Part shown: positions 1 to 43,244 of the stretch, piece by piece
How the letters are laid out: each line of letters starts with the position of its first letter
How positions within the stretch are numbered: the stretch's first letter is position 1
DNA from: Nodosilinea sp. P-1105
GTDB lineage: Bacteria; Cyanobacteriota; Cyanobacteriia; Phormidesmidales; Phormidesmidaceae
NCBI RefSeq assembly: GCF_012911975.1
Contig: NZ_SMDQ01000049.1
Location: 1-43,244 of the forward strand
Direction: 5' to 3'
DNA: 43,244 bases
Translations under genes and position numbers: made by a program
The notes under the pieces: model-generated
The model's input: the letters and a program-made list of their open reading frames with translations, nothing else
Databases searched by the model: none
Told to the model about the DNA's origin: nothing

Positions 1-72
1 CAACTCTATTTTCAGCGAGGTTTCTATGCTCTATCCCTGATGCAGCAAGCTCTCTAGGTACGTTGTCACCCG

Positions 73-438
73 TTAAGCGGGATACCAGGCCTGCCGCCAC
101 TCCTGCATTTGGGCGATTTCCCGCTCTTGCTCGGCGATAATCTCAGTGGCGAGCTGGCGAATTTCCTCTCGCTCAGAGTTTGCCAACGCGGCTTCGGCCA
201 TAACAATCGCCCCTTCATGGTGCATGATCATGGCGTCAATAAAGCGCAGGTCATAGGTGGCATCGGCGGGGCCTAGATCCATGTGCTCATGCATCATGTC
301 ACCATGGTCTTGCATCATGGCGTCATGATCCTCTACTGCCATATCGGCAGTCTGATCACCACAGGCTGACACCACGGCACTCAAGGGAAAGAGGGCACCC
401 AAGACAAGGCCCAACAACATTTTTTTCCGTAGTTTCAT
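73..438 (-). CDS. DUF305 lipoprotein, probable periplasmic copper-binding protein (CopM-like)
   Basis: 121 aa. A basic N-terminus and hydrophobic stretch end in a lipobox-like V-S-A-C at about residues 23-26, so an exported lipoprotein is expected. The middle is rich in Met, His and Asp (several H-D-x-M-M and D-H-G-D-M-M patterns, residues 38-53). It is followed by the DUF305 signature F-I-D-A-M-I-M-H-H-E-G-A. DUF305 proteins such as Synechocystis CopM bind copper outside the cytoplasm; metal binding here is inferred from the Met/His content and from the P1B-ATPase nearby. The gene lies downstream of a MerR-type promoter at 558-589 on the same strand, with a leader of about 110 nt. Start chosen at the first Met before the basic signal region; Met7 is an alternative. 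Confidence 0.85.
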   Translation of the reverse strand: MKLRKKMLLGLVLGALFPLSAVVSACGDQTADMAVEDHDAMMQDHGDMMHEHMDLGPADATYDLRFIDAMIMHHEGAIVMAEAALANSEREEIRQLATEIIAEQEREIAQMQEWRQAWYPA

Positions 439-535
439 GGCTGGTTTTTCTCTTCAATTTCAATGGTGTTCAAACACCAACCCCAGTGCCCAGGGACCAC
501 ACCTAGTCCCCTCGAAGTCTGACAGACTGTACCGA

Positions 536-547
536 GACTCTAGAGTC
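536..547. repeat. 12-bp perfect palindrome in the DUF305 leader
   Basis: GACTCTAGAGTC is a perfect palindrome just downstream of the predicted DUF305 transcription start. It shares the CTCTAG core with the MerR-type operators at 565-586 and 1297-1318. It could be an extra binding half-site or a short RNA hairpin; its role is unknown. Confidence 0.45.
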
Positions 548-557
548 GGCACTTCTC

Positions 558-589
558 AAGATAAACTCTCTAGTCCGGTGGAGAGTCAA
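558..589 (-). promoter_or_regulatory. MerR-family-type promoter/operator for the DUF305 gene
   Basis: Read on the minus strand: -35 TTGACT (589-584), a 20-bp spacer, then -10 TATCTT (563-558). The spacer carries a 22-bp interrupted dyad at 565-586 with arms ACTCTC and GAGAGT. The over-long spacer with a centred dyad beginning inside the -35 box is the hallmark of promoters controlled by MerR-family metal sensors (CueR, ZntR, CadR). The promoter overlaps the 3' end of the upstream methyltransferase gene, whose stop codon is inside the dyad. The cognate regulator is not in this window. Confidence 0.75.
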
Positions 590-1259
590 TCAGAGATGGT
601 ATTATCTGTGGCTCAACCGTGGCCATGATCGGCTGGGCGATCGCAATCATCAGTCCCCAAAACAGTCCAAATCGTTGCCGTTGGGCCGCTATCACCTGGA
701 ATTCGGCCTGGCGTAAATATTGGTGTAGTTCTGGCTGGGTATAGCATTGCCGATGGGCGGGGTCTCGCCACTGCAGCCACAGGTCGCACAGTTGGCACCA
801 CAGAAAATCACGGCACCAGTCTAAAATCACTAGCCGACCGCCAGGTTTGAGTACCCGTCCCATCTCTGTCAGGGCCACTAACGGGCCAGGAAAATAGTGA
901 AAAGCACTGGCGGAGACAATCACATCAAAGCGGCGATCGCCATAGGGCAATGATTCAGCTGTACTCACCTGAAACGAAACCTGGGGAAAACCTGCACATT
1001 TCTGACGAGCTACTGCCACCATCGCCTCGGCTAGATCAACGCCATGCAGGGATTGCTGGGGTTGGGTCTGTAGGTGCAACCACTCCAGTTCTCCAGTGCC
1101 ACAGCCCACATCTAGGACCTGCTCAGAGGGCTTGATGTCAGCCCAATCCAATAAAAACCGTAAGGTCGGGTAAGTATAGTGCTGCCAGCGGCGATCGTAG
1201 CCTGGGGCCATCTGGTTGTACTGCTGCTGGACAATACGCGCATCCTTATCTGTATTCAT
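570..1259 (-). CDS. class I SAM-dependent methyltransferase
   Basis: 229 aa, Methyltransf_11-like. Motif I is V-L-D-V-G-C-G-T-G-E (about residues 48-57), with an acidic motif II (H-G-V-D-L-A) and the post-motif region R-V-L-K-P-G-G-R-L. The fold is clear but the substrate is not; it resembles UbiE/quinone- and small-molecule methyltransferases in general layout. It sits between the DUF305 and P1B-ATPase genes. Its start faces the ATPase start across a 112-bp gap containing a MerR-type dyad, and its stop codon lies inside the next MerR-type operator. Membership in the metal regulon is therefore possible but unproven. The residues seen do not point to ArsM or a thiopurine methyltransferase. Confidence 0.85.
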   Translation of the reverse strand: MNTDKDARIVQQQYNQMAPGYDRRWQHYTYPTLRFLLDWADIKPSEQVLDVGCGTGELEWLHLQTQPQQSLHGVDLAEAMVAVARQKCAGFPQVSFQVSTAESLPYGDRRFDVIVSASAFHYFPGPLVALTEMGRVLKPGGRLVILDWCRDFLWCQLCDLWLQWRDPAHRQCYTQPELHQYLRQAEFQVIAAQRQRFGLFWGLMIAIAQPIMATVEPQIIPSLIDSPPD

Positions 1260-1293
1260 AAATGTGCGATCGCAACGGTTTGTAACTCCACTC

Positions 1294-1325
1294 TAGATTC
1301 TCTAGCAGACTGGAGAGTTTAGCAT
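1294..1325 (+). promoter_or_regulatory. MerR-family-type promoter/operator upstream of the P1B-ATPase
   Basis: A 22-bp dyad at 1297-1318 (arms ATTCTC and GAGAGT, 10 bp between them) closely matches the one at 565-586; both share CTCTAG-N5-TGGAGAGT. In the ATPase direction it sits between TAGATT (1294-1299) and TAGCAT (1320-1325) with exactly 20 bp between them, the MerR geometry. Both hexamers match consensus weakly (4/6), as expected for activator-dependent promoters. In the opposite direction TAAACT (1321-1316) and TAGAGT (1295-1290) also flank a 20-bp spacer, so the site may serve the methyltransferase too. Confidence 0.65.
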
Positions 1326-1371
1326 AAGGCACAGCCATTGATAAAAGACCAACCATATAGAGGGCATCACC

Positions 1372-3846
1372 ATGGGGTCAGCCACGCAAACAACCAGATT
1401 GATTGTGCCAGGCATGGGCAGTAACCACTGTGCTGGGTTGGTCAGCACCTCTCTGAATCGCCTGGAGGGGGTGAGCCAGGTGCACACTCACATTGCCGAT
1501 CACGAGGTGACAGTCACCTTTGACCCCCAACGGCTGAACCCTGAAGATTTGCGCCAGGCGGTAGAGCAGGCAGGCTATGACGTAGCCCAGGTACGCAGTG
1601 CCGCTGAAGGTCAGCAGTTGGTTTTGACGGTGCCGGGCATGGGCAGCAACCACTGCGCCGGATTGGTACGGACATCCCTGGAGCGGTTGGCGGGGGTTAG
1701 TAACATTCAACCCCGGGTGCCAGATCGGCAAGTGTTGGTAAGCTTTGATCCCCAACAGGTGGGGGCTGATGCCCTGCGCCAAGCGGTGGAACAGGCGGGC
1801 TACGAGGTGGCCCAAGTGGCCTCGGTGGGAGAACCCGAGGCAGCAGATGCAGACATTGAGGCCAACTATCTCCGGGCGGCCAGGCGCAAGCTGATGCTGG
1901 CCGCCGTGCCCACCGCGATCATCATGGTGTTAATGCTGGTGCAGATGCTGTGGGTCGAGATTCCGGGGTATTTGTTGATCGTGGCGGTGCTGGCCTTTCC
2001 GGTGGTGTTTGTGGCCGGGGCCAGCACCCATCGCTCCGCCAAGCGATCGCTGCTCAATCGCACCGCCAACATGGATGTGCTGATCAGCATGGGCAGTTTG
2101 CCCCCCTACCTAATTGGCCTAGTGGGATTTATCTATCCCATGACCTCCTTTATGGAGATGGCCGCCACCATCATGACCTTTCACCTGCTGGGGCGCTATC
2201 TCGAAACCCTGGCCAAGGGGCAGGCCTCCCAGGCGATTCGGGCCTTGTTGACCTTGGGGGCGAAGACGGCGCAGGTGCTGCGGGACGGAGAAGAGGTGGA
2301 GGTGCCGGTGCAGGAGCTGGCCGTGGGGGATGTGATGGTGGTGCGCCCTGGGGAAAAAATCCCGACCGATGGGGAGATCGTAGAAGGCTCTAGCCACATT
2401 GATGAATCCTTGGCGACCGGGGAATCGGTGCCGGTGGAAAAAGGGCCGGGGGAGGCGGTGCTGGGGGCAACCCTGAACCAGGAAGGGCTTTTGCAGGTCA
2501 AAGCCACCCGGGTGGGGGCAGATACCTTTTTGTCCCAGGTGATTCGCCTGGTAAAGGAAGCCCAGGGGTCCCAGGTGCCGATTCAAGAATTTGCCGATCA
2601 GGTCACGGCCTACTTTGTGCCGGTGGTACTGGTGATTGCCCTGGCCTCTTTACTGGGCTGGTGGTTCTTTGCCGACACCCTCCGGCCCATCCTGGAGTGG
2701 GGTGCCGGTTTTCTGCCCTGGGTAGATCCGACGTTGAATTCTTGGCTGCTGGGAATTTTGGCTGCGATCGCAGTGTTAGTGATTGCCTGCCCCTGCGCCC
2801 TCGGGTTAGCCACCCCCACCGCCCTGATGGTGAGTTCCGGCATGGGGGCGAAGCGAGGGGTGCTGATCCGCTCTGGAGACGCCATTCAGGTGATGAAGGA
2901 TATTCGCACGGTGGTGCTCGACAAGACCGGCACCATCACCCAGGGTAAACCGGCCCTGACCGACGTGCAGGTGATTGAGCATAACCTGTCCCGGCAGCAG
3001 CTACTCCAGGCGGCGGCCAGTGTGGAAGCGGGTTCTGAGCATCCCCTGGGCCAGGCGATCGTGCAGGCCGTCAAAGCAGACGGCATCGAGATTCTCGGCG
3101 TCAGCCAGTTTCAGGCCCTTACCGCCCGCGGAGTCCAGGGGCAGGTGCAGGGGGAGTGGGTGCGGGTGGGCAGCCGACGGTTGCTCCAGGAAGCCGGTAT
3201 TTCGCCCCAACCCCTGGAAGCCGCCCTAGCTGAGCTAGAGGCCCAGGGGAAAACCGCCATGGCGGTGGCCATGGGTGACCGGGCGGCTGGGGTGATTGCC
3301 GTGTCAGATACGGTGAAGGCTGATTCTAAAGCCGCCATTGCCCACTTCAAGGCCCAGGGCCTACAGCCAGTGATGGTGACAGGAGATAATGAACGGACAG
3401 CCCAGGCGATCGCCCAAGCAGTAGGTATTGAGCGGGTGCTGGCGGGGGTGCTGCCTGAGGGCAAAGTAGACGCCATCAAACACCTGCAACGTCAACATGG
3501 CCAAGTGGCGATGGTGGGGGACGGCATTAACGATGCCCCAGCCCTGACCCAGGCCGATGTGGGCATTGCCATTGGGGCGGGGGCCGATGTAGCGATCGAG
3601 GCCGCCGATGTCACCCTGGTCCAGGGGGAACTCTCGAAGGTGAACGAAGTTTTTCAGCTCTCCCGAGCCACCTTCCGTAAGATTGTGCAGAACCTGTTCT
3701 GGGCCTCTATTTATAATTTAGTGGCGATTCCCGTCGCGGCGTTGGGACTACTGCATCCGATGATTGGGGTCGTGGCGATGACCGCCAGTTCTCTCTCCGT
3801 GATTGGTAACTCCATGTTGCTAAAGCGGCTGAAATTTGAGGAGTAA
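1372..3846 (+). CDS. Cu(I)-type P1B-ATPase with two N-terminal HMA domains
   Basis: 824 aa heavy-metal pump. Two HMA domains (about residues 8-74 and 83-149) are near copies. The A-domain has T-G-E-S at 349-352. The metal-site motif C-P-C is at 473-475, the phosphorylated Asp of D-K-T-G-T is at 517, and S-E-H-P-L-G and G-D-G-I-N-D-A-P are in the N and P domains. Y-N in TM7 and M-x2-S-S in TM8 fit the Cu(I)-exporting IB-1 subgroup. Oddity: both HMA loops read G-M-G-S-N-H-C, so the first Cys of the usual M-x-C-x-x-C is Ser (residues 17 and 92), leaving one Cys each (20 and 95). Copper export from the cytoplasm is the likely role; thylakoid delivery (PacS/CtaA-like) cannot be excluded. Start ATG lies about 45 nt after a MerR-type promoter. 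Confidence 0.93.
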
Positions 3847-3870
3847 TCTCAACTCGAAACTGGCCCCTAG

Positions 3871-3997
3871 TGGTCTGTCAATTCTAAATTTGTAGGTTGG
3901 GTGGCGCGCCAGCAGAACCCAAGAAGGCTTACTGTTGTTGGATTCCACGACGTTTCACCCAATCTACGGGAACCCTAATTTTAGTCTTGACACTGCA
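3871..3997. mobile_element. MITE-like element, about 127 bp, flanked by CTAG
   Basis: The left end (TGGTCTGTCA...TTCTAAATT) and the inverted right end (TGCAGTGTCA...ACTAAAATT) are imperfect terminal inverted repeats. An inner stem pairs GTAGGTTGGGTG (3892-3903) with CACCCAATCTAC (3956-3967). Both ends are bordered by CTAG (3867-3870 and 3998-4001), a plausible 4-bp target duplication; IS5 is known to target such a tetranucleotide. No transposase is encoded. It lies between the ATPase and the MAPEG gene, and the MAPEG stop codon falls in the right-hand CTAG. Confidence 0.55.
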
Positions 3998-4441
3998 CTA
4001 GGGCCTGAGGATCAAGCCCAGGCTGTGAATGGCTATTGCTCCTGTCGCCCCCACTCCCACCAGATAGGCCAAAAACCGCCAGGGCTGTAGCCCCGCCAGG
4101 TAAAACAGGGTATGGGCTGTCCTTGTAATCGCAAATGTCCCCAAATAAACGACTCCCCAGCCCGCGCTGCCCCCCAACAGCCCATAGCCCAACGCCACCA
4201 GCAAAAACATGGGAATATTCTCCAAATCGTTCCGCCAGCAGCGCTCGGCCCGCTGCGCCAACGGGTGCTCCTGGGTGGCCGGGGGGCGCGGCTTACCGAT
4301 CAATTGCCCCACCAGGCTGGCATCTTCAGGATTGACAAACTGCCGATAGCGGAAGCGGGCGTAAGCCTGCACCAGGGCATTGGCCCACATTTTGACTGCG
4401 AGAACGATGGTACAGAGCAGCCAGAGGTTGAGGATAGGCAT
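3998..4441 (-). CDS. MAPEG family membrane protein (mPGES-1-like)
   Basis: 147 aa with about four TM segments. Family marks are K-M-W-A-N-A-L-V-Q-A-Y near residues 16-26, R-N-D-L-E-N-I-P-M-F in the second helix, and R-T-A-H-T-L-F-Y-L followed by Q-P-W-R. MAPEG proteins include glutathione-dependent transferases and prostaglandin E synthase homologues; the bacterial substrate is unknown. The frame stays open upstream to 4648, but that part is low-complexity G-rich repeat DNA and codes for Pro/Ser strings. Start is therefore placed at the Met of M-P-I-L-N-L-W (4441). The stop codon TAG is the border of the MITE-like element at 3871-3997. Confidence 0.85.
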   Translation of the reverse strand: MPILNLWLLCTIVLAVKMWANALVQAYARFRYRQFVNPEDASLVGQLIGKPRPPATQEHPLAQRAERCWRNDLENIPMFLLVALGYGLLGGSAGWGVVYLGTFAITRTAHTLFYLAGLQPWRFLAYLVGVGATGAIAIHSLGLILRP

Positions 4442-4515
4442 GGGTGTGAGGGTGGATGGGGGGATGGGTGGATCGGTGGATGGGGGAGATAGGGGAGGTG
4501 GGGGAGATAGGGGAG
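4442..4515. repeat. G-rich short tandem repeat abutting the MAPEG start
   Basis: Degenerate 7-10 bp units such as GGTGGATGGG and GGGGGAGATA run directly against the start codon of the minus-strand MAPEG gene. Similar G-rich arrays abut the starts at 14939, 16153 and 36062. This matches the short tandemly repeated repetitive (STRR) type of cyanobacterial repeat. 4516-4655 has no other recognisable feature. Confidence 0.7.
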
Positions 4516-4655
4516 TGGGGAGGTGCGGGGGTCTGCCTGGCTGAAATCTTTGCTTAGAACGTTGGTACAGATCCCTGGGTTCTGGCGGGGAGCCGCCACA
4601 ATTTAGGATCGATGGGGTCAAGAACCCAGGGGGCTCGACATACTGCACCTATGCT

Positions 4656-5021
4656 CTAGACGGTCAGGTGGCGGTGGCGGAGCCAAAGAAACAGTGGCAG
4701 CCCGCAGGAGAGGCCGATGCTGAGGGTGGCGATGACGCACAGTGCCCACCATCGGCGGGATAGGCCTAATCGGGGTAACTCGACCCAGACCCAGATGAAG
4801 ACGGCCAGGGTTGAGAGCATGAGATCAACGGCTAGGGCGATCGCGACCGGATTGGCCAACGCTTGCCGAAAAAATTCCTCCAGGTTCACACCAGACTGTT
4901 GCAAAAACTGGGCCAAAAACCACCAGGGCAACAGCGATCCGGCCACCGCCAATCCTAAATAGGCCCCCGGTAGCCAGGGGTGGGTCGGTTGAGTCGGTTG
5001 AGAGGCAGATAGGTTAGACAT
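4656..5021 (-). CDS. DUF2834 family membrane protein
   Basis: 121 aa with three hydrophobic segments (about residues 18-42, 58-80 and 91-112). The pattern Y-L-x-L-A-V-x-G ... F-F-x-Q-x-L-A-N-P-x-A-x-A-L-A-V-D-L fits DUF2834, a small integral membrane family of unknown function. It is transcribed divergently from the XRE regulator at 5102, with about 80 bp between them, so the regulator may control it. The gene ends 214 bp before the MAPEG start; joint transcription with MAPEG is possible. Confidence 0.75.
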   Translation of the reverse strand: MSNLSASQPTQPTHPWLPGAYLGLAVAGSLLPWWFLAQFLQQSGVNLEEFFRQALANPVAIALAVDLMLSTLAVFIWVWVELPRLGLSRRWWALCVIATLSIGLSCGLPLFLWLRHRHLTV

Positions 5022-5101
5022 GGCTAACGTCCGTTACAGAACACTACCTATTGTGGCCAGCTGAGATAATTAACTCAATTACCTGGGAGGTTATAGACAC
5101 T

Positions 5102-5959
5102 GTGAGTCAGTTATCTGAAATGCAGGTTCAACCCTTCGGAGGGTTGCTACGACACTGGCGGCGGCAGCGGGGTTGGAGCCAGCTGGAGCTAGCCTGCCAG
5201 AGTGAGGTGTCCCAGCGGCACATCAGCTTTTTAGAATCGGGGCGATCGCAGCCCAGCCGGGCCATGGTGCTGCACCTGGCTACGGTGCTAGCGGTGCCCC
5301 TGCGCCAGCAAAATGTGATGCTCTCAGGGGCGGGCTTTGCGCCGGTTTACTCTGAGCATGACCTGTCAGCCCCAGAACTAGCCCCGATCCAGCAGGCGAT
5401 CGCAGCCATGCTGCACCAGCAAGATCCCTATCCAGCCCTGGTAATGGATCGTTACTGGACGCTTTTGCAGGCCAACCAGGGGGCGCAGACCCTGATGGCC
5501 TGGCTCCTGGGCAATCGAATCAGCTATTTTGAGCAGCCTCTAAATATGATGCGGCTGATGCTCCATCCCCAGGGCTTGCGGCCCTACGTGGACGATTGGG
5601 AAACCATTGCAGGCTCGCTGGTTCAACGCCTGCAACACGAGGCTCAAGCAGAAGGGGTAGACAGCCCGACAGTTCAACTGTTGCGATCGCTAGAGGCAGA
5701 CCTACCAGCCCCAGCCGCCGCTAGCCTGCCCTTTAGCAGTGCATTGCCAGTGCTACCCATCACCTTTGTCAAAGCCAATCAGCACCTGAGTTTTTTTACG
5801 ATCATTTCCACCCTGGGCACCCCACGCGACATTACCCTGCAAGAGCTACGCATCGAAAGTCTTTTCCCAGCGGATGCGGCTACGGCCAGGCTGATGCAGC
5901 AATTCCACAAAGACAGCCTGGAACACCCACCAGAACAGGACGGCAGATTTGTTACTTAA
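5102..5959 (+). CDS. XRE-family transcriptional regulator with MmyB-like ligand-binding domain
   Basis: 285 aa from a GTG start. The helix-turn-helix is near the N-terminus (L-R-H-W-R-R-Q-R-G-W-S-Q-L-E-L-A ... V-S-Q-R-H-I-S-F-L-E-S-G-R-S-Q-P-S). A C-terminal region carries the MmyB-like pattern P-A-L-V-M-D-R-Y-W-T-L-L-Q-A-N. Such proteins are one-component regulators whose C-terminal PAS-like domain is thought to bind a small hydrophobic ligand. GGGAGG at 5085-5090 supports GTG at 5102; ATG at 5120 is the alternative, and the frame is open from 5051. Divergent to the DUF2834 gene, with an AT-rich gap likely holding the operator. Confidence 0.85.
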   Translation: MSQLSEMQVQPFGGLLRHWRRQRGWSQLELACQSEVSQRHISFLESGRSQPSRAMVLHLATVLAVPLRQQNVMLSGAGFAPVYSEHDLSAPELAPIQQAIAAMLHQQDPYPALVMDRYWTLLQANQGAQTLMAWLLGNRISYFEQPLNMMRLMLHPQGLRPYVDDWETIAGSLVQRLQHEAQAEGVDSPTVQLLRSLEADLPAPAAASLPFSSALPVLPITFVKANQHLSFFTIISTLGTPRDITLQELRIESLFPADAATARLMQQFHKDSLEHPPEQDGRFVT

Positions 5960-6039
5960 ACCAGGTCTGTTTCGGCCCAGCAGGATCCCAACCTGCCAGT
6001 TCAGCAACCTTGACGAGGGCGGGCAGTCTCCTGAACCCC

Positions 6040-6612
6040 TTAAACCTGGAGTTCAAACCCTGGTAGTACCGCTTCCCCAGACAACCGGATGGGCATAGAG
6101 ACCACCTGCACCGCTTGACCCGCTCGATAAATTTCTACCTGCCGATCGTGAGGATTGATCAGCCACCCCAGGCGCAATCCACTGGCTAAGTACTCAGCCA
6201 TCTTAGCCCGTAGCTCTGGCAAGGATTGAGGTCTAACCTCGCCATTGGCCATGGACTGGGAGCGTAGTTCAATCACAAAGTCGGGGCAAATTGGCGGGAA
6301 GCCAATCCGCTGATCGGAGGTTAAGGCCTCCCAACGCTCCTGCCGTACCCAGGCGACGTCAGCCGCCCGGGTTGAGCCAAAGGGCAACCGGAACGCGCCT
6401 TGGGAGCTAAACACCTTGCCTAGCTTAGTTTGCCGATTCCAAATCATTACATCTGTGATCAGGTCAGCTTCTTGGCTACTGCCTTCTCCACCCACAGGGG
6501 ACACGTTAACCAGTTCTCCTTGAGCCGTGCGTTCAAACATCTGGGTAGGATGCTCCAGGCAAAGCTGCTCAAAGGCGGCCTGGGTGATATACCGAGTGGG
6601 GGTTTGAACCAT
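6040..6612 (-). CDS. Uma2 family endonuclease-fold protein (DUF820)
   Basis: 190 aa. It has the Uma2/DUF820 layout: N-terminal Y-I-T-Q-A-A-F-E-Q-L, then R-A-A-D-V-A-W-V, P-P-x-C-P-D-F-V-I-E-L-R-S-Q-S and M-A-E-Y-L-A-S-G-L-R-L-G-W-L-I-N-P. The D...E-x-R pattern corresponds to a restriction-endonuclease-like PD-(D/E)xK core. These genes are highly multiplied in cyanobacteria and their role is unknown, possibly linked to mobile DNA. It stands alone, convergent with the XRE gene. Confidence 0.88.
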   Translation of the reverse strand: MVQTPTRYITQAAFEQLCLEHPTQMFERTAQGELVNVSPVGGEGSSQEADLITDVMIWNRQTKLGKVFSSQGAFRLPFGSTRAADVAWVRQERWEALTSDQRIGFPPICPDFVIELRSQSMANGEVRPQSLPELRAKMAEYLASGLRLGWLINPHDRQVEIYRAGQAVQVVSMPIRLSGEAVLPGFELQV

Positions 6613-6679
6613 GCCGTTAACCTCATCGGTGCCGCTATCCGAGCTACCCTGTACAGCTCAATTCTACAGTTAACGGGGT

Positions 6680-6707
6680 TGCCCCTGGGCTATCGAAGCC
6701 AGGGGCA
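6680..6707 (-). terminator. stem-loop downstream of the large secreted-protein gene
   Basis: TGCCCCTGG pairs with the C-C-A-G-G-G-G-C-A arm across a short loop (one bulged G). It lies 9-36 nt past the stop codon at 6716. No T-run follows, so it is either a weak terminator or an mRNA 3' stabiliser. Confidence 0.4.
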
Positions 6708-6715
6708 GCAGGTGG

Positions 6716-8413
6716 CTAACGAACTGGGCGGGCGGAAATGCCGAGCCGTTGCCGGTTGGTGTTGCCGGGTACCGCCCCATGTCCACCGGGGTTTACGGGC
6801 CGAGTGCGGGGTTGTCTGGGCTGTCTGGGTTGTCTGGGAGGATCCTGGGGGGGATCCTCCTGGGGTGGGGTCGGTGGATCCTCGCCACAGCCGCCCGATG
6901 AGCCAATGCTACGTAATTCGCAGATAGCATAGATCCAGCTGCGCTGGACCCGCTTAAAGTGCTCCCCTAACCACTCCCCTCGGGCTCGGGGATCGTTACC
7001 TAGGGCCGCATCTAGTCCTTCTTGGTAGTGGCCTCGGTCTAGCACTTCTTCCGCCTGTTCCCGGGTGGGAGGATTAACCATGCGATCGATTTCTTCGACG
7101 ATCGCATCGACATTTTCTTTGGCTTCTTTGGCCTGGTGGTAGCGGCGGTAAAGATCGTTGAGGCGATCGGCATCGGCGAGCCACTGTCCTTGGTCCCGGG
7201 AGTCGGCCTTGGTGGCGGCTTGGGCGGTTAGCTGCGACAGCTGGGCATTGCCGGTGGGGGTACCCACAAAGGTCCAGCCCTGGTTGTCCACGGTAATGAC
7301 GGGTTGGCCAGGGCTAATCAGGCGAACTTGGCTGAACTGGTAGGCCCGCAGATTGGGTTCCCCTGGCAGGGCGATTGCCCCCACCTGGTCGTTATAGTCG
7401 GTTTCAACCCGGTAGCCGTCATCGGTGGCTAAGGCCACAATTCGCCCCAAGCCATCCCGTTCCACGGTCGAGGGTTCCGGTACCCAGGTCTCTACCCGGG
7501 TGCGGCTATAGCCCGAGGGGTGGTAGCGCACGAAATACCCATCGGGGTGCAGCGACCAGCGATCTGGGGGAATTTGGCGGCTACCCTCGCCCATCTCCAC
7601 CGCCCCGGTCAACACCGCCACTGCTTCAAGCTGCTGGTAGGTGGCATTGCCCTGGGTTAATAGCCGTCGCAGGTCAGCCTCGGCTTGTAGCACCTGGCGC
7701 ACGGGCCGAGGCAGATTGGCAAATAGTTGCCGCTGGGCCTGGGGGGGAATTTGCCCCAGGGCACCGCCATCAATCTGGCGTTGCTCCTCCTCGGTCAGCA
7801 TCCGCTGGGCCACGGCCTGGGCATCGGCAGACATCTGCTGCAGCTGGGTGCGGGAAATAATGCCCCACAGCAGCACTTGAATATGGCGCTGGGGAATGTC
7901 GGGATGGTTGGCGGCCTCTCGCAGAATCTTCTGCACCATGCCGCCCCGGGAGCCCGCTAGCTCGGCATAGCCATAGCCGTTGCCACCCCCTGGACCATGG
8001 GTGCCAGCCTTGAGACAGTAGCTTTCGGCCACAAAACTATAGGCTCCCGGGGCCGCCAGATAGCCCAACTGGGGATCCCACGGCAAGTCAGTCAAGGGGG
8101 CAAAGGTGGCTGGTTCATGGCCATCGAGAATCGGCATTTCCAGCACTACATCATCCAGACTGGTGGTTAGCGGTGGCTCTCCTTCTAACAGTTGTTGCAG
8201 ACTCGGCACCGCATCGGGAAGACCCACGGGCGGCACAGGAATCGGCAGCTGGGGTAACCGAAATTGGGCTAGGGTGGCGGGTGGGGGCGTTGTTGGTGGA
8301 GCACTGGGTCGCGGTTCTGCCCTCAGTCCTGGGCTGAGGGCTAAAACGGCGAGACCACTTACCATTGCTGTGGCGCTTAGCTGACCCAGCAATCGTCCTG
8401 TTAACCGTCCCAT
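6716..8413 (-). CDS. large exported protein of unknown function
   Basis: 565 aa. A basic start, hydrophobic core and A-L-S-P-G-L-R-A-E form a likely Sec signal peptide (about residues 1-32). A Pro-rich linker follows, then a conserved-looking core around Y-C-L-K-A-G-T-H-G-P-G-G-G-N-G-Y-G-Y (about 130-150) and an alpha-helical Gln/Glu-rich middle (about 190-260). A segment near residues 285-345 (H-P-D-G-Y-F-V-R-Y, G-Y-R-V-E-T-D-Y-N-D) looks beta-rich and faintly RHS-like. The C-terminus carries D-P-P and P-R-Q repeats encoded by short tandem DNA repeats. I do not recognise the family. Export to the periplasm or cell surface is inferred from the N-terminus only. Confidence 0.7.
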   Translation of the reverse strand: MGRLTGRLLGQLSATAMVSGLAVLALSPGLRAEPRPSAPPTTPPPATLAQFRLPQLPIPVPPVGLPDAVPSLQQLLEGEPPLTTSLDDVVLEMPILDGHEPATFAPLTDLPWDPQLGYLAAPGAYSFVAESYCLKAGTHGPGGGNGYGYAELAGSRGGMVQKILREAANHPDIPQRHIQVLLWGIISRTQLQQMSADAQAVAQRMLTEEEQRQIDGGALGQIPPQAQRQLFANLPRPVRQVLQAEADLRRLLTQGNATYQQLEAVAVLTGAVEMGEGSRQIPPDRWSLHPDGYFVRYHPSGYSRTRVETWVPEPSTVERDGLGRIVALATDDGYRVETDYNDQVGAIALPGEPNLRAYQFSQVRLISPGQPVITVDNQGWTFVGTPTGNAQLSQLTAQAATKADSRDQGQWLADADRLNDLYRRYHQAKEAKENVDAIVEEIDRMVNPPTREQAEEVLDRGHYQEGLDAALGNDPRARGEWLGEHFKRVQRSWIYAICELRSIGSSGGCGEDPPTPPQEDPPQDPPRQPRQPRQPRTRPVNPGGHGAVPGNTNRQRLGISARPVR

Positions 8414-8709
8414 TACATGTTTTCCTCATACACATTGCAATCGAGCCCATGGCCATCTGGCCAGGCTCAAACCTAGTAACCCCTGCCGCAAACGGCTCTG
8501 ATCGGGGAACTACGGACACATTCAAGGTGCCCACCTTAGACCTTCAAAGCCACGTTTTGCGATTCCGGAGGCTTTACCTTAGGTTCATGGTTGTTGGAAT
8601 GTTGGAGAGGATCGGTAGGATTAGCCAAGATTCCTCGGTTTTTAACCCCACCGAAAATAAAATTAATTTGGCGGCCCCTTGCCAGAATTCAGGCAGCTTT
8701 ACCGGCGTT

Positions 8710-9564
8710 CTAGGCAAAGACCACGGTGCGGTTGCCGTAGACCAGAGTGCGGTTTTGCAGGTGCAGGCGTACGGCTCGGGCCAGCACGATCCGCTCCATA
8801 TCTTTGCCTTTGCGAATCAGTTCTTTGACATCGTCCCGGTGGCTGATGCGCACCACGTCTTGCTCAATGATTGGCCCTTCGTCCAGGTCGGAGGTGACAT
8901 AGTGGGCGGTGGCACCAATAATTTTCACCCCTCGCTGATAGGCCCGGTGGTAGGGATTGGCCCCCATAAAGGCGGGCAAAAAGGAGTGGTGGATGTTGAT
9001 CACCTGATCAAACTGGGTCAAGAACTCGGGGCTGAGCACCTGCATGTATTTAGCCAGCACCACCAGGTCGATGGCATGCTCCTGTAGCAGGGCTAGCTGC
9101 TGGGCCTCTTGTTGCGCCTTGGTGTCTTTGGTAATGGGGATATGGTGGAAGGCGATGCCAAATTGCTCGGCAATGGGCTGCAGGTGGGGATGGTTGCTAA
9201 TAATCAGGGGGATTTTTGCCTTGAATTCCCCGGCTTTGTGTCGCCAAAGCAGGTCTAGTAGGCAGTGGTCTTGGTGGCTGACCCAGATGCACAGCCGGGG
9301 TCTGTCATCGGAAAAGTGGAGCTGCCAGGTGGCCCCCAGGGGTTGGGCGATCGCATTAAAGGCAGGTCCAATAATTTCCCGGGGTAAGTTAAACCCGTCT
9401 AGCTCCCACTCTAGGCGCGACAAAAACAACCCCGCCTCTGGATCTCGATGTTGATCGGCATGGAGAATATTGCCGCCGTTGGCGTAGATAAAGTTGGCGA
9501 TTTTCGCTACCAACCCTTTTTGGTCGGGGCAAGAAAACAACAAAATAGCCGTGGCAGACCCCAT
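8710..9564 (-). CDS. purU: formyltetrahydrofolate deformylase
   Basis: 284 aa, the normal family length. An N-terminal ACT domain (C-P-D-Q-K-G-L-V-A-K-I-A, residues 10-21; N-G-G-N-I-L-H-A-D-Q-H) precedes a formyltransferase-fold catalytic domain. The latter has I-N-I-H-H-S-F-L-P-A-F and S-D-L-D-E-G-P-I-I-E-Q, supplying the catalytic His and Asp. PurU hydrolyses 10-formyl-THF to formate and THF, balancing one-carbon pools and feeding formate to PurT. It stands alone, flanked by gene-free stretches. 8414-8709 upstream of the neighbouring gene holds no recognised element. Confidence 0.95.
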   Translation of the reverse strand: MGSATAILLFSCPDQKGLVAKIANFIYANGGNILHADQHRDPEAGLFLSRLEWELDGFNLPREIIGPAFNAIAQPLGATWQLHFSDDRPRLCIWVSHQDHCLLDLLWRHKAGEFKAKIPLIISNHPHLQPIAEQFGIAFHHIPITKDTKAQQEAQQLALLQEHAIDLVVLAKYMQVLSPEFLTQFDQVINIHHSFLPAFMGANPYHRAYQRGVKIIGATAHYVTSDLDEGPIIEQDVVRISHRDDVKELIRKGKDMERIVLARAVRLHLQNRTLVYGNRTVVFA

Positions 9565-9867
9565 GGTGGTTCCTGATGAAAACAGCGTGCTGGCCTAGCC
9601 TATCACCCTTACCTGCTGGGAGGCGGCTCTGTATTTCTTGGCAGGGCGGACACAGGGGTCCGAATTCAAAATTCAAAATTCAAAACCCCACCACCACCAC
9701 ACCACCCCTACCCTGCGGGAAGCTCCGCGTCTACACCCCATCACCCCATTACCATTTCCTCCCAGGGCGGACACACAGGTCCGCCCCTACGCATCCCCCC
9801 ATCCCCCCATCCCCCCATCACCCCTACCCTGCGGGAAGCCGCTCCGCGTCTACACCCCATCACCCCA
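9565..9867. repeat. repeat-filled intergenic region
   Basis: This 303-bp gap holds only repeats. A half palindrome GGGCGGAC-ACAGGG-GTCCG is at 9644-9662. Three ATTCAAA heptamers are at 9664-9684. A complete palindrome GGGCGGAC-N6-GTCCGCCC is at 9765-9786. C-rich ATCCCCCC units span about 9793-9818. Two direct copies of a roughly 45-bp C-rich block beginning CCCCTACCCTGCGGGAAG are at 9705-9749 and 9821-9868. The second copy runs into the stop codon of the DUF4340 gene. Confidence 0.85.
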
Positions 9868-10482
9868 TCACTCCCCCTCTCCCTCACCTTCCCCATCTCC
9901 CTCAACCTCCCCTTCCACCGGCATTAACCACTCCTCTAGGGGGCGATTAATCCCATTGGCTACATCCCGCGAGACCACCAGTACCTCATGTTCGCTGTCG
10001 TCTGCGGGGGGCCAGGGGTCGGGATTGATGACCGCATAGTTGGCGTTGCCGCTAAAGTCGGGGCCACCCAGGATCAGTTCATGGTCGGTGCCGTCTTCCA
10101 GGGTCACTGTCACAATGCCTGTGGGGGCGTTAAACCCAAAGTCGTTAAATTGGTCGGCGGCCATGGATACCCGTTGTAGGGGCGAGTCGGTATTCAGACG
10201 GCTGAGCAAAAAGGCCACTGCCCCTGGTTCTGCCAGGGCGGTGTCAGGCTCGATCATCTGCCAATCACCGTCGTCATTGCGGTTAAACACCAGGGTTTCG
10301 TTACCCCGCTCGACGGTTAGGGTCGTCACATCGGTTTCCGCAAAGCCTAGGATCGGTGAGGCCGCATCTCCGGCCCGCTGCATTTCTGGGGTCCGCGCCC
10401 GCTGGGTTTCTGCAATCAGCACTCCCGCCCCCAGCAAAAACGCTACCCCCACGAGGATTAATGTATTGCGCTGCAGTTTCAT
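9868..10482 (-). CDS. DUF4340 domain membrane-anchored protein
   Basis: 204 aa. An N-terminal hydrophobic segment (residues 8-26) is a signal anchor. A DUF4340-type domain follows: V-T-T-L-T-V-E-R-G-N-E-T-L-V-F-N-R ... W-Q-M-I-E-P ... A-V-A-F-L-L-S-R-L, then L-I-L-G-G-P-D-F-S-G-N-A-N-Y-A. In other bacteria DUF4340 proteins often accompany gliding/ABC (GldG-like) systems, but no such partner is adjacent here. The last 16 or so residues are an acidic Glu/Gly tail encoded by the C-rich tandem repeat that continues from the intergenic region, so the C-terminus looks repeat-derived. Confidence 0.78.
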   Translation of the reverse strand: MKLQRNTLILVGVAFLLGAGVLIAETQRARTPEMQRAGDAASPILGFAETDVTTLTVERGNETLVFNRNDDGDWQMIEPDTALAEPGAVAFLLSRLNTDSPLQRVSMAADQFNDFGFNAPTGIVTVTLEDGTDHELILGGPDFSGNANYAVINPDPWPPADDSEHEVLVVSRDVANGINRPLEEWLMPVEGEVEGDGEGEGEGE

Positions 10483-10569
10483 ACGGTCTCCGTTGCCTGA
10501 CTATCACCTATGGTTGCACCCCTAATGGTGCAGTAGTTAGTTCCCCTGTGCCAGTGATTGTTCGCTACA

Positions 10570-12351
10570 CTACCGGCCAACCAGCCAGTTGAATGCGGCC
10601 CCTAGCCGTCCTCCAGACTGACCCACTAGCGTGCCTAAGCCCTGACGACCTACGGCATTCGTACCATAAAGATCGATATACACCGCCGTATTCGGTAAAC
10701 GATACCGACTGCCCAAGGCCCACACAAGTTGCCCATCGCCAAAGACGGGGGTGACCTCGCCCAGCAACTGCCAGTCCTGGGTCAGGTGGTAGTTGAGGCC
10801 TACCCCTAACCCCGTCGTTAGGGTATTACCAAAGGCCGCCAAACGCGGGTTAACCCATAGGGCTGTCTGGGCATTGACTGAGTAGGTTAGGGGCACATCC
10901 AGATTCCAGACGCCGGTGGAACCCGCCTGATCAATGTCGCGGCCGGCCAATAGGCGCACCCCTAAGGAAACCGGGTCGCCTTGGCGTTGATCGAACAGTT
11001 GGAGTTTGGCCCCGGCCATGTACCGTACTGCCGTACCGGCGGTATCAGCCGCGCTGACGCTATCATCTGAGCCAAAGTCTTCTAGCATGGCTTCTAGTTG
11101 CAACGCGTGATCCGGGCTGTAGGCTAGGCCAATGCTGTAATTGCTGTTGGTCCCTCCGCCAACGGTGAGCGCCACTTGACCGGGTTCTAGGGTGTGAGCC
11201 GTCGTGAGAGTAAACCCATTGAGCCCCTGCTGGCGATCGCGATCAGACAAAGACGTTAGCATCGGGTCTCTGTAACTCGACCGATAACCTGAGCCAAGAT
11301 CCGGCGTGTAGTGGAGTTGTAAGCCTAGTCGCGGTTGGTTACCCCCGGGAATAGAGGCGAGAATGCGGGTGGCGGGCGTCACCCCAAGGCCATTGGTGGC
11401 ATAGAGATTCACGCCCACCTTGGGGGTGATGGTATAGCGGCTGCCCAGGGTCCAAAGTAGCTGGCGACCAATCGACTGATCTGTTTGGATAGCGTTACCA
11501 CCGGGGCCGATGGGCCAATGGAGCGTTCCGTAGGACAGCCAGCGCTCGGAGGCTTGCCAACTGGCCCCAGCCCCCAAAGAAAACAGGGTGTCGTAAAAGG
11601 CCAATCCATTGATGCTGCTGGGGAAAAAGGAAACACTGGGGGTGAGGTGAAATTGGAGCCCTGGGGAGATCGTATAGGTGGTGGGTAGATGTAGCGAACC
11701 CATCAGATGTCTACCCCCTTGATCGTCACTATCGAACAGTGGGGATAAAAATGATAGCCATTCAGCCGAGCCCTGGATGGCCAAGGCCAGCCGCTCTGTC
11801 TTGACGATACGGTATTTTACGCTAGGGGCTAGGGACAACAGGGTAATATTTGGCGAGTCCCCGTTAATGGGTTGGGTGGGCGGATCATCATAGTTTTGAT
11901 AGGTCAACGCCAGCTGCAGGCGATCGCTAATGCCCCATTCCACATCACCGTAGAATACCTGGTTGCCTGTTCCCGGCTGCGTATCGAATAGGGTGGAGTG
12001 TACGCCAACCGTTAGCTGTAGAGCTTCCCCCGGCAGTTGATTAGCCGTTTCGAGATTAAAGAGCCGTCCAGCCGGTTGCTCTAGGGGGGAAAAGACAGTC
12101 CCTGGGCTAAACTGGCTGCCCTCGTTTACCCCCAGAAATAGCCCAGTTGGATCACTCAGATGGTTTTGCCAGTCCCGGGTTAAGGGCAAAGCTATGGTGT
12201 CTAAAACAGCCGGGGGGAGAGGGGTCTCAGCCCAGGTAAAACAGCCACTCCTCGATAGGGTTGAGGGAACGTGGGGCCGAGCAACACTGGCACCACCCTG
12301 AGCAATCGCCAAAGTGGCAAGGACAATCGACGTGGCCTGAATTTTGACCAT
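10570..12351 (-). CDS. exported beta-barrel-like protein, function unknown
   Basis: 593 aa. The N-terminus (residues 1-24) is a signal peptide. The rest lacks TM helices and shows alternating aromatic/polar strands typical of outer-membrane barrels. An internal duplication is visible: W-T-L-G-S-R-Y-T ... N-L-Y-A-T-N-G-L-G (around 315-345) and W-A-L-G-S-R-Y-R ... D-L-Y-G-T-N-A-V-G near the C-terminus. A cyanobacterial outer-membrane or surface protein of unknown role is the best reading. It ends in W-L-V-G-R rather than a classic terminal Phe, so barrel assembly is inference. It follows the DUF4340 gene's strand with an 87-bp gap. Confidence 0.7.
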   Translation of the reverse strand: MVKIQATSIVLATLAIAQGGASVARPHVPSTLSRSGCFTWAETPLPPAVLDTIALPLTRDWQNHLSDPTGLFLGVNEGSQFSPGTVFSPLEQPAGRLFNLETANQLPGEALQLTVGVHSTLFDTQPGTGNQVFYGDVEWGISDRLQLALTYQNYDDPPTQPINGDSPNITLLSLAPSVKYRIVKTERLALAIQGSAEWLSFLSPLFDSDDQGGRHLMGSLHLPTTYTISPGLQFHLTPSVSFFPSSINGLAFYDTLFSLGAGASWQASERWLSYGTLHWPIGPGGNAIQTDQSIGRQLLWTLGSRYTITPKVGVNLYATNGLGVTPATRILASIPGGNQPRLGLQLHYTPDLGSGYRSSYRDPMLTSLSDRDRQQGLNGFTLTTAHTLEPGQVALTVGGGTNSNYSIGLAYSPDHALQLEAMLEDFGSDDSVSAADTAGTAVRYMAGAKLQLFDQRQGDPVSLGVRLLAGRDIDQAGSTGVWNLDVPLTYSVNAQTALWVNPRLAAFGNTLTTGLGVGLNYHLTQDWQLLGEVTPVFGDGQLVWALGSRYRLPNTAVYIDLYGTNAVGRQGLGTLVGQSGGRLGAAFNWLVGR

Positions 12352-12438
12352 CGCTATTCCAATTCCTAGGGGCAGTTCTGACCAGTATCAGCTCAGATCG
12401 CCAAAGCGCCTGGGTCAAGTTTTCAGTATGGTACTTGA

Positions 12439-12476
12439 TCTGACCTCCCATGAGGTGATCACTAGCTTAGTGATTT
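12439..12476. repeat. 38-bp repeat copy A, double hairpin
   Basis: This matches copy B at 14324-14361 in 35 of 38 positions. It contains two inverted repeats: ACCTC/GAGGT, then ATCACTA (12458-12464) and TAGTGAT (12468-12474). It lies immediately 3' of the RMD1 stop codon on the minus strand. Confidence 0.7.
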
Positions 12477-13337
12477 CTATCGGGTCCAGAGTTCGTAAAT
12501 GACCAGCACAATCTCAATCACAATCAAAATCGTAATGTACCACTCTACCCGATGGCTGCTGTTGCGCTGCAAGAGATTTAGAGAGGTCTCTACCGTCCTG
12601 GAAATCAGCCCTAGCTTTTGCTCTAAAATGACCAACCGTTCCCTCAGCTCATATTCATTTTCAAGTCGCAGATACAGGCGATCCAGCGCAGGATCATCCC
12701 AAACCGGATCTGGCTTTTCACCCACCTCAACTATGCCAAACATCTTTTGCTGAATTAGCAAGGTACCGCCAATGTAGCTGAGCAGGTCTTCCTCTTTTAG
12801 CGATCGCATCGTCTTACCTGGAATGCCAATGGTAAATGGTTTAATCGATTGAAAGATGTCGGCAATTTCGACCTCGTAATAGTTCAACACCACACTCTTG
12901 CCCAGCGCTTCGGCCACGATTTGCAATCGCTCAGCGCTGTAATCTTGCAGCCAGACCACATTACCCTCTAAACGCTCTTTGGTCTGGGGTCGAAAGGCAA
13001 TGGGCAGTTCTTCTGAAATGGTTGACTCGATGGGCTCAATAATGTGAGGTTGCAGCATCTCTAGCAGGGCATTTTCCTCATCGGCACTGAGATCAAACGT
13101 GACAATGACGCCGTAGCGCAGTAGGACGGCACAGCCTGTGGCACCGGCTCGAATAATCAGTGGATTTGTCGCCAGTGGCTCGGTTCGCTCCAAGGTTTTC
13201 AGCGACAGACGCTCACCGACAATTCTGGCGCGAGCCAGGATAGTTTCCTTGCTAGCCCAGTTGAGGTGATTGGTCGGCATCAGGGTTTGGGGGTCGGAGG
13301 GTTGGGTCAAACTATTGTCGGCAGAAGTCATAAACAT
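12477..13337 (-). CDS. RMD1/DUF155 family membrane protein
   Basis: 286 aa. DUF155 marks: R-A-G-A-T-G-C-A-V-L-L-R-Y-G-V-I-V-T-F, then E-E-L-P-I-A-F, V-V-W-L-Q-D-Y and A-E-A-L-G-K-S-V-V-L-N-Y-Y-E. The C-terminal part is a helical E-N-E-Y-E-L-R-E-R-L...L-E-Q-K-L-G-L-I coiled coil ending in a single TM helix (about 265-283) with a short basic tail. Yeast Rmd1/Rmd8 are the namesakes, linked to meiotic division and mitochondrial translation; the bacterial role is unknown. Start at 13337 (M-F-M); Met3 is possible. It is followed upstream by another membrane-protein gene on the same strand 125 bp away. Confidence 0.85.
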   Translation of the reverse strand: MFMTSADNSLTQPSDPQTLMPTNHLNWASKETILARARIVGERLSLKTLERTEPLATNPLIIRAGATGCAVLLRYGVIVTFDLSADEENALLEMLQPHIIEPIESTISEELPIAFRPQTKERLEGNVVWLQDYSAERLQIVAEALGKSVVLNYYEVEIADIFQSIKPFTIGIPGKTMRSLKEEDLLSYIGGTLLIQQKMFGIVEVGEKPDPVWDDPALDRLYLRLENEYELRERLVILEQKLGLISRTVETSLNLLQRNSSHRVEWYITILIVIEIVLVIYELWTR

Positions 13338-13462
13338 GCTGGGTTTTGAAGGAATTAATTTGATTGAGTGGCTACAGCGATGACCAGAACGTGGTTAGAG
13401 CGGACGGCTAATCACTGACCTGTGCCGGGTCGGTGTCTCCGCGTCTGTTGCCATGCCCAGAA

Positions 13463-14221
13463 TCAGTCTGGCAACGCACTCGTGAGCGGTTGGTGGGTCG
13501 TGAGTTCCAGCGACGCACTCTGTAACCGTTGACTCATCCGCATCTGCTGATACAGGGGACGCCAGTGCCAGAGCACATTGGCCAAAGCTTCCCACAGGGT
13601 AAGCCAGCCAAACACGGTCACGCCCTGACTCAGCAACAACAAACCAATACCGACGTCAGTAGTGGCCTGACGAGCATCTAAAAAAACTGACAGCCCTAGC
13701 GATCCGGCCCCCAATAACCCGAGTAAAACGGCATCGCTGATCAGTTTTTGTAAATCTTCACGGCGCACCTCTTCTAGATAGGAAAAGTAGCGCTGAATCG
13801 CCGTTTGCATGATCTCAGCAGAACCCCGAGAGATCCGCTGATCGTCAAAGTCGGTCATTAAGTTGATATGCAGCAACAGCGATTCGTCGCCCAGTTCGGA
13901 TAAACGGGCAAACAGGTAATCAATAAAATCTTTATTGAGATTGAGTACGGTAGCGTTTTGGTCATCGGTTTCGTCGCCAAAGTTTTTGGGGAATCCCTCA
14001 AAGGGCATGAGTAGCGCTGTCGGTGAGCTGAGCTGTAGGCGCACGACAACATGGCCATCGGGCGATCGCGTGTAGCTGTCAGCGAGCTGCTTTTCTTTCA
14101 CCGTTCGACGACGGGGCGGAAATAATCGAAAAACTCGTTTCACAGGGGCATCAACAGAGGAGGTGCATGCATAGCTTTGTTGAGTACCGTGGCAGAAGCA
14201 GGCACTGGAGGACGAGGCCAT
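13463..14221 (-). CDS. two-TM protein of unknown function
   Basis: 252 aa. The N-terminal third is soluble (V-V-V-R-L-Q-L ... F-I-D-Y-L-F-A-R-L). Two hydrophobic helices follow at about residues 160-178 (L-L-G-L-L-G-A-G-S-L) and 188-210 (G-I-G-L-L-L-L-S-Q-G-V-T-V-F-G-W-L), then a basic W-H-W-R-P-L-Y-Q-Q-M-R stretch. No family recognised. The start is uncertain because the first 40 residues are Ser/Cys-rich and atypical. It sits 125 bp upstream of the RMD1-family gene, and the pair is bracketed by the 38-bp repeat copies, suggesting they travel together. Confidence 0.65.
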   Translation of the reverse strand: MASSSSACFCHGTQQSYACTSSVDAPVKRVFRLFPPRRRTVKEKQLADSYTRSPDGHVVVRLQLSSPTALLMPFEGFPKNFGDETDDQNATVLNLNKDFIDYLFARLSELGDESLLLHINLMTDFDDQRISRGSAEIMQTAIQRYFSYLEEVRREDLQKLISDAVLLGLLGAGSLGLSVFLDARQATTDVGIGLLLLSQGVTVFGWLTLWEALANVLWHWRPLYQQMRMSQRLQSASLELTTHQPLTSALPD

Positions 14222-14323
14222 GATAACAAAATCAACACCTGGCAGGATCGCCAGACCGCAGCCGGGGCGAAGTGGGCCACGGCAATGGTTGAATAGGCGT
14301 TCGCCGGATAGTAAATTCCCTGC

Positions 14324-14361
14324 TCTGACCTCCCAGGAGGTGATTACGAGCTTAGTGATTT
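14324..14361. repeat. 38-bp repeat copy B
   Basis: 35/38 identical to 12439-12476, same orientation. It contains a perfect ACCTCC-CA-GGAGGT inverted repeat at 14329-14342. It overlaps the last codons and stop of the radical SAM gene at 14352. The two copies are 1,885 bp apart and bracket the RMD1 and two-TM genes. 14222-14323 holds nothing recognised. Confidence 0.7.
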
Positions 14362-14939
14362 TCCAACTGTCCTTGGTAACCGGTCACCAGGCGGCTGCCA
14401 TCTTTAAAAATGTGAACTTCCATCTGGTCACTGGCCCAGTTGATGCGATCGCCCATCGCCGGATTAAACACCCGCACTTGCTGGTTGCGGGATGAAACCG
14501 GTGAGGTGGGGTCATGGATCGCCAGGGATTCCACATAGGGACCATCCACCAAAATATCCAGCTGGTCCAACAAATCCTGGGCTCCCGGCGGTGCCGCCGG
14601 TGCTTGCAGTTCCCCCAGGGTAAATCCAGAAAACGACATCACATTCAGCCCCGCCGCCTTCACTCGCCGCGCCACCATCGCCAAGGCTGGAGCCTGCCAA
14701 AAGGGCTCCCCACCGGAAAATGTCACCCCTTCGTTCTCTGGATCGGCCAGAATTCGCTCCACCACATCATCCACGGACACGATCTGGTTAGGCTCGAAGG
14801 ACCAGGAGGCTTGGTTAAAGCAGCCGGGGCATTCCCGCAGGCAACCCTGGACCCAGAGCACCGCGCGGCTACCGGGGCCGTTGACCTGGGAGCGGTTAAC
14901 GTAGCCCATGATGTTGAGGTGATTGGGGGGAATGGACAT
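14352..14939 (-). CDS. NrdG-like radical SAM activating protein
   Basis: 195 aa. The radical SAM cluster motif is C-L-R-E-C-P-G-C (C-x3-C-x2-C, about residues 33-40), followed by F-S-G-G-E-P-F-W-Q. Its length and N-terminus (M-G-Y-V-N-R-S-Q-V-N-G-P-G-S-R-A-V-L-W-V-Q-G-C) match 4Fe-4S radical SAM activases of the anaerobic ribonucleotide reductase NrdG type. These generate a glycyl radical in a partner enzyme, but no glycyl-radical partner is in the window. It is the last gene of the minus-strand low-oxygen tetrapyrrole run. The frame is open to 15242, but that extension is repeat-coded His/Pro/Ser, so Met at 14939 was chosen. Confidence 0.83.
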   Translation of the reverse strand: MSIPPNHLNIMGYVNRSQVNGPGSRAVLWVQGCLRECPGCFNQASWSFEPNQIVSVDDVVERILADPENEGVTFSGGEPFWQAPALAMVARRVKAAGLNVMSFSGFTLGELQAPAAPPGAQDLLDQLDILVDGPYVESLAIHDPTSPVSSRNQQVRVFNPAMGDRINWASDQMEVHIFKDGSRLVTGYQGQLENH

Positions 14940-15045
14940 GGTGGGGTGGATGGGTGGATGAGTGGATGGGTGGATAGGTGGGTAGGTGGGTAGGTGGATG
15001 GGTGGATGGGTGGATGGGTGGATGGGTGGACCCTTGTGTCCGCCC
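14940..15045. repeat. G-rich octamer array plus half palindrome
   Basis: Units of TGGATGGG and TGGGTAGG repeat from 14940 to about 15027, directly against the start codon of the radical SAM gene. A copy of the GGAC-N6-GTCCGCCC palindrome, with its left arm eaten by the array, is at 15028-15045. It fills the gap to the flavin oxidoreductase gene. Confidence 0.75.
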
Positions 15046-15052
15046 TGAGGTC

Positions 15053-16153
15053 TTACCCGCCTACCAATTCCGCCATTACCTCCGCCACGGGCATAATCCG
15101 CTGGGCTTGGCCGACGCTGTTGCCAGCGAACACTAGGCCATTGTCCACATCGCCCCGGCAGGCGCGATCGAGGGCGCGGAGGATGCAGTAGGTTTCCCGG
15201 CTGTCGCGGAATTTGCAGACCTGGAGGCAGTTGGCGAAACATTGGTCTTTGGCACCTGGTGCTTCGCCAGCATTAACCCGGTCCACAAAGGGATTGCGGA
15301 GGGCGCGGCCCGGTAGACCAACGGGGCTGGGTACCAGCACGATGTCTTCGGGTTGGGCCTGGAGATGAAATTCTTTGTAGCGGCGATCGGCGTCACACTC
15401 GTCAGTGGGAATAAAGCGGGTGCCAATTTGTACCCCACTGGCACCGAGGCCCAAGGCTTGGAGTAACGTAGCGCGATCGCAGATTCCACCGGCCGCGATC
15501 ACTGGAATTGGGGTCTCGAAGCTCTCCGCCAGATAGCTCACCAGCTCCGGAATCACCGCCTCTGAACCGATGGCCGGGTTATCCAGATCCTCAGCCTTGG
15601 CCCCCAGGTGCCCCCCCGCTGTCTGGGGGTTTTCTACCACAAAGGCATCGGGCAGCCGACCAAAGCTGCGCTGCCACTTTTTGCAAATCACCTGGGCGGC
15701 CCGCGCACTAGAGATAATTGGCACCAGAGCCACTTCAGGTCGATGGGCGGTTAGCTCTGGCAGCGTTAGCGGCAGCCCAGCCCCTGAGAAAATTAGGTTG
15801 ACGCCATGGTCAACGGCGGTGGCGACGAGGGTCTCATAGTCCCGGGCGGCCACCATGATATTGACACCAATCACCCCGTTGGGGCTGAGGGTACGGGCTT
15901 GTTGCAGTTCGTCGATCAGCGCCAGACGGTTGGCGGCAAAAAACTGATCCTGACGCTTTTTCGGGCTTTTCTCCTCGATATCGAAATGGGGCGAATGCAT
16001 GCCCAAGCCAACTGCCGAGACCACGCCGATGCCGCCAGCGTTGGCCACCGCCGCCGCCAGGTTAGCGCCAGAGACCCGGATGCCCATGCCGCCTTGGACA
16101 ACGGGGTAGGGGACGGTGTGTTGGCCGATGGTCAGGGGGGAGAGGGGTTGCAT
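15053..16153 (-). CDS. nitronate monooxygenase-like NAD(P)H-dependent flavin oxidoreductase
   Basis: 366 aa TIM-barrel FMN enzyme. Family marks: P-V-V-Q-G-G-M-G (residues 18-25), A-A-A-V-A-N-A-G-G-I-G-V-V-S-A, G-V-N-I-M-V-A-A, then E-N-P-Q-T-A-G-G-H-L-G and G-A-S-G-V-Q-I-G-T-R-F (phosphate binding). The C-terminus carries several Cys (C-F-A-N-C-L-Q-V-C-K-F) and could hold a redox site or metal. The family oxidises nitronates, but many members are general flavin reductases and the true substrate is unknown. Position inside the low-oxygen porphyrin cluster hints at a redox partner role, which is inference. Confidence 0.85.
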   Translation of the reverse strand: MQPLSPLTIGQHTVPYPVVQGGMGIRVSGANLAAAVANAGGIGVVSAVGLGMHSPHFDIEEKSPKKRQDQFFAANRLALIDELQQARTLSPNGVIGVNIMVAARDYETLVATAVDHGVNLIFSGAGLPLTLPELTAHRPEVALVPIISSARAAQVICKKWQRSFGRLPDAFVVENPQTAGGHLGAKAEDLDNPAIGSEAVIPELVSYLAESFETPIPVIAAGGICDRATLLQALGLGASGVQIGTRFIPTDECDADRRYKEFHLQAQPEDIVLVPSPVGLPGRALRNPFVDRVNAGEAPGAKDQCFANCLQVCKFRDSRETYCILRALDRACRGDVDNGLVFAGNSVGQAQRIMPVAEVMAELVGG

Positions 16154-16310
16154 AGGGGTATTGGGTGTTGGGTATTAGGTATTGGGTAAGGGGGATGGGG
16201 GAGATGGGGAGGTGGGGAGGTGGGGAGGTGGGGAGGTGGGGAAGGTTTGGTTTAAGTAAGAATTCAAAATTCAAAATTCAAAATTCAAAATTTTGCCTTC
16301 TGCCTCTGCC
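16154..16310. repeat. tandem repeat stretch between flavin enzyme and bchE
   Basis: TTGGGTAT-like octamers (16160-16192) are followed by GGTGGGGA octamers (about 16200-16245) and four ATTCAAA heptamers (16262-16289). The first block abuts the start codon at 16153. Confidence 0.75.
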
Positions 16311-18287
16311 TCAGGTTGTCGCGGCTACTGGTATAGGCACATTGTCGTGGAGGTGGCGGATTTGGCTGGCCAGGGTGGTCATGGAGGTTTGTTTGGGGCA
16401 GTGGGCGATGTTGGAACCCTCGATACCGGTGGGGCCAGGGGGGTCGGTGGTGAGCACCACTAGCTTCAGGGGCTGGCAGGGGTTTTGTTGTTGGATTCGT
16501 TGCCAGAAGTCGGCGATGGCCATGTCGGGTAGGTGAGCATCCACCACCACCACATCGACGCCGATGGAGTCGAGCAGGACCAGGCCGGTTTCGCCATTGG
16601 TGGCTTCGCTGGCTATTTCCAGTCCAGGTTGCGATCGCAGTCCCTGGCGCAGGGCGATGCGGCTGGCTTCGTCGCTGTCCACAATCACCACCTGAATCTC
16701 GCTTTCGCTGGGGGTGTCGGTCACCTCGGGTAGGGTGTTGGGGGCACCGCAGGCAGCCACTTCCGTGAACTCCACATCCGCTAGTTTGGCGGCCTTAAGC
16801 TGGGCCATGGCCTCCGCTGAAAGAATCCGGGATTCGTCGAAGCCAAACTCAATTTCGGCGTGCATCCCTTTACGCTTCACCCGGTTCAGATTGTAGAAGC
16901 GCTTGTTCCAGGTGGTTTTGACAAAGGCCCACAGACAGCCCAGCAGGTAGCGGCGCTTAAACCCATCCCGTTCCCACCAGTACTCCCAAAACTTCCAGCC
17001 GTAGAACCGGGCATAGTTGCGCAATACCCCTTGCAGCACTTCTTCCCGGGTCATGGCGTCCGGCTTAATAATCGGCGTCACAAAGTTGTAGTGGGAATAG
17101 TCGCGGATCTCCACCTTGTCTTCGAGATCCTGGAAGAGTTCGGCAAAGGGCCAGGGGGTGTACATGTTCCAGTTGGCCATGTCGGCCCCCCAATCCCGGG
17201 CCATGCGGTAGGTTTCTTCGATGGTTTCAGGGGTTTCATTGGGCAGTCCCATGATGAACTGCACCTCCGCCAGAATGCCGTTGTCCCGCAGCAGTTTCAC
17301 CGCCCGCTTGTTGTCGGCGATGGTGGTTTCTTTGCGAAATACGTTCAGGTTTAGTTGGGCCGCAGCCTCGGTGCCCAGGGACACATGCACCAGCCCAGCT
17401 TTTCGGTACAGGGGCAGTTCGGCTTCGTCCCGTAGCACGTCGGTCACCCGGGTGTTGATCCCCCAGTGGACCGGCAGGTTGCGGGCAATCAGTTCTTCAC
17501 ACAGGGCCACAAACCGGGCCTTGCTGATGGTGGGTTCTTCGTCCGCCAGAATGAAAAAGCCCACATTGTGCTCTTTCACCAGATGCTCAATCTCATCCAC
17601 AAATTGTTTGGGCTTGCGGGCCCGATATTTGCGCCAGAATTTCCATTGACAGCAAAACCGACAGCGAAAGGGGCAGCCCCGGGCAAAGTTGGGCACGGCC
17701 ACCCGCACGTTGAGAGGGGTATAGATATAGGTATCCCAGTCCAGTAGGGTCCAGTCGGGGGTGAGGGTATTCAGGTCGCGGATGGGGGGATGGGCGGGGG
17801 TAGCTACCACCTGCCCGGCATCATCTAAATAGGCCAGGCCCAGGATCGATTCGCGATCGCGCCGATCCCGTCCTTCAGCAATGGCCCGTAGCAGGTTAAC
17901 GCTAATTTCCTCCCCTTCTCCCCGAATGATGTAGTCCACCCAGGGCGCTTCCCCCAGCACCTCCCGATACATGTAGGTGGGATGCACCCCGCCCATGATC
18001 GTCACCGCTTTTGGGCACACCGACTTGGCAATCCGCAGGGTGTCCTGGGACTTATAAATCATCGGTGTAATGGCCGTCGCCATCACCACATCGGGCTGGT
18101 GCTGGGCAATCATCGCCGCCAGGGGCTCGTCATCAATGTGGTGGGTCATGGCGTCGATGAACCGCACATCGTCAAAGCCCGCCGCCTTGAGGGCACCCCC
18201 TACGTAGGGCACCCAGCTGGGTGGCCAGTTACCAGCAATTTCGGCACCGCCAGCGTGGTAGTTGGGTTGAATCATCAAGATACGCAT
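16311..18287 (-). CDS. bchE: BchE-type anaerobic Mg-protoporphyrin IX monomethyl ester cyclase fused to a response-regulator receiver domain
   Basis: 658 aa. The N-terminal B12-binding region (residues 1-140) carries the BchE signature Q-P-N-Y-H-A-G-G-A-E-I-A-G-N-W-P-P. The radical SAM motif C-P-F-R-C-R-F-C is at 205-212, with Q-F-I-M-G-L-P-N-E-T-P-E-T later in the barrel. BchE adds water-derived oxygen to close the chlorophyll E ring without O2. A NarL-like receiver domain follows (about 530-650) with acidic D537/D539, phospho-acceptor-position D583 in V-V-V-D-A-H-L-P-D-M, T613/T614 and K632. Ordinary BchE proteins lack this module as far as I know. ATG at 18287 has AGGAG upstream; the frame is open to 18368. 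Cyanobacterial BchE relatives are not all active cyclases, so activity needs proof. Confidence 0.85.
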   Translation of the reverse strand: MRILMIQPNYHAGGAEIAGNWPPSWVPYVGGALKAAGFDDVRFIDAMTHHIDDEPLAAMIAQHQPDVVMATAITPMIYKSQDTLRIAKSVCPKAVTIMGGVHPTYMYREVLGEAPWVDYIIRGEGEEISVNLLRAIAEGRDRRDRESILGLAYLDDAGQVVATPAHPPIRDLNTLTPDWTLLDWDTYIYTPLNVRVAVPNFARGCPFRCRFCCQWKFWRKYRARKPKQFVDEIEHLVKEHNVGFFILADEEPTISKARFVALCEELIARNLPVHWGINTRVTDVLRDEAELPLYRKAGLVHVSLGTEAAAQLNLNVFRKETTIADNKRAVKLLRDNGILAEVQFIMGLPNETPETIEETYRMARDWGADMANWNMYTPWPFAELFQDLEDKVEIRDYSHYNFVTPIIKPDAMTREEVLQGVLRNYARFYGWKFWEYWWERDGFKRRYLLGCLWAFVKTTWNKRFYNLNRVKRKGMHAEIEFGFDESRILSAEAMAQLKAAKLADVEFTEVAACGAPNTLPEVTDTPSESEIQVVIVDSDEASRIALRQGLRSQPGLEIASEATNGETGLVLLDSIGVDVVVVDAHLPDMAIADFWQRIQQQNPCQPLKLVVLTTDPPGPTGIEGSNIAHCPKQTSMTTLASQIRHLHDNVPIPVAATT

Positions 18288-18362
18288 GGAGGATCTCCTA
18301 AGGGGAGAGAAAAAAATTTGTAGGGTGAATGTTGCGTTTTGAGGGGAAGATTGAACAGGGCA

Positions 18363-18383
18363 ATTCAAAATTCAAAATTCAAA
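18363..18383. repeat. ATTCAAA heptamer array
   Basis: Three tandem ATTCAAA units sit in the 110-bp gap between hemN and bchE. The same unit occurs at 9664-9684 and 16262-16289. Confidence 0.75.
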
Positions 18384-18397
18384 ACCAAACATTTTCG

Positions 18398-19795
18398 TCA
18401 TACCGATTGAGAAAATTGGCGGATGCTGCGATCGCGCAAATAGGTGTCAAACACCGCTGCAATATTGCGGATCAGTAAACGTCCGGCGGGTAGTACCTCA
18501 ATGTGGTTGGGGGTAAGGCGCACTAGGCCATCGGCTTCCAACCCTTGAAGGTCTTGGCGCTCGCGGGCGAAGTAGTCGTCAAAGTCCTGGTCAAAGCTGA
18601 GGTGATACTTTTCTTCGATCGCCGCCTTCGACAGCTCAAACTGACACATCAGCTCCATGATCACCGTCCGCCGCAGGATGTCGTCCTGGCTAAGAACAAC
18701 CCCTCGCTCCAGGGGCAACTGGTTGGCATCAAGGGCGCTGTAAAAGTCGTGCAGACCCTTATGGTTTTGACCGTAGACATCGTGCAACATGCTGATCGAG
18801 GTCATGCCAAAGCCCAGCAGATCTGACTCGGGCTGGGTGGTATAGCCCTGAAAGTTACGGTGCAGCTGCCCCTGGGACTGGGCGATCGCCAGTTCGTCAC
18901 CCGCTTTAGCAAAGTGGTCCATGCCAATGAACTGGTAGCCCGCCGCCGTGAGGCGATCAATGGTCATGTGGAAGATTTCTAACTTTTCCTCGGGGCCAGG
19001 TAAAGTCGTCGGGTCAATGTGCTTTTTCTGAATTGGCTTAATCCAGGGCACATAGGCAAAGTTGAACACCGCAATGCGATCGGGATCAAGGCGCAGGGTT
19101 TTCTCGATGGTGTCGCGGAAGGTGGCAAGGGACTGGTAGGGCAAGCCATAGATCAAATCCACATTCACGCTCTCGAATCCCGCCTGCCGCAGCCAGCCCA
19201 TGGCATCAAACAGCATTGACTCTGGCTGTACCCGATTCACAGCCGCCTGCACTTTCAGATCAAAGTCTTGCAGGCCAAAGCTCACCCGCTTAAAGCCCAG
19301 ATCTTTGAGAAACTGCACGTAGTCACGGTCCAAGTCCCGAGGGTTGACTTCGATGGAAATTTCCGCCTCTGGCTCAAACTGAAAGTGGTCGTGGAGCACT
19401 GTCCACAGCCGTTCCACCTGGGCCATGGTTAGGTAGCTGGGGGTACCGCCGCCCCAGTGCAATTGGTTCACCCGCCGGTTAGAGACCCGCTGAGCCACCT
19501 GGGCAATGTTGCGCTCTAGGTAGTCTAAATAAGGATCAGCCACTCGCTTGTGGCGGGTAATCACGGTGTTGCAACCACAGAAGTAGCAGGCCGACTCGCA
19601 AAAGGGAATGTGGCAGTACAGCGACAGGGGGGTTTGTTTGTAGTTGCCCACGGCCACCGCCGCCTCAAAATCCCTGAGGTTAAAGCTATCTTTCATCTCC
19701 GTCGCCGGAGGATAGCTGGTATAGCGAGGCAACGGCTGGTTGTACTTGTGCAGCAGGGCTGGATCGAAAACAACGGGGTTGGCGAGGGAAAGCAT
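18398..19795 (-). CDS. hemN: oxygen-independent coproporphyrinogen III oxidase
   Basis: 465 aa. Radical SAM cysteines C66, C70 and C73 (C-x3-C-x2-C) with the extra C75 are typical of true HemN rather than HemW. P-R-Y-T-S-Y-P-P-A near the N-terminus, H-W-G-G-G-T-P-S-Y-L, and G-L-Q-D-F-D-L-K-V-Q-A-A-V-N-R are classic HemN segments. It converts coproporphyrinogen III to protoporphyrinogen IX anaerobically. In Synechocystis, hemN is co-regulated with the low-oxygen heme oxygenase and second AcsF by ChlR; the same partners lie here on either side. The start at 19795 gives the expected length. Confidence 0.95.
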   Translation of the reverse strand: MLSLANPVVFDPALLHKYNQPLPRYTSYPPATEMKDSFNLRDFEAAVAVGNYKQTPLSLYCHIPFCESACYFCGCNTVITRHKRVADPYLDYLERNIAQVAQRVSNRRVNQLHWGGGTPSYLTMAQVERLWTVLHDHFQFEPEAEISIEVNPRDLDRDYVQFLKDLGFKRVSFGLQDFDLKVQAAVNRVQPESMLFDAMGWLRQAGFESVNVDLIYGLPYQSLATFRDTIEKTLRLDPDRIAVFNFAYVPWIKPIQKKHIDPTTLPGPEEKLEIFHMTIDRLTAAGYQFIGMDHFAKAGDELAIAQSQGQLHRNFQGYTTQPESDLLGFGMTSISMLHDVYGQNHKGLHDFYSALDANQLPLERGVVLSQDDILRRTVIMELMCQFELSKAAIEEKYHLSFDQDFDDYFARERQDLQGLEADGLVRLTPNHIEVLPAGRLLIRNIAAVFDTYLRDRSIRQFSQSV

Positions 19796-20042
19796 GGGGG
19801 TTAGGGGTTAGGTAACAGGTGTCAGGGGTTAGGTAACAGGTGTCAGGTGTCAGGTGACAGGTATCAGGTAAGGAGGTGGACAAAAATAAAGGGCTCAACG
19901 TTGCTGGTTTCGACTCCGCTCAACCAGCGAAGAGGCCTGAGCGGAGTCGAAGGCCGGATCAAGGATCAGTCAGTAATTGTGTCCATGTAATTACGTAGGG
20001 ACGGACCCACGTGTCCGCCCAAACCGGCGGGGAACAGGCAAC
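19796..20042. repeat. repeat-rich gap between ho and hemN
   Basis: Tandem GGTGTCAG and GGTTAGGTAACA-like units (19796-19870) abut the hemN start. A hairpin with conserved core, CTGGTT-core-AACCAG, is at 19904-19927. Its core is repeated inverted at 19938-19951 (TTCGACTCCGCTCA with TGAGCGGAGTCGAA). A GGGACGGAC-N6-GTCCGCCC palindrome is at 19998-20020. No promoter stands out. Confidence 0.75.
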
Positions 20043-20792
20043 TCACTCCGTCGCCATCAACGCCACCATGCCCTGGTGCGGGTGGCGCTCCGTGCTACCC
20101 GGGCGATCCTGCCGGGTAATCAGGTCAAACACATGGTCCCCTACCGCCGCCCGCACATCCGGCTCCAGCTCATGGAACACATCCCGGTTCAGGGCAAAGG
20201 CCAAATTGGCCTCATCCACCAACTGCTGGATCAACGCCTCATCCATTGGTAGGGCATTCAAGGCCTCCCGATACTTCACCTTAAAATCACGCTTGGCCTC
20301 TACCGTGGGCAGTTGATCAAATTCATGCAAACCCGTACCGCGATCGGGGGGTAGATCCAGGGCCGATCGCACAATGTGCCGCAACCCTTGCCCACCGGAT
20401 AAATCACCCATGTAGCGTACATAGGCATGGGCCAGTAGCAGCGCCGGGTTACTGCGGGACACCTCCCGAATGCGGCTGACATAGTGCTCCCCGGCTGGGG
20501 TAGCAGCAATCTCATTCCGCCAGTTGTCGCCGTAATAGTAGGCCAGGTCGTCTTCCAGCTTGGGGGTGCGCAGCAGCTCAGTAAATAGCATTGGCCCCAC
20601 CACCGGGTGGCCGGCGTGTCGTGCCATTTCCGCCTCTAGGGCACTGTAGAGAAAATAGAGATCGGCGGTGAGCTTGCGAAAGGGTTCTAGCTCTACCACC
20701 CCCTTGAGAAAGCATTTCATAAAAGCGGTATTTTCAGACAGGGTATGGGAGGTTTGGGTCCCTTCCCGCAGTTGCTGGGCTAAAGTTGTCAT
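20043..20792 (-). CDS. ho: heme oxygenase (biliverdin-producing)
   Basis: 249 aa, typical cyanobacterial HO length. Proximal heme ligand His16 lies in R-E-G-T-Q-T-S-H-T. The distal helix is Y-V-R-Y-M-G-D-L-S-G-G-Q-G-L-R-H-I with the flexible glycines. HO cleaves heme to biliverdin, CO and iron, supplying phycobilin precursors. Clustering with hemN and a second cyclase suggests the low-oxygen isoform (HO2 type). AAGAGG precedes the ATG by 8 nt, and a sigma70-like promoter lies upstream at 20826-20853. Confidence 0.95.
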   Translation of the reverse strand: MTTLAQQLREGTQTSHTLSENTAFMKCFLKGVVELEPFRKLTADLYFLYSALEAEMARHAGHPVVGPMLFTELLRTPKLEDDLAYYYGDNWRNEIAATPAGEHYVSRIREVSRSNPALLLAHAYVRYMGDLSGGQGLRHIVRSALDLPPDRGTGLHEFDQLPTVEAKRDFKVKYREALNALPMDEALIQQLVDEANLAFALNRDVFHELEPDVRAAVGDHVFDLITRQDRPGSTERHPHQGMVALMATE

Positions 20793-20825
20793 AGCTATAC
20801 CTCTTGGGCCGAAAATCTTTTAATC

Positions 20826-20853
20826 ACTATACAGCGATTGAGCGACTAATCAA
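20826..20853 (-). promoter_or_regulatory. candidate sigma70 promoter for ho
   Basis: On the minus strand TTGATT (20853-20848), a 16-bp spacer and TATAGT (20831-20826) precede the ho start codon by about 34 bp. Sequence match only. Confidence 0.5.
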
Positions 20854-21331
20854 GCTGTTGAAGTTACGTTTTGTATCTGCTGTCGGGTGGAACCGCTGCC
20901 GCACTTCCCCGTCAAACGGGAGTCTCGACAGTCTTCTCGGGTTCTGTGGACATCGAGTGGAACTCTTTAGGGCTACCCAAAAAACAGCACCATCCATAAG
21001 TAGGTAGGCTCAGTTATCTTGTAGCCGGGTTTCGACTTCGCTCAACCCTCAAACCCTTGCCAGGCAAAGGATCTAGCTGATTTCGACTCCGCTCAATCAG
21101 CGGCGGGTGTGACGTTTGATTAGCCCCGGCTACTTAGCAGGCAGGGCACTGGGCAAAAGATAGCAGGCAAACGTTGCAGGCCTGGCTTGCTGGACATGGC
21201 TGATGATGTGATACGCTTAATAGCCATTAAGTGATTGAGTGATTCTCTGGCGCGATATCCTCTGGCTGATGTCCGCTCTCCTCTCTCCGCCGAGGATCGC
21301 CACTCCTGTTGTTTATGGGCGAATGATTTTT
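20854..21331. other. divergent ho/acsF intergenic region
   Basis: The 539-bp gap between the divergent genes has no ORF that I believe. It holds the ho promoter, two conserved-core hairpins (21027-21048 with arms GGGTT/AACCC, and 21077-21100 with arms CTGATT/AATCAG), and a dyad just upstream of acsF at 21216-21231. Any shared oxygen-responsive control would have to act here. Confidence 0.6.
21216..21231. promoter_or_regulatory. 16-bp dyad upstream of acsF, candidate operator
   Basis: CTTAAT-AGCC-ATTAAG is a perfect inverted repeat about 100 bp before the acsF start. Its AT-rich dyad form fits MarR-family operators. ChlR, the known activator of such clusters, is MarR-like, but assignment to it is inference and chlR is not recognised in the window. 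Confidence 0.45.
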
Positions 21332-22408
21332 ATGGTGACTGCGCTACCTAAACCTGCTCCTCAACCCAGTGACAGTGGGGTAAAAACCGCCATCGAAGAA
21401 AACCTGCTGTCTCCCCGTTTTTACATTACCGATTTTGACAAAGCTGCCACTATGGATCTGTCCCTGGAAGCAGAGGGATTGCAGGCCATGCTGGAGGAAA
21501 TGCGGGCTGACTATAACCGCCACCACTTCATCCGCGATGACTCGTTCAAACAGGCCTGGGATCACATTCAGGGGGAAGAACGTCAAGCATTTATCGACTA
21601 TTTAGAGCGCTCCTGTGTCTCTGAGTTTTCTGGGTTCTTACTCTTCAAGGAACTATCTCGCAAACTCAAAGGTCGCAGCCCCATGCTGTCGGAGATCTTT
21701 CACCTGATGGCCCGGGACGAGGCCCGCCATGCCGGGTTCCTAAACAAGTGCATGCAGGATTTCAACATTTCCCTGGACCTGGCTAAGCTCACCAAAAACC
21801 GCACCTACACCTTTTTCCCGGTGGAGTGGATCGTCTATGCCGTTTATCTCTCAGAAAAGATCGGCTACTGGCGCTATATCTTGATTTATCGCCACCTGGA
21901 AAACCATCCTGAGAACCGCTTCTATCCGCTGTTCAACTACTTTGAGAGCTGGTGCCAGGATGAAAACCGTCATGGGGATATTTTTAAGGCCTTGGTGCGA
22001 TCGCAGCCCCACATGTGGGACACCTGGAAAGGCCGCCTCTGGAGCCGCTTTTTCCTACTTTCGGTGTTTGCCACCCACAGCCTGACGGTGCATGAGCGGG
22101 CCAAGTTTTACGAAATGCTGGGCCTTGACGCCACCGAGTTTGACACCGAAGTGGTGCGCAAAACCAATGACACCGCCGCCCGCGCCTTCCCGGTCTGCCT
22201 GAATGTCGACCATCCCCAGTTTTTCCCCCGCCTAGAGCGGGCCGCCAGCCGCAACCTCAAAATCAAGCAGCTGATGGAAAGCGCGACCCCCCACTGGCTG
22301 AAGCAACTACGCAAGCTGCCCCTGGTGCTGGGGATTGTCGGCGATCTGCTGCGGCTGTATTTGATCAAACCAATCAATGCCGAAGTGTTACGGGGGACCG
22401 TGCGATGA
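21332..22408 (+). CDS. acsF: aerobic Mg-protoporphyrin IX monomethyl ester (oxidative) cyclase, AcsF/ChlA, probably the low-oxygen isoform
   Basis: 358 aa di-iron enzyme. L-S-P-R-F-Y-I-T-D-F (26-35) is the family N-terminus. Iron ligands lie in E98-F-S-G, D129-E-A-R-H133 and D210-E-N-R-H214. It closes the chlorophyll E ring with O2 and electrons. Cyanobacteria often have two copies; the one beside ho and hemN is the micro-oxic one (ChlAII in Synechocystis), which is the basis for this isoform call. The frame is open from 21239; ATG 21332 gives the usual length and start V-T-A-L-P. It is divergent from ho and convergent with folC. Confidence 0.93.
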   Translation: MVTALPKPAPQPSDSGVKTAIEENLLSPRFYITDFDKAATMDLSLEAEGLQAMLEEMRADYNRHHFIRDDSFKQAWDHIQGEERQAFIDYLERSCVSEFSGFLLFKELSRKLKGRSPMLSEIFHLMARDEARHAGFLNKCMQDFNISLDLAKLTKNRTYTFFPVEWIVYAVYLSEKIGYWRYILIYRHLENHPENRFYPLFNYFESWCQDENRHGDIFKALVRSQPHMWDTWKGRLWSRFFLLSVFATHSLTVHERAKFYEMLGLDATEFDTEVVRKTNDTAARAFPVCLNVDHPQFFPRLERAASRNLKIKQLMESATPHWLKQLRKLPLVLGIVGDLLRLYLIKPINAEVLRGTVR

Positions 22409-22457
22409 CCTCTGTCCCGGGTTGGTAGGGCTGCCTTAGGGGGGTGACGGCTCGCCG

Positions 22458-23822
22458 TTACCGCCATGCAGCTTTTGGGGACGTTCCGTCTGATGCGATC
22501 GCGGCGGTGGCCAAAAAGTGGCCAATCAAGTACAGCGATCCACAGAGTACCTTTAGGGGGGCGAGGGTGGCCGCAGTAGCGGCCAGCCCCTGCTCTAGGC
22601 AGGGATGGGTGGTGCAGGGGGCCAGATTGGGGCAAACAGCCTGGGCGATCGCGGCTAGATCCTCCGGGGTGGCCGACTGATGCCCTGGCACCGGCACCAG
22701 GTGCAGACTATCCCCAGGCCGTAGCAAGGCCTCAAAAATATCCCGGTGGTCTTTCGTTTCCAGCATGCCCATCAACCAGACCACGGATGGCTGCCCCTGG
22801 GCCGCGAGCCAACTATCGACATAGCGGCGCAACACCTGGGCCGCCGCCGGGTTGTGGGCACCGTCGATCAGTAGGGGGTGGGGTTGCTGCTGACCATCGA
22901 GCCACTGTACCCACTGCAAGCGGCCCGGCCATTGCGCCTGGGCCATACCGGTGATGATGGCACTGGCGGGAATTCCCCAGCCCTGGGCCTGGAGCTGTTG
23001 CAGGGTGGCGATCGCGATCGCCGAATTCACCAGCTGATGCTCCCCCAAAAAGGGGAGCGGGTAGATTAACCGCTCATCCCCCTGGCCATAGGCCGCGACC
23101 CCACCCCCTTGAGGTTCGGCGGGCGATACCCACAGGGCTGGACAACGGAGGGCCGCGATTCGCTGCTGCACCACGCCTTCGGCCTCAGGGGGCAGGGGGC
23201 CGATGATCGCCGGTCGCCCGGGCTTCAGTACCCCGGCCTTTTCGCGGGCAATGGCGGCCAGGGTCGGTCCCAGTCGTTGCCAGTGCTCCCGGCTGAGGGA
23301 GGTGATCACACTGACCAGGGGACTATCGACCACGTTGGTGGCGTCCAGGCGGCCCCCCAGGCCCACTTCCATCACCGCGACATCCACGGACTGGGCCGCA
23401 AAGTGTAGCCAGGCGGCGGCGGTAAACACCTCAAACTGGGTGGGGGAGGGCAGGGCAGGGTCAATGGCTGCCACCACCTGCTGTAGCCGCTCCAGCAAGG
23501 TTTCCGGGGCAATTGGCTGTTCATTAATACAGATGCGCTCGCACCAGTGCACCAAATGGGGGGAGGTGTAGCGCCCCACCCGGTAACCCGCCTGGGTCAG
23601 CACCGACGACAGGTAGGCACAGACCGACCCCTTGCCGTTGGTGCCGGCCACATGCACAATCGGCACCCGCTGGTGGGGGTTACCCAGCCGATTCAGCAGG
23701 TGAACGATCCGGTCGAGGCCCAGGTCGACCCCAAACCGGCCAAAGCGGTCCAGTAGGGTTTCGATAGCTTGGTACTGAGGAGCAGAGATGACAGGTACAG
23801 ACAAGGGATGCGATCGCCTCAA
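22458..23822 (-). CDS. folC: bifunctional folylpolyglutamate synthase/dihydrofolate synthase
   Basis: 454 aa Mur-ligase family. The P-loop is V-A-G-T-N-G-K-G-S-V (about 57-66), followed by T-S-P-H-L-V-H-W-C-E-R-I, the Mg site region V-G-L-G-G-R-L-D-A-T-N-V-V, and L-I-D-G-A-H-N-P-A-A in the C-terminal domain. It adds glutamate to dihydropteroate and folates using ATP. The start codon is TTG at 23822, supported by AGGCGG five bases upstream; a later in-frame TTG is the alternative. The gene end overlaps a GC-rich hairpin at 22443-22462. Confidence 0.94.
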   Translation of the reverse strand: MRRSHPLSVPVISAPQYQAIETLLDRFGRFGVDLGLDRIVHLLNRLGNPHQRVPIVHVAGTNGKGSVCAYLSSVLTQAGYRVGRYTSPHLVHWCERICINEQPIAPETLLERLQQVVAAIDPALPSPTQFEVFTAAAWLHFAAQSVDVAVMEVGLGGRLDATNVVDSPLVSVITSLSREHWQRLGPTLAAIAREKAGVLKPGRPAIIGPLPPEAEGVVQQRIAALRCPALWVSPAEPQGGGVAAYGQGDERLIYPLPFLGEHQLVNSAIAIATLQQLQAQGWGIPASAIITGMAQAQWPGRLQWVQWLDGQQQPHPLLIDGAHNPAAAQVLRRYVDSWLAAQGQPSVVWLMGMLETKDHRDIFEALLRPGDSLHLVPVPGHQSATPEDLAAIAQAVCPNLAPCTTHPCLEQGLAATAATLAPLKVLCGSLYLIGHFLATAAIASDGTSPKAAWR

Positions 23823-23961
23823 TGCATCCGCCTATTGTGCCATCTGCCGGGCCGCGATGAAGGACCATGAATCTATCCCTGCTCACCGACTACACTGATC
23901 GCTTAAAAGCCAGGGGTTATCTGCTGCTTTTGAGTTTTATTTTTAGAACAGCGAGACTTTG

Positions 23962-24261
23962 ATGTCCCATCCAGAGCTGATAGAATCTGCTGACCGCTTG
24001 GTGATCCACTCTCCTGTGCCCATCGGCAGGCGTCTATTCTTCGCTGGGCTCGGGGTCTTGCCGCTCCTGGCTCCCTATGAGTTACTCATAAAGCCTAATT
24101 GGCAGCACTACCGCAATCCTGTCTTCTTCTTTGTCATGGTTATCTCTATGGGGGCGATCGCTATCAGTGCGCTTCTCTTTTTTGCTGCGGTTGCTGGCCT
24201 GAGTTCTACGATGGTGTTTGACAGACCCACGGCTACATTCAATTACTCGTTTTTGGGCTAG
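23962..24261 (+). CDS. small membrane protein, probably C-terminally truncated
   Basis: 99 aa with two hydrophobic helices (about 24-40 and 52-76), then S-T-M-V-F-D-R-P-T-A-T-F-N-Y before an early stop. In larger cyanobacterial membrane proteins a V-F-D-R-x-x-x-T-x-x-Y strand usually begins a cytoplasmic PH-like domain. Here it stops after about 12 residues, so the gene looks truncated. It ends 15 bp before the ABC transporter start, so co-transcription is likely. Family not firmly recognised. Confidence 0.5.
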   Translation: MSHPELIESADRLVIHSPVPIGRRLFFAGLGVLPLLAPYELLIKPNWQHYRNPVFFFVMVISMGAIAISALLFFAAVAGLSSTMVFDRPTATFNYSFLG

Positions 24262-24276
24262 ACAACCGCCGCCAGC

Positions 24277-26124
24277 ATGAGAAGAAAGCATGATCAAACC
24301 CCTGCCACCCCGCGATCGCCCCGACGCCCCCTGCCCCAATCCCTGGGCATGTACCGCTATGGTTGGCGGGCCATCCAACTGGTGTGGCAGACCAACTGGC
24401 GGCTTACGGTTATCTATGGTCTGCTGACCGTGGTAGCCGGGCTGCTGCCTGCGGCCATCGCCTATGTGGGTAAGCTGATTGTGGATACGGTGATTGTGGC
24501 CGCCCAGTCGGGGTTGGTGGCCGATCGCAACACGGCCCTGTTGTATCTGGCGATTGAGGCCGGGCTGGTGGCGGTGCTGGCCGGTGCTCGCCAGGGGGTA
24601 AACCTGTGTCAGTCGCTGTTGCGGGCTCTTTTGGGCCAACGGGTCAACTGGATGATTTTAGAGAAAGCCCAAACCCTGCCCCTCACCTACTTCGAAGACT
24701 CAGAGTTTTACGACAAAATGACCCAGGCCCGGCGAGAGGCCTCCAGCCGACCGTTGGCCATGGTCAACCGCACCTTTGGGGTGGTCCAGGATGCCCTGTC
24801 CCTGGTGACCTTTGGCGGGTTGCTGCTGCAATTTTCTGGCTGGGCAGTGGCCCTACTGACCCTGGCCACGTTACCGGCCTTTATGGCTGAAACCCAGTTT
24901 GCGGGCGAAGCCTTTCGCCTGTTTAAGTGGCGATCGCCAGAAACCCGCCAGCAATCCTACCTAGAAACCCTGCTGGCCCGCGAAGACTATGCCAAAGAGG
25001 TGAAGCTGTTCCAGGTGGGGCCACTGCTCTTGCAGCGATACCAAGATATTTTTCACCGCTTGTACCAGGAAGACCGCAACCTAACCTTGCGGCGCAACGG
25101 CTGGGGCTATGGGCTGGGGCTGCTGAGCACAGCGGCCTTCTATGGGGCCTACTGCTGGATTGTGTTAGACGCGATCGCAGGTCGCATTTCCCTGGGGGAA
25201 CTAACCATGTACCTGACGGTGTTTCGCCAGGGGCAGAGCACCTTTACCCATACCCTCACGGCCATCGGCGGCATGTACGAAGACGGGCTGTACCTGGCTA
25301 ACCTCTACGAGTTTTTAGAACAGCCCGTGCCCGCCGACACCGGCTACGCTGACCGGGGCACCGACCCCGGCGATGGCCTGCGGTTTGAAGCGGTGAGCTT
25401 TAGCTATCCCGGCTGCGATCGCCTTGCCTTGGCCGAGGTGTCCTTCCACCTCAAACCCGGCCAAAAGCTGGCTATCGTGGGGGAAAATGGCTCCGGCAAA
25501 ACTACCCTGATTAAGCTGCTCACCCGCCTCTATACCCCCAGCCAGGGGCGCATTCTGCTGGATGGTCGCGACCTACAATCCTGGGATGCCCAGGTGTTGC
25601 AGCGGCGGATTGGGGTGATTTTCCAGGACTTTGTGCGCTACCAGTTCAAGGTGGGGGAAAACATTGGCGTCGGTGACGTGGCGGAGTTTGATAATCTCCG
25701 CCGCTGGCAAACCGCTGCCACTAAAGGCACCGCTACCCCGTTCATCGAAACCCTGCCCCAGCAGTTTGATACCCAGCTGGGCCGCTGGTTCAAGGGAGGC
25801 CAGGAACTGTCCGGGGGTCAGTGGCAAAAGATTGCCCTGTCCCGAGCGTTTATGCGATCGCGGGCCGACATCCTGGTGCTAGACGAACCCACCTCGGCTA
25901 TGGATGCCGCCGCCGAAGCCCAAATCTTTGACCAGTTTCGCACCGCCACCCAAAACCAAATGGCGATTCTGATCTCCCACCGGTTTTCCACCGTGCGCCG
26001 GGCCGACACGATTTTGGTGCTGGACCGGGGTCGGGTGATCGAACAGGGCACCCACGAGGAGTTGCTACACCAGGGGGGCCGCTATGCTCAGTTGTTTACC
26101 CTGCAAGCCGCAGGCTATCAGTAG
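24277..26124 (+). CDS. ABC exporter, fused permease and ATPase
   Basis: 615 aa. The N-terminal type-I exporter domain has about six TM helices (residues 30-320). The nucleotide-binding domain follows: Walker A G-E-N-G-S-G-K-T-T near 408, Q-loop F-Q-D-F, signature E-L-S-G-G-Q-W-Q-K, Walker B I-L-V-L-D-E-P-T-S-A and the H-loop S-H-R-F-S. The family exports lipids, peptides or drugs, and some half-transporters work as homodimers. No substrate hint in the neighbourhood. ATG 24277 gives a normal basic leader; the gene is convergent with the lipoprotein methyltransferase gene. Confidence 0.9.
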   Translation: MRRKHDQTPATPRSPRRPLPQSLGMYRYGWRAIQLVWQTNWRLTVIYGLLTVVAGLLPAAIAYVGKLIVDTVIVAAQSGLVADRNTALLYLAIEAGLVAVLAGARQGVNLCQSLLRALLGQRVNWMILEKAQTLPLTYFEDSEFYDKMTQARREASSRPLAMVNRTFGVVQDALSLVTFGGLLLQFSGWAVALLTLATLPAFMAETQFAGEAFRLFKWRSPETRQQSYLETLLAREDYAKEVKLFQVGPLLLQRYQDIFHRLYQEDRNLTLRRNGWGYGLGLLSTAAFYGAYCWIVLDAIAGRISLGELTMYLTVFRQGQSTFTHTLTAIGGMYEDGLYLANLYEFLEQPVPADTGYADRGTDPGDGLRFEAVSFSYPGCDRLALAEVSFHLKPGQKLAIVGENGSGKTTLIKLLTRLYTPSQGRILLDGRDLQSWDAQVLQRRIGVIFQDFVRYQFKVGENIGVGDVAEFDNLRRWQTAATKGTATPFIETLPQQFDTQLGRWFKGGQELSGGQWQKIALSRAFMRSRADILVLDEPTSAMDAAAEAQIFDQFRTATQNQMAILISHRFSTVRRADTILVLDRGRVIEQGTHEELLHQGGRYAQLFTLQAAGYQ

Positions 26125-26285
26125 GCAGGGTCACAGCCAAGTCCAGAACCCGGGGGTCTGCATTGGTGGTCTCAGGACGCTAGGACCTATGCCGACCAAC
26201 CCTTCCTGCCCCCTCACACCCGACCCCTGACACCTAAAACCCGATACCTGCCCCCTAACACCTAATGCCTCCAACATTGGCTGTG

Positions 26286-26301
26286 TGTGACCCCTATCAC
26301 A
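26286..26301. promoter_or_regulatory. perfect CRP-type (SYCRP1-like) binding site
   Basis: TGTGA-CCCCTA-TCACA matches the cAMP receptor protein consensus TGTGA-N6-TCACA exactly. TATCCG at 26321-26326 could be a -10 box with roughly class II spacing on the plus strand. No gene follows in that direction before 26505; the site is also 890 bp from the minus-strand lipoprotein gene start. Confidence 0.5.
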
Positions 26302-26462
26302 CTTGGTCGAACGTTAAAAATATCCGTATTTTCACCAATCCTCTGTGAAGATGGCCCGGCAACCATAGGGGAATCGCTGGCTTTGGGGCATTGTAGGCAT
26401 AAGCGCAAGCTTTTCACCTTATACAGAACCACCTAACAGCTCATCTCTATATACAGAAACAG

Positions 26463-26486
26463 CCCCCGGTGCTTCGGCATCGGGGG
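26463..26486 (-). terminator. hairpin terminator between convergent genes
   Basis: CCCCCGGTGC-TTCG-GCATCGGGGG forms a 10-bp stem with one G-T pair and a stable TTCG loop, 20 nt past the stop codon at 26506. On the minus strand a CTGTTTCTGT tract follows; on the plus strand TTATAT follows. It may stop transcription both ways. Confidence 0.65.
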
Positions 26487-26505
26487 TTATATGCTGCTGC
26501 CTGGG

Positions 26506-27114
26506 CTATAGCAACTCCGGCGGCACCTCTTCGGGAATGGTCCAAAAGTAGACGGTTCTGCCATCCACATCGATTACCGCTTCCGGCTCCCAATCGCCCA
26601 TGCTAAAGGCGTGGGACACAACCCGGGTGCCGGGCTCTAGCTCTTGCAGCAGCCGTGGCTTTAGCCGCAGATTGATAGACGATAGCAAGTAGAGGGTAAC
26701 CACGGTGGCATCGCTAAAGTCAGCATCAAAAATATCCTGCTCCCGAAACTCGACCAACTCTGTTACTCCGGCTGCTTCCGCGTTGGCATTGGCTTCTTCA
26801 ATCCGCTCGGGGTCAATGTCAATACCAATACCCCGGGTACCAAACTGCTCAGCCGCCGCAATCACGATGCGGCCATCACCACTGCCCAGGTCATATAGCA
26901 AATCGTCTGGGCCAACATTGGCCACCCGCAACATCTCGTCCACCACCTCCATCGGGGTAGCCACATAGGGCACATCCAAATCAGTCCGGGGTGGGGCGGG
27001 GATGTCGGCAGCGATGTCAGGGGCTGGTTCTGGCTCGAAGGCGGTGGGTTGGCACCCCACCAGGGCCAGACTGCCTAAACCAACAGCAATCAGGCAGGCT
27101 AGACGGCGATTCAT
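26506..27114 (-). CDS. exported lipoprotein with class I SAM methyltransferase fold
   Basis: 202 aa. Residues 1-20 are a signal peptide ending in lipobox L-V-G-C21. After a Pro/Asp-rich linker comes D-V-P-Y-V-A-T-P-M-E-V-V, motif I L-Y-D-L-G-S-G-D-G-R-I-V, then G-I-D-I-D-P-E-R and V-V-T-L-Y-L-L. This family of predicted secreted methyltransferases is widespread, but the periplasm is not known to contain SAM, so its activity and location are puzzling. The frame is open to 27159; Met 27114 gives the clean signal peptide. It lies 61 bp downstream of an APC permease gene, likely one operon. Confidence 0.82.
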   Translation of the reverse strand: MNRRLACLIAVGLGSLALVGCQPTAFEPEPAPDIAADIPAPPRTDLDVPYVATPMEVVDEMLRVANVGPDDLLYDLGSGDGRIVIAAAEQFGTRGIGIDIDPERIEEANANAEAAGVTELVEFREQDIFDADFSDATVVTLYLLSSINLRLKPRLLQELEPGTRVVSHAFSMGDWEPEAVIDVDGRTVYFWTIPEEVPPELL

Positions 27115-27175
27115 GGCAGCGGTTCTCCAGTAAACAACGGGGAAAAAGCCGGTGGTCATCGGGGCAAGCCGGACA

Positions 27176-28516
27176 TCAAGGGGATACCGATTGGCCCCAG
27201 CGCAGTACCAGCCCCCCTAGCCCCACCACGCCGACCCCCACCAGGGCGCCGCCGCCGGTATAGACCAGACTAGAGTAGAGCAGGTAGCCACAGGCCAGGC
27301 AAAACACCAGCGGCGTGACCGGATAGCCCGGCACCCGAAAGGGGTGGGGAGCATCGGGGGGCTGAGCTCGCAGCCGCAGGAGGGACAGGCCACTGAGCAA
27401 AAAGAAAAACCAAAAGACTGGGGCAGTGTAGTCCACCATGGTTTCAAAGCCGTTTCGGGTCAGGGCACCCAGCCCCACCAGGGCCAGGGCGATCGCCCCC
27501 TGCACTCCATAGGCTACCACTGGCGCCCGCGATCGCCAGCGACCCAGTAACCCCAACCAGGCAAAGTCTTGGCCCAGGGCTACATTGGTGCGCGCCCCCG
27601 TCAGCAGGGTAGCGTGCAGTGACCCCAACGCCGCCAGGGCAATTAGCAGACTGACCAGCCTCGCCCCTGTGGGGCCAAACACCAGCCCCATCAAATCAGC
27701 GGCGATCGCGTCTGAGCTGGCCATCTGCTCAAGACCCAACCCCCACAGATAGGCCAGGTTAATCAGCAGGTATAGCACGGTAATTAGGCCAATGCTCCAC
27801 AGCAGCGATCGCACCATGTTGCGCCTGGGCTGTTGCAGTTCGGCAGAAATGTAAGCCGCCTCATTCCAGCCCCCGTAGGAGAGCAACACAAACACCATGG
27901 CTAGCCCAAAGGCCGGGGTCGCAGCGGACACAGTCGGCTCTGCCCCAGATACCGTGGGCAAGACCAGGGTACCGATCAGGCCAACCAGGGCCACCCCAAT
28001 CACCGTGGCCAGAGTCAACCATTGCTGGGTATGCTTGCTAGGCCCCAAACCCCCTAGGTGAATCAGGCTCAACAGGGCAATTGCCCCGGCCGCATAGATG
28101 GCTGCCGATGCTTCCCCCAGCGGCCACAGTTGAGACATATAGTCGCCAAACACAAACGCTAATAGGGCAATGGACCCGGTCTGTAGGACCGTCATTCTGG
28201 CCCAGGAAAATAAGAAAGCCATGGATGCTCCAAAGGCCCGCTTTAGGTAGTAGTAGTTGCCCCCCACATGGGGATAAGCGGTGGCCAGTTCGGCGTAGCA
28301 TAGGGCTCCCACCAGGGAAATGCCCCCGCCCAAAAACCAGGCCAACAGCATTGTGATACCACTGCTGGAATTGGCCGCCACCAGAGCCGGGGTTTCAAAA
28401 ATGCCAGCCCCAATGACTATGCCCACAATCAGCGCGATCGCATCTTTCAAACCCAGGGCAGTCGTATCCCTTACCCCAGACCCATCAACCGCAGACATTT
28501 CAGCTAGCTTACTCAC
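27176..28516 (-). CDS. APC superfamily amino acid permease
   Basis: 446 aa with about 12 TM helices. The first helix region reads L-K-D-A-I-A-L-I-V-G-I-V-I-G-A-G-I-F-E-T-P, the family hallmark that lines the substrate site. C-E-L-like features are replaced by C-Y-A-E-L-A-T-A-Y-P-H-V-G-G-N-Y-Y-Y in the G-G-x-Y-x-Y loop. It resembles the LAT/serine-threonine exchanger branch; substrate not predictable. It is followed 61 bp later by the lipoprotein methyltransferase gene on the same strand. Confidence 0.9.
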   Translation of the reverse strand: MSKLAEMSAVDGSGVRDTTALGLKDAIALIVGIVIGAGIFETPALVAANSSSGITMLLAWFLGGGISLVGALCYAELATAYPHVGGNYYYLKRAFGASMAFLFSWARMTVLQTGSIALLAFVFGDYMSQLWPLGEASAAIYAAGAIALLSLIHLGGLGPSKHTQQWLTLATVIGVALVGLIGTLVLPTVSGAEPTVSAATPAFGLAMVFVLLSYGGWNEAAYISAELQQPRRNMVRSLLWSIGLITVLYLLINLAYLWGLGLEQMASSDAIAADLMGLVFGPTGARLVSLLIALAALGSLHATLLTGARTNVALGQDFAWLGLLGRWRSRAPVVAYGVQGAIALALVGLGALTRNGFETMVDYTAPVFWFFFLLSGLSLLRLRAQPPDAPHPFRVPGYPVTPLVFCLACGYLLYSSLVYTGGGALVGVGVVGLGGLVLRWGQSVSP

Positions 28517-28801
28517 CTAAACGGTCTCCCAAGCAATGGTGCTGATTCCTCAAAACAACCTATCAATAGCATGAACTGAATGGCCTAGGTCATTTTTCCG
28601 TTAGCGAAACCAAAAAATCCTTCCCCGGCGGGAACAGGCCACAGGGAAAGGGCAGACACCCGGGTCTGCCCCTACGCTTCCCCATCACCCCACCTCCCCA
28701 CCTCCCCACCTCCCCACAAAAACCCCTCGACCGAAGACCAACCCTAATCAGGGCCAGTCTCCCATCGAGGGGGACATCAACATTTAGAGGATCTGCGACC
28801 T
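28517..28801. repeat. intergenic region with palindrome, C-rich octamers and terminator
   Basis: A perfect GGGCAGAC-N6-GTCTGCCC palindrome is at 28650-28671, a variant of the GGGCGGAC family. CACCTCCC octamers span about 28688-28717. The terminator at 28718-28772 fills the rest. Confidence 0.75.
28718..28772 (-). terminator. Rho-independent terminator of the duplicated-domain gene
   Basis: On the minus strand CCCCTCGA pairs with TCGAGGGG as the outer stem. Inside it AGAC/GTCT and CCCT/AGGG add a long inner stem, and TTTTT follows directly. It begins 30 nt after the stop codon at 28802. Confidence 0.85.
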
Positions 28802-30004
28802 TTAGCGGTACCTAAAGTGGCGGTACACCAGTCGAGCATTCAAGCCGCGACCTCTCAGATAACTGACCACCGCTTCGGCATCATTGCGGCCATCGCATTC
28901 AGCGGCGTTGATAAATTGCCCCTGGGGCGCACTTTCAAAACGGGGATTGATAGTGCAAGTCAAGCTGCCGGGAAGGCGGGCCCCAGCCCCTGGACTGAGG
29001 GCTTGATTCACCTGTTGCAGGGTGGTCTCACCGCCAAACACTGCAGCGACATACCGAGCCAGGGCCGCGCTGGGAGCCGGAACTCTGCCATCGAAACATT
29101 GGGGCCGATCTTCGGAGGGCACATTGGTGACCAGCGGCACGGCACTAATTCGAGGTTCCGACAGCAGCACCGCCCCATTGATGTCAATCACCTCCAGGCG
29201 AGCATTGCCCCCAGCATTGACCTGGACATAATAGCGAGCCGATATACCGTTGTACTGCTGACCACCGAAGTAAGTAATCCAGCATTCACCAGGGTCTAAC
29301 CCGACTAAGTCGACGGTAGCCGGTTGGCCATTGACCCGGGTTAGGGAGGTGGGCTTATAGTAAATATTCATTTTCCGTTGGCCATCGGCTGGATCACGGA
29401 ATACCCGCACCGCATGGTTTTGGGTCTCGAAGCCCACCAGGGTATTGCGCTCTAGGGCACCGGTACCTGGGGCTTCGGGCATGTTGGGAGCCGAAATGCC
29501 GCTGGCTGACTCAGACACCAGCATAGAACCAGTGGCCTGCTCCAGAATTTCCAGGCGGGCCTGTTGGGTACCCCGGTTATGTCCTGCCCTAAAGATTACG
29601 TTCCGACCATCCCGGGAGCCAAAGCTTTCGTAGGTGAGAAAACCGTCAGCGGTAATCGCCCCTCTGAAAATGGCCGGTTGGGCGTTCAGTTCTAGACGAC
29701 TGGGGGCCGTACGCCGAAACACGTTCATCACCGGATTAACCGAGCCAGCCGGCATGAACACCCGAACTGCATAGTTGGGGGTATTAAAGTTGAGAATGGT
29801 GCGTTCTATTTGGGCGATCTGAACGCTGGTTTCCCCCAGATCAGCCCCTGAAGGGGGCCCACCAGGCAAGACCGACGGGGCCACCGCCATTGCCGGAATG
29901 GTGAAGGCTACGGCCAACAAACCAGCGGCCAGGGCTAGGGAAATACGCTGTAAGAGCCGCCTTGACCAACGGCTGAAACGGCGATTGGGCCAGGCTAGCT
30001 TCAT
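28802..30004 (-). CDS. secreted protein with two copies of an unknown domain
   Basis: 400 aa. Residues 1-40 form a long Arg-rich signal peptide ending A-M-A-V-A. Two similar domains follow: F-N-T-P-N-Y-A-V-R-V-F ... N-V-F-R-R-T ... L-N-A-Q-P-A (about 70-110) and F-E-T-Q-N-H-A-V-R-V-F ... N-I-Y-Y-K-P-T ... V-N-G-Q-P-A (about 185-230). The C-terminus has paired Cys and ends E-A-V-V-S-Y-L-R-G-R-G-L-N-A-R-L-V-Y, like a SPOR-type tail, which is only a resemblance. Family unknown. The frame is open to 30028; Met 30004 starts a proper signal. It has its own strong terminator. Confidence 0.75.
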   Translation of the reverse strand: MKLAWPNRRFSRWSRRLLQRISLALAAGLLAVAFTIPAMAVAPSVLPGGPPSGADLGETSVQIAQIERTILNFNTPNYAVRVFMPAGSVNPVMNVFRRTAPSRLELNAQPAIFRGAITADGFLTYESFGSRDGRNVIFRAGHNRGTQQARLEILEQATGSMLVSESASGISAPNMPEAPGTGALERNTLVGFETQNHAVRVFRDPADGQRKMNIYYKPTSLTRVNGQPATVDLVGLDPGECWITYFGGQQYNGISARYYVQVNAGGNARLEVIDINGAVLLSEPRISAVPLVTNVPSEDRPQCFDGRVPAPSAALARYVAAVFGGETTLQQVNQALSPGAGARLPGSLTCTINPRFESAPQGQFINAAECDGRNDAEAVVSYLRGRGLNARLVYRHFRYR

Positions 30005-30293
30005 AGGATATGCTCCCTTACTCCTCAATAGACCAACCCCGACAGCCGAGCACGACGGGGAACGTTAGGCACGAAGCCTTAATTTTTCTGTAAATACGAC
30101 CGTAATTCTAGCTAACTTTTCCAGAAACGCTCGTAATTTTCTAAAAAACTAGGAATTAAGCAGCAGGGTTGGGAATTTACAGGGGGCGGTGCATGGGTTT
30201 ATGGCCTTACTTTGTCACCTGCTGGTAGGAAGGTTACTCTCGCAGGCCCCAACTCCCTCGCACAGCGGGCCTGAAGGACGTTTTTTAAACAGG

Positions 30294-31943
30294 CTAAAGT
30301 CCGTTGCTCTCTTCTGACAGGTTCCCTAGCTTGCCCAGGACTTGCTGCGCTTCGGCGCTAGCGGCAATGGGCAAATAGCCAGAGCGGATGTGCAAATCCC
30401 GCTGGGGAAAGGGGATTTCAATGGCGTGGCGGCGCAGGCTGGCTTCGATCGCAAAGTACAGGTCACTTTTAATAATTAGCTGGCGATTGGGCTGGGCAAT
30501 CCACACCAGCAATTGAAAGCTTAAGGCGCTGTCCCCGAATCCGAGGAAAAACACCTGGGGGGCGGGCACCGACAAAATATCCTGGTTGGTCTCGCAGGCT
30601 TCTAACAGGGCATCCTTAACCTTGAGGGGATCGGACTTGTAGGCTACCCCCACTGGTAACCGAATGCGAGAAATGGGGTTGCCATGGCTCCAATTCACCA
30701 CCTCGGCGTCTAAAAACCGGGAGTTAGGCACAATGATAGATACCTGGTCCAGGGTACGAATTTCGGTGCTGCGGGAACCGATGCGGGCGATGGTGCCTTT
30801 AACATCGCCAAAATCAACAAAATCCCCCACCTGTACGGGCCGCTCGAAGACCATCACCAGGCCGCTGACAAAGTCTTTTACCAACCCCTGCAAACCTAAG
30901 CCCACCCCAATCCCTAGGCCACTGGCAATTAAGGCAATGGAGCTGAGGTCAATGCCCCACAGCTGTAAAATGACGACGGTACCCAGCAAAATTAGGGTGT
31001 ACTTTGACAGCACCGCGATCGCCTCTTGGGCGGCTAAGCTCACCCCGGTAATGCGCAAAAACCGCGATCGCAGCACATTGGTTAGGGCACTGGCGAGAAT
31101 CACCAGCCCCAGCAACACCACCATCAGTAGCAACAGGTCGAGCAAGGAGTAGGGCCGATCCCCCAGCAGCAGGTTGCGGGCAAACAGCCCTTCCCGCAGG
31201 CTGCGAGACATCAAAAAACTGAGTCGCCGGGTCAGGGGGAAGAGGTCTGCAATGTAGGCCAGGGTGATAAACCACACCGCCCCCCGAATTAAAAACAAGG
31301 ACAGGCGGAACAGCAGCTTCAGCCCAGTGACCTCGTCTTCTGCCAAGTCTTCTGGCCAGAGGGATAGCCGGTGGGCTAGGGGCTTAAACCAGGTGTGCCA
31401 GAGCTTGCCCGCCAGCCAATGAAGGGCTAGGGCGACGGCCAGGGCCGCCAGGCTGCGCAGGATCGCCTGTCGCCAAAACCCCGGCTGCCGTTCGGCCTGT
31501 AGCTTGGTCAGGGTCTCTTGCAAGGTGGCCGCCCAGATTTCAGCTTGCTCCTGGGGATCCTCCCCTCTGCCAATGCTGGCATCGGCAGAGGTGACGGTCA
31601 TAATGTAACGGTCGTTGGCCAGAATAATCGGGTTGCCCAACTGTTGGGTTTCCCCATCCCGCTGCACCGGGCGAGTTTCCCTGTGTACCACCACTGGTTC
31701 CGAGATCTCAAGCAGTGGGGCCAGATTGGTTTCAACCGCCAAGGCTCGTTCTGGGGCGGTCAAATCCCCTGCGGCTGGCACGTCAAATAAGTAGGTGCCC
31801 GCTAAGAATACAGGCTCAGTATCCACTTGGGTAGACTGGGCCCCGGCGGGATTGATCGCTAGTACGTGTAGGCCCAAGGCAAGCACGAGACCCCAGACCA
31901 TCTGGTACAGCCAACGATATCGTTTTATCCTAATTAGCGCCAA
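30294..31943 (-). CDS. MscS-family mechanosensitive channel
   Basis: 549 aa. A signal peptide (G-L-V-L-A-L-G-L-H-V-L-A-I-N-P-A-G-A-Q-S) leads a periplasmic domain (about 37-165), several TM helices, and the MscS core: A-S-G-L-G-I-G-V-G-L-G-L-Q-G-L-V-K-D-F-V-S-G (pore helix), then F-E-R-P-V-Q-V-G-D-F-V and I-V-P-N-S-R-F. It releases solutes on hypo-osmotic shock. The start is TTG at 31943, which keeps the basic leader R-I-K-R-Y-R; ATG at 31901 is the alternative. Divergent from the histidine kinase gene. Confidence 0.93.
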   Translation of the reverse strand: MALIRIKRYRWLYQMVWGLVLALGLHVLAINPAGAQSTQVDTEPVFLAGTYLFDVPAAGDLTAPERALAVETNLAPLLEISEPVVVHRETRPVQRDGETQQLGNPIILANDRYIMTVTSADASIGRGEDPQEQAEIWAATLQETLTKLQAERQPGFWRQAILRSLAALAVALALHWLAGKLWHTWFKPLAHRLSLWPEDLAEDEVTGLKLLFRLSLFLIRGAVWFITLAYIADLFPLTRRLSFLMSRSLREGLFARNLLLGDRPYSLLDLLLLMVVLLGLVILASALTNVLRSRFLRITGVSLAAQEAIAVLSKYTLILLGTVVILQLWGIDLSSIALIASGLGIGVGLGLQGLVKDFVSGLVMVFERPVQVGDFVDFGDVKGTIARIGSRSTEIRTLDQVSIIVPNSRFLDAEVVNWSHGNPISRIRLPVGVAYKSDPLKVKDALLEACETNQDILSVPAPQVFFLGFGDSALSFQLLVWIAQPNRQLIIKSDLYFAIEASLRRHAIEIPFPQRDLHIRSGYLPIAASAEAQQVLGKLGNLSEESNGL

Positions 31944-32205
31944 AGTCTCGATCCAGTCGCAAACACCGACACCAGCATAACGTTCATCTTCCCGACTTCT
32001 GAGCTTCCCGTGTTCAAATTTGTTCTGGTTTAAGTTGATCCCCGCCTAGAGACTCATAGCGTAAACTCGGGGGATTATCAGCGGTTTCTCAGGTTGGCTT
32101 GTTACAGTCAAATCATCGCTCAGTTGCGATTGAATGCGATTGAAACAGCTTACTGTCTTAAGCTAGCTAGTCCTTTACCTAACTGCTGATTGTTACGTTC
32201 TGCCG

Positions 32206-33708
32206 ATGGCGCACCCTTGGTCCCAGCTTACCCAACGCCTGAGCCGTTGGATTGATCCACAGTCGTTACAAACCCGGTTAACCGCTGGGGTGGTTTTAGC
32301 CTCATTAGTGGGCATTGGCACCATGGCCGCCTGGATGGGGTGGCGCACCCGACAAATCCTGCTAGAGAGGCATCGCCATGACGCCCAAATCATTGCCGAT
32401 CGCTTCATGGAAGATGTGCGCTCTTATACCGCCACCATGCCCGCTGATGATGCCCTGCAAAAGGTGATTGACCACCGGACCACCGGCGACTTAGCCCTGT
32501 GGGTCACCACCTCTGACGGCGAATTGCTGGCCCAGTCTGAAACTTTGAATATGGGCTCCTGGCAAACCTCGGGGGTGGCCGATCAGCTATTACAACAAGA
32601 AATGCCGCCGGGGCTAATGTTTAAAACCGTGCAGGGCTGGCAGTTTGTCCTGTGCACCGAGGACTTAGACCTGCCTGGCCTGCCAGTGGGTACCTTGACC
32701 ATCGCCAACGACATTACCGCCGACTACCAGGGCCTGCTGCGGCTGCTGCGCATGCTACTGCTGACCAGCCTGGGCATGGTGACAGTGCTAGCGGTGGCCT
32801 TTGCCCTATACATTCGCCGTACCCTCAGCCCGATTCGCCAGTTAAACCAGTTGGCCAGTCAGGTGACGGCAGAGACCCTGGGGGACCATCAACTGTGTTT
32901 GCAAGCGGCCCCCACCGAGGTCCAAGAACTGGCCCGCACCTACAATCTGATGCTGAGCCGCCTATCGAGGGCATGGCGTCAACAAAAACGTTTTGTCAAT
33001 GATATTTCCCACGAGCTGCGCACCCCCTTGTCCCTGGTGCAGGGGTATCTGGAAGGCACCCTGCGCCGGGGCGACAATCTCACTCCACCCCAGCGACAGG
33101 GCCTGGAAATTGCCGCCGTGGAAACTCACCGCACCGTCCATTTACTGACTGAACTGCTGGAGCTGGCTCGCCTCGACAATGGCCAAATGCCCTTGACCCT
33201 GGAACCAACGGATCTGCAGGTTGTGCTTAAGGATGCGATCGCGGTGGTGGAGGGGGGCTATGCCACTGGCGGTAATACCGCAGACGGCCTGGTGCCAGAC
33301 CCGATGATGCCCGTCTCTATGGAAGCTAACCGGATTGTCCTAGCCACGGAGTCGCCCCCGCCAGTGGCACGGGTAGATCGCCACAAGCTGCGCACAGTGC
33401 TGGTGGAGTTGCTGGACAATGCCCTACGTTATTCCGACTCTAAGTATCCCGTGCAGGTGAAGCTATTCAGCCACACCGGCCAGGCCACAATTCAGGTGCG
33501 TGATCAAGGGCAGGGAATTGATGCCCCTGACCAAGGAGATATCTTTGACCCGTTTTATCGAGTAGACGACGACCGCTCCCGCAGTACCGGCGGCACCGGC
33601 CTGGGGCTAACCCTGGTGCGATCGCTGATTGAAGCCATGGAAGGCCAGGTCAGCGTGTGCTCTCAGCCTGGCCAGGGCAGCGTATTTACCATCACCTTAC
33701 CAATGTAG
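32206..33708 (+). CDS. membrane sensor histidine kinase
   Basis: 500 aa. TM1 at about 27-45, an extracytoplasmic sensor region (46-180), TM2 at about 182-203, a HAMP domain (R-R-T-L-S-P-I-R-Q-L-N-Q-L), HisKA with the phospho-His in F-V-N-D-I-S-H-E-L-R-T-P (about residue 269), then HATPase boxes L-D-N-A-L-R-Y, D-Q-G-Q-G-I and G-G-T-G-L-G-L-T-L. It phosphorylates the response regulator encoded 11 bp downstream. The signal is unknown; envelope genes nearby are only weak hints. Confidence 0.93.
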   Translation: MAHPWSQLTQRLSRWIDPQSLQTRLTAGVVLASLVGIGTMAAWMGWRTRQILLERHRHDAQIIADRFMEDVRSYTATMPADDALQKVIDHRTTGDLALWVTTSDGELLAQSETLNMGSWQTSGVADQLLQQEMPPGLMFKTVQGWQFVLCTEDLDLPGLPVGTLTIANDITADYQGLLRLLRMLLLTSLGMVTVLAVAFALYIRRTLSPIRQLNQLASQVTAETLGDHQLCLQAAPTEVQELARTYNLMLSRLSRAWRQQKRFVNDISHELRTPLSLVQGYLEGTLRRGDNLTPPQRQGLEIAAVETHRTVHLLTELLELARLDNGQMPLTLEPTDLQVVLKDAIAVVEGGYATGGNTADGLVPDPMMPVSMEANRIVLATESPPPVARVDRHKLRTVLVELLDNALRYSDSKYPVQVKLFSHTGQATIQVRDQGQGIDAPDQGDIFDPFYRVDDDRSRSTGGTGLGLTLVRSLIEAMEGQVSVCSQPGQGSVFTITLPM

Positions 33709-33719
33709 GAGGTCATTCC

Positions 33720-34394
33720 ATGGGAACGCGGATTTTAATGGTGGAAGACGAAGAAAAACTGGCTCAGTTTGTCCAGCTAGAGCTCACCTACGAAGGTTAC
33801 GAGGTGGACCTGGCCTATGATGGCCTGTCAGGGTTGATGGCCGCCCGCGATCAAACCCCCGACCTGATTATTTTAGATTGGATGATGCCGGGCCTAAGCG
33901 GTGTGGAAGTGTGTCGTCGCCTGCGCCAAACCGGCTGCCAGACCCCAGTGATTTTGCTCACCGCCAAAGACGATGTCAGCGATCGCGTGGAAGGACTGGA
34001 TGCCGGGGCCGACGACTATGTGGTTAAACCCTTTAGTATCGAAGAGTTGCTAGCTCGGGTGCGGGCTCACCTGCGCCGCCATGAACCCCAAGAGGCCGAA
34101 ATGCTGGTGTTTGGCGACCTCACCCTCGATCGCAAAAGCCGCCAAGTAACCCGAGGGCAGCGCCCCATCGAACTGACAGCCAAAGAATTTGATTTGCTAG
34201 ATTACCTGATGACCTATCCGCGGCAGGTGCTAACCCGCGATCGCATCCTCGAAGAAGTGTGGGGCTACGATTTCATGGGGGACTCTAATATCATTGAAGT
34301 CTATGTGCGCTACCTGCGGCTCAAGCTAGAAGCCGAAGGGGAAAGCCGTCTGATTCAAACCATCCGGGGCGTAGGCTACGTACTGCGCGATTGA
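33720..34394 (+). CDS. OmpR/PhoB-family response regulator
   Basis: 224 aa. Receiver domain with acidic D10-E-E, phospho-acceptor D53 in I-I-L-D-W-M-M-P-G, T and K105-like K-P-F. The C-terminal winged helix ends I-R-G-V-G-Y-V-L-R-D. Start at ATG 33720 is supported by AGGAGG at 33707-33712, which overlaps the kinase stop; the frame is open from 33657. It partners the upstream kinase and is convergent with the ABC permease gene. Confidence 0.94.
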   Translation: MGTRILMVEDEEKLAQFVQLELTYEGYEVDLAYDGLSGLMAARDQTPDLIILDWMMPGLSGVEVCRRLRQTGCQTPVILLTAKDDVSDRVEGLDAGADDYVVKPFSIEELLARVRAHLRRHEPQEAEMLVFGDLTLDRKSRQVTRGQRPIELTAKEFDLLDYLMTYPRQVLTRDRILEEVWGYDFMGDSNIIEVYVRYLRLKLEAEGESRLIQTIRGVGYVLRD

Positions 34395-34465
34395 CCGGGT
34401 TGGAGCCAGACACCTGTTTCTACATTCACCATGCTGCGCCACTTCAGGCAACAACTCCAATCTAC

Positions 34466-35302
34466 CTAACGCACCAGGCGAGGGTAGAGCCGCCCACAAA
34501 AGCCAATCAACACCGCCGCGATCGTCACCAAAATCGCCAGGCTGAGCCCCAGACTGTAGGTGCCTGCCGGTTCCACCAGCATTAGCTGGCGCAGGGCATC
34601 CACCATGTAGGTCAAAGGATTCAGTCGGGACACCACTTGCAGCCACCCCGGCATAATCTCGATGGGGTAAATGGCATTGCTGGCAAAAAACAGGGGCATC
34701 ATCATCAGCTGGCCCACCCCCATCACCCGCTCGTGGGTCTGGGCCCAGCAGGCCACAATCAGCGAGAAGGTGGAAAACAATGCCGCCCCCAGCATCACCA
34801 CAGCAGCCACCCCCAGTATCGCCAGGGGATGCCAGTTCAGACCCACCCCCAACAGCCCCGCCACTACATAGACAATCAGCAACTGGGACAGGCAGCGCAC
34901 CCCAGCCCCGATCGCTTTGCCCAGCACCAGGGCCGATCGCGGGGCCGGACTGACCATCAGTTTGTGCAAAATGCCCAGGTCTTTTTCCCAAATCACCAGC
35001 AGGCCAGTGAAGATCGACATAAACAACACGCTCTGGGCCAAAATGCCCGGGGTCATAAAGTCCATGTAGCTGAGGTTGCCGGTGGGGATGCCCCGCACCT
35101 GGGTAAACACCTGGCCAAAAATGGTCAGCCACAGCACTGGCTGCACCGCCCGGGTAAACAACTGAATCGGGTCGTGGCGCAGCTTGCGCACTTCCAGTTC
35201 GGCGGCGACCAGGGCTTTGGCCACAAACTCTGCCACCGTTGCCCGGGTCTGCTGGGGGCTAGCCCAGCCGTTTAGCGGTGCGGCGGGTGGTTGATGTGTC
35301 AC
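34466..35302 (-). CDS. ABC-2 type transporter permease (DrrB-like)
   Basis: 278 aa with about six TM helices. It contains the ABC-2 motif N-P-L-T-Y-M-V-D-A-L-R and L-F-T-R-A-V-Q-P-V-L-W-L. The start is GTG at 35302 with GAGGGAAG eight bases upstream, overlapping the ATPase gene by 44 bp, so the two are translated from one message. With the ATPase it forms a drug/lipid-type exporter under likely control of the MarR protein upstream. Confidence 0.9.
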   Translation of the reverse strand: MTHQPPAAPLNGWASPQQTRATVAEFVAKALVAAELEVRKLRHDPIQLFTRAVQPVLWLTIFGQVFTQVRGIPTGNLSYMDFMTPGILAQSVLFMSIFTGLLVIWEKDLGILHKLMVSPAPRSALVLGKAIGAGVRCLSQLLIVYVVAGLLGVGLNWHPLAILGVAAVVMLGAALFSTFSLIVACWAQTHERVMGVGQLMMMPLFFASNAIYPIEIMPGWLQVVSRLNPLTYMVDALRQLMLVEPAGTYSLGLSLAILVTIAAVLIGFCGRLYPRLVR

Positions 35303-36062
35303 GATAGCTTCCCTCGGTATTGGTGGTCAAATCGTTGCCGGTGTAGTGGATGAACACGTCGTCAAGGCTGGCCCCGGCATGGCCCACAGAAGATTTGAGC
35401 GCACCAGGGGTATCCATGGCCACCTGCTGTCCCTGGTGCAGAATGGCAATGCGGTCGCACAACACATCGGCCTCATCCATAAAGTGGGTGGTCAAGAAGA
35501 CGGTGGTTTGATAGTCGCGCCGTAGCTGCAAAATCAAATCCCACATGGCTTTGCGGGCCACTGGGTCTAGCCCTACCGTGGGCTCATCCAAAAACAGGAT
35601 GGCTGGCCGGTGTAGGGTGGCCTGGGCAATTTCCAGACGGCGAATCATCCCGCCAGAGTAGGTGTTCACCAGGCGATTGGCGACCGCGTCCAACCCCACA
35701 TAATGCAGGGCCGCCTGAATTCGCGGCAACCGCTGCCGCCGGGGCACCCCGTACAGCTTGGCCAAAATCAGCAGGTTTTCGTAGCCAGTCAGGGTACCAT
35801 CCACCGACAACGCCTGGGGCACATAGCCAATCTGCCGCTGCACCCCCATGGGCTGACGACCCAGGTCACACCCGGCAATGGTGGCCTGCCCAGCCGTGAT
35901 CGGCAGCAACGTGGCCAGCATTTTGATCAGGGTGCTTTTGCCCGCCCCATTGGGGCCTAACAGGCCGAAGACTTCCCCAGAATCGACCTGCAAGCTAAAG
36001 GCGTCGACGGCTGTTTTGGCACCGAAGCGTTTGGTGAGGTTGGTGATAGTGATGATGGACAT
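35259..36062 (-). CDS. ABC transporter ATP-binding protein (DrrA-like)
   Basis: 267 aa. Walker A G-P-N-G-A-G-K-S-T (about 38-46), Q-loop G-Y-V-P-Q-A, signature Y-S-G-G-M-I-R-R-L, Walker B I-L-F-L-D-E-P-T-V-G-L-D-P and switch H in T-T-H-F-M. This is the DrrA/ABC-2 subgroup, forming a dimer that drives the adjacent permease. The frame is open to 36200, but that part lies in repeats; Met 36062 (M-S-I-I-T-I-T-N-L) is the normal start. Confidence 0.92.
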   Translation of the reverse strand: MSIITITNLTKRFGAKTAVDAFSLQVDSGEVFGLLGPNGAGKSTLIKMLATLLPITAGQATIAGCDLGRQPMGVQRQIGYVPQALSVDGTLTGYENLLILAKLYGVPRRQRLPRIQAALHYVGLDAVANRLVNTYSGGMIRRLEIAQATLHRPAILFLDEPTVGLDPVARKAMWDLILQLRRDYQTTVFLTTHFMDEADVLCDRIAILHQGQQVAMDTPGALKSSVGHAGASLDDVFIHYTGNDLTTNTEGSYRDTSTTRRTAKRLG

Positions 36063-36138
36063 GGGGGGATGGGTGGAGAGGTGGAGAAGGTGGGGGAATG
36101 GACAAGGGGGGCGTAGGGGCGGACCCATGTGTCCGCCC
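36063..36138. repeat. G-rich tandem repeat and GGGCGGAC palindrome
   Basis: Degenerate GGTGGAGA units (36063-36105) abut the ATPase start. The complete palindrome GGGCGGAC-CCATGT-GTCCGCCC is at 36117-36138. Confidence 0.75.
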
Positions 36139-36172
36139 TGGCAGGAAGATAGTAACGGGAGATAAACCGTAG

Positions 36173-36235
36173 GGTGTATTAGCGGTCGAGGTCTGGGCAA
36201 TGGTGGCCAACCTGGGGCCGCAATGCACCGGTCGG
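36173..36235 (+). repeat. 63-bp repeat, copy 1
   Basis: It begins GGTGTATTAGCGGTCG and ends GCAATGCACCGGTCGG. A similar 63-bp copy lies in inverse orientation at 43056-43118. The ends GGTGCATT/AATGCACC form an inverted repeat. Confidence 0.75.
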
Positions 36236-36346
36236 AGAGGGGGGAGAAGTTCGAATGTTGGATTCTTAGCCTGGGTTAGGCGGTCGGGAATGGGGCGAAG
36301 AACATAGGGCGTAACCCTTGCACAACAGACCTTAGGGGAGAGAGCT

Positions 36347-36381
36347 TTCGTTCTTCGTTCTTCGTTCTTCGTTCTTCATTC
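36347..36381. repeat. five tandem heptamers
   Basis: Four TTCGTTC units and one TTCATTC unit. The MarR stop codon (36376-36378) lies within the last unit. Confidence 0.85.
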
Positions 36382-36861
36382 AGTATCCCCATGTGCCTGC
36401 CCTAGGGCGGACACATGGGGTTCCTCAAACAAGGTGCTCAGGAGGGCTAGCCCAGCGCTAATTTGATTCAGCTGTGCCGCCGATAACGCCTCCAGTCGAT
36501 CGGCTACGGTTTGCTGGGTGGCGCGGTAAACCCGCTCCATGGTGGCGGTGCCCTCAGGGGTAAGGCTGAGGATAATCCGCCGTCGCTCTGACGGGTCAGG
36601 ACTCCGATGCACCAGCCCCCGCTGTACCAGGCGGTCTACCATGGCCGACATGGTAGGTCGAGTAACGTCCAGGTAGTCGGCTACTGCTGACAGGGATGAC
36701 TGCGATCGCCGTTGCAAAAAGTACAGTACTCGCAGCTGCGACAGCGACAGATGAGGCTTGCCGTGGCTACGGATACTGGCCCGCAGGAACCGGGTCACAG
36801 CGGGTACCACAGTCATGATGCTGTCCGCGCACTGGTCGGGGGTGATTAGGGTCGCCGCCAT
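36376..36861 (-). CDS. MarR-family transcriptional regulator
   Basis: 161 aa winged-helix protein. Helices L-S-L-S-Q-L-R-V-L-Y-F-L and recognition helix V-T-R-P-T-M-S-A-M-V-D-R-L, then the wing D-P-S-E-R-R-R-I-I-L-S-L-T-P-E-G. It likely represses the ABC exporter operon downstream and itself. A perfect 15-bp dyad sits just before its start (36880-36894). Only one Cys is present near the N-terminus, so it does not look like the Fe-S regulator ChlR. Its last codons overlap a large palindrome and the heptamer array, so the C-terminus appears repeat-derived. Confidence 0.88.
   Translation of the reverse strand: MAATLITPDQCADSIMTVVPAVTRFLRASIRSHGKPHLSLSQLRVLYFLQRRSQSSLSAVADYLDVTRPTMSAMVDRLVQRGLVHRSPDPSERRRIILSLTPEGTATMERVYRATQQTVADRLEALSAAQLNQISAGLALLSTLFEEPHVSALGQAHGDTE
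36387..36420. repeat. 34-bp palindrome within the marR 3' coding end
   Basis: The arms CCCCATGTG and CACATGGGG enclose GCCCTAGGGC. It contains a half copy of the GGGCGGAC palindrome and encodes the last 12 or so residues of the MarR protein. Confidence 0.65.
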
Positions 36862-36879
36862 GGGTTAGATAGTTAGGTG

Positions 36880-36894
36880 AGCTAATAGTTAGCT
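36880..36894. promoter_or_regulatory. MarR-type autoregulatory dyad
   Basis: AGCTAA-TAG-TTAGCT is a perfect inverted repeat 19 bp upstream of the marR start codon, within a TTAG-rich stretch. This position suits autorepression. Confidence 0.6.
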
Positions 36895-38460
<1,566 letters not shown>

Positions 38461-38466
38461 TGTATT

Positions 38467-38502
38467 AAACAGTTCAAGCCGTGTACGCGGCTTGAACTGT
38501 TT
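38467..38502 (+). terminator. hairpin between sqdB and sqdX
   Basis: AAACAGTTCAAGCCG (38467-38481) pairs perfectly with CGGCTTGAACTGTTT (38488-38502) across a 6-nt loop. AGCCTGTTTTTTATCTTTT follows, a good T-tract. It may end most sqdB transcripts before sqdX. Confidence 0.85.
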
Positions 38503-38537
38503 AGCCTGTTTTTTATCTTTTGAGTTCCTTAATCCCT

Positions 38538-39671
38538 ATGCGAATTGCGCTCTTTACTGAGACCTTTTTGCCCAAAGTTGATGGCATTGTTACCCGCCTC
38601 AAGCACACGGTAGATCACCTGCAGCGGCAAGGTAATCAAGTCTTGGTGTTTTCTCCAGAAGGAGGGCTAACGGAGTATCGAGGCGCCAGGATTCATGGAG
38701 TGTCGGGGTTCCCTCTGCCCCTTTATCCAGAGTTAAAGCTGGCTCTACCTCGCCCCTCTATCGGCGAAGCCCTGGATGCTTTTCAGCCCGACCTGGTGCA
38801 TGTGGTCAACCCGGCGGTGTTAGGTCTAGCCGGGATTTATTACAGCAAAAGCAAAGGCTTGCCCCTGGTGGCTTCTTACCACACCCATCTGCCCAAGTAT
38901 CTGGAACACTACGGTCTGGGCATGTTAGAAGGGCTGATGTGGGAGTTGATTAAGGCCATGCACAACCAAGCCCAAATCAACCTGGTCACCTCCACAGCCA
39001 TGCAGGCGGAACTGTCGGAGCACGGGGTGGAGAACATTGAAGTCTGGCAACGGGGGGTCGATACAGAGCTGTTCCGCCCCGAATTGGCCAGTGCGGCTAT
39101 GCGCGATCGCCTCTCCCAGGGTCATCCCGAAGCCCCCTTACTCCTCTACATTGGTCGGCTGTCGGCGGAAAAAGAAATTGACCGGATTAAGCCAGTGCTG
39201 GAAGCAATTCCTGGCTCTCGCCTGGCCCTGGTGGGGGATGGCCCCTACCGGGCGGAGTTGGAGGAGCACTTCGCCGATACCCCGACTAACTTTGTGGGCT
39301 ATTTAGCCGGGGAAGACCTGGCGTCAGCCTACGCTTCCGCCGATGCCTTTGTCTTTCCCTCCCGCACCGAGACCCTGGGACTGGTACTGCTGGAAGCCAT
39401 GGCGGCAGGCTGCCCGGTGGTGGCCGCCAACTCCGGCGGCATTCCCGATATTGTCACCGATGGGGTAAATGGCTTCCTGTTTGACCCCACCGACGACGCC
39501 GGGGCGATTACCGCCACCCGCCGCCTGATTGAAGCCAAAGCCGAGCGAGAACTCATGCGCCGCAATGCGGTGACTGAAGCGGAACGCTGGGGCTGGGCAG
39601 CAGCCACCCGACAGTTGCAGCAGTTCTACAGTGGGGTGCTGGCCGAGAAGTCGTTGCCACTGGCCGCTTAG
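38538..39671 (+). CDS. sqdX: sulfolipid synthase, UDP-sulfoquinovose:DAG sulfoquinovosyltransferase
   Basis: 377 aa GT4 glycosyltransferase. N-terminal T-E-T-F-L-P-K-V-D-G-I-V-T-R-L is the SqdX signature. The UDP-sugar site follows: G-D-G-P-Y-R-A-E-L and F-P-S-R-T-E-T-L-G-L-V-L-L-E-A-M-A-A-G-C-P-V-V with the E-x7-E pair. It transfers sulfoquinovose to diacylglycerol, completing SQDG, a thylakoid lipid. ATG 38538 chosen; an in-frame TTG at 38520 is the alternative. Its own promoter may lie in the region after the hairpin. Confidence 0.95.
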   Translation: MRIALFTETFLPKVDGIVTRLKHTVDHLQRQGNQVLVFSPEGGLTEYRGARIHGVSGFPLPLYPELKLALPRPSIGEALDAFQPDLVHVVNPAVLGLAGIYYSKSKGLPLVASYHTHLPKYLEHYGLGMLEGLMWELIKAMHNQAQINLVTSTAMQAELSEHGVENIEVWQRGVDTELFRPELASAAMRDRLSQGHPEAPLLLYIGRLSAEKEIDRIKPVLEAIPGSRLALVGDGPYRAELEEHFADTPTNFVGYLAGEDLASAYASADAFVFPSRTETLGLVLLEAMAAGCPVVAANSGGIPDIVTDGVNGFLFDPTDDAGAITATRRLIEAKAERELMRRNAVTEAERWGWAAATRQLQQFYSGVLAEKSLPLAA

Positions 39672-39762
39672 GGACTTGCAGACCCATGAAGTACCCGTTG
39701 CTCGGACTTTCTGCCAAAGGGAGACATAGCATGAACGACTTCGCTCGGTCCGCAATCACTGA

Positions 39763-39784
39763 AGGTTGAGCGAAGTCGAAACCT
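39763..39784. repeat. conserved-core hairpin repeat
   Basis: AGGTT-core-AACCT with the core GAGCGAAGTCGA, inverse orientation to the copies at 19904-19927, 21027-21048 and 21077-21100. The arms differ between copies but stay complementary. 39672-39947 holds nothing else recognised. Confidence 0.65.
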
Positions 39785-39947
39785 GGCTAGCTGGTACACT
39801 ATCAACCAGCGGCAGATCCCTTAGAGCCTAACAGACAGATATTGTGGCGCTGATTTCAGCCTGCCTGGCGGTTGATCCCGTTGACATGAGTTAACCCTTG
39901 GTTAACAATCCAGAATCCAGCCCAACCCCCCTGGGCGAGGTGCAGCT

Positions 39948-40376
39948 ATGATTGACTACGAAAAACTACAAAAGTCCCTCAAGCACCTGGAGCTACAGTA
40001 CAGCAACTACCAAACCCTCGATTCTGACCAGCCAAGGCTAATCCAGGAAGCAGTGGCTGAGTCTGTAATTCAGCGGTTTGAAACCTGCTACGACATGCTG
40101 TGGAAGGTGCTAAAACGCTACTTAATCGAAGAATTGGGGATACCTGAGGTACCCAATAGCCCTAAGCCCATCGTGCGACTGGCCAACGAAAATGGGCTAC
40201 TGACTTCTCCAGTAGAACAGTGGATCGCTTACGCCAACGCCCGGGTTGGTACCGCCCACGACTACAGCGGCGACAAGGCGCAGGCGGCGTTAGAGTTGAT
40301 GGAGGAGTTTTTAGCTGATGCCATTACCCTTTACCAAACCATGAGCCACCAGCCATGGATTCAGCCAGCACCCTAA
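39948..40376 (+). CDS. hepT: HepT-like HEPN toxin (nucleotidyltransferase substrate-binding protein family)
   Basis: 142 aa helical protein. V-I-Q-R-F-E-T-C-Y-D-M-L-W-K is the HI0074-family helix. A-R-V-G-T-A-H-D-Y carries R-x4-H-x-Y, the HEPN RNase motif with the Tyr that MntA AMPylates in the HepT/MntA system. It overlaps the next gene by 22 bp, the usual operon arrangement. RNase toxin activity is inferred from the family. Confidence 0.88.
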   Translation: MIDYEKLQKSLKHLELQYSNYQTLDSDQPRLIQEAVAESVIQRFETCYDMLWKVLKRYLIEELGIPEVPNSPKPIVRLANENGLLTSPVEQWIAYANARVGTAHDYSGDKAQAALELMEEFLADAITLYQTMSHQPWIQPAP

Positions 40377-40699
40377 ACATGACTCCCCAGCAGCGCCAGT
40401 TGGTGTTGGCCCTGTTGCAGGCATACTTGCCAGATGCCACCGTGTGGGCCTATGGCTCTCGGGTCAAGGGCACCGCCCGCCCCCACTCTGACCTGGATCT
40501 GGTGGTGTTTGCCACCCCCCAGCAACAGTTAGCCATCTCTGACCTCAAAGAAGCCTTTGATCAGAGTGATCTGCCGTTTCGCGTGGATCTGTTTGGGTGG
40601 CAGGAGCTACCGGCGTCGTTTCACAATGCGATCGCGGCAGACCATGCCGTGGTGCAGCAGGGGGAAAGCCATCGAGCGGATTGCCGCCGCACGGACTAA
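40355..40699 (+). CDS. mntA: MntA-like minimal nucleotidyltransferase antitoxin
   Basis: 114 aa. G-S-x10-D-x-D is intact: G-S-R-V-K-G-T-A-R-P-H-S-D-L-D. In the HepT/MntA pair this enzyme AMPylates the toxin Tyr to neutralise it. ATG 40355 overlaps hepT; ATG 40379, just after the hepT stop, is an alternative start. It ends 6 bp from the convergent glycosyltransferase stop. Confidence 0.88.
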   Translation: MDSASTLNMTPQQRQLVLALLQAYLPDATVWAYGSRVKGTARPHSDLDLVVFATPQQQLAISDLKEAFDQSDLPFRVDLFGWQELPASFHNAIAADHAVVQQGESHRADCRRTD

Positions 40700-40705
40700 G
40701 CCTGG

Positions 40706-41959
40706 TTACCGACGATCGCCATTGAGACCTCGGAGGTTTTTCAAACCTCCGAGGTCTGAGGCGAGAATTTGCTCATAAGCCTGGCCGGCCTGCTCCCAGG
40801 TGAAGCTGGTTTCCACCAGGTGTCTACTATTTTTGGACAGGGTTGCCCGCAGGTGCGGCTGCTCAAACAGTTGGCTAATGGCGGCTACCGTATCCCTCAA
40901 GCTGTTAGCCCGCAGAGCGGCCAGGGGACGATCAACCGATAGCCCCTCTAAGCCACGATCGCTGCCCACCACCGGTACCCCGGCTGCCATGGCTTCCAGG
41001 GTTTTGTTTTTAATCCCAAAGCCCACCCGCATGGGCACCACGCACACCGTCGCTCGGTGCAGATAGTCCACCACTGAGTGGACGGCCCCGGTGACTGTGA
41101 CCCCCGACCGTTGGGCTAAGTCCCGCACCGCCGCCGTCGGGTTACGCCCCACCAAATAGAGCGAGCAATCTGGATAGCGCGATCGCAGCCGGGGCAAAAC
41201 CTTCCGCCCCAAATAGCGGGCGGTATGGCCATTGGCCAGGGTGTCCATTGCCCCCACAAACACCAGGCGATGGCCACCGGGGTCTTCCAGCCGATAGGGG
41301 AACTGGGCCAGGTCAACCCCATTGGGTACCACATGCAGGCCAGCGTTGTTGGGGATGGGTTGAAAAAACTGATGGTCCTCCGGGGTGGTCACCACCAGGT
41401 CAGAGAACTTTTGCACGTAGCGACGCTCATAACGGCCCATGAGATAGCGGTTGATGCGATCGCGAATCGGCTTTTCGGCAGTGCCCGTCGCCAGTTGGTT
41501 CACCAACGTGCCATAGACAGAACTGTGGATATTCACCACCACCTTAGGAATGCGGTAGCGATACTGGGGCCGCACAAACACCTCATTGACACTATGTTCA
41601 CAGGTAATGGCATCCCCGCCAGCAATCACCCAACTATCAATCCAACGCTGCATCGCCGACTGATGGAGGAATTGAGTACTGGGAGGGGTGCCCGTGCCTA
41701 GAAACTGACCAAATCGACTGATTTTGCCCCCCAACCCCGGCTGTAAATCAGCCCCGGTGGGCTGGGGAAATGTCACCAACTGATTGACATAGGTGCCCAA
41801 CCGGTAAAGGTCGCGATCGGTCACCGATCGCGATCGCTGGGTGACTAAGGTAACGCTGTGGTGCTGGGCCAGGTATTTGAGCAAATAAAACGTGCGCACC
41901 TGAGTGCCCCCCAGGCTGGGCGGGTAGGGAAAGGTGGCAGAAATGATCAAAATGCGCAC
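40706..41959 (-). CDS. GT4-type glycosyltransferase
   Basis: 417 aa. N-terminal P-P-S-L-G-G-T-Q-V-R-T-F-Y-L-L-K-Y-L-A, and in the second domain V-P-N-G-V-D-L-A-Q-F-P, F-V-G-A-M-D-T-L, R-V-G-F-G-I-K-N-K-T-L-E-A-M-A-A-G-V-P-V-V (nucleotide-sugar site). Probably builds an extracellular or cell-wall polysaccharide. It overlaps the GT2 gene by 13 bp, so both are translated from one mRNA. The last dozen residues (D-L-G-G-L-K-N-L-R-G-L-N) come from a 33-bp palindromic repeat. Confidence 0.9.
   Translation of the reverse strand: MRILIISATFPYPPSLGGTQVRTFYLLKYLAQHHSVTLVTQRSRSVTDRDLYRLGTYVNQLVTFPQPTGADLQPGLGGKISRFGQFLGTGTPPSTQFLHQSAMQRWIDSWVIAGGDAITCEHSVNEVFVRPQYRYRIPKVVVNIHSSVYGTLVNQLATGTAEKPIRDRINRYLMGRYERRYVQKFSDLVVTTPEDHQFFQPIPNNAGLHVVPNGVDLAQFPYRLEDPGGHRLVFVGAMDTLANGHTARYLGRKVLPRLRSRYPDCSLYLVGRNPTAAVRDLAQRSGVTVTGAVHSVVDYLHRATVCVVPMRVGFGIKNKTLEAMAAGVPVVGSDRGLEGLSVDRPLAALRANSLRDTVAAISQLFEQPHLRATLSKNSRHLVETSFTWEQAGQAYEQILASDLGGLKNLRGLNGDRR
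40725..40757. repeat. 33-bp palindrome inside the GT4 3' coding end
   Basis: AGACCTCGGAGGTTT pairs perfectly with AAACCTCCGAGGTCT across a TTC loop. It belongs to the coding sequence of the glycosyltransferase and lies 26 bp from the mntA stop. Confidence 0.9.
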
Positions 41960-42978
41960 GGCGACTCCCCCGGTTCCAAATACTCAATGCAACGGGCCGC
42001 CTCAGGCAGTTGGGCCTGCTGCTGCCCCTGGGTACGGGCCTGGGCACACCACAGGTCCAGGGGGGCGATCGCCAATTCTATGGCCGTTCCCTGACCCTGA
42101 ACTAGGCGCACTGTAGCCCGGGGCAGGTCCTTTAAGGCCCAGCGCAGCAGTCGATACCCCACCTCCCTAGCCGTTAGGGAGCGCGTCAGTGAGACCCCAT
42201 ACAGCTCGTGCAGGTAGCGATTTGAGCAACCATATCGATACCATTGTCGCCACAAAGCAAGCAAACTCTGGCGATGACGATGGTAGACTACCGCCCCTGG
42301 AGCCGCCACCAGATTCCAGGAGGTAGCTTGTTGGATCCGCCAGCACAGGTCAGCGTCCCCACCCGTGGTCAACTGGGGCCGAAACAACCCCACCTGGCGA
42401 AAAATGTCGGCCCGCACCGCCAAATTGGCCGTCTGACCGTAGGGTAAGTAGGGATGACTCAGGGTGTGGTGCTGGCAGAGGGTACCCTGACGATCGCCAT
42501 AGCGGGCCAGCCAGTGGCGGCTGGGTAGGGCCTCGATTTCTCCAGCCACCAGGCCCACAGCGGGGTCAGTGAAAGGGTGCACCAAGTTGGTTAACCAGTC
42601 TGGGCTGGGGCGACAATCCACATCGGTAAAGACAACAACATCGCCCCCAGCGGCGTGAATGCCGACGTTGCGGGCGGCATAGGAACTTTGGATAGCGGTA
42701 TAGGTCAGAGGGCGCAGTTGAATCCCTCGGTCCCGAGCCCTGGTTGCTGCCGTTTGCAGCAGTCTGGACGTGCGATCGCCGCTGCCATTGTCCACCAGCC
42801 AATATTCCAGCCGCTCTGCCGGGTAGGTTTGAGCCAATAAACAATCCACCAAATCAGGCAAATCCCCCTCCCCGTTGTAGATCGGCACCACCACCGACAC
42901 CGCTGGCACCGCCGGCACCGGTTGCGGCAGGAGGCGATCGCAGGATTTAACCACAGACATGGGGTTGGGCGATATCAT
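41947..42978 (-). CDS. GT2-family glycosyltransferase
   Basis: 343 aa. GT-A fold: V-S-V-V-V-P-I-Y-N-G-E (about 26-36), L-V-D-N-G-S-G-D-R-T, and D-x-D in V-F-T-D-V-D-C-R-P-S. Acceptor motif G-G-D-A-D-L-C-W-R-I-Q-Q. It transfers a sugar from a nucleotide donor to a growing polysaccharide or lipid. Start at 42978 (M-I-S-P); Met 42960 is the alternative. First gene of a pair with the GT4 gene. Confidence 0.9.
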   Translation of the reverse strand: MISPNPMSVVKSCDRLLPQPVPAVPAVSVVVPIYNGEGDLPDLVDCLLAQTYPAERLEYWLVDNGSGDRTSRLLQTAATRARDRGIQLRPLTYTAIQSSYAARNVGIHAAGGDVVVFTDVDCRPSPDWLTNLVHPFTDPAVGLVAGEIEALPSRHWLARYGDRQGTLCQHHTLSHPYLPYGQTANLAVRADIFRQVGLFRPQLTTGGDADLCWRIQQATSWNLVAAPGAVVYHRHRQSLLALWRQWYRYGCSNRYLHELYGVSLTRSLTAREVGYRLLRWALKDLPRATVRLVQGQGTAIELAIAPLDLWCAQARTQGQQQAQLPEAARCIEYLEPGESPCAF

Positions 42979-43244
42979 GATTTATCTACGTTATATGCTT
43001 CAGTTACATCTACATTCCTCTACGATTTCAATCCAAAATCTAAAATCCAAAATTCCCGACCGGTGCATTGCGGCCCCCGGTTGACCACCAAGGCCCAGCC
43101 CCCGACCGCTAATGCACCCTTGTATGTAAGGGTTGGCCCAAAATAGACCTAGGAGTGACTCTGGATGCACCCTAAAGCCCTTTAGAGCTTGCACGGTAGA
43201 ACAAGAGCCTCCCTCATTTTGCCCATCGGATCGCGACCAGCAGA
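42979..43244. repeat. terminal intergenic region with 63-bp repeat copy 2
   Basis: Degenerate ATTTCAA/ATCCAAA heptamers span about 43024-43054. The inverse copy of the 36173-36235 repeat is at 43056-43118 and begins CCGACCGGTGCATT. No gene is recognisable up to the window end. Confidence 0.7.

Follow-up and report, generated by a model that had tools for sequence, protein, structure and literature searches.

What does a response-regulator receiver domain do at the end of a chlorophyll-synthesis enzyme? The question is raised by a locus of Nodosilinea sp. P-1105, where a single uninterrupted open reading frame of 658 amino acids (16311..18287, reverse strand; it runs from an ATG at 18287 to a stop codon whose last base is 16311, with an AGGAG 7 bases 5' of the ATG) joins the anaerobic cyclase BchE, or ChlE, to a C-terminal domain of receiver type. 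Coordinates refer to the window, by which we mean the whole stretch of 43,244 nucleotides that was analysed. A preliminary description of this DNA had proposed that the cyclase may be controlled through phosphorylation of D583, and had called the layout one that its author had not seen described for BchE. The open-access matches listed likewise contain no description of a receiver domain in or beside BchE.

An anaerobic cyclase that ends in a receiver fold

Residues 1-496 (16800..18287, reverse strand) form a BchE body, residues 2-496 of which match the curated equivalog model TIGR02026 at 766.7 bits, over a cut-off of 481.35, and this places the protein within the BchE/ChlE family. A B12-binding domain spans residues 12-132 (17892..18254, reverse strand; PF02310, 84.3 bits) and a Radical SAM domain residues 200-362 (17202..17690, reverse strand; PF04055, 88.6 bits). 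The cluster loop C205-x3-C209-x2-C212 (17652..17675, reverse strand), which supplies the CxxxCxxC cysteines of the radical SAM family, is invariant across 28 aligned fused proteins. The body and its cysteines are as the preliminary description had read them. The best solved-fold matches of the window model are the B12-dependent radical SAM proteins TsrM, AprD4, OxsB and TokK, which we compared by structure title only, and these titles name no receiver domain. Functional chlE genes are reportedly present in two Cyanothece strains, as Yamanashi is said to have found in 2015.

The body is followed by a BchE C-terminal tail with an ACGAPN motif and by a linker (residues 497-530; 16698..16799, reverse strand). 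Model confidence is low here, and a similar tail ends most unfused cyanobacterial-type BchEs. The tail motif, of the form ISACGAPNDLPE, is kept in most cyanobacterial-type BchEs whether or not they carry a receiver, and is duplicated in one (L016).

The remaining domain (residues 531-650; 16338..16697, reverse strand) lies beyond the family model, and no counterpart was seen in the f7 and f6 cyanobacterial BchEs examined. It scores 178.6 bits with an HMM of its own family, and residues 533-614 match Response_reg (PF00072) at 35.9 bits, over a cut-off of 30.2, along profile positions 1-78 of 111. In the predicted fold, residues 531-649 present beta-alpha elements in receiver order without alpha4, an element that is present in the model of the copy from Oscillatoria PCC 10802. 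Receivers of the NarL and CheY types are among the Foldseek matches of the window model, and by sequence VraR, NarL and DevR are among the closest relatives of solved structure. The NarL-like receiver homology claimed for this region is borne out. Over residues 367-528 pLDDT is mostly below 50, and the model does not fix how the domain is oriented on the body; attempts to read a body-to-receiver interface from the models were given up for the same low confidence.

The fusion recurs across cyanobacteria

We then considered how widely the layout is shared. In a sample of the phylum, the TIGR02026 cut-off was exceeded in 20 of 386 genomes, and in 0 of 14 control genomes. Four of the 20 encode a fusion (G000, G157, G060 and G262), the receiver is the next gene in G368 and lies elsewhere in the genome in G286, 11 have f7 BchEs with a short tail and no receiver in the 1.5 kb flank, and three have the very different, purple-type BchEs of f6. 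Within the window's order, cyanobacterial-type BchE was found in 10 of 63 genomes, and all ten proteins are extended, one of them ended by its contig inside the receiver; an eleventh genome, which passed the threshold through a distant partial match only, was left out of the ten. In a sample of the class Cyanobacteriia that is weighted towards the window's own family, 40 of 388 genomes hold a cyanobacterial-type BchE at an E-value threshold of 1e-150, with up to three candidates per genome scored; the fusion is found in 30 of these 40. All the BchEs are fused in families f1 (10/10), f5 (6/6), f19 (2/2), f11 (1/1) and f45 (1/1), most in f15 (6/7) and f26 (4/5), and none in f7 (0/6), f29 (0/1) and f46 (0/1).

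The preliminary description had named two findings that would count against it, a lack of receiver homology and a frameshift or assembly join at about residues 515-530. PF00072 matches the domain, and because the same domain recurs in 30 of the 40 genomes, a join artefact is ruled out, as is the idea that the fusion is peculiar to this genome. The table of a 2015 review (PMC4500134) gives bchE in 2 of 37 cyanobacterial species; the gene seems to be less rare than this in cyanobacteria, judging from 20 of 386 genomes in the phylum and 40 of 388 in the class sample that leans to the window's family.

A scan of contigs yielded 34 loci, of which 30 encode the fusion (two ended by the contig, one with an in-frame stop) and four are remnants. 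Carriers include Planktothrix paucivesiculata PCC 9631, Oscillatoria sp. PCC 10802, Leptolyngbya sp. PCC 7375, Nodosilinea nodulosa PCC 7104, Phormidesmis priestleyi ULC007 and Oculatella sp. LEGE 06141. A further genome of the window's genus, G406, has a receiver tail identical to that of Nodosilinea nodulosa PCC 7104 (L044 = L096). Run with two peptide patterns, the scan returned cyanobacterial records only.

Some loci depart from the common arrangement. An in-frame TAG interrupts the N-terminal part of one fused bchE (L054/L087), which is a pseudogene or an assembly error. At the four remnants (L075, L103, L104 and L102) a receiver tail survives the complete or extensive loss of bchE: L075 is missing BchE residues about 129-496, L103 is from Planktothrix rubescens PCC7821, and L102 is a receiver copy without beta1 on a Synechococcus lacustris MAG contig. 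In Oculatella LEGE 06141 a remnant (L104) adjoins one chlAII-ho2-hemN cluster, and the fusion is intact at another locus (L078). The f6 cyanobacteria have a second BchE, very divergent and of purple type, that exceeds the cut-off, and look-alikes of it are present in two genomes of the window's family (L022, L023, L024; L045, L046); one of these two, G399, encodes the fusion as well.

Separate receiver genes and co-occurrence with BchE

The domain also exists as a protein of its own. In G494, G525 and G368 a separate receiver gene starts 7, 110 and 14 bases, respectively, after the bchE stop, counted from the ATG favoured by alignment, and G286 has a 128-aa copy distal to bchE. A profile of the receiver family (A4) gave 32 matches at 136.5-227 bits followed by a gap, with ordinary NarL-type regulators at or below 124.6 bits; at most ten candidates were scored per genome, and weak copies may escape. 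All 32 matches fall in genomes with cyanobacterial-type BchE. Taking the class samples for BchE and for the receiver family as one draw, on the strength of matching genome handles, 33 of the 40 genomes that hold a cyanobacterial-type BchE also hold the family (the 32 and the truncated G411), as against 0 of 348 others, which may include carriers of f6-type BchE (Fisher p 2e-41, with genomes treated as independent despite kinship).

The association does not run fully in the other direction. The receiver domain is absent in all six sampled f7 BchE genomes and in G449, so BchE can do without it, which suggests that the domain is dispensable for catalysis as such. Of 492 body positions, 10 separate receiver carriers from f7, and as phylogeny alone can explain them we dropped them as candidates for partner-specific residues.

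Erosion of the phosphorylation site

According to PMC12632262, a pseudo-receiver is an identified receiver that lacks at least one of five residues, among them a second acidic residue that binds the metal directly. At the five canonical positions the window protein has D537, S538, D583, T613 and K632. The preliminary description had placed D537, D583, T613 and K632 correctly, and had taken D539 for the second acid; this residue lies one position late, and at the true position, 538 (16674..16676, reverse strand), a Ser replaces the metal-binding acid. The window domain has receiver homology by PF00072 and lacks the residue set of a phosphorylatable receiver.

For a wider comparison we merged duplicate receiver tails into 38 distinct ones, left L038, which is ended by its contig, out of the five-residue count, and excluded the remnants L075, L102, L103 and L104 from the fused set. 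All five residues were found in register in 0 of 37 complete fused copies and 0 of 4 separate copies, as against 6 of 6 regulators of the parental type. Judged by these residues, every complete copy is a pseudo-receiver as PMC12632262 defines the term. The pattern of loss differs between groups. Among distinct tails of the window's family the second acid is kept in 0/10, the phosphoacceptor Asp in 3/10, the window (D583; 16539..16541, reverse strand) included, Thr/Ser in 8/9 and Lys in 2/9, with N, T, S or C at the phosphoacceptor position in the other seven; among fused copies outside this family the corresponding counts are 14/28, 27/28, 0/28 and 27/28. The phosphoacceptor is G in one fusion outside the window's family, and two of the separate copies have A and P there. 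At D+8, where the parental types have Gly, 36 of 37 fused copies have Leu, Ile or Val.

The Thr/Ser position is sensitive to register, since 17 of the 28 copies outside the window's family have a Thr one residue past it. When Thr or Ser there is accepted, 7/28 become complete outside the window's family, and 0 in this family and 0 among separate copies, so some relatives may still be phosphorylated.

Probable derivation from a NarL/LuxR-type regulator

In the ten genomes searched, the nearest other proteins are full-length NarL/LuxR-type regulators (L106, L109-L112 and L115). These cyanobacterial regulators are 38-45% identical to the receiver copy of L067, a fusion of 763 aa, and the six that we aligned, picked non-randomly from the best full-length matches at one per genome, keep all five catalytic residues, unlike the pseudo-receiver copies. 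The one scanned, L106, has a clear GerE domain. In the window protein GerE, the C-terminal HTH, gave no match, and the protein does not have the make-up of a NarL/LuxR-type transcription factor. L067, alone among the seven BchEs scanned, has a weak GerE match after its receiver (19.6 bits, cut-off 23.5), and in the separate 207-aa receiver protein of L005 a long stretch at the C-terminus matches no Pfam family. Taken together with the full-length regulators as nearest relatives, the weak GerE remnant and this long stretch indicate that the receiver module most likely started as a whole response regulator.

In a quick tree of BchE bodies L005 is basal, followed by f7 and then by a clade that holds all fusions, with the separate and distal cases nested inside it; about four changes between fused and unfused states are needed. 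The tree has SH-aLRT support only, leaves 15 of 47 inner branches open, does not tell gains from splits or settle a single origin, and includes L054 with a short body of 306 residues.

Constraint on the domain

The most constrained part of the domain is the beta2-alpha2 stretch (EIASEATNGETGLVLLDSI; residues 557-575, 16563..16619, reverse strand), which is 94% identical among fused copies outside the window's family, 85% between the window's family and the others, and 90% between separate and fused copies, against 53% among the six parental types. The opposite holds for beta4-alpha4 (17% between the window's family and other fused copies; 83% among parental types), and neither beta1-alpha1 (40% between fused groups vs 79% parental) nor beta3 (60% vs 87%) is specially kept.

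We estimated omega by a simple Nei-Gojobori calculation in which some dS values were saturated. For the N-terminal half of the receiver, eight pairs from the window's family gave 0.05-0.20, and five other pairs gave 0.03-0.08. The C-terminal half gave 0.26-0.56 in window-family pairs, where it is relaxed, and 0.06-0.16 in four of the five others. Low omega and beta2-alpha2 identity together show that the domain is under selection, and that this selection is strongest on a part away from the phosphotransfer residues.

A proposed pseudo-receiver partner of the cyclase

We favour a reading, to which we assign a probability of roughly 0.6, in which the receiver is a dedicated pseudo-receiver partner of the anaerobic cyclase that acts by docking or allostery, presumably through contact with BchE. 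It sets out from the homology, fusion, adjacency and co-occurrence described above, the loss of catalytic residues, and purifying selection under which beta2-alpha2 is best kept. A NarL/LuxR-type response regulator would have become tied to cyanobacterial BchE and lost its DNA-binding domain and one or more phosphorylation-site residues, leaving a module that serves as an accessory dedicated to BchE, encoded beside bchE or fused to the BchE C-terminus. The beta2-alpha2 face would dock either on the body of BchE or on a single partner that all carriers share, and the pseudo-receiver might thereby assemble, stabilise or gate the cyclase without Asp phosphorylation. A partial parallel, for which we claim no homology, is the CikA pseudo-receiver, whose alpha1-beta2-alpha2 surface binds KaiB as described in PMC12632262; the parallel is limited to beta2-alpha2, since beta1-alpha1 is not specially kept. 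Pseudo-receivers of the CikA, KaiA, NblR and FrzS types share with the window a receiver fold without the catalytic residues, but in the account of them available from PMC12632262 none is linked to an enzyme of the radical SAM type or of chlorophyll synthesis. Counting against docking are the BchEs of f7 and G449 that have no such domain, the relaxed C-terminal half in the window's family, the seven of 28 copies outside this family that a shifted Thr/Ser would complete, and the D and K that 27 of these 28 retain.

The retained D and K bear on the proposal that a histidine kinase phosphorylates D583 and so alters the activity, stability or partners of the cyclase. Receiver homology, Asp and Lys in the window and in 27/28 copies outside its family, a second acid in half of the latter and the seven copies completed by a shifted Thr/Ser would all suit a true phospho-switch, as would the kinase-like ORF within about 1.5 kb of bchE at two unfused f7 loci (L010 and L012). 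The proposal fares poorly on the remaining evidence: no fused or separate copy is complete in register, where all six parental types are; the phosphoacceptor itself has been replaced in most of the window's family; the window's second acid is Ser; and D+8 has changed from the parental Gly. Kinase-like ORFs occur at 5 of the 34 fusion-scan loci, none adjoining bchE, in a search with one kinase as query and several loci shortened by contig ends; in the window a HAMP histidine kinase (32206-33708) lies about 14 kb from bchE. We consider control by D583 phosphorylation quite improbable. Still less probable is that the domain is a passenger, a neutral fusion decaying without function. The eroded active site, the relaxed C-terminal half in the window's family and the tails that outlive bchE at the remnants are what such decay would leave, but omega in the N-terminal half is 0.03-0.20 in 13 of 13 pairs, beta2-alpha2 stays at 85-94% identity across separate and fused copies, and 33 of the 40 genomes that have a cyanobacterial-type BchE carry the domain.

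A domain that senses rather than receives phosphate, binding a pigment, a quinone or a thiol-redox partner and gating BchE in response, is unlikely in our estimate, though it has precedents. According to PMC12632262, quinones are ligands of the CikA and KaiA pseudo-receivers, and the ligands of the atypical regulators JadR1 and RedZ are end products of their pathways; the cyanobacterial regulators Rre1, RpaA and RpaB are thiol-switched in vitro, as reported in PMC9321951. Two residues ahead of the Lys position there is a Cys in 6 of the 9 copies of the window's family that extend this far, in 25 of the 28 other fused copies and in all four separate ones; the same Cys is found in 5 of 6 parental types and was probably inherited, which weakens the case for a special redox switch in the receiver. 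It is in the same way doubtful that the pseudo-receiver is a regulatory subunit, derived from a transcription factor, that senses a chlorophyll intermediate, a quinone or the redox state and that directly gates BchE, whether in cis or in trans. If it were, control of anaerobic chlorophyll synthesis would act on the enzyme in addition to the gene.

Reconstitution of purified BchE had not been reported by 2015, according to PMC4500134, and a partner found only with BchE, both separate and fused, is a lead for reconstituting the cyclase. The family, in which one fusion retains a weak trace of the HTH and some copies are separate genes adjoining bchE, also offers a natural experiment in how a phospho-regulated transcription factor becomes an enzyme-bound module, and this in a group of proteins, the bacterial pseudo-receivers, whose activation mechanisms are called a mystery in PMC12632262.

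Surroundings of the fusion gene

The upstream neighbour of the fusion gene is hemN, for oxygen-independent coproporphyrinogen III oxidase (18398..19795, reverse strand; TIGR00538, 689.5 bits). It is followed by a heme oxygenase gene (20043..20792, reverse strand; PF01126, 249.7 bits), named ho2 by position as in PMC4500134, and by a divergent gene for an AcsF/ChlA-type oxygen-dependent cyclase (21239..22408, forward strand; TIGR02029, 513.8 bits), named chlAII by position. These surroundings, which the window shares with the known bchE setting, resemble a low-oxygen tetrapyrrole cluster; in Cyanothece PCC 7425, as given in PMC4500134, bchE lies directly downstream of chlAII-ho2-hemN. Such a neighbourhood is common and not universal, since at several fused loci, Planktothrix included, neither hemN nor heme oxygenase was found within the available flanking DNA.

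A MarR-type regulator gene (36376-36861), which together with the histidine kinase gene lies 14-18 kb from bchE, was considered as ChlR and set aside, as its product has a single Cys only. Short repeats of the AATTCAAA type flank the fusion gene on both sides (16200-16295 and 18364-18388); downstream of the gene there is also a repeat of the GGGGAGGT type. A Fer4_12 protein encoded at 14352-15242, which we named NrdG-like, shows a histidine/proline-rich run (IHPSTHPPIHLP...) before its domain, and this is probably the product of a wrong start.
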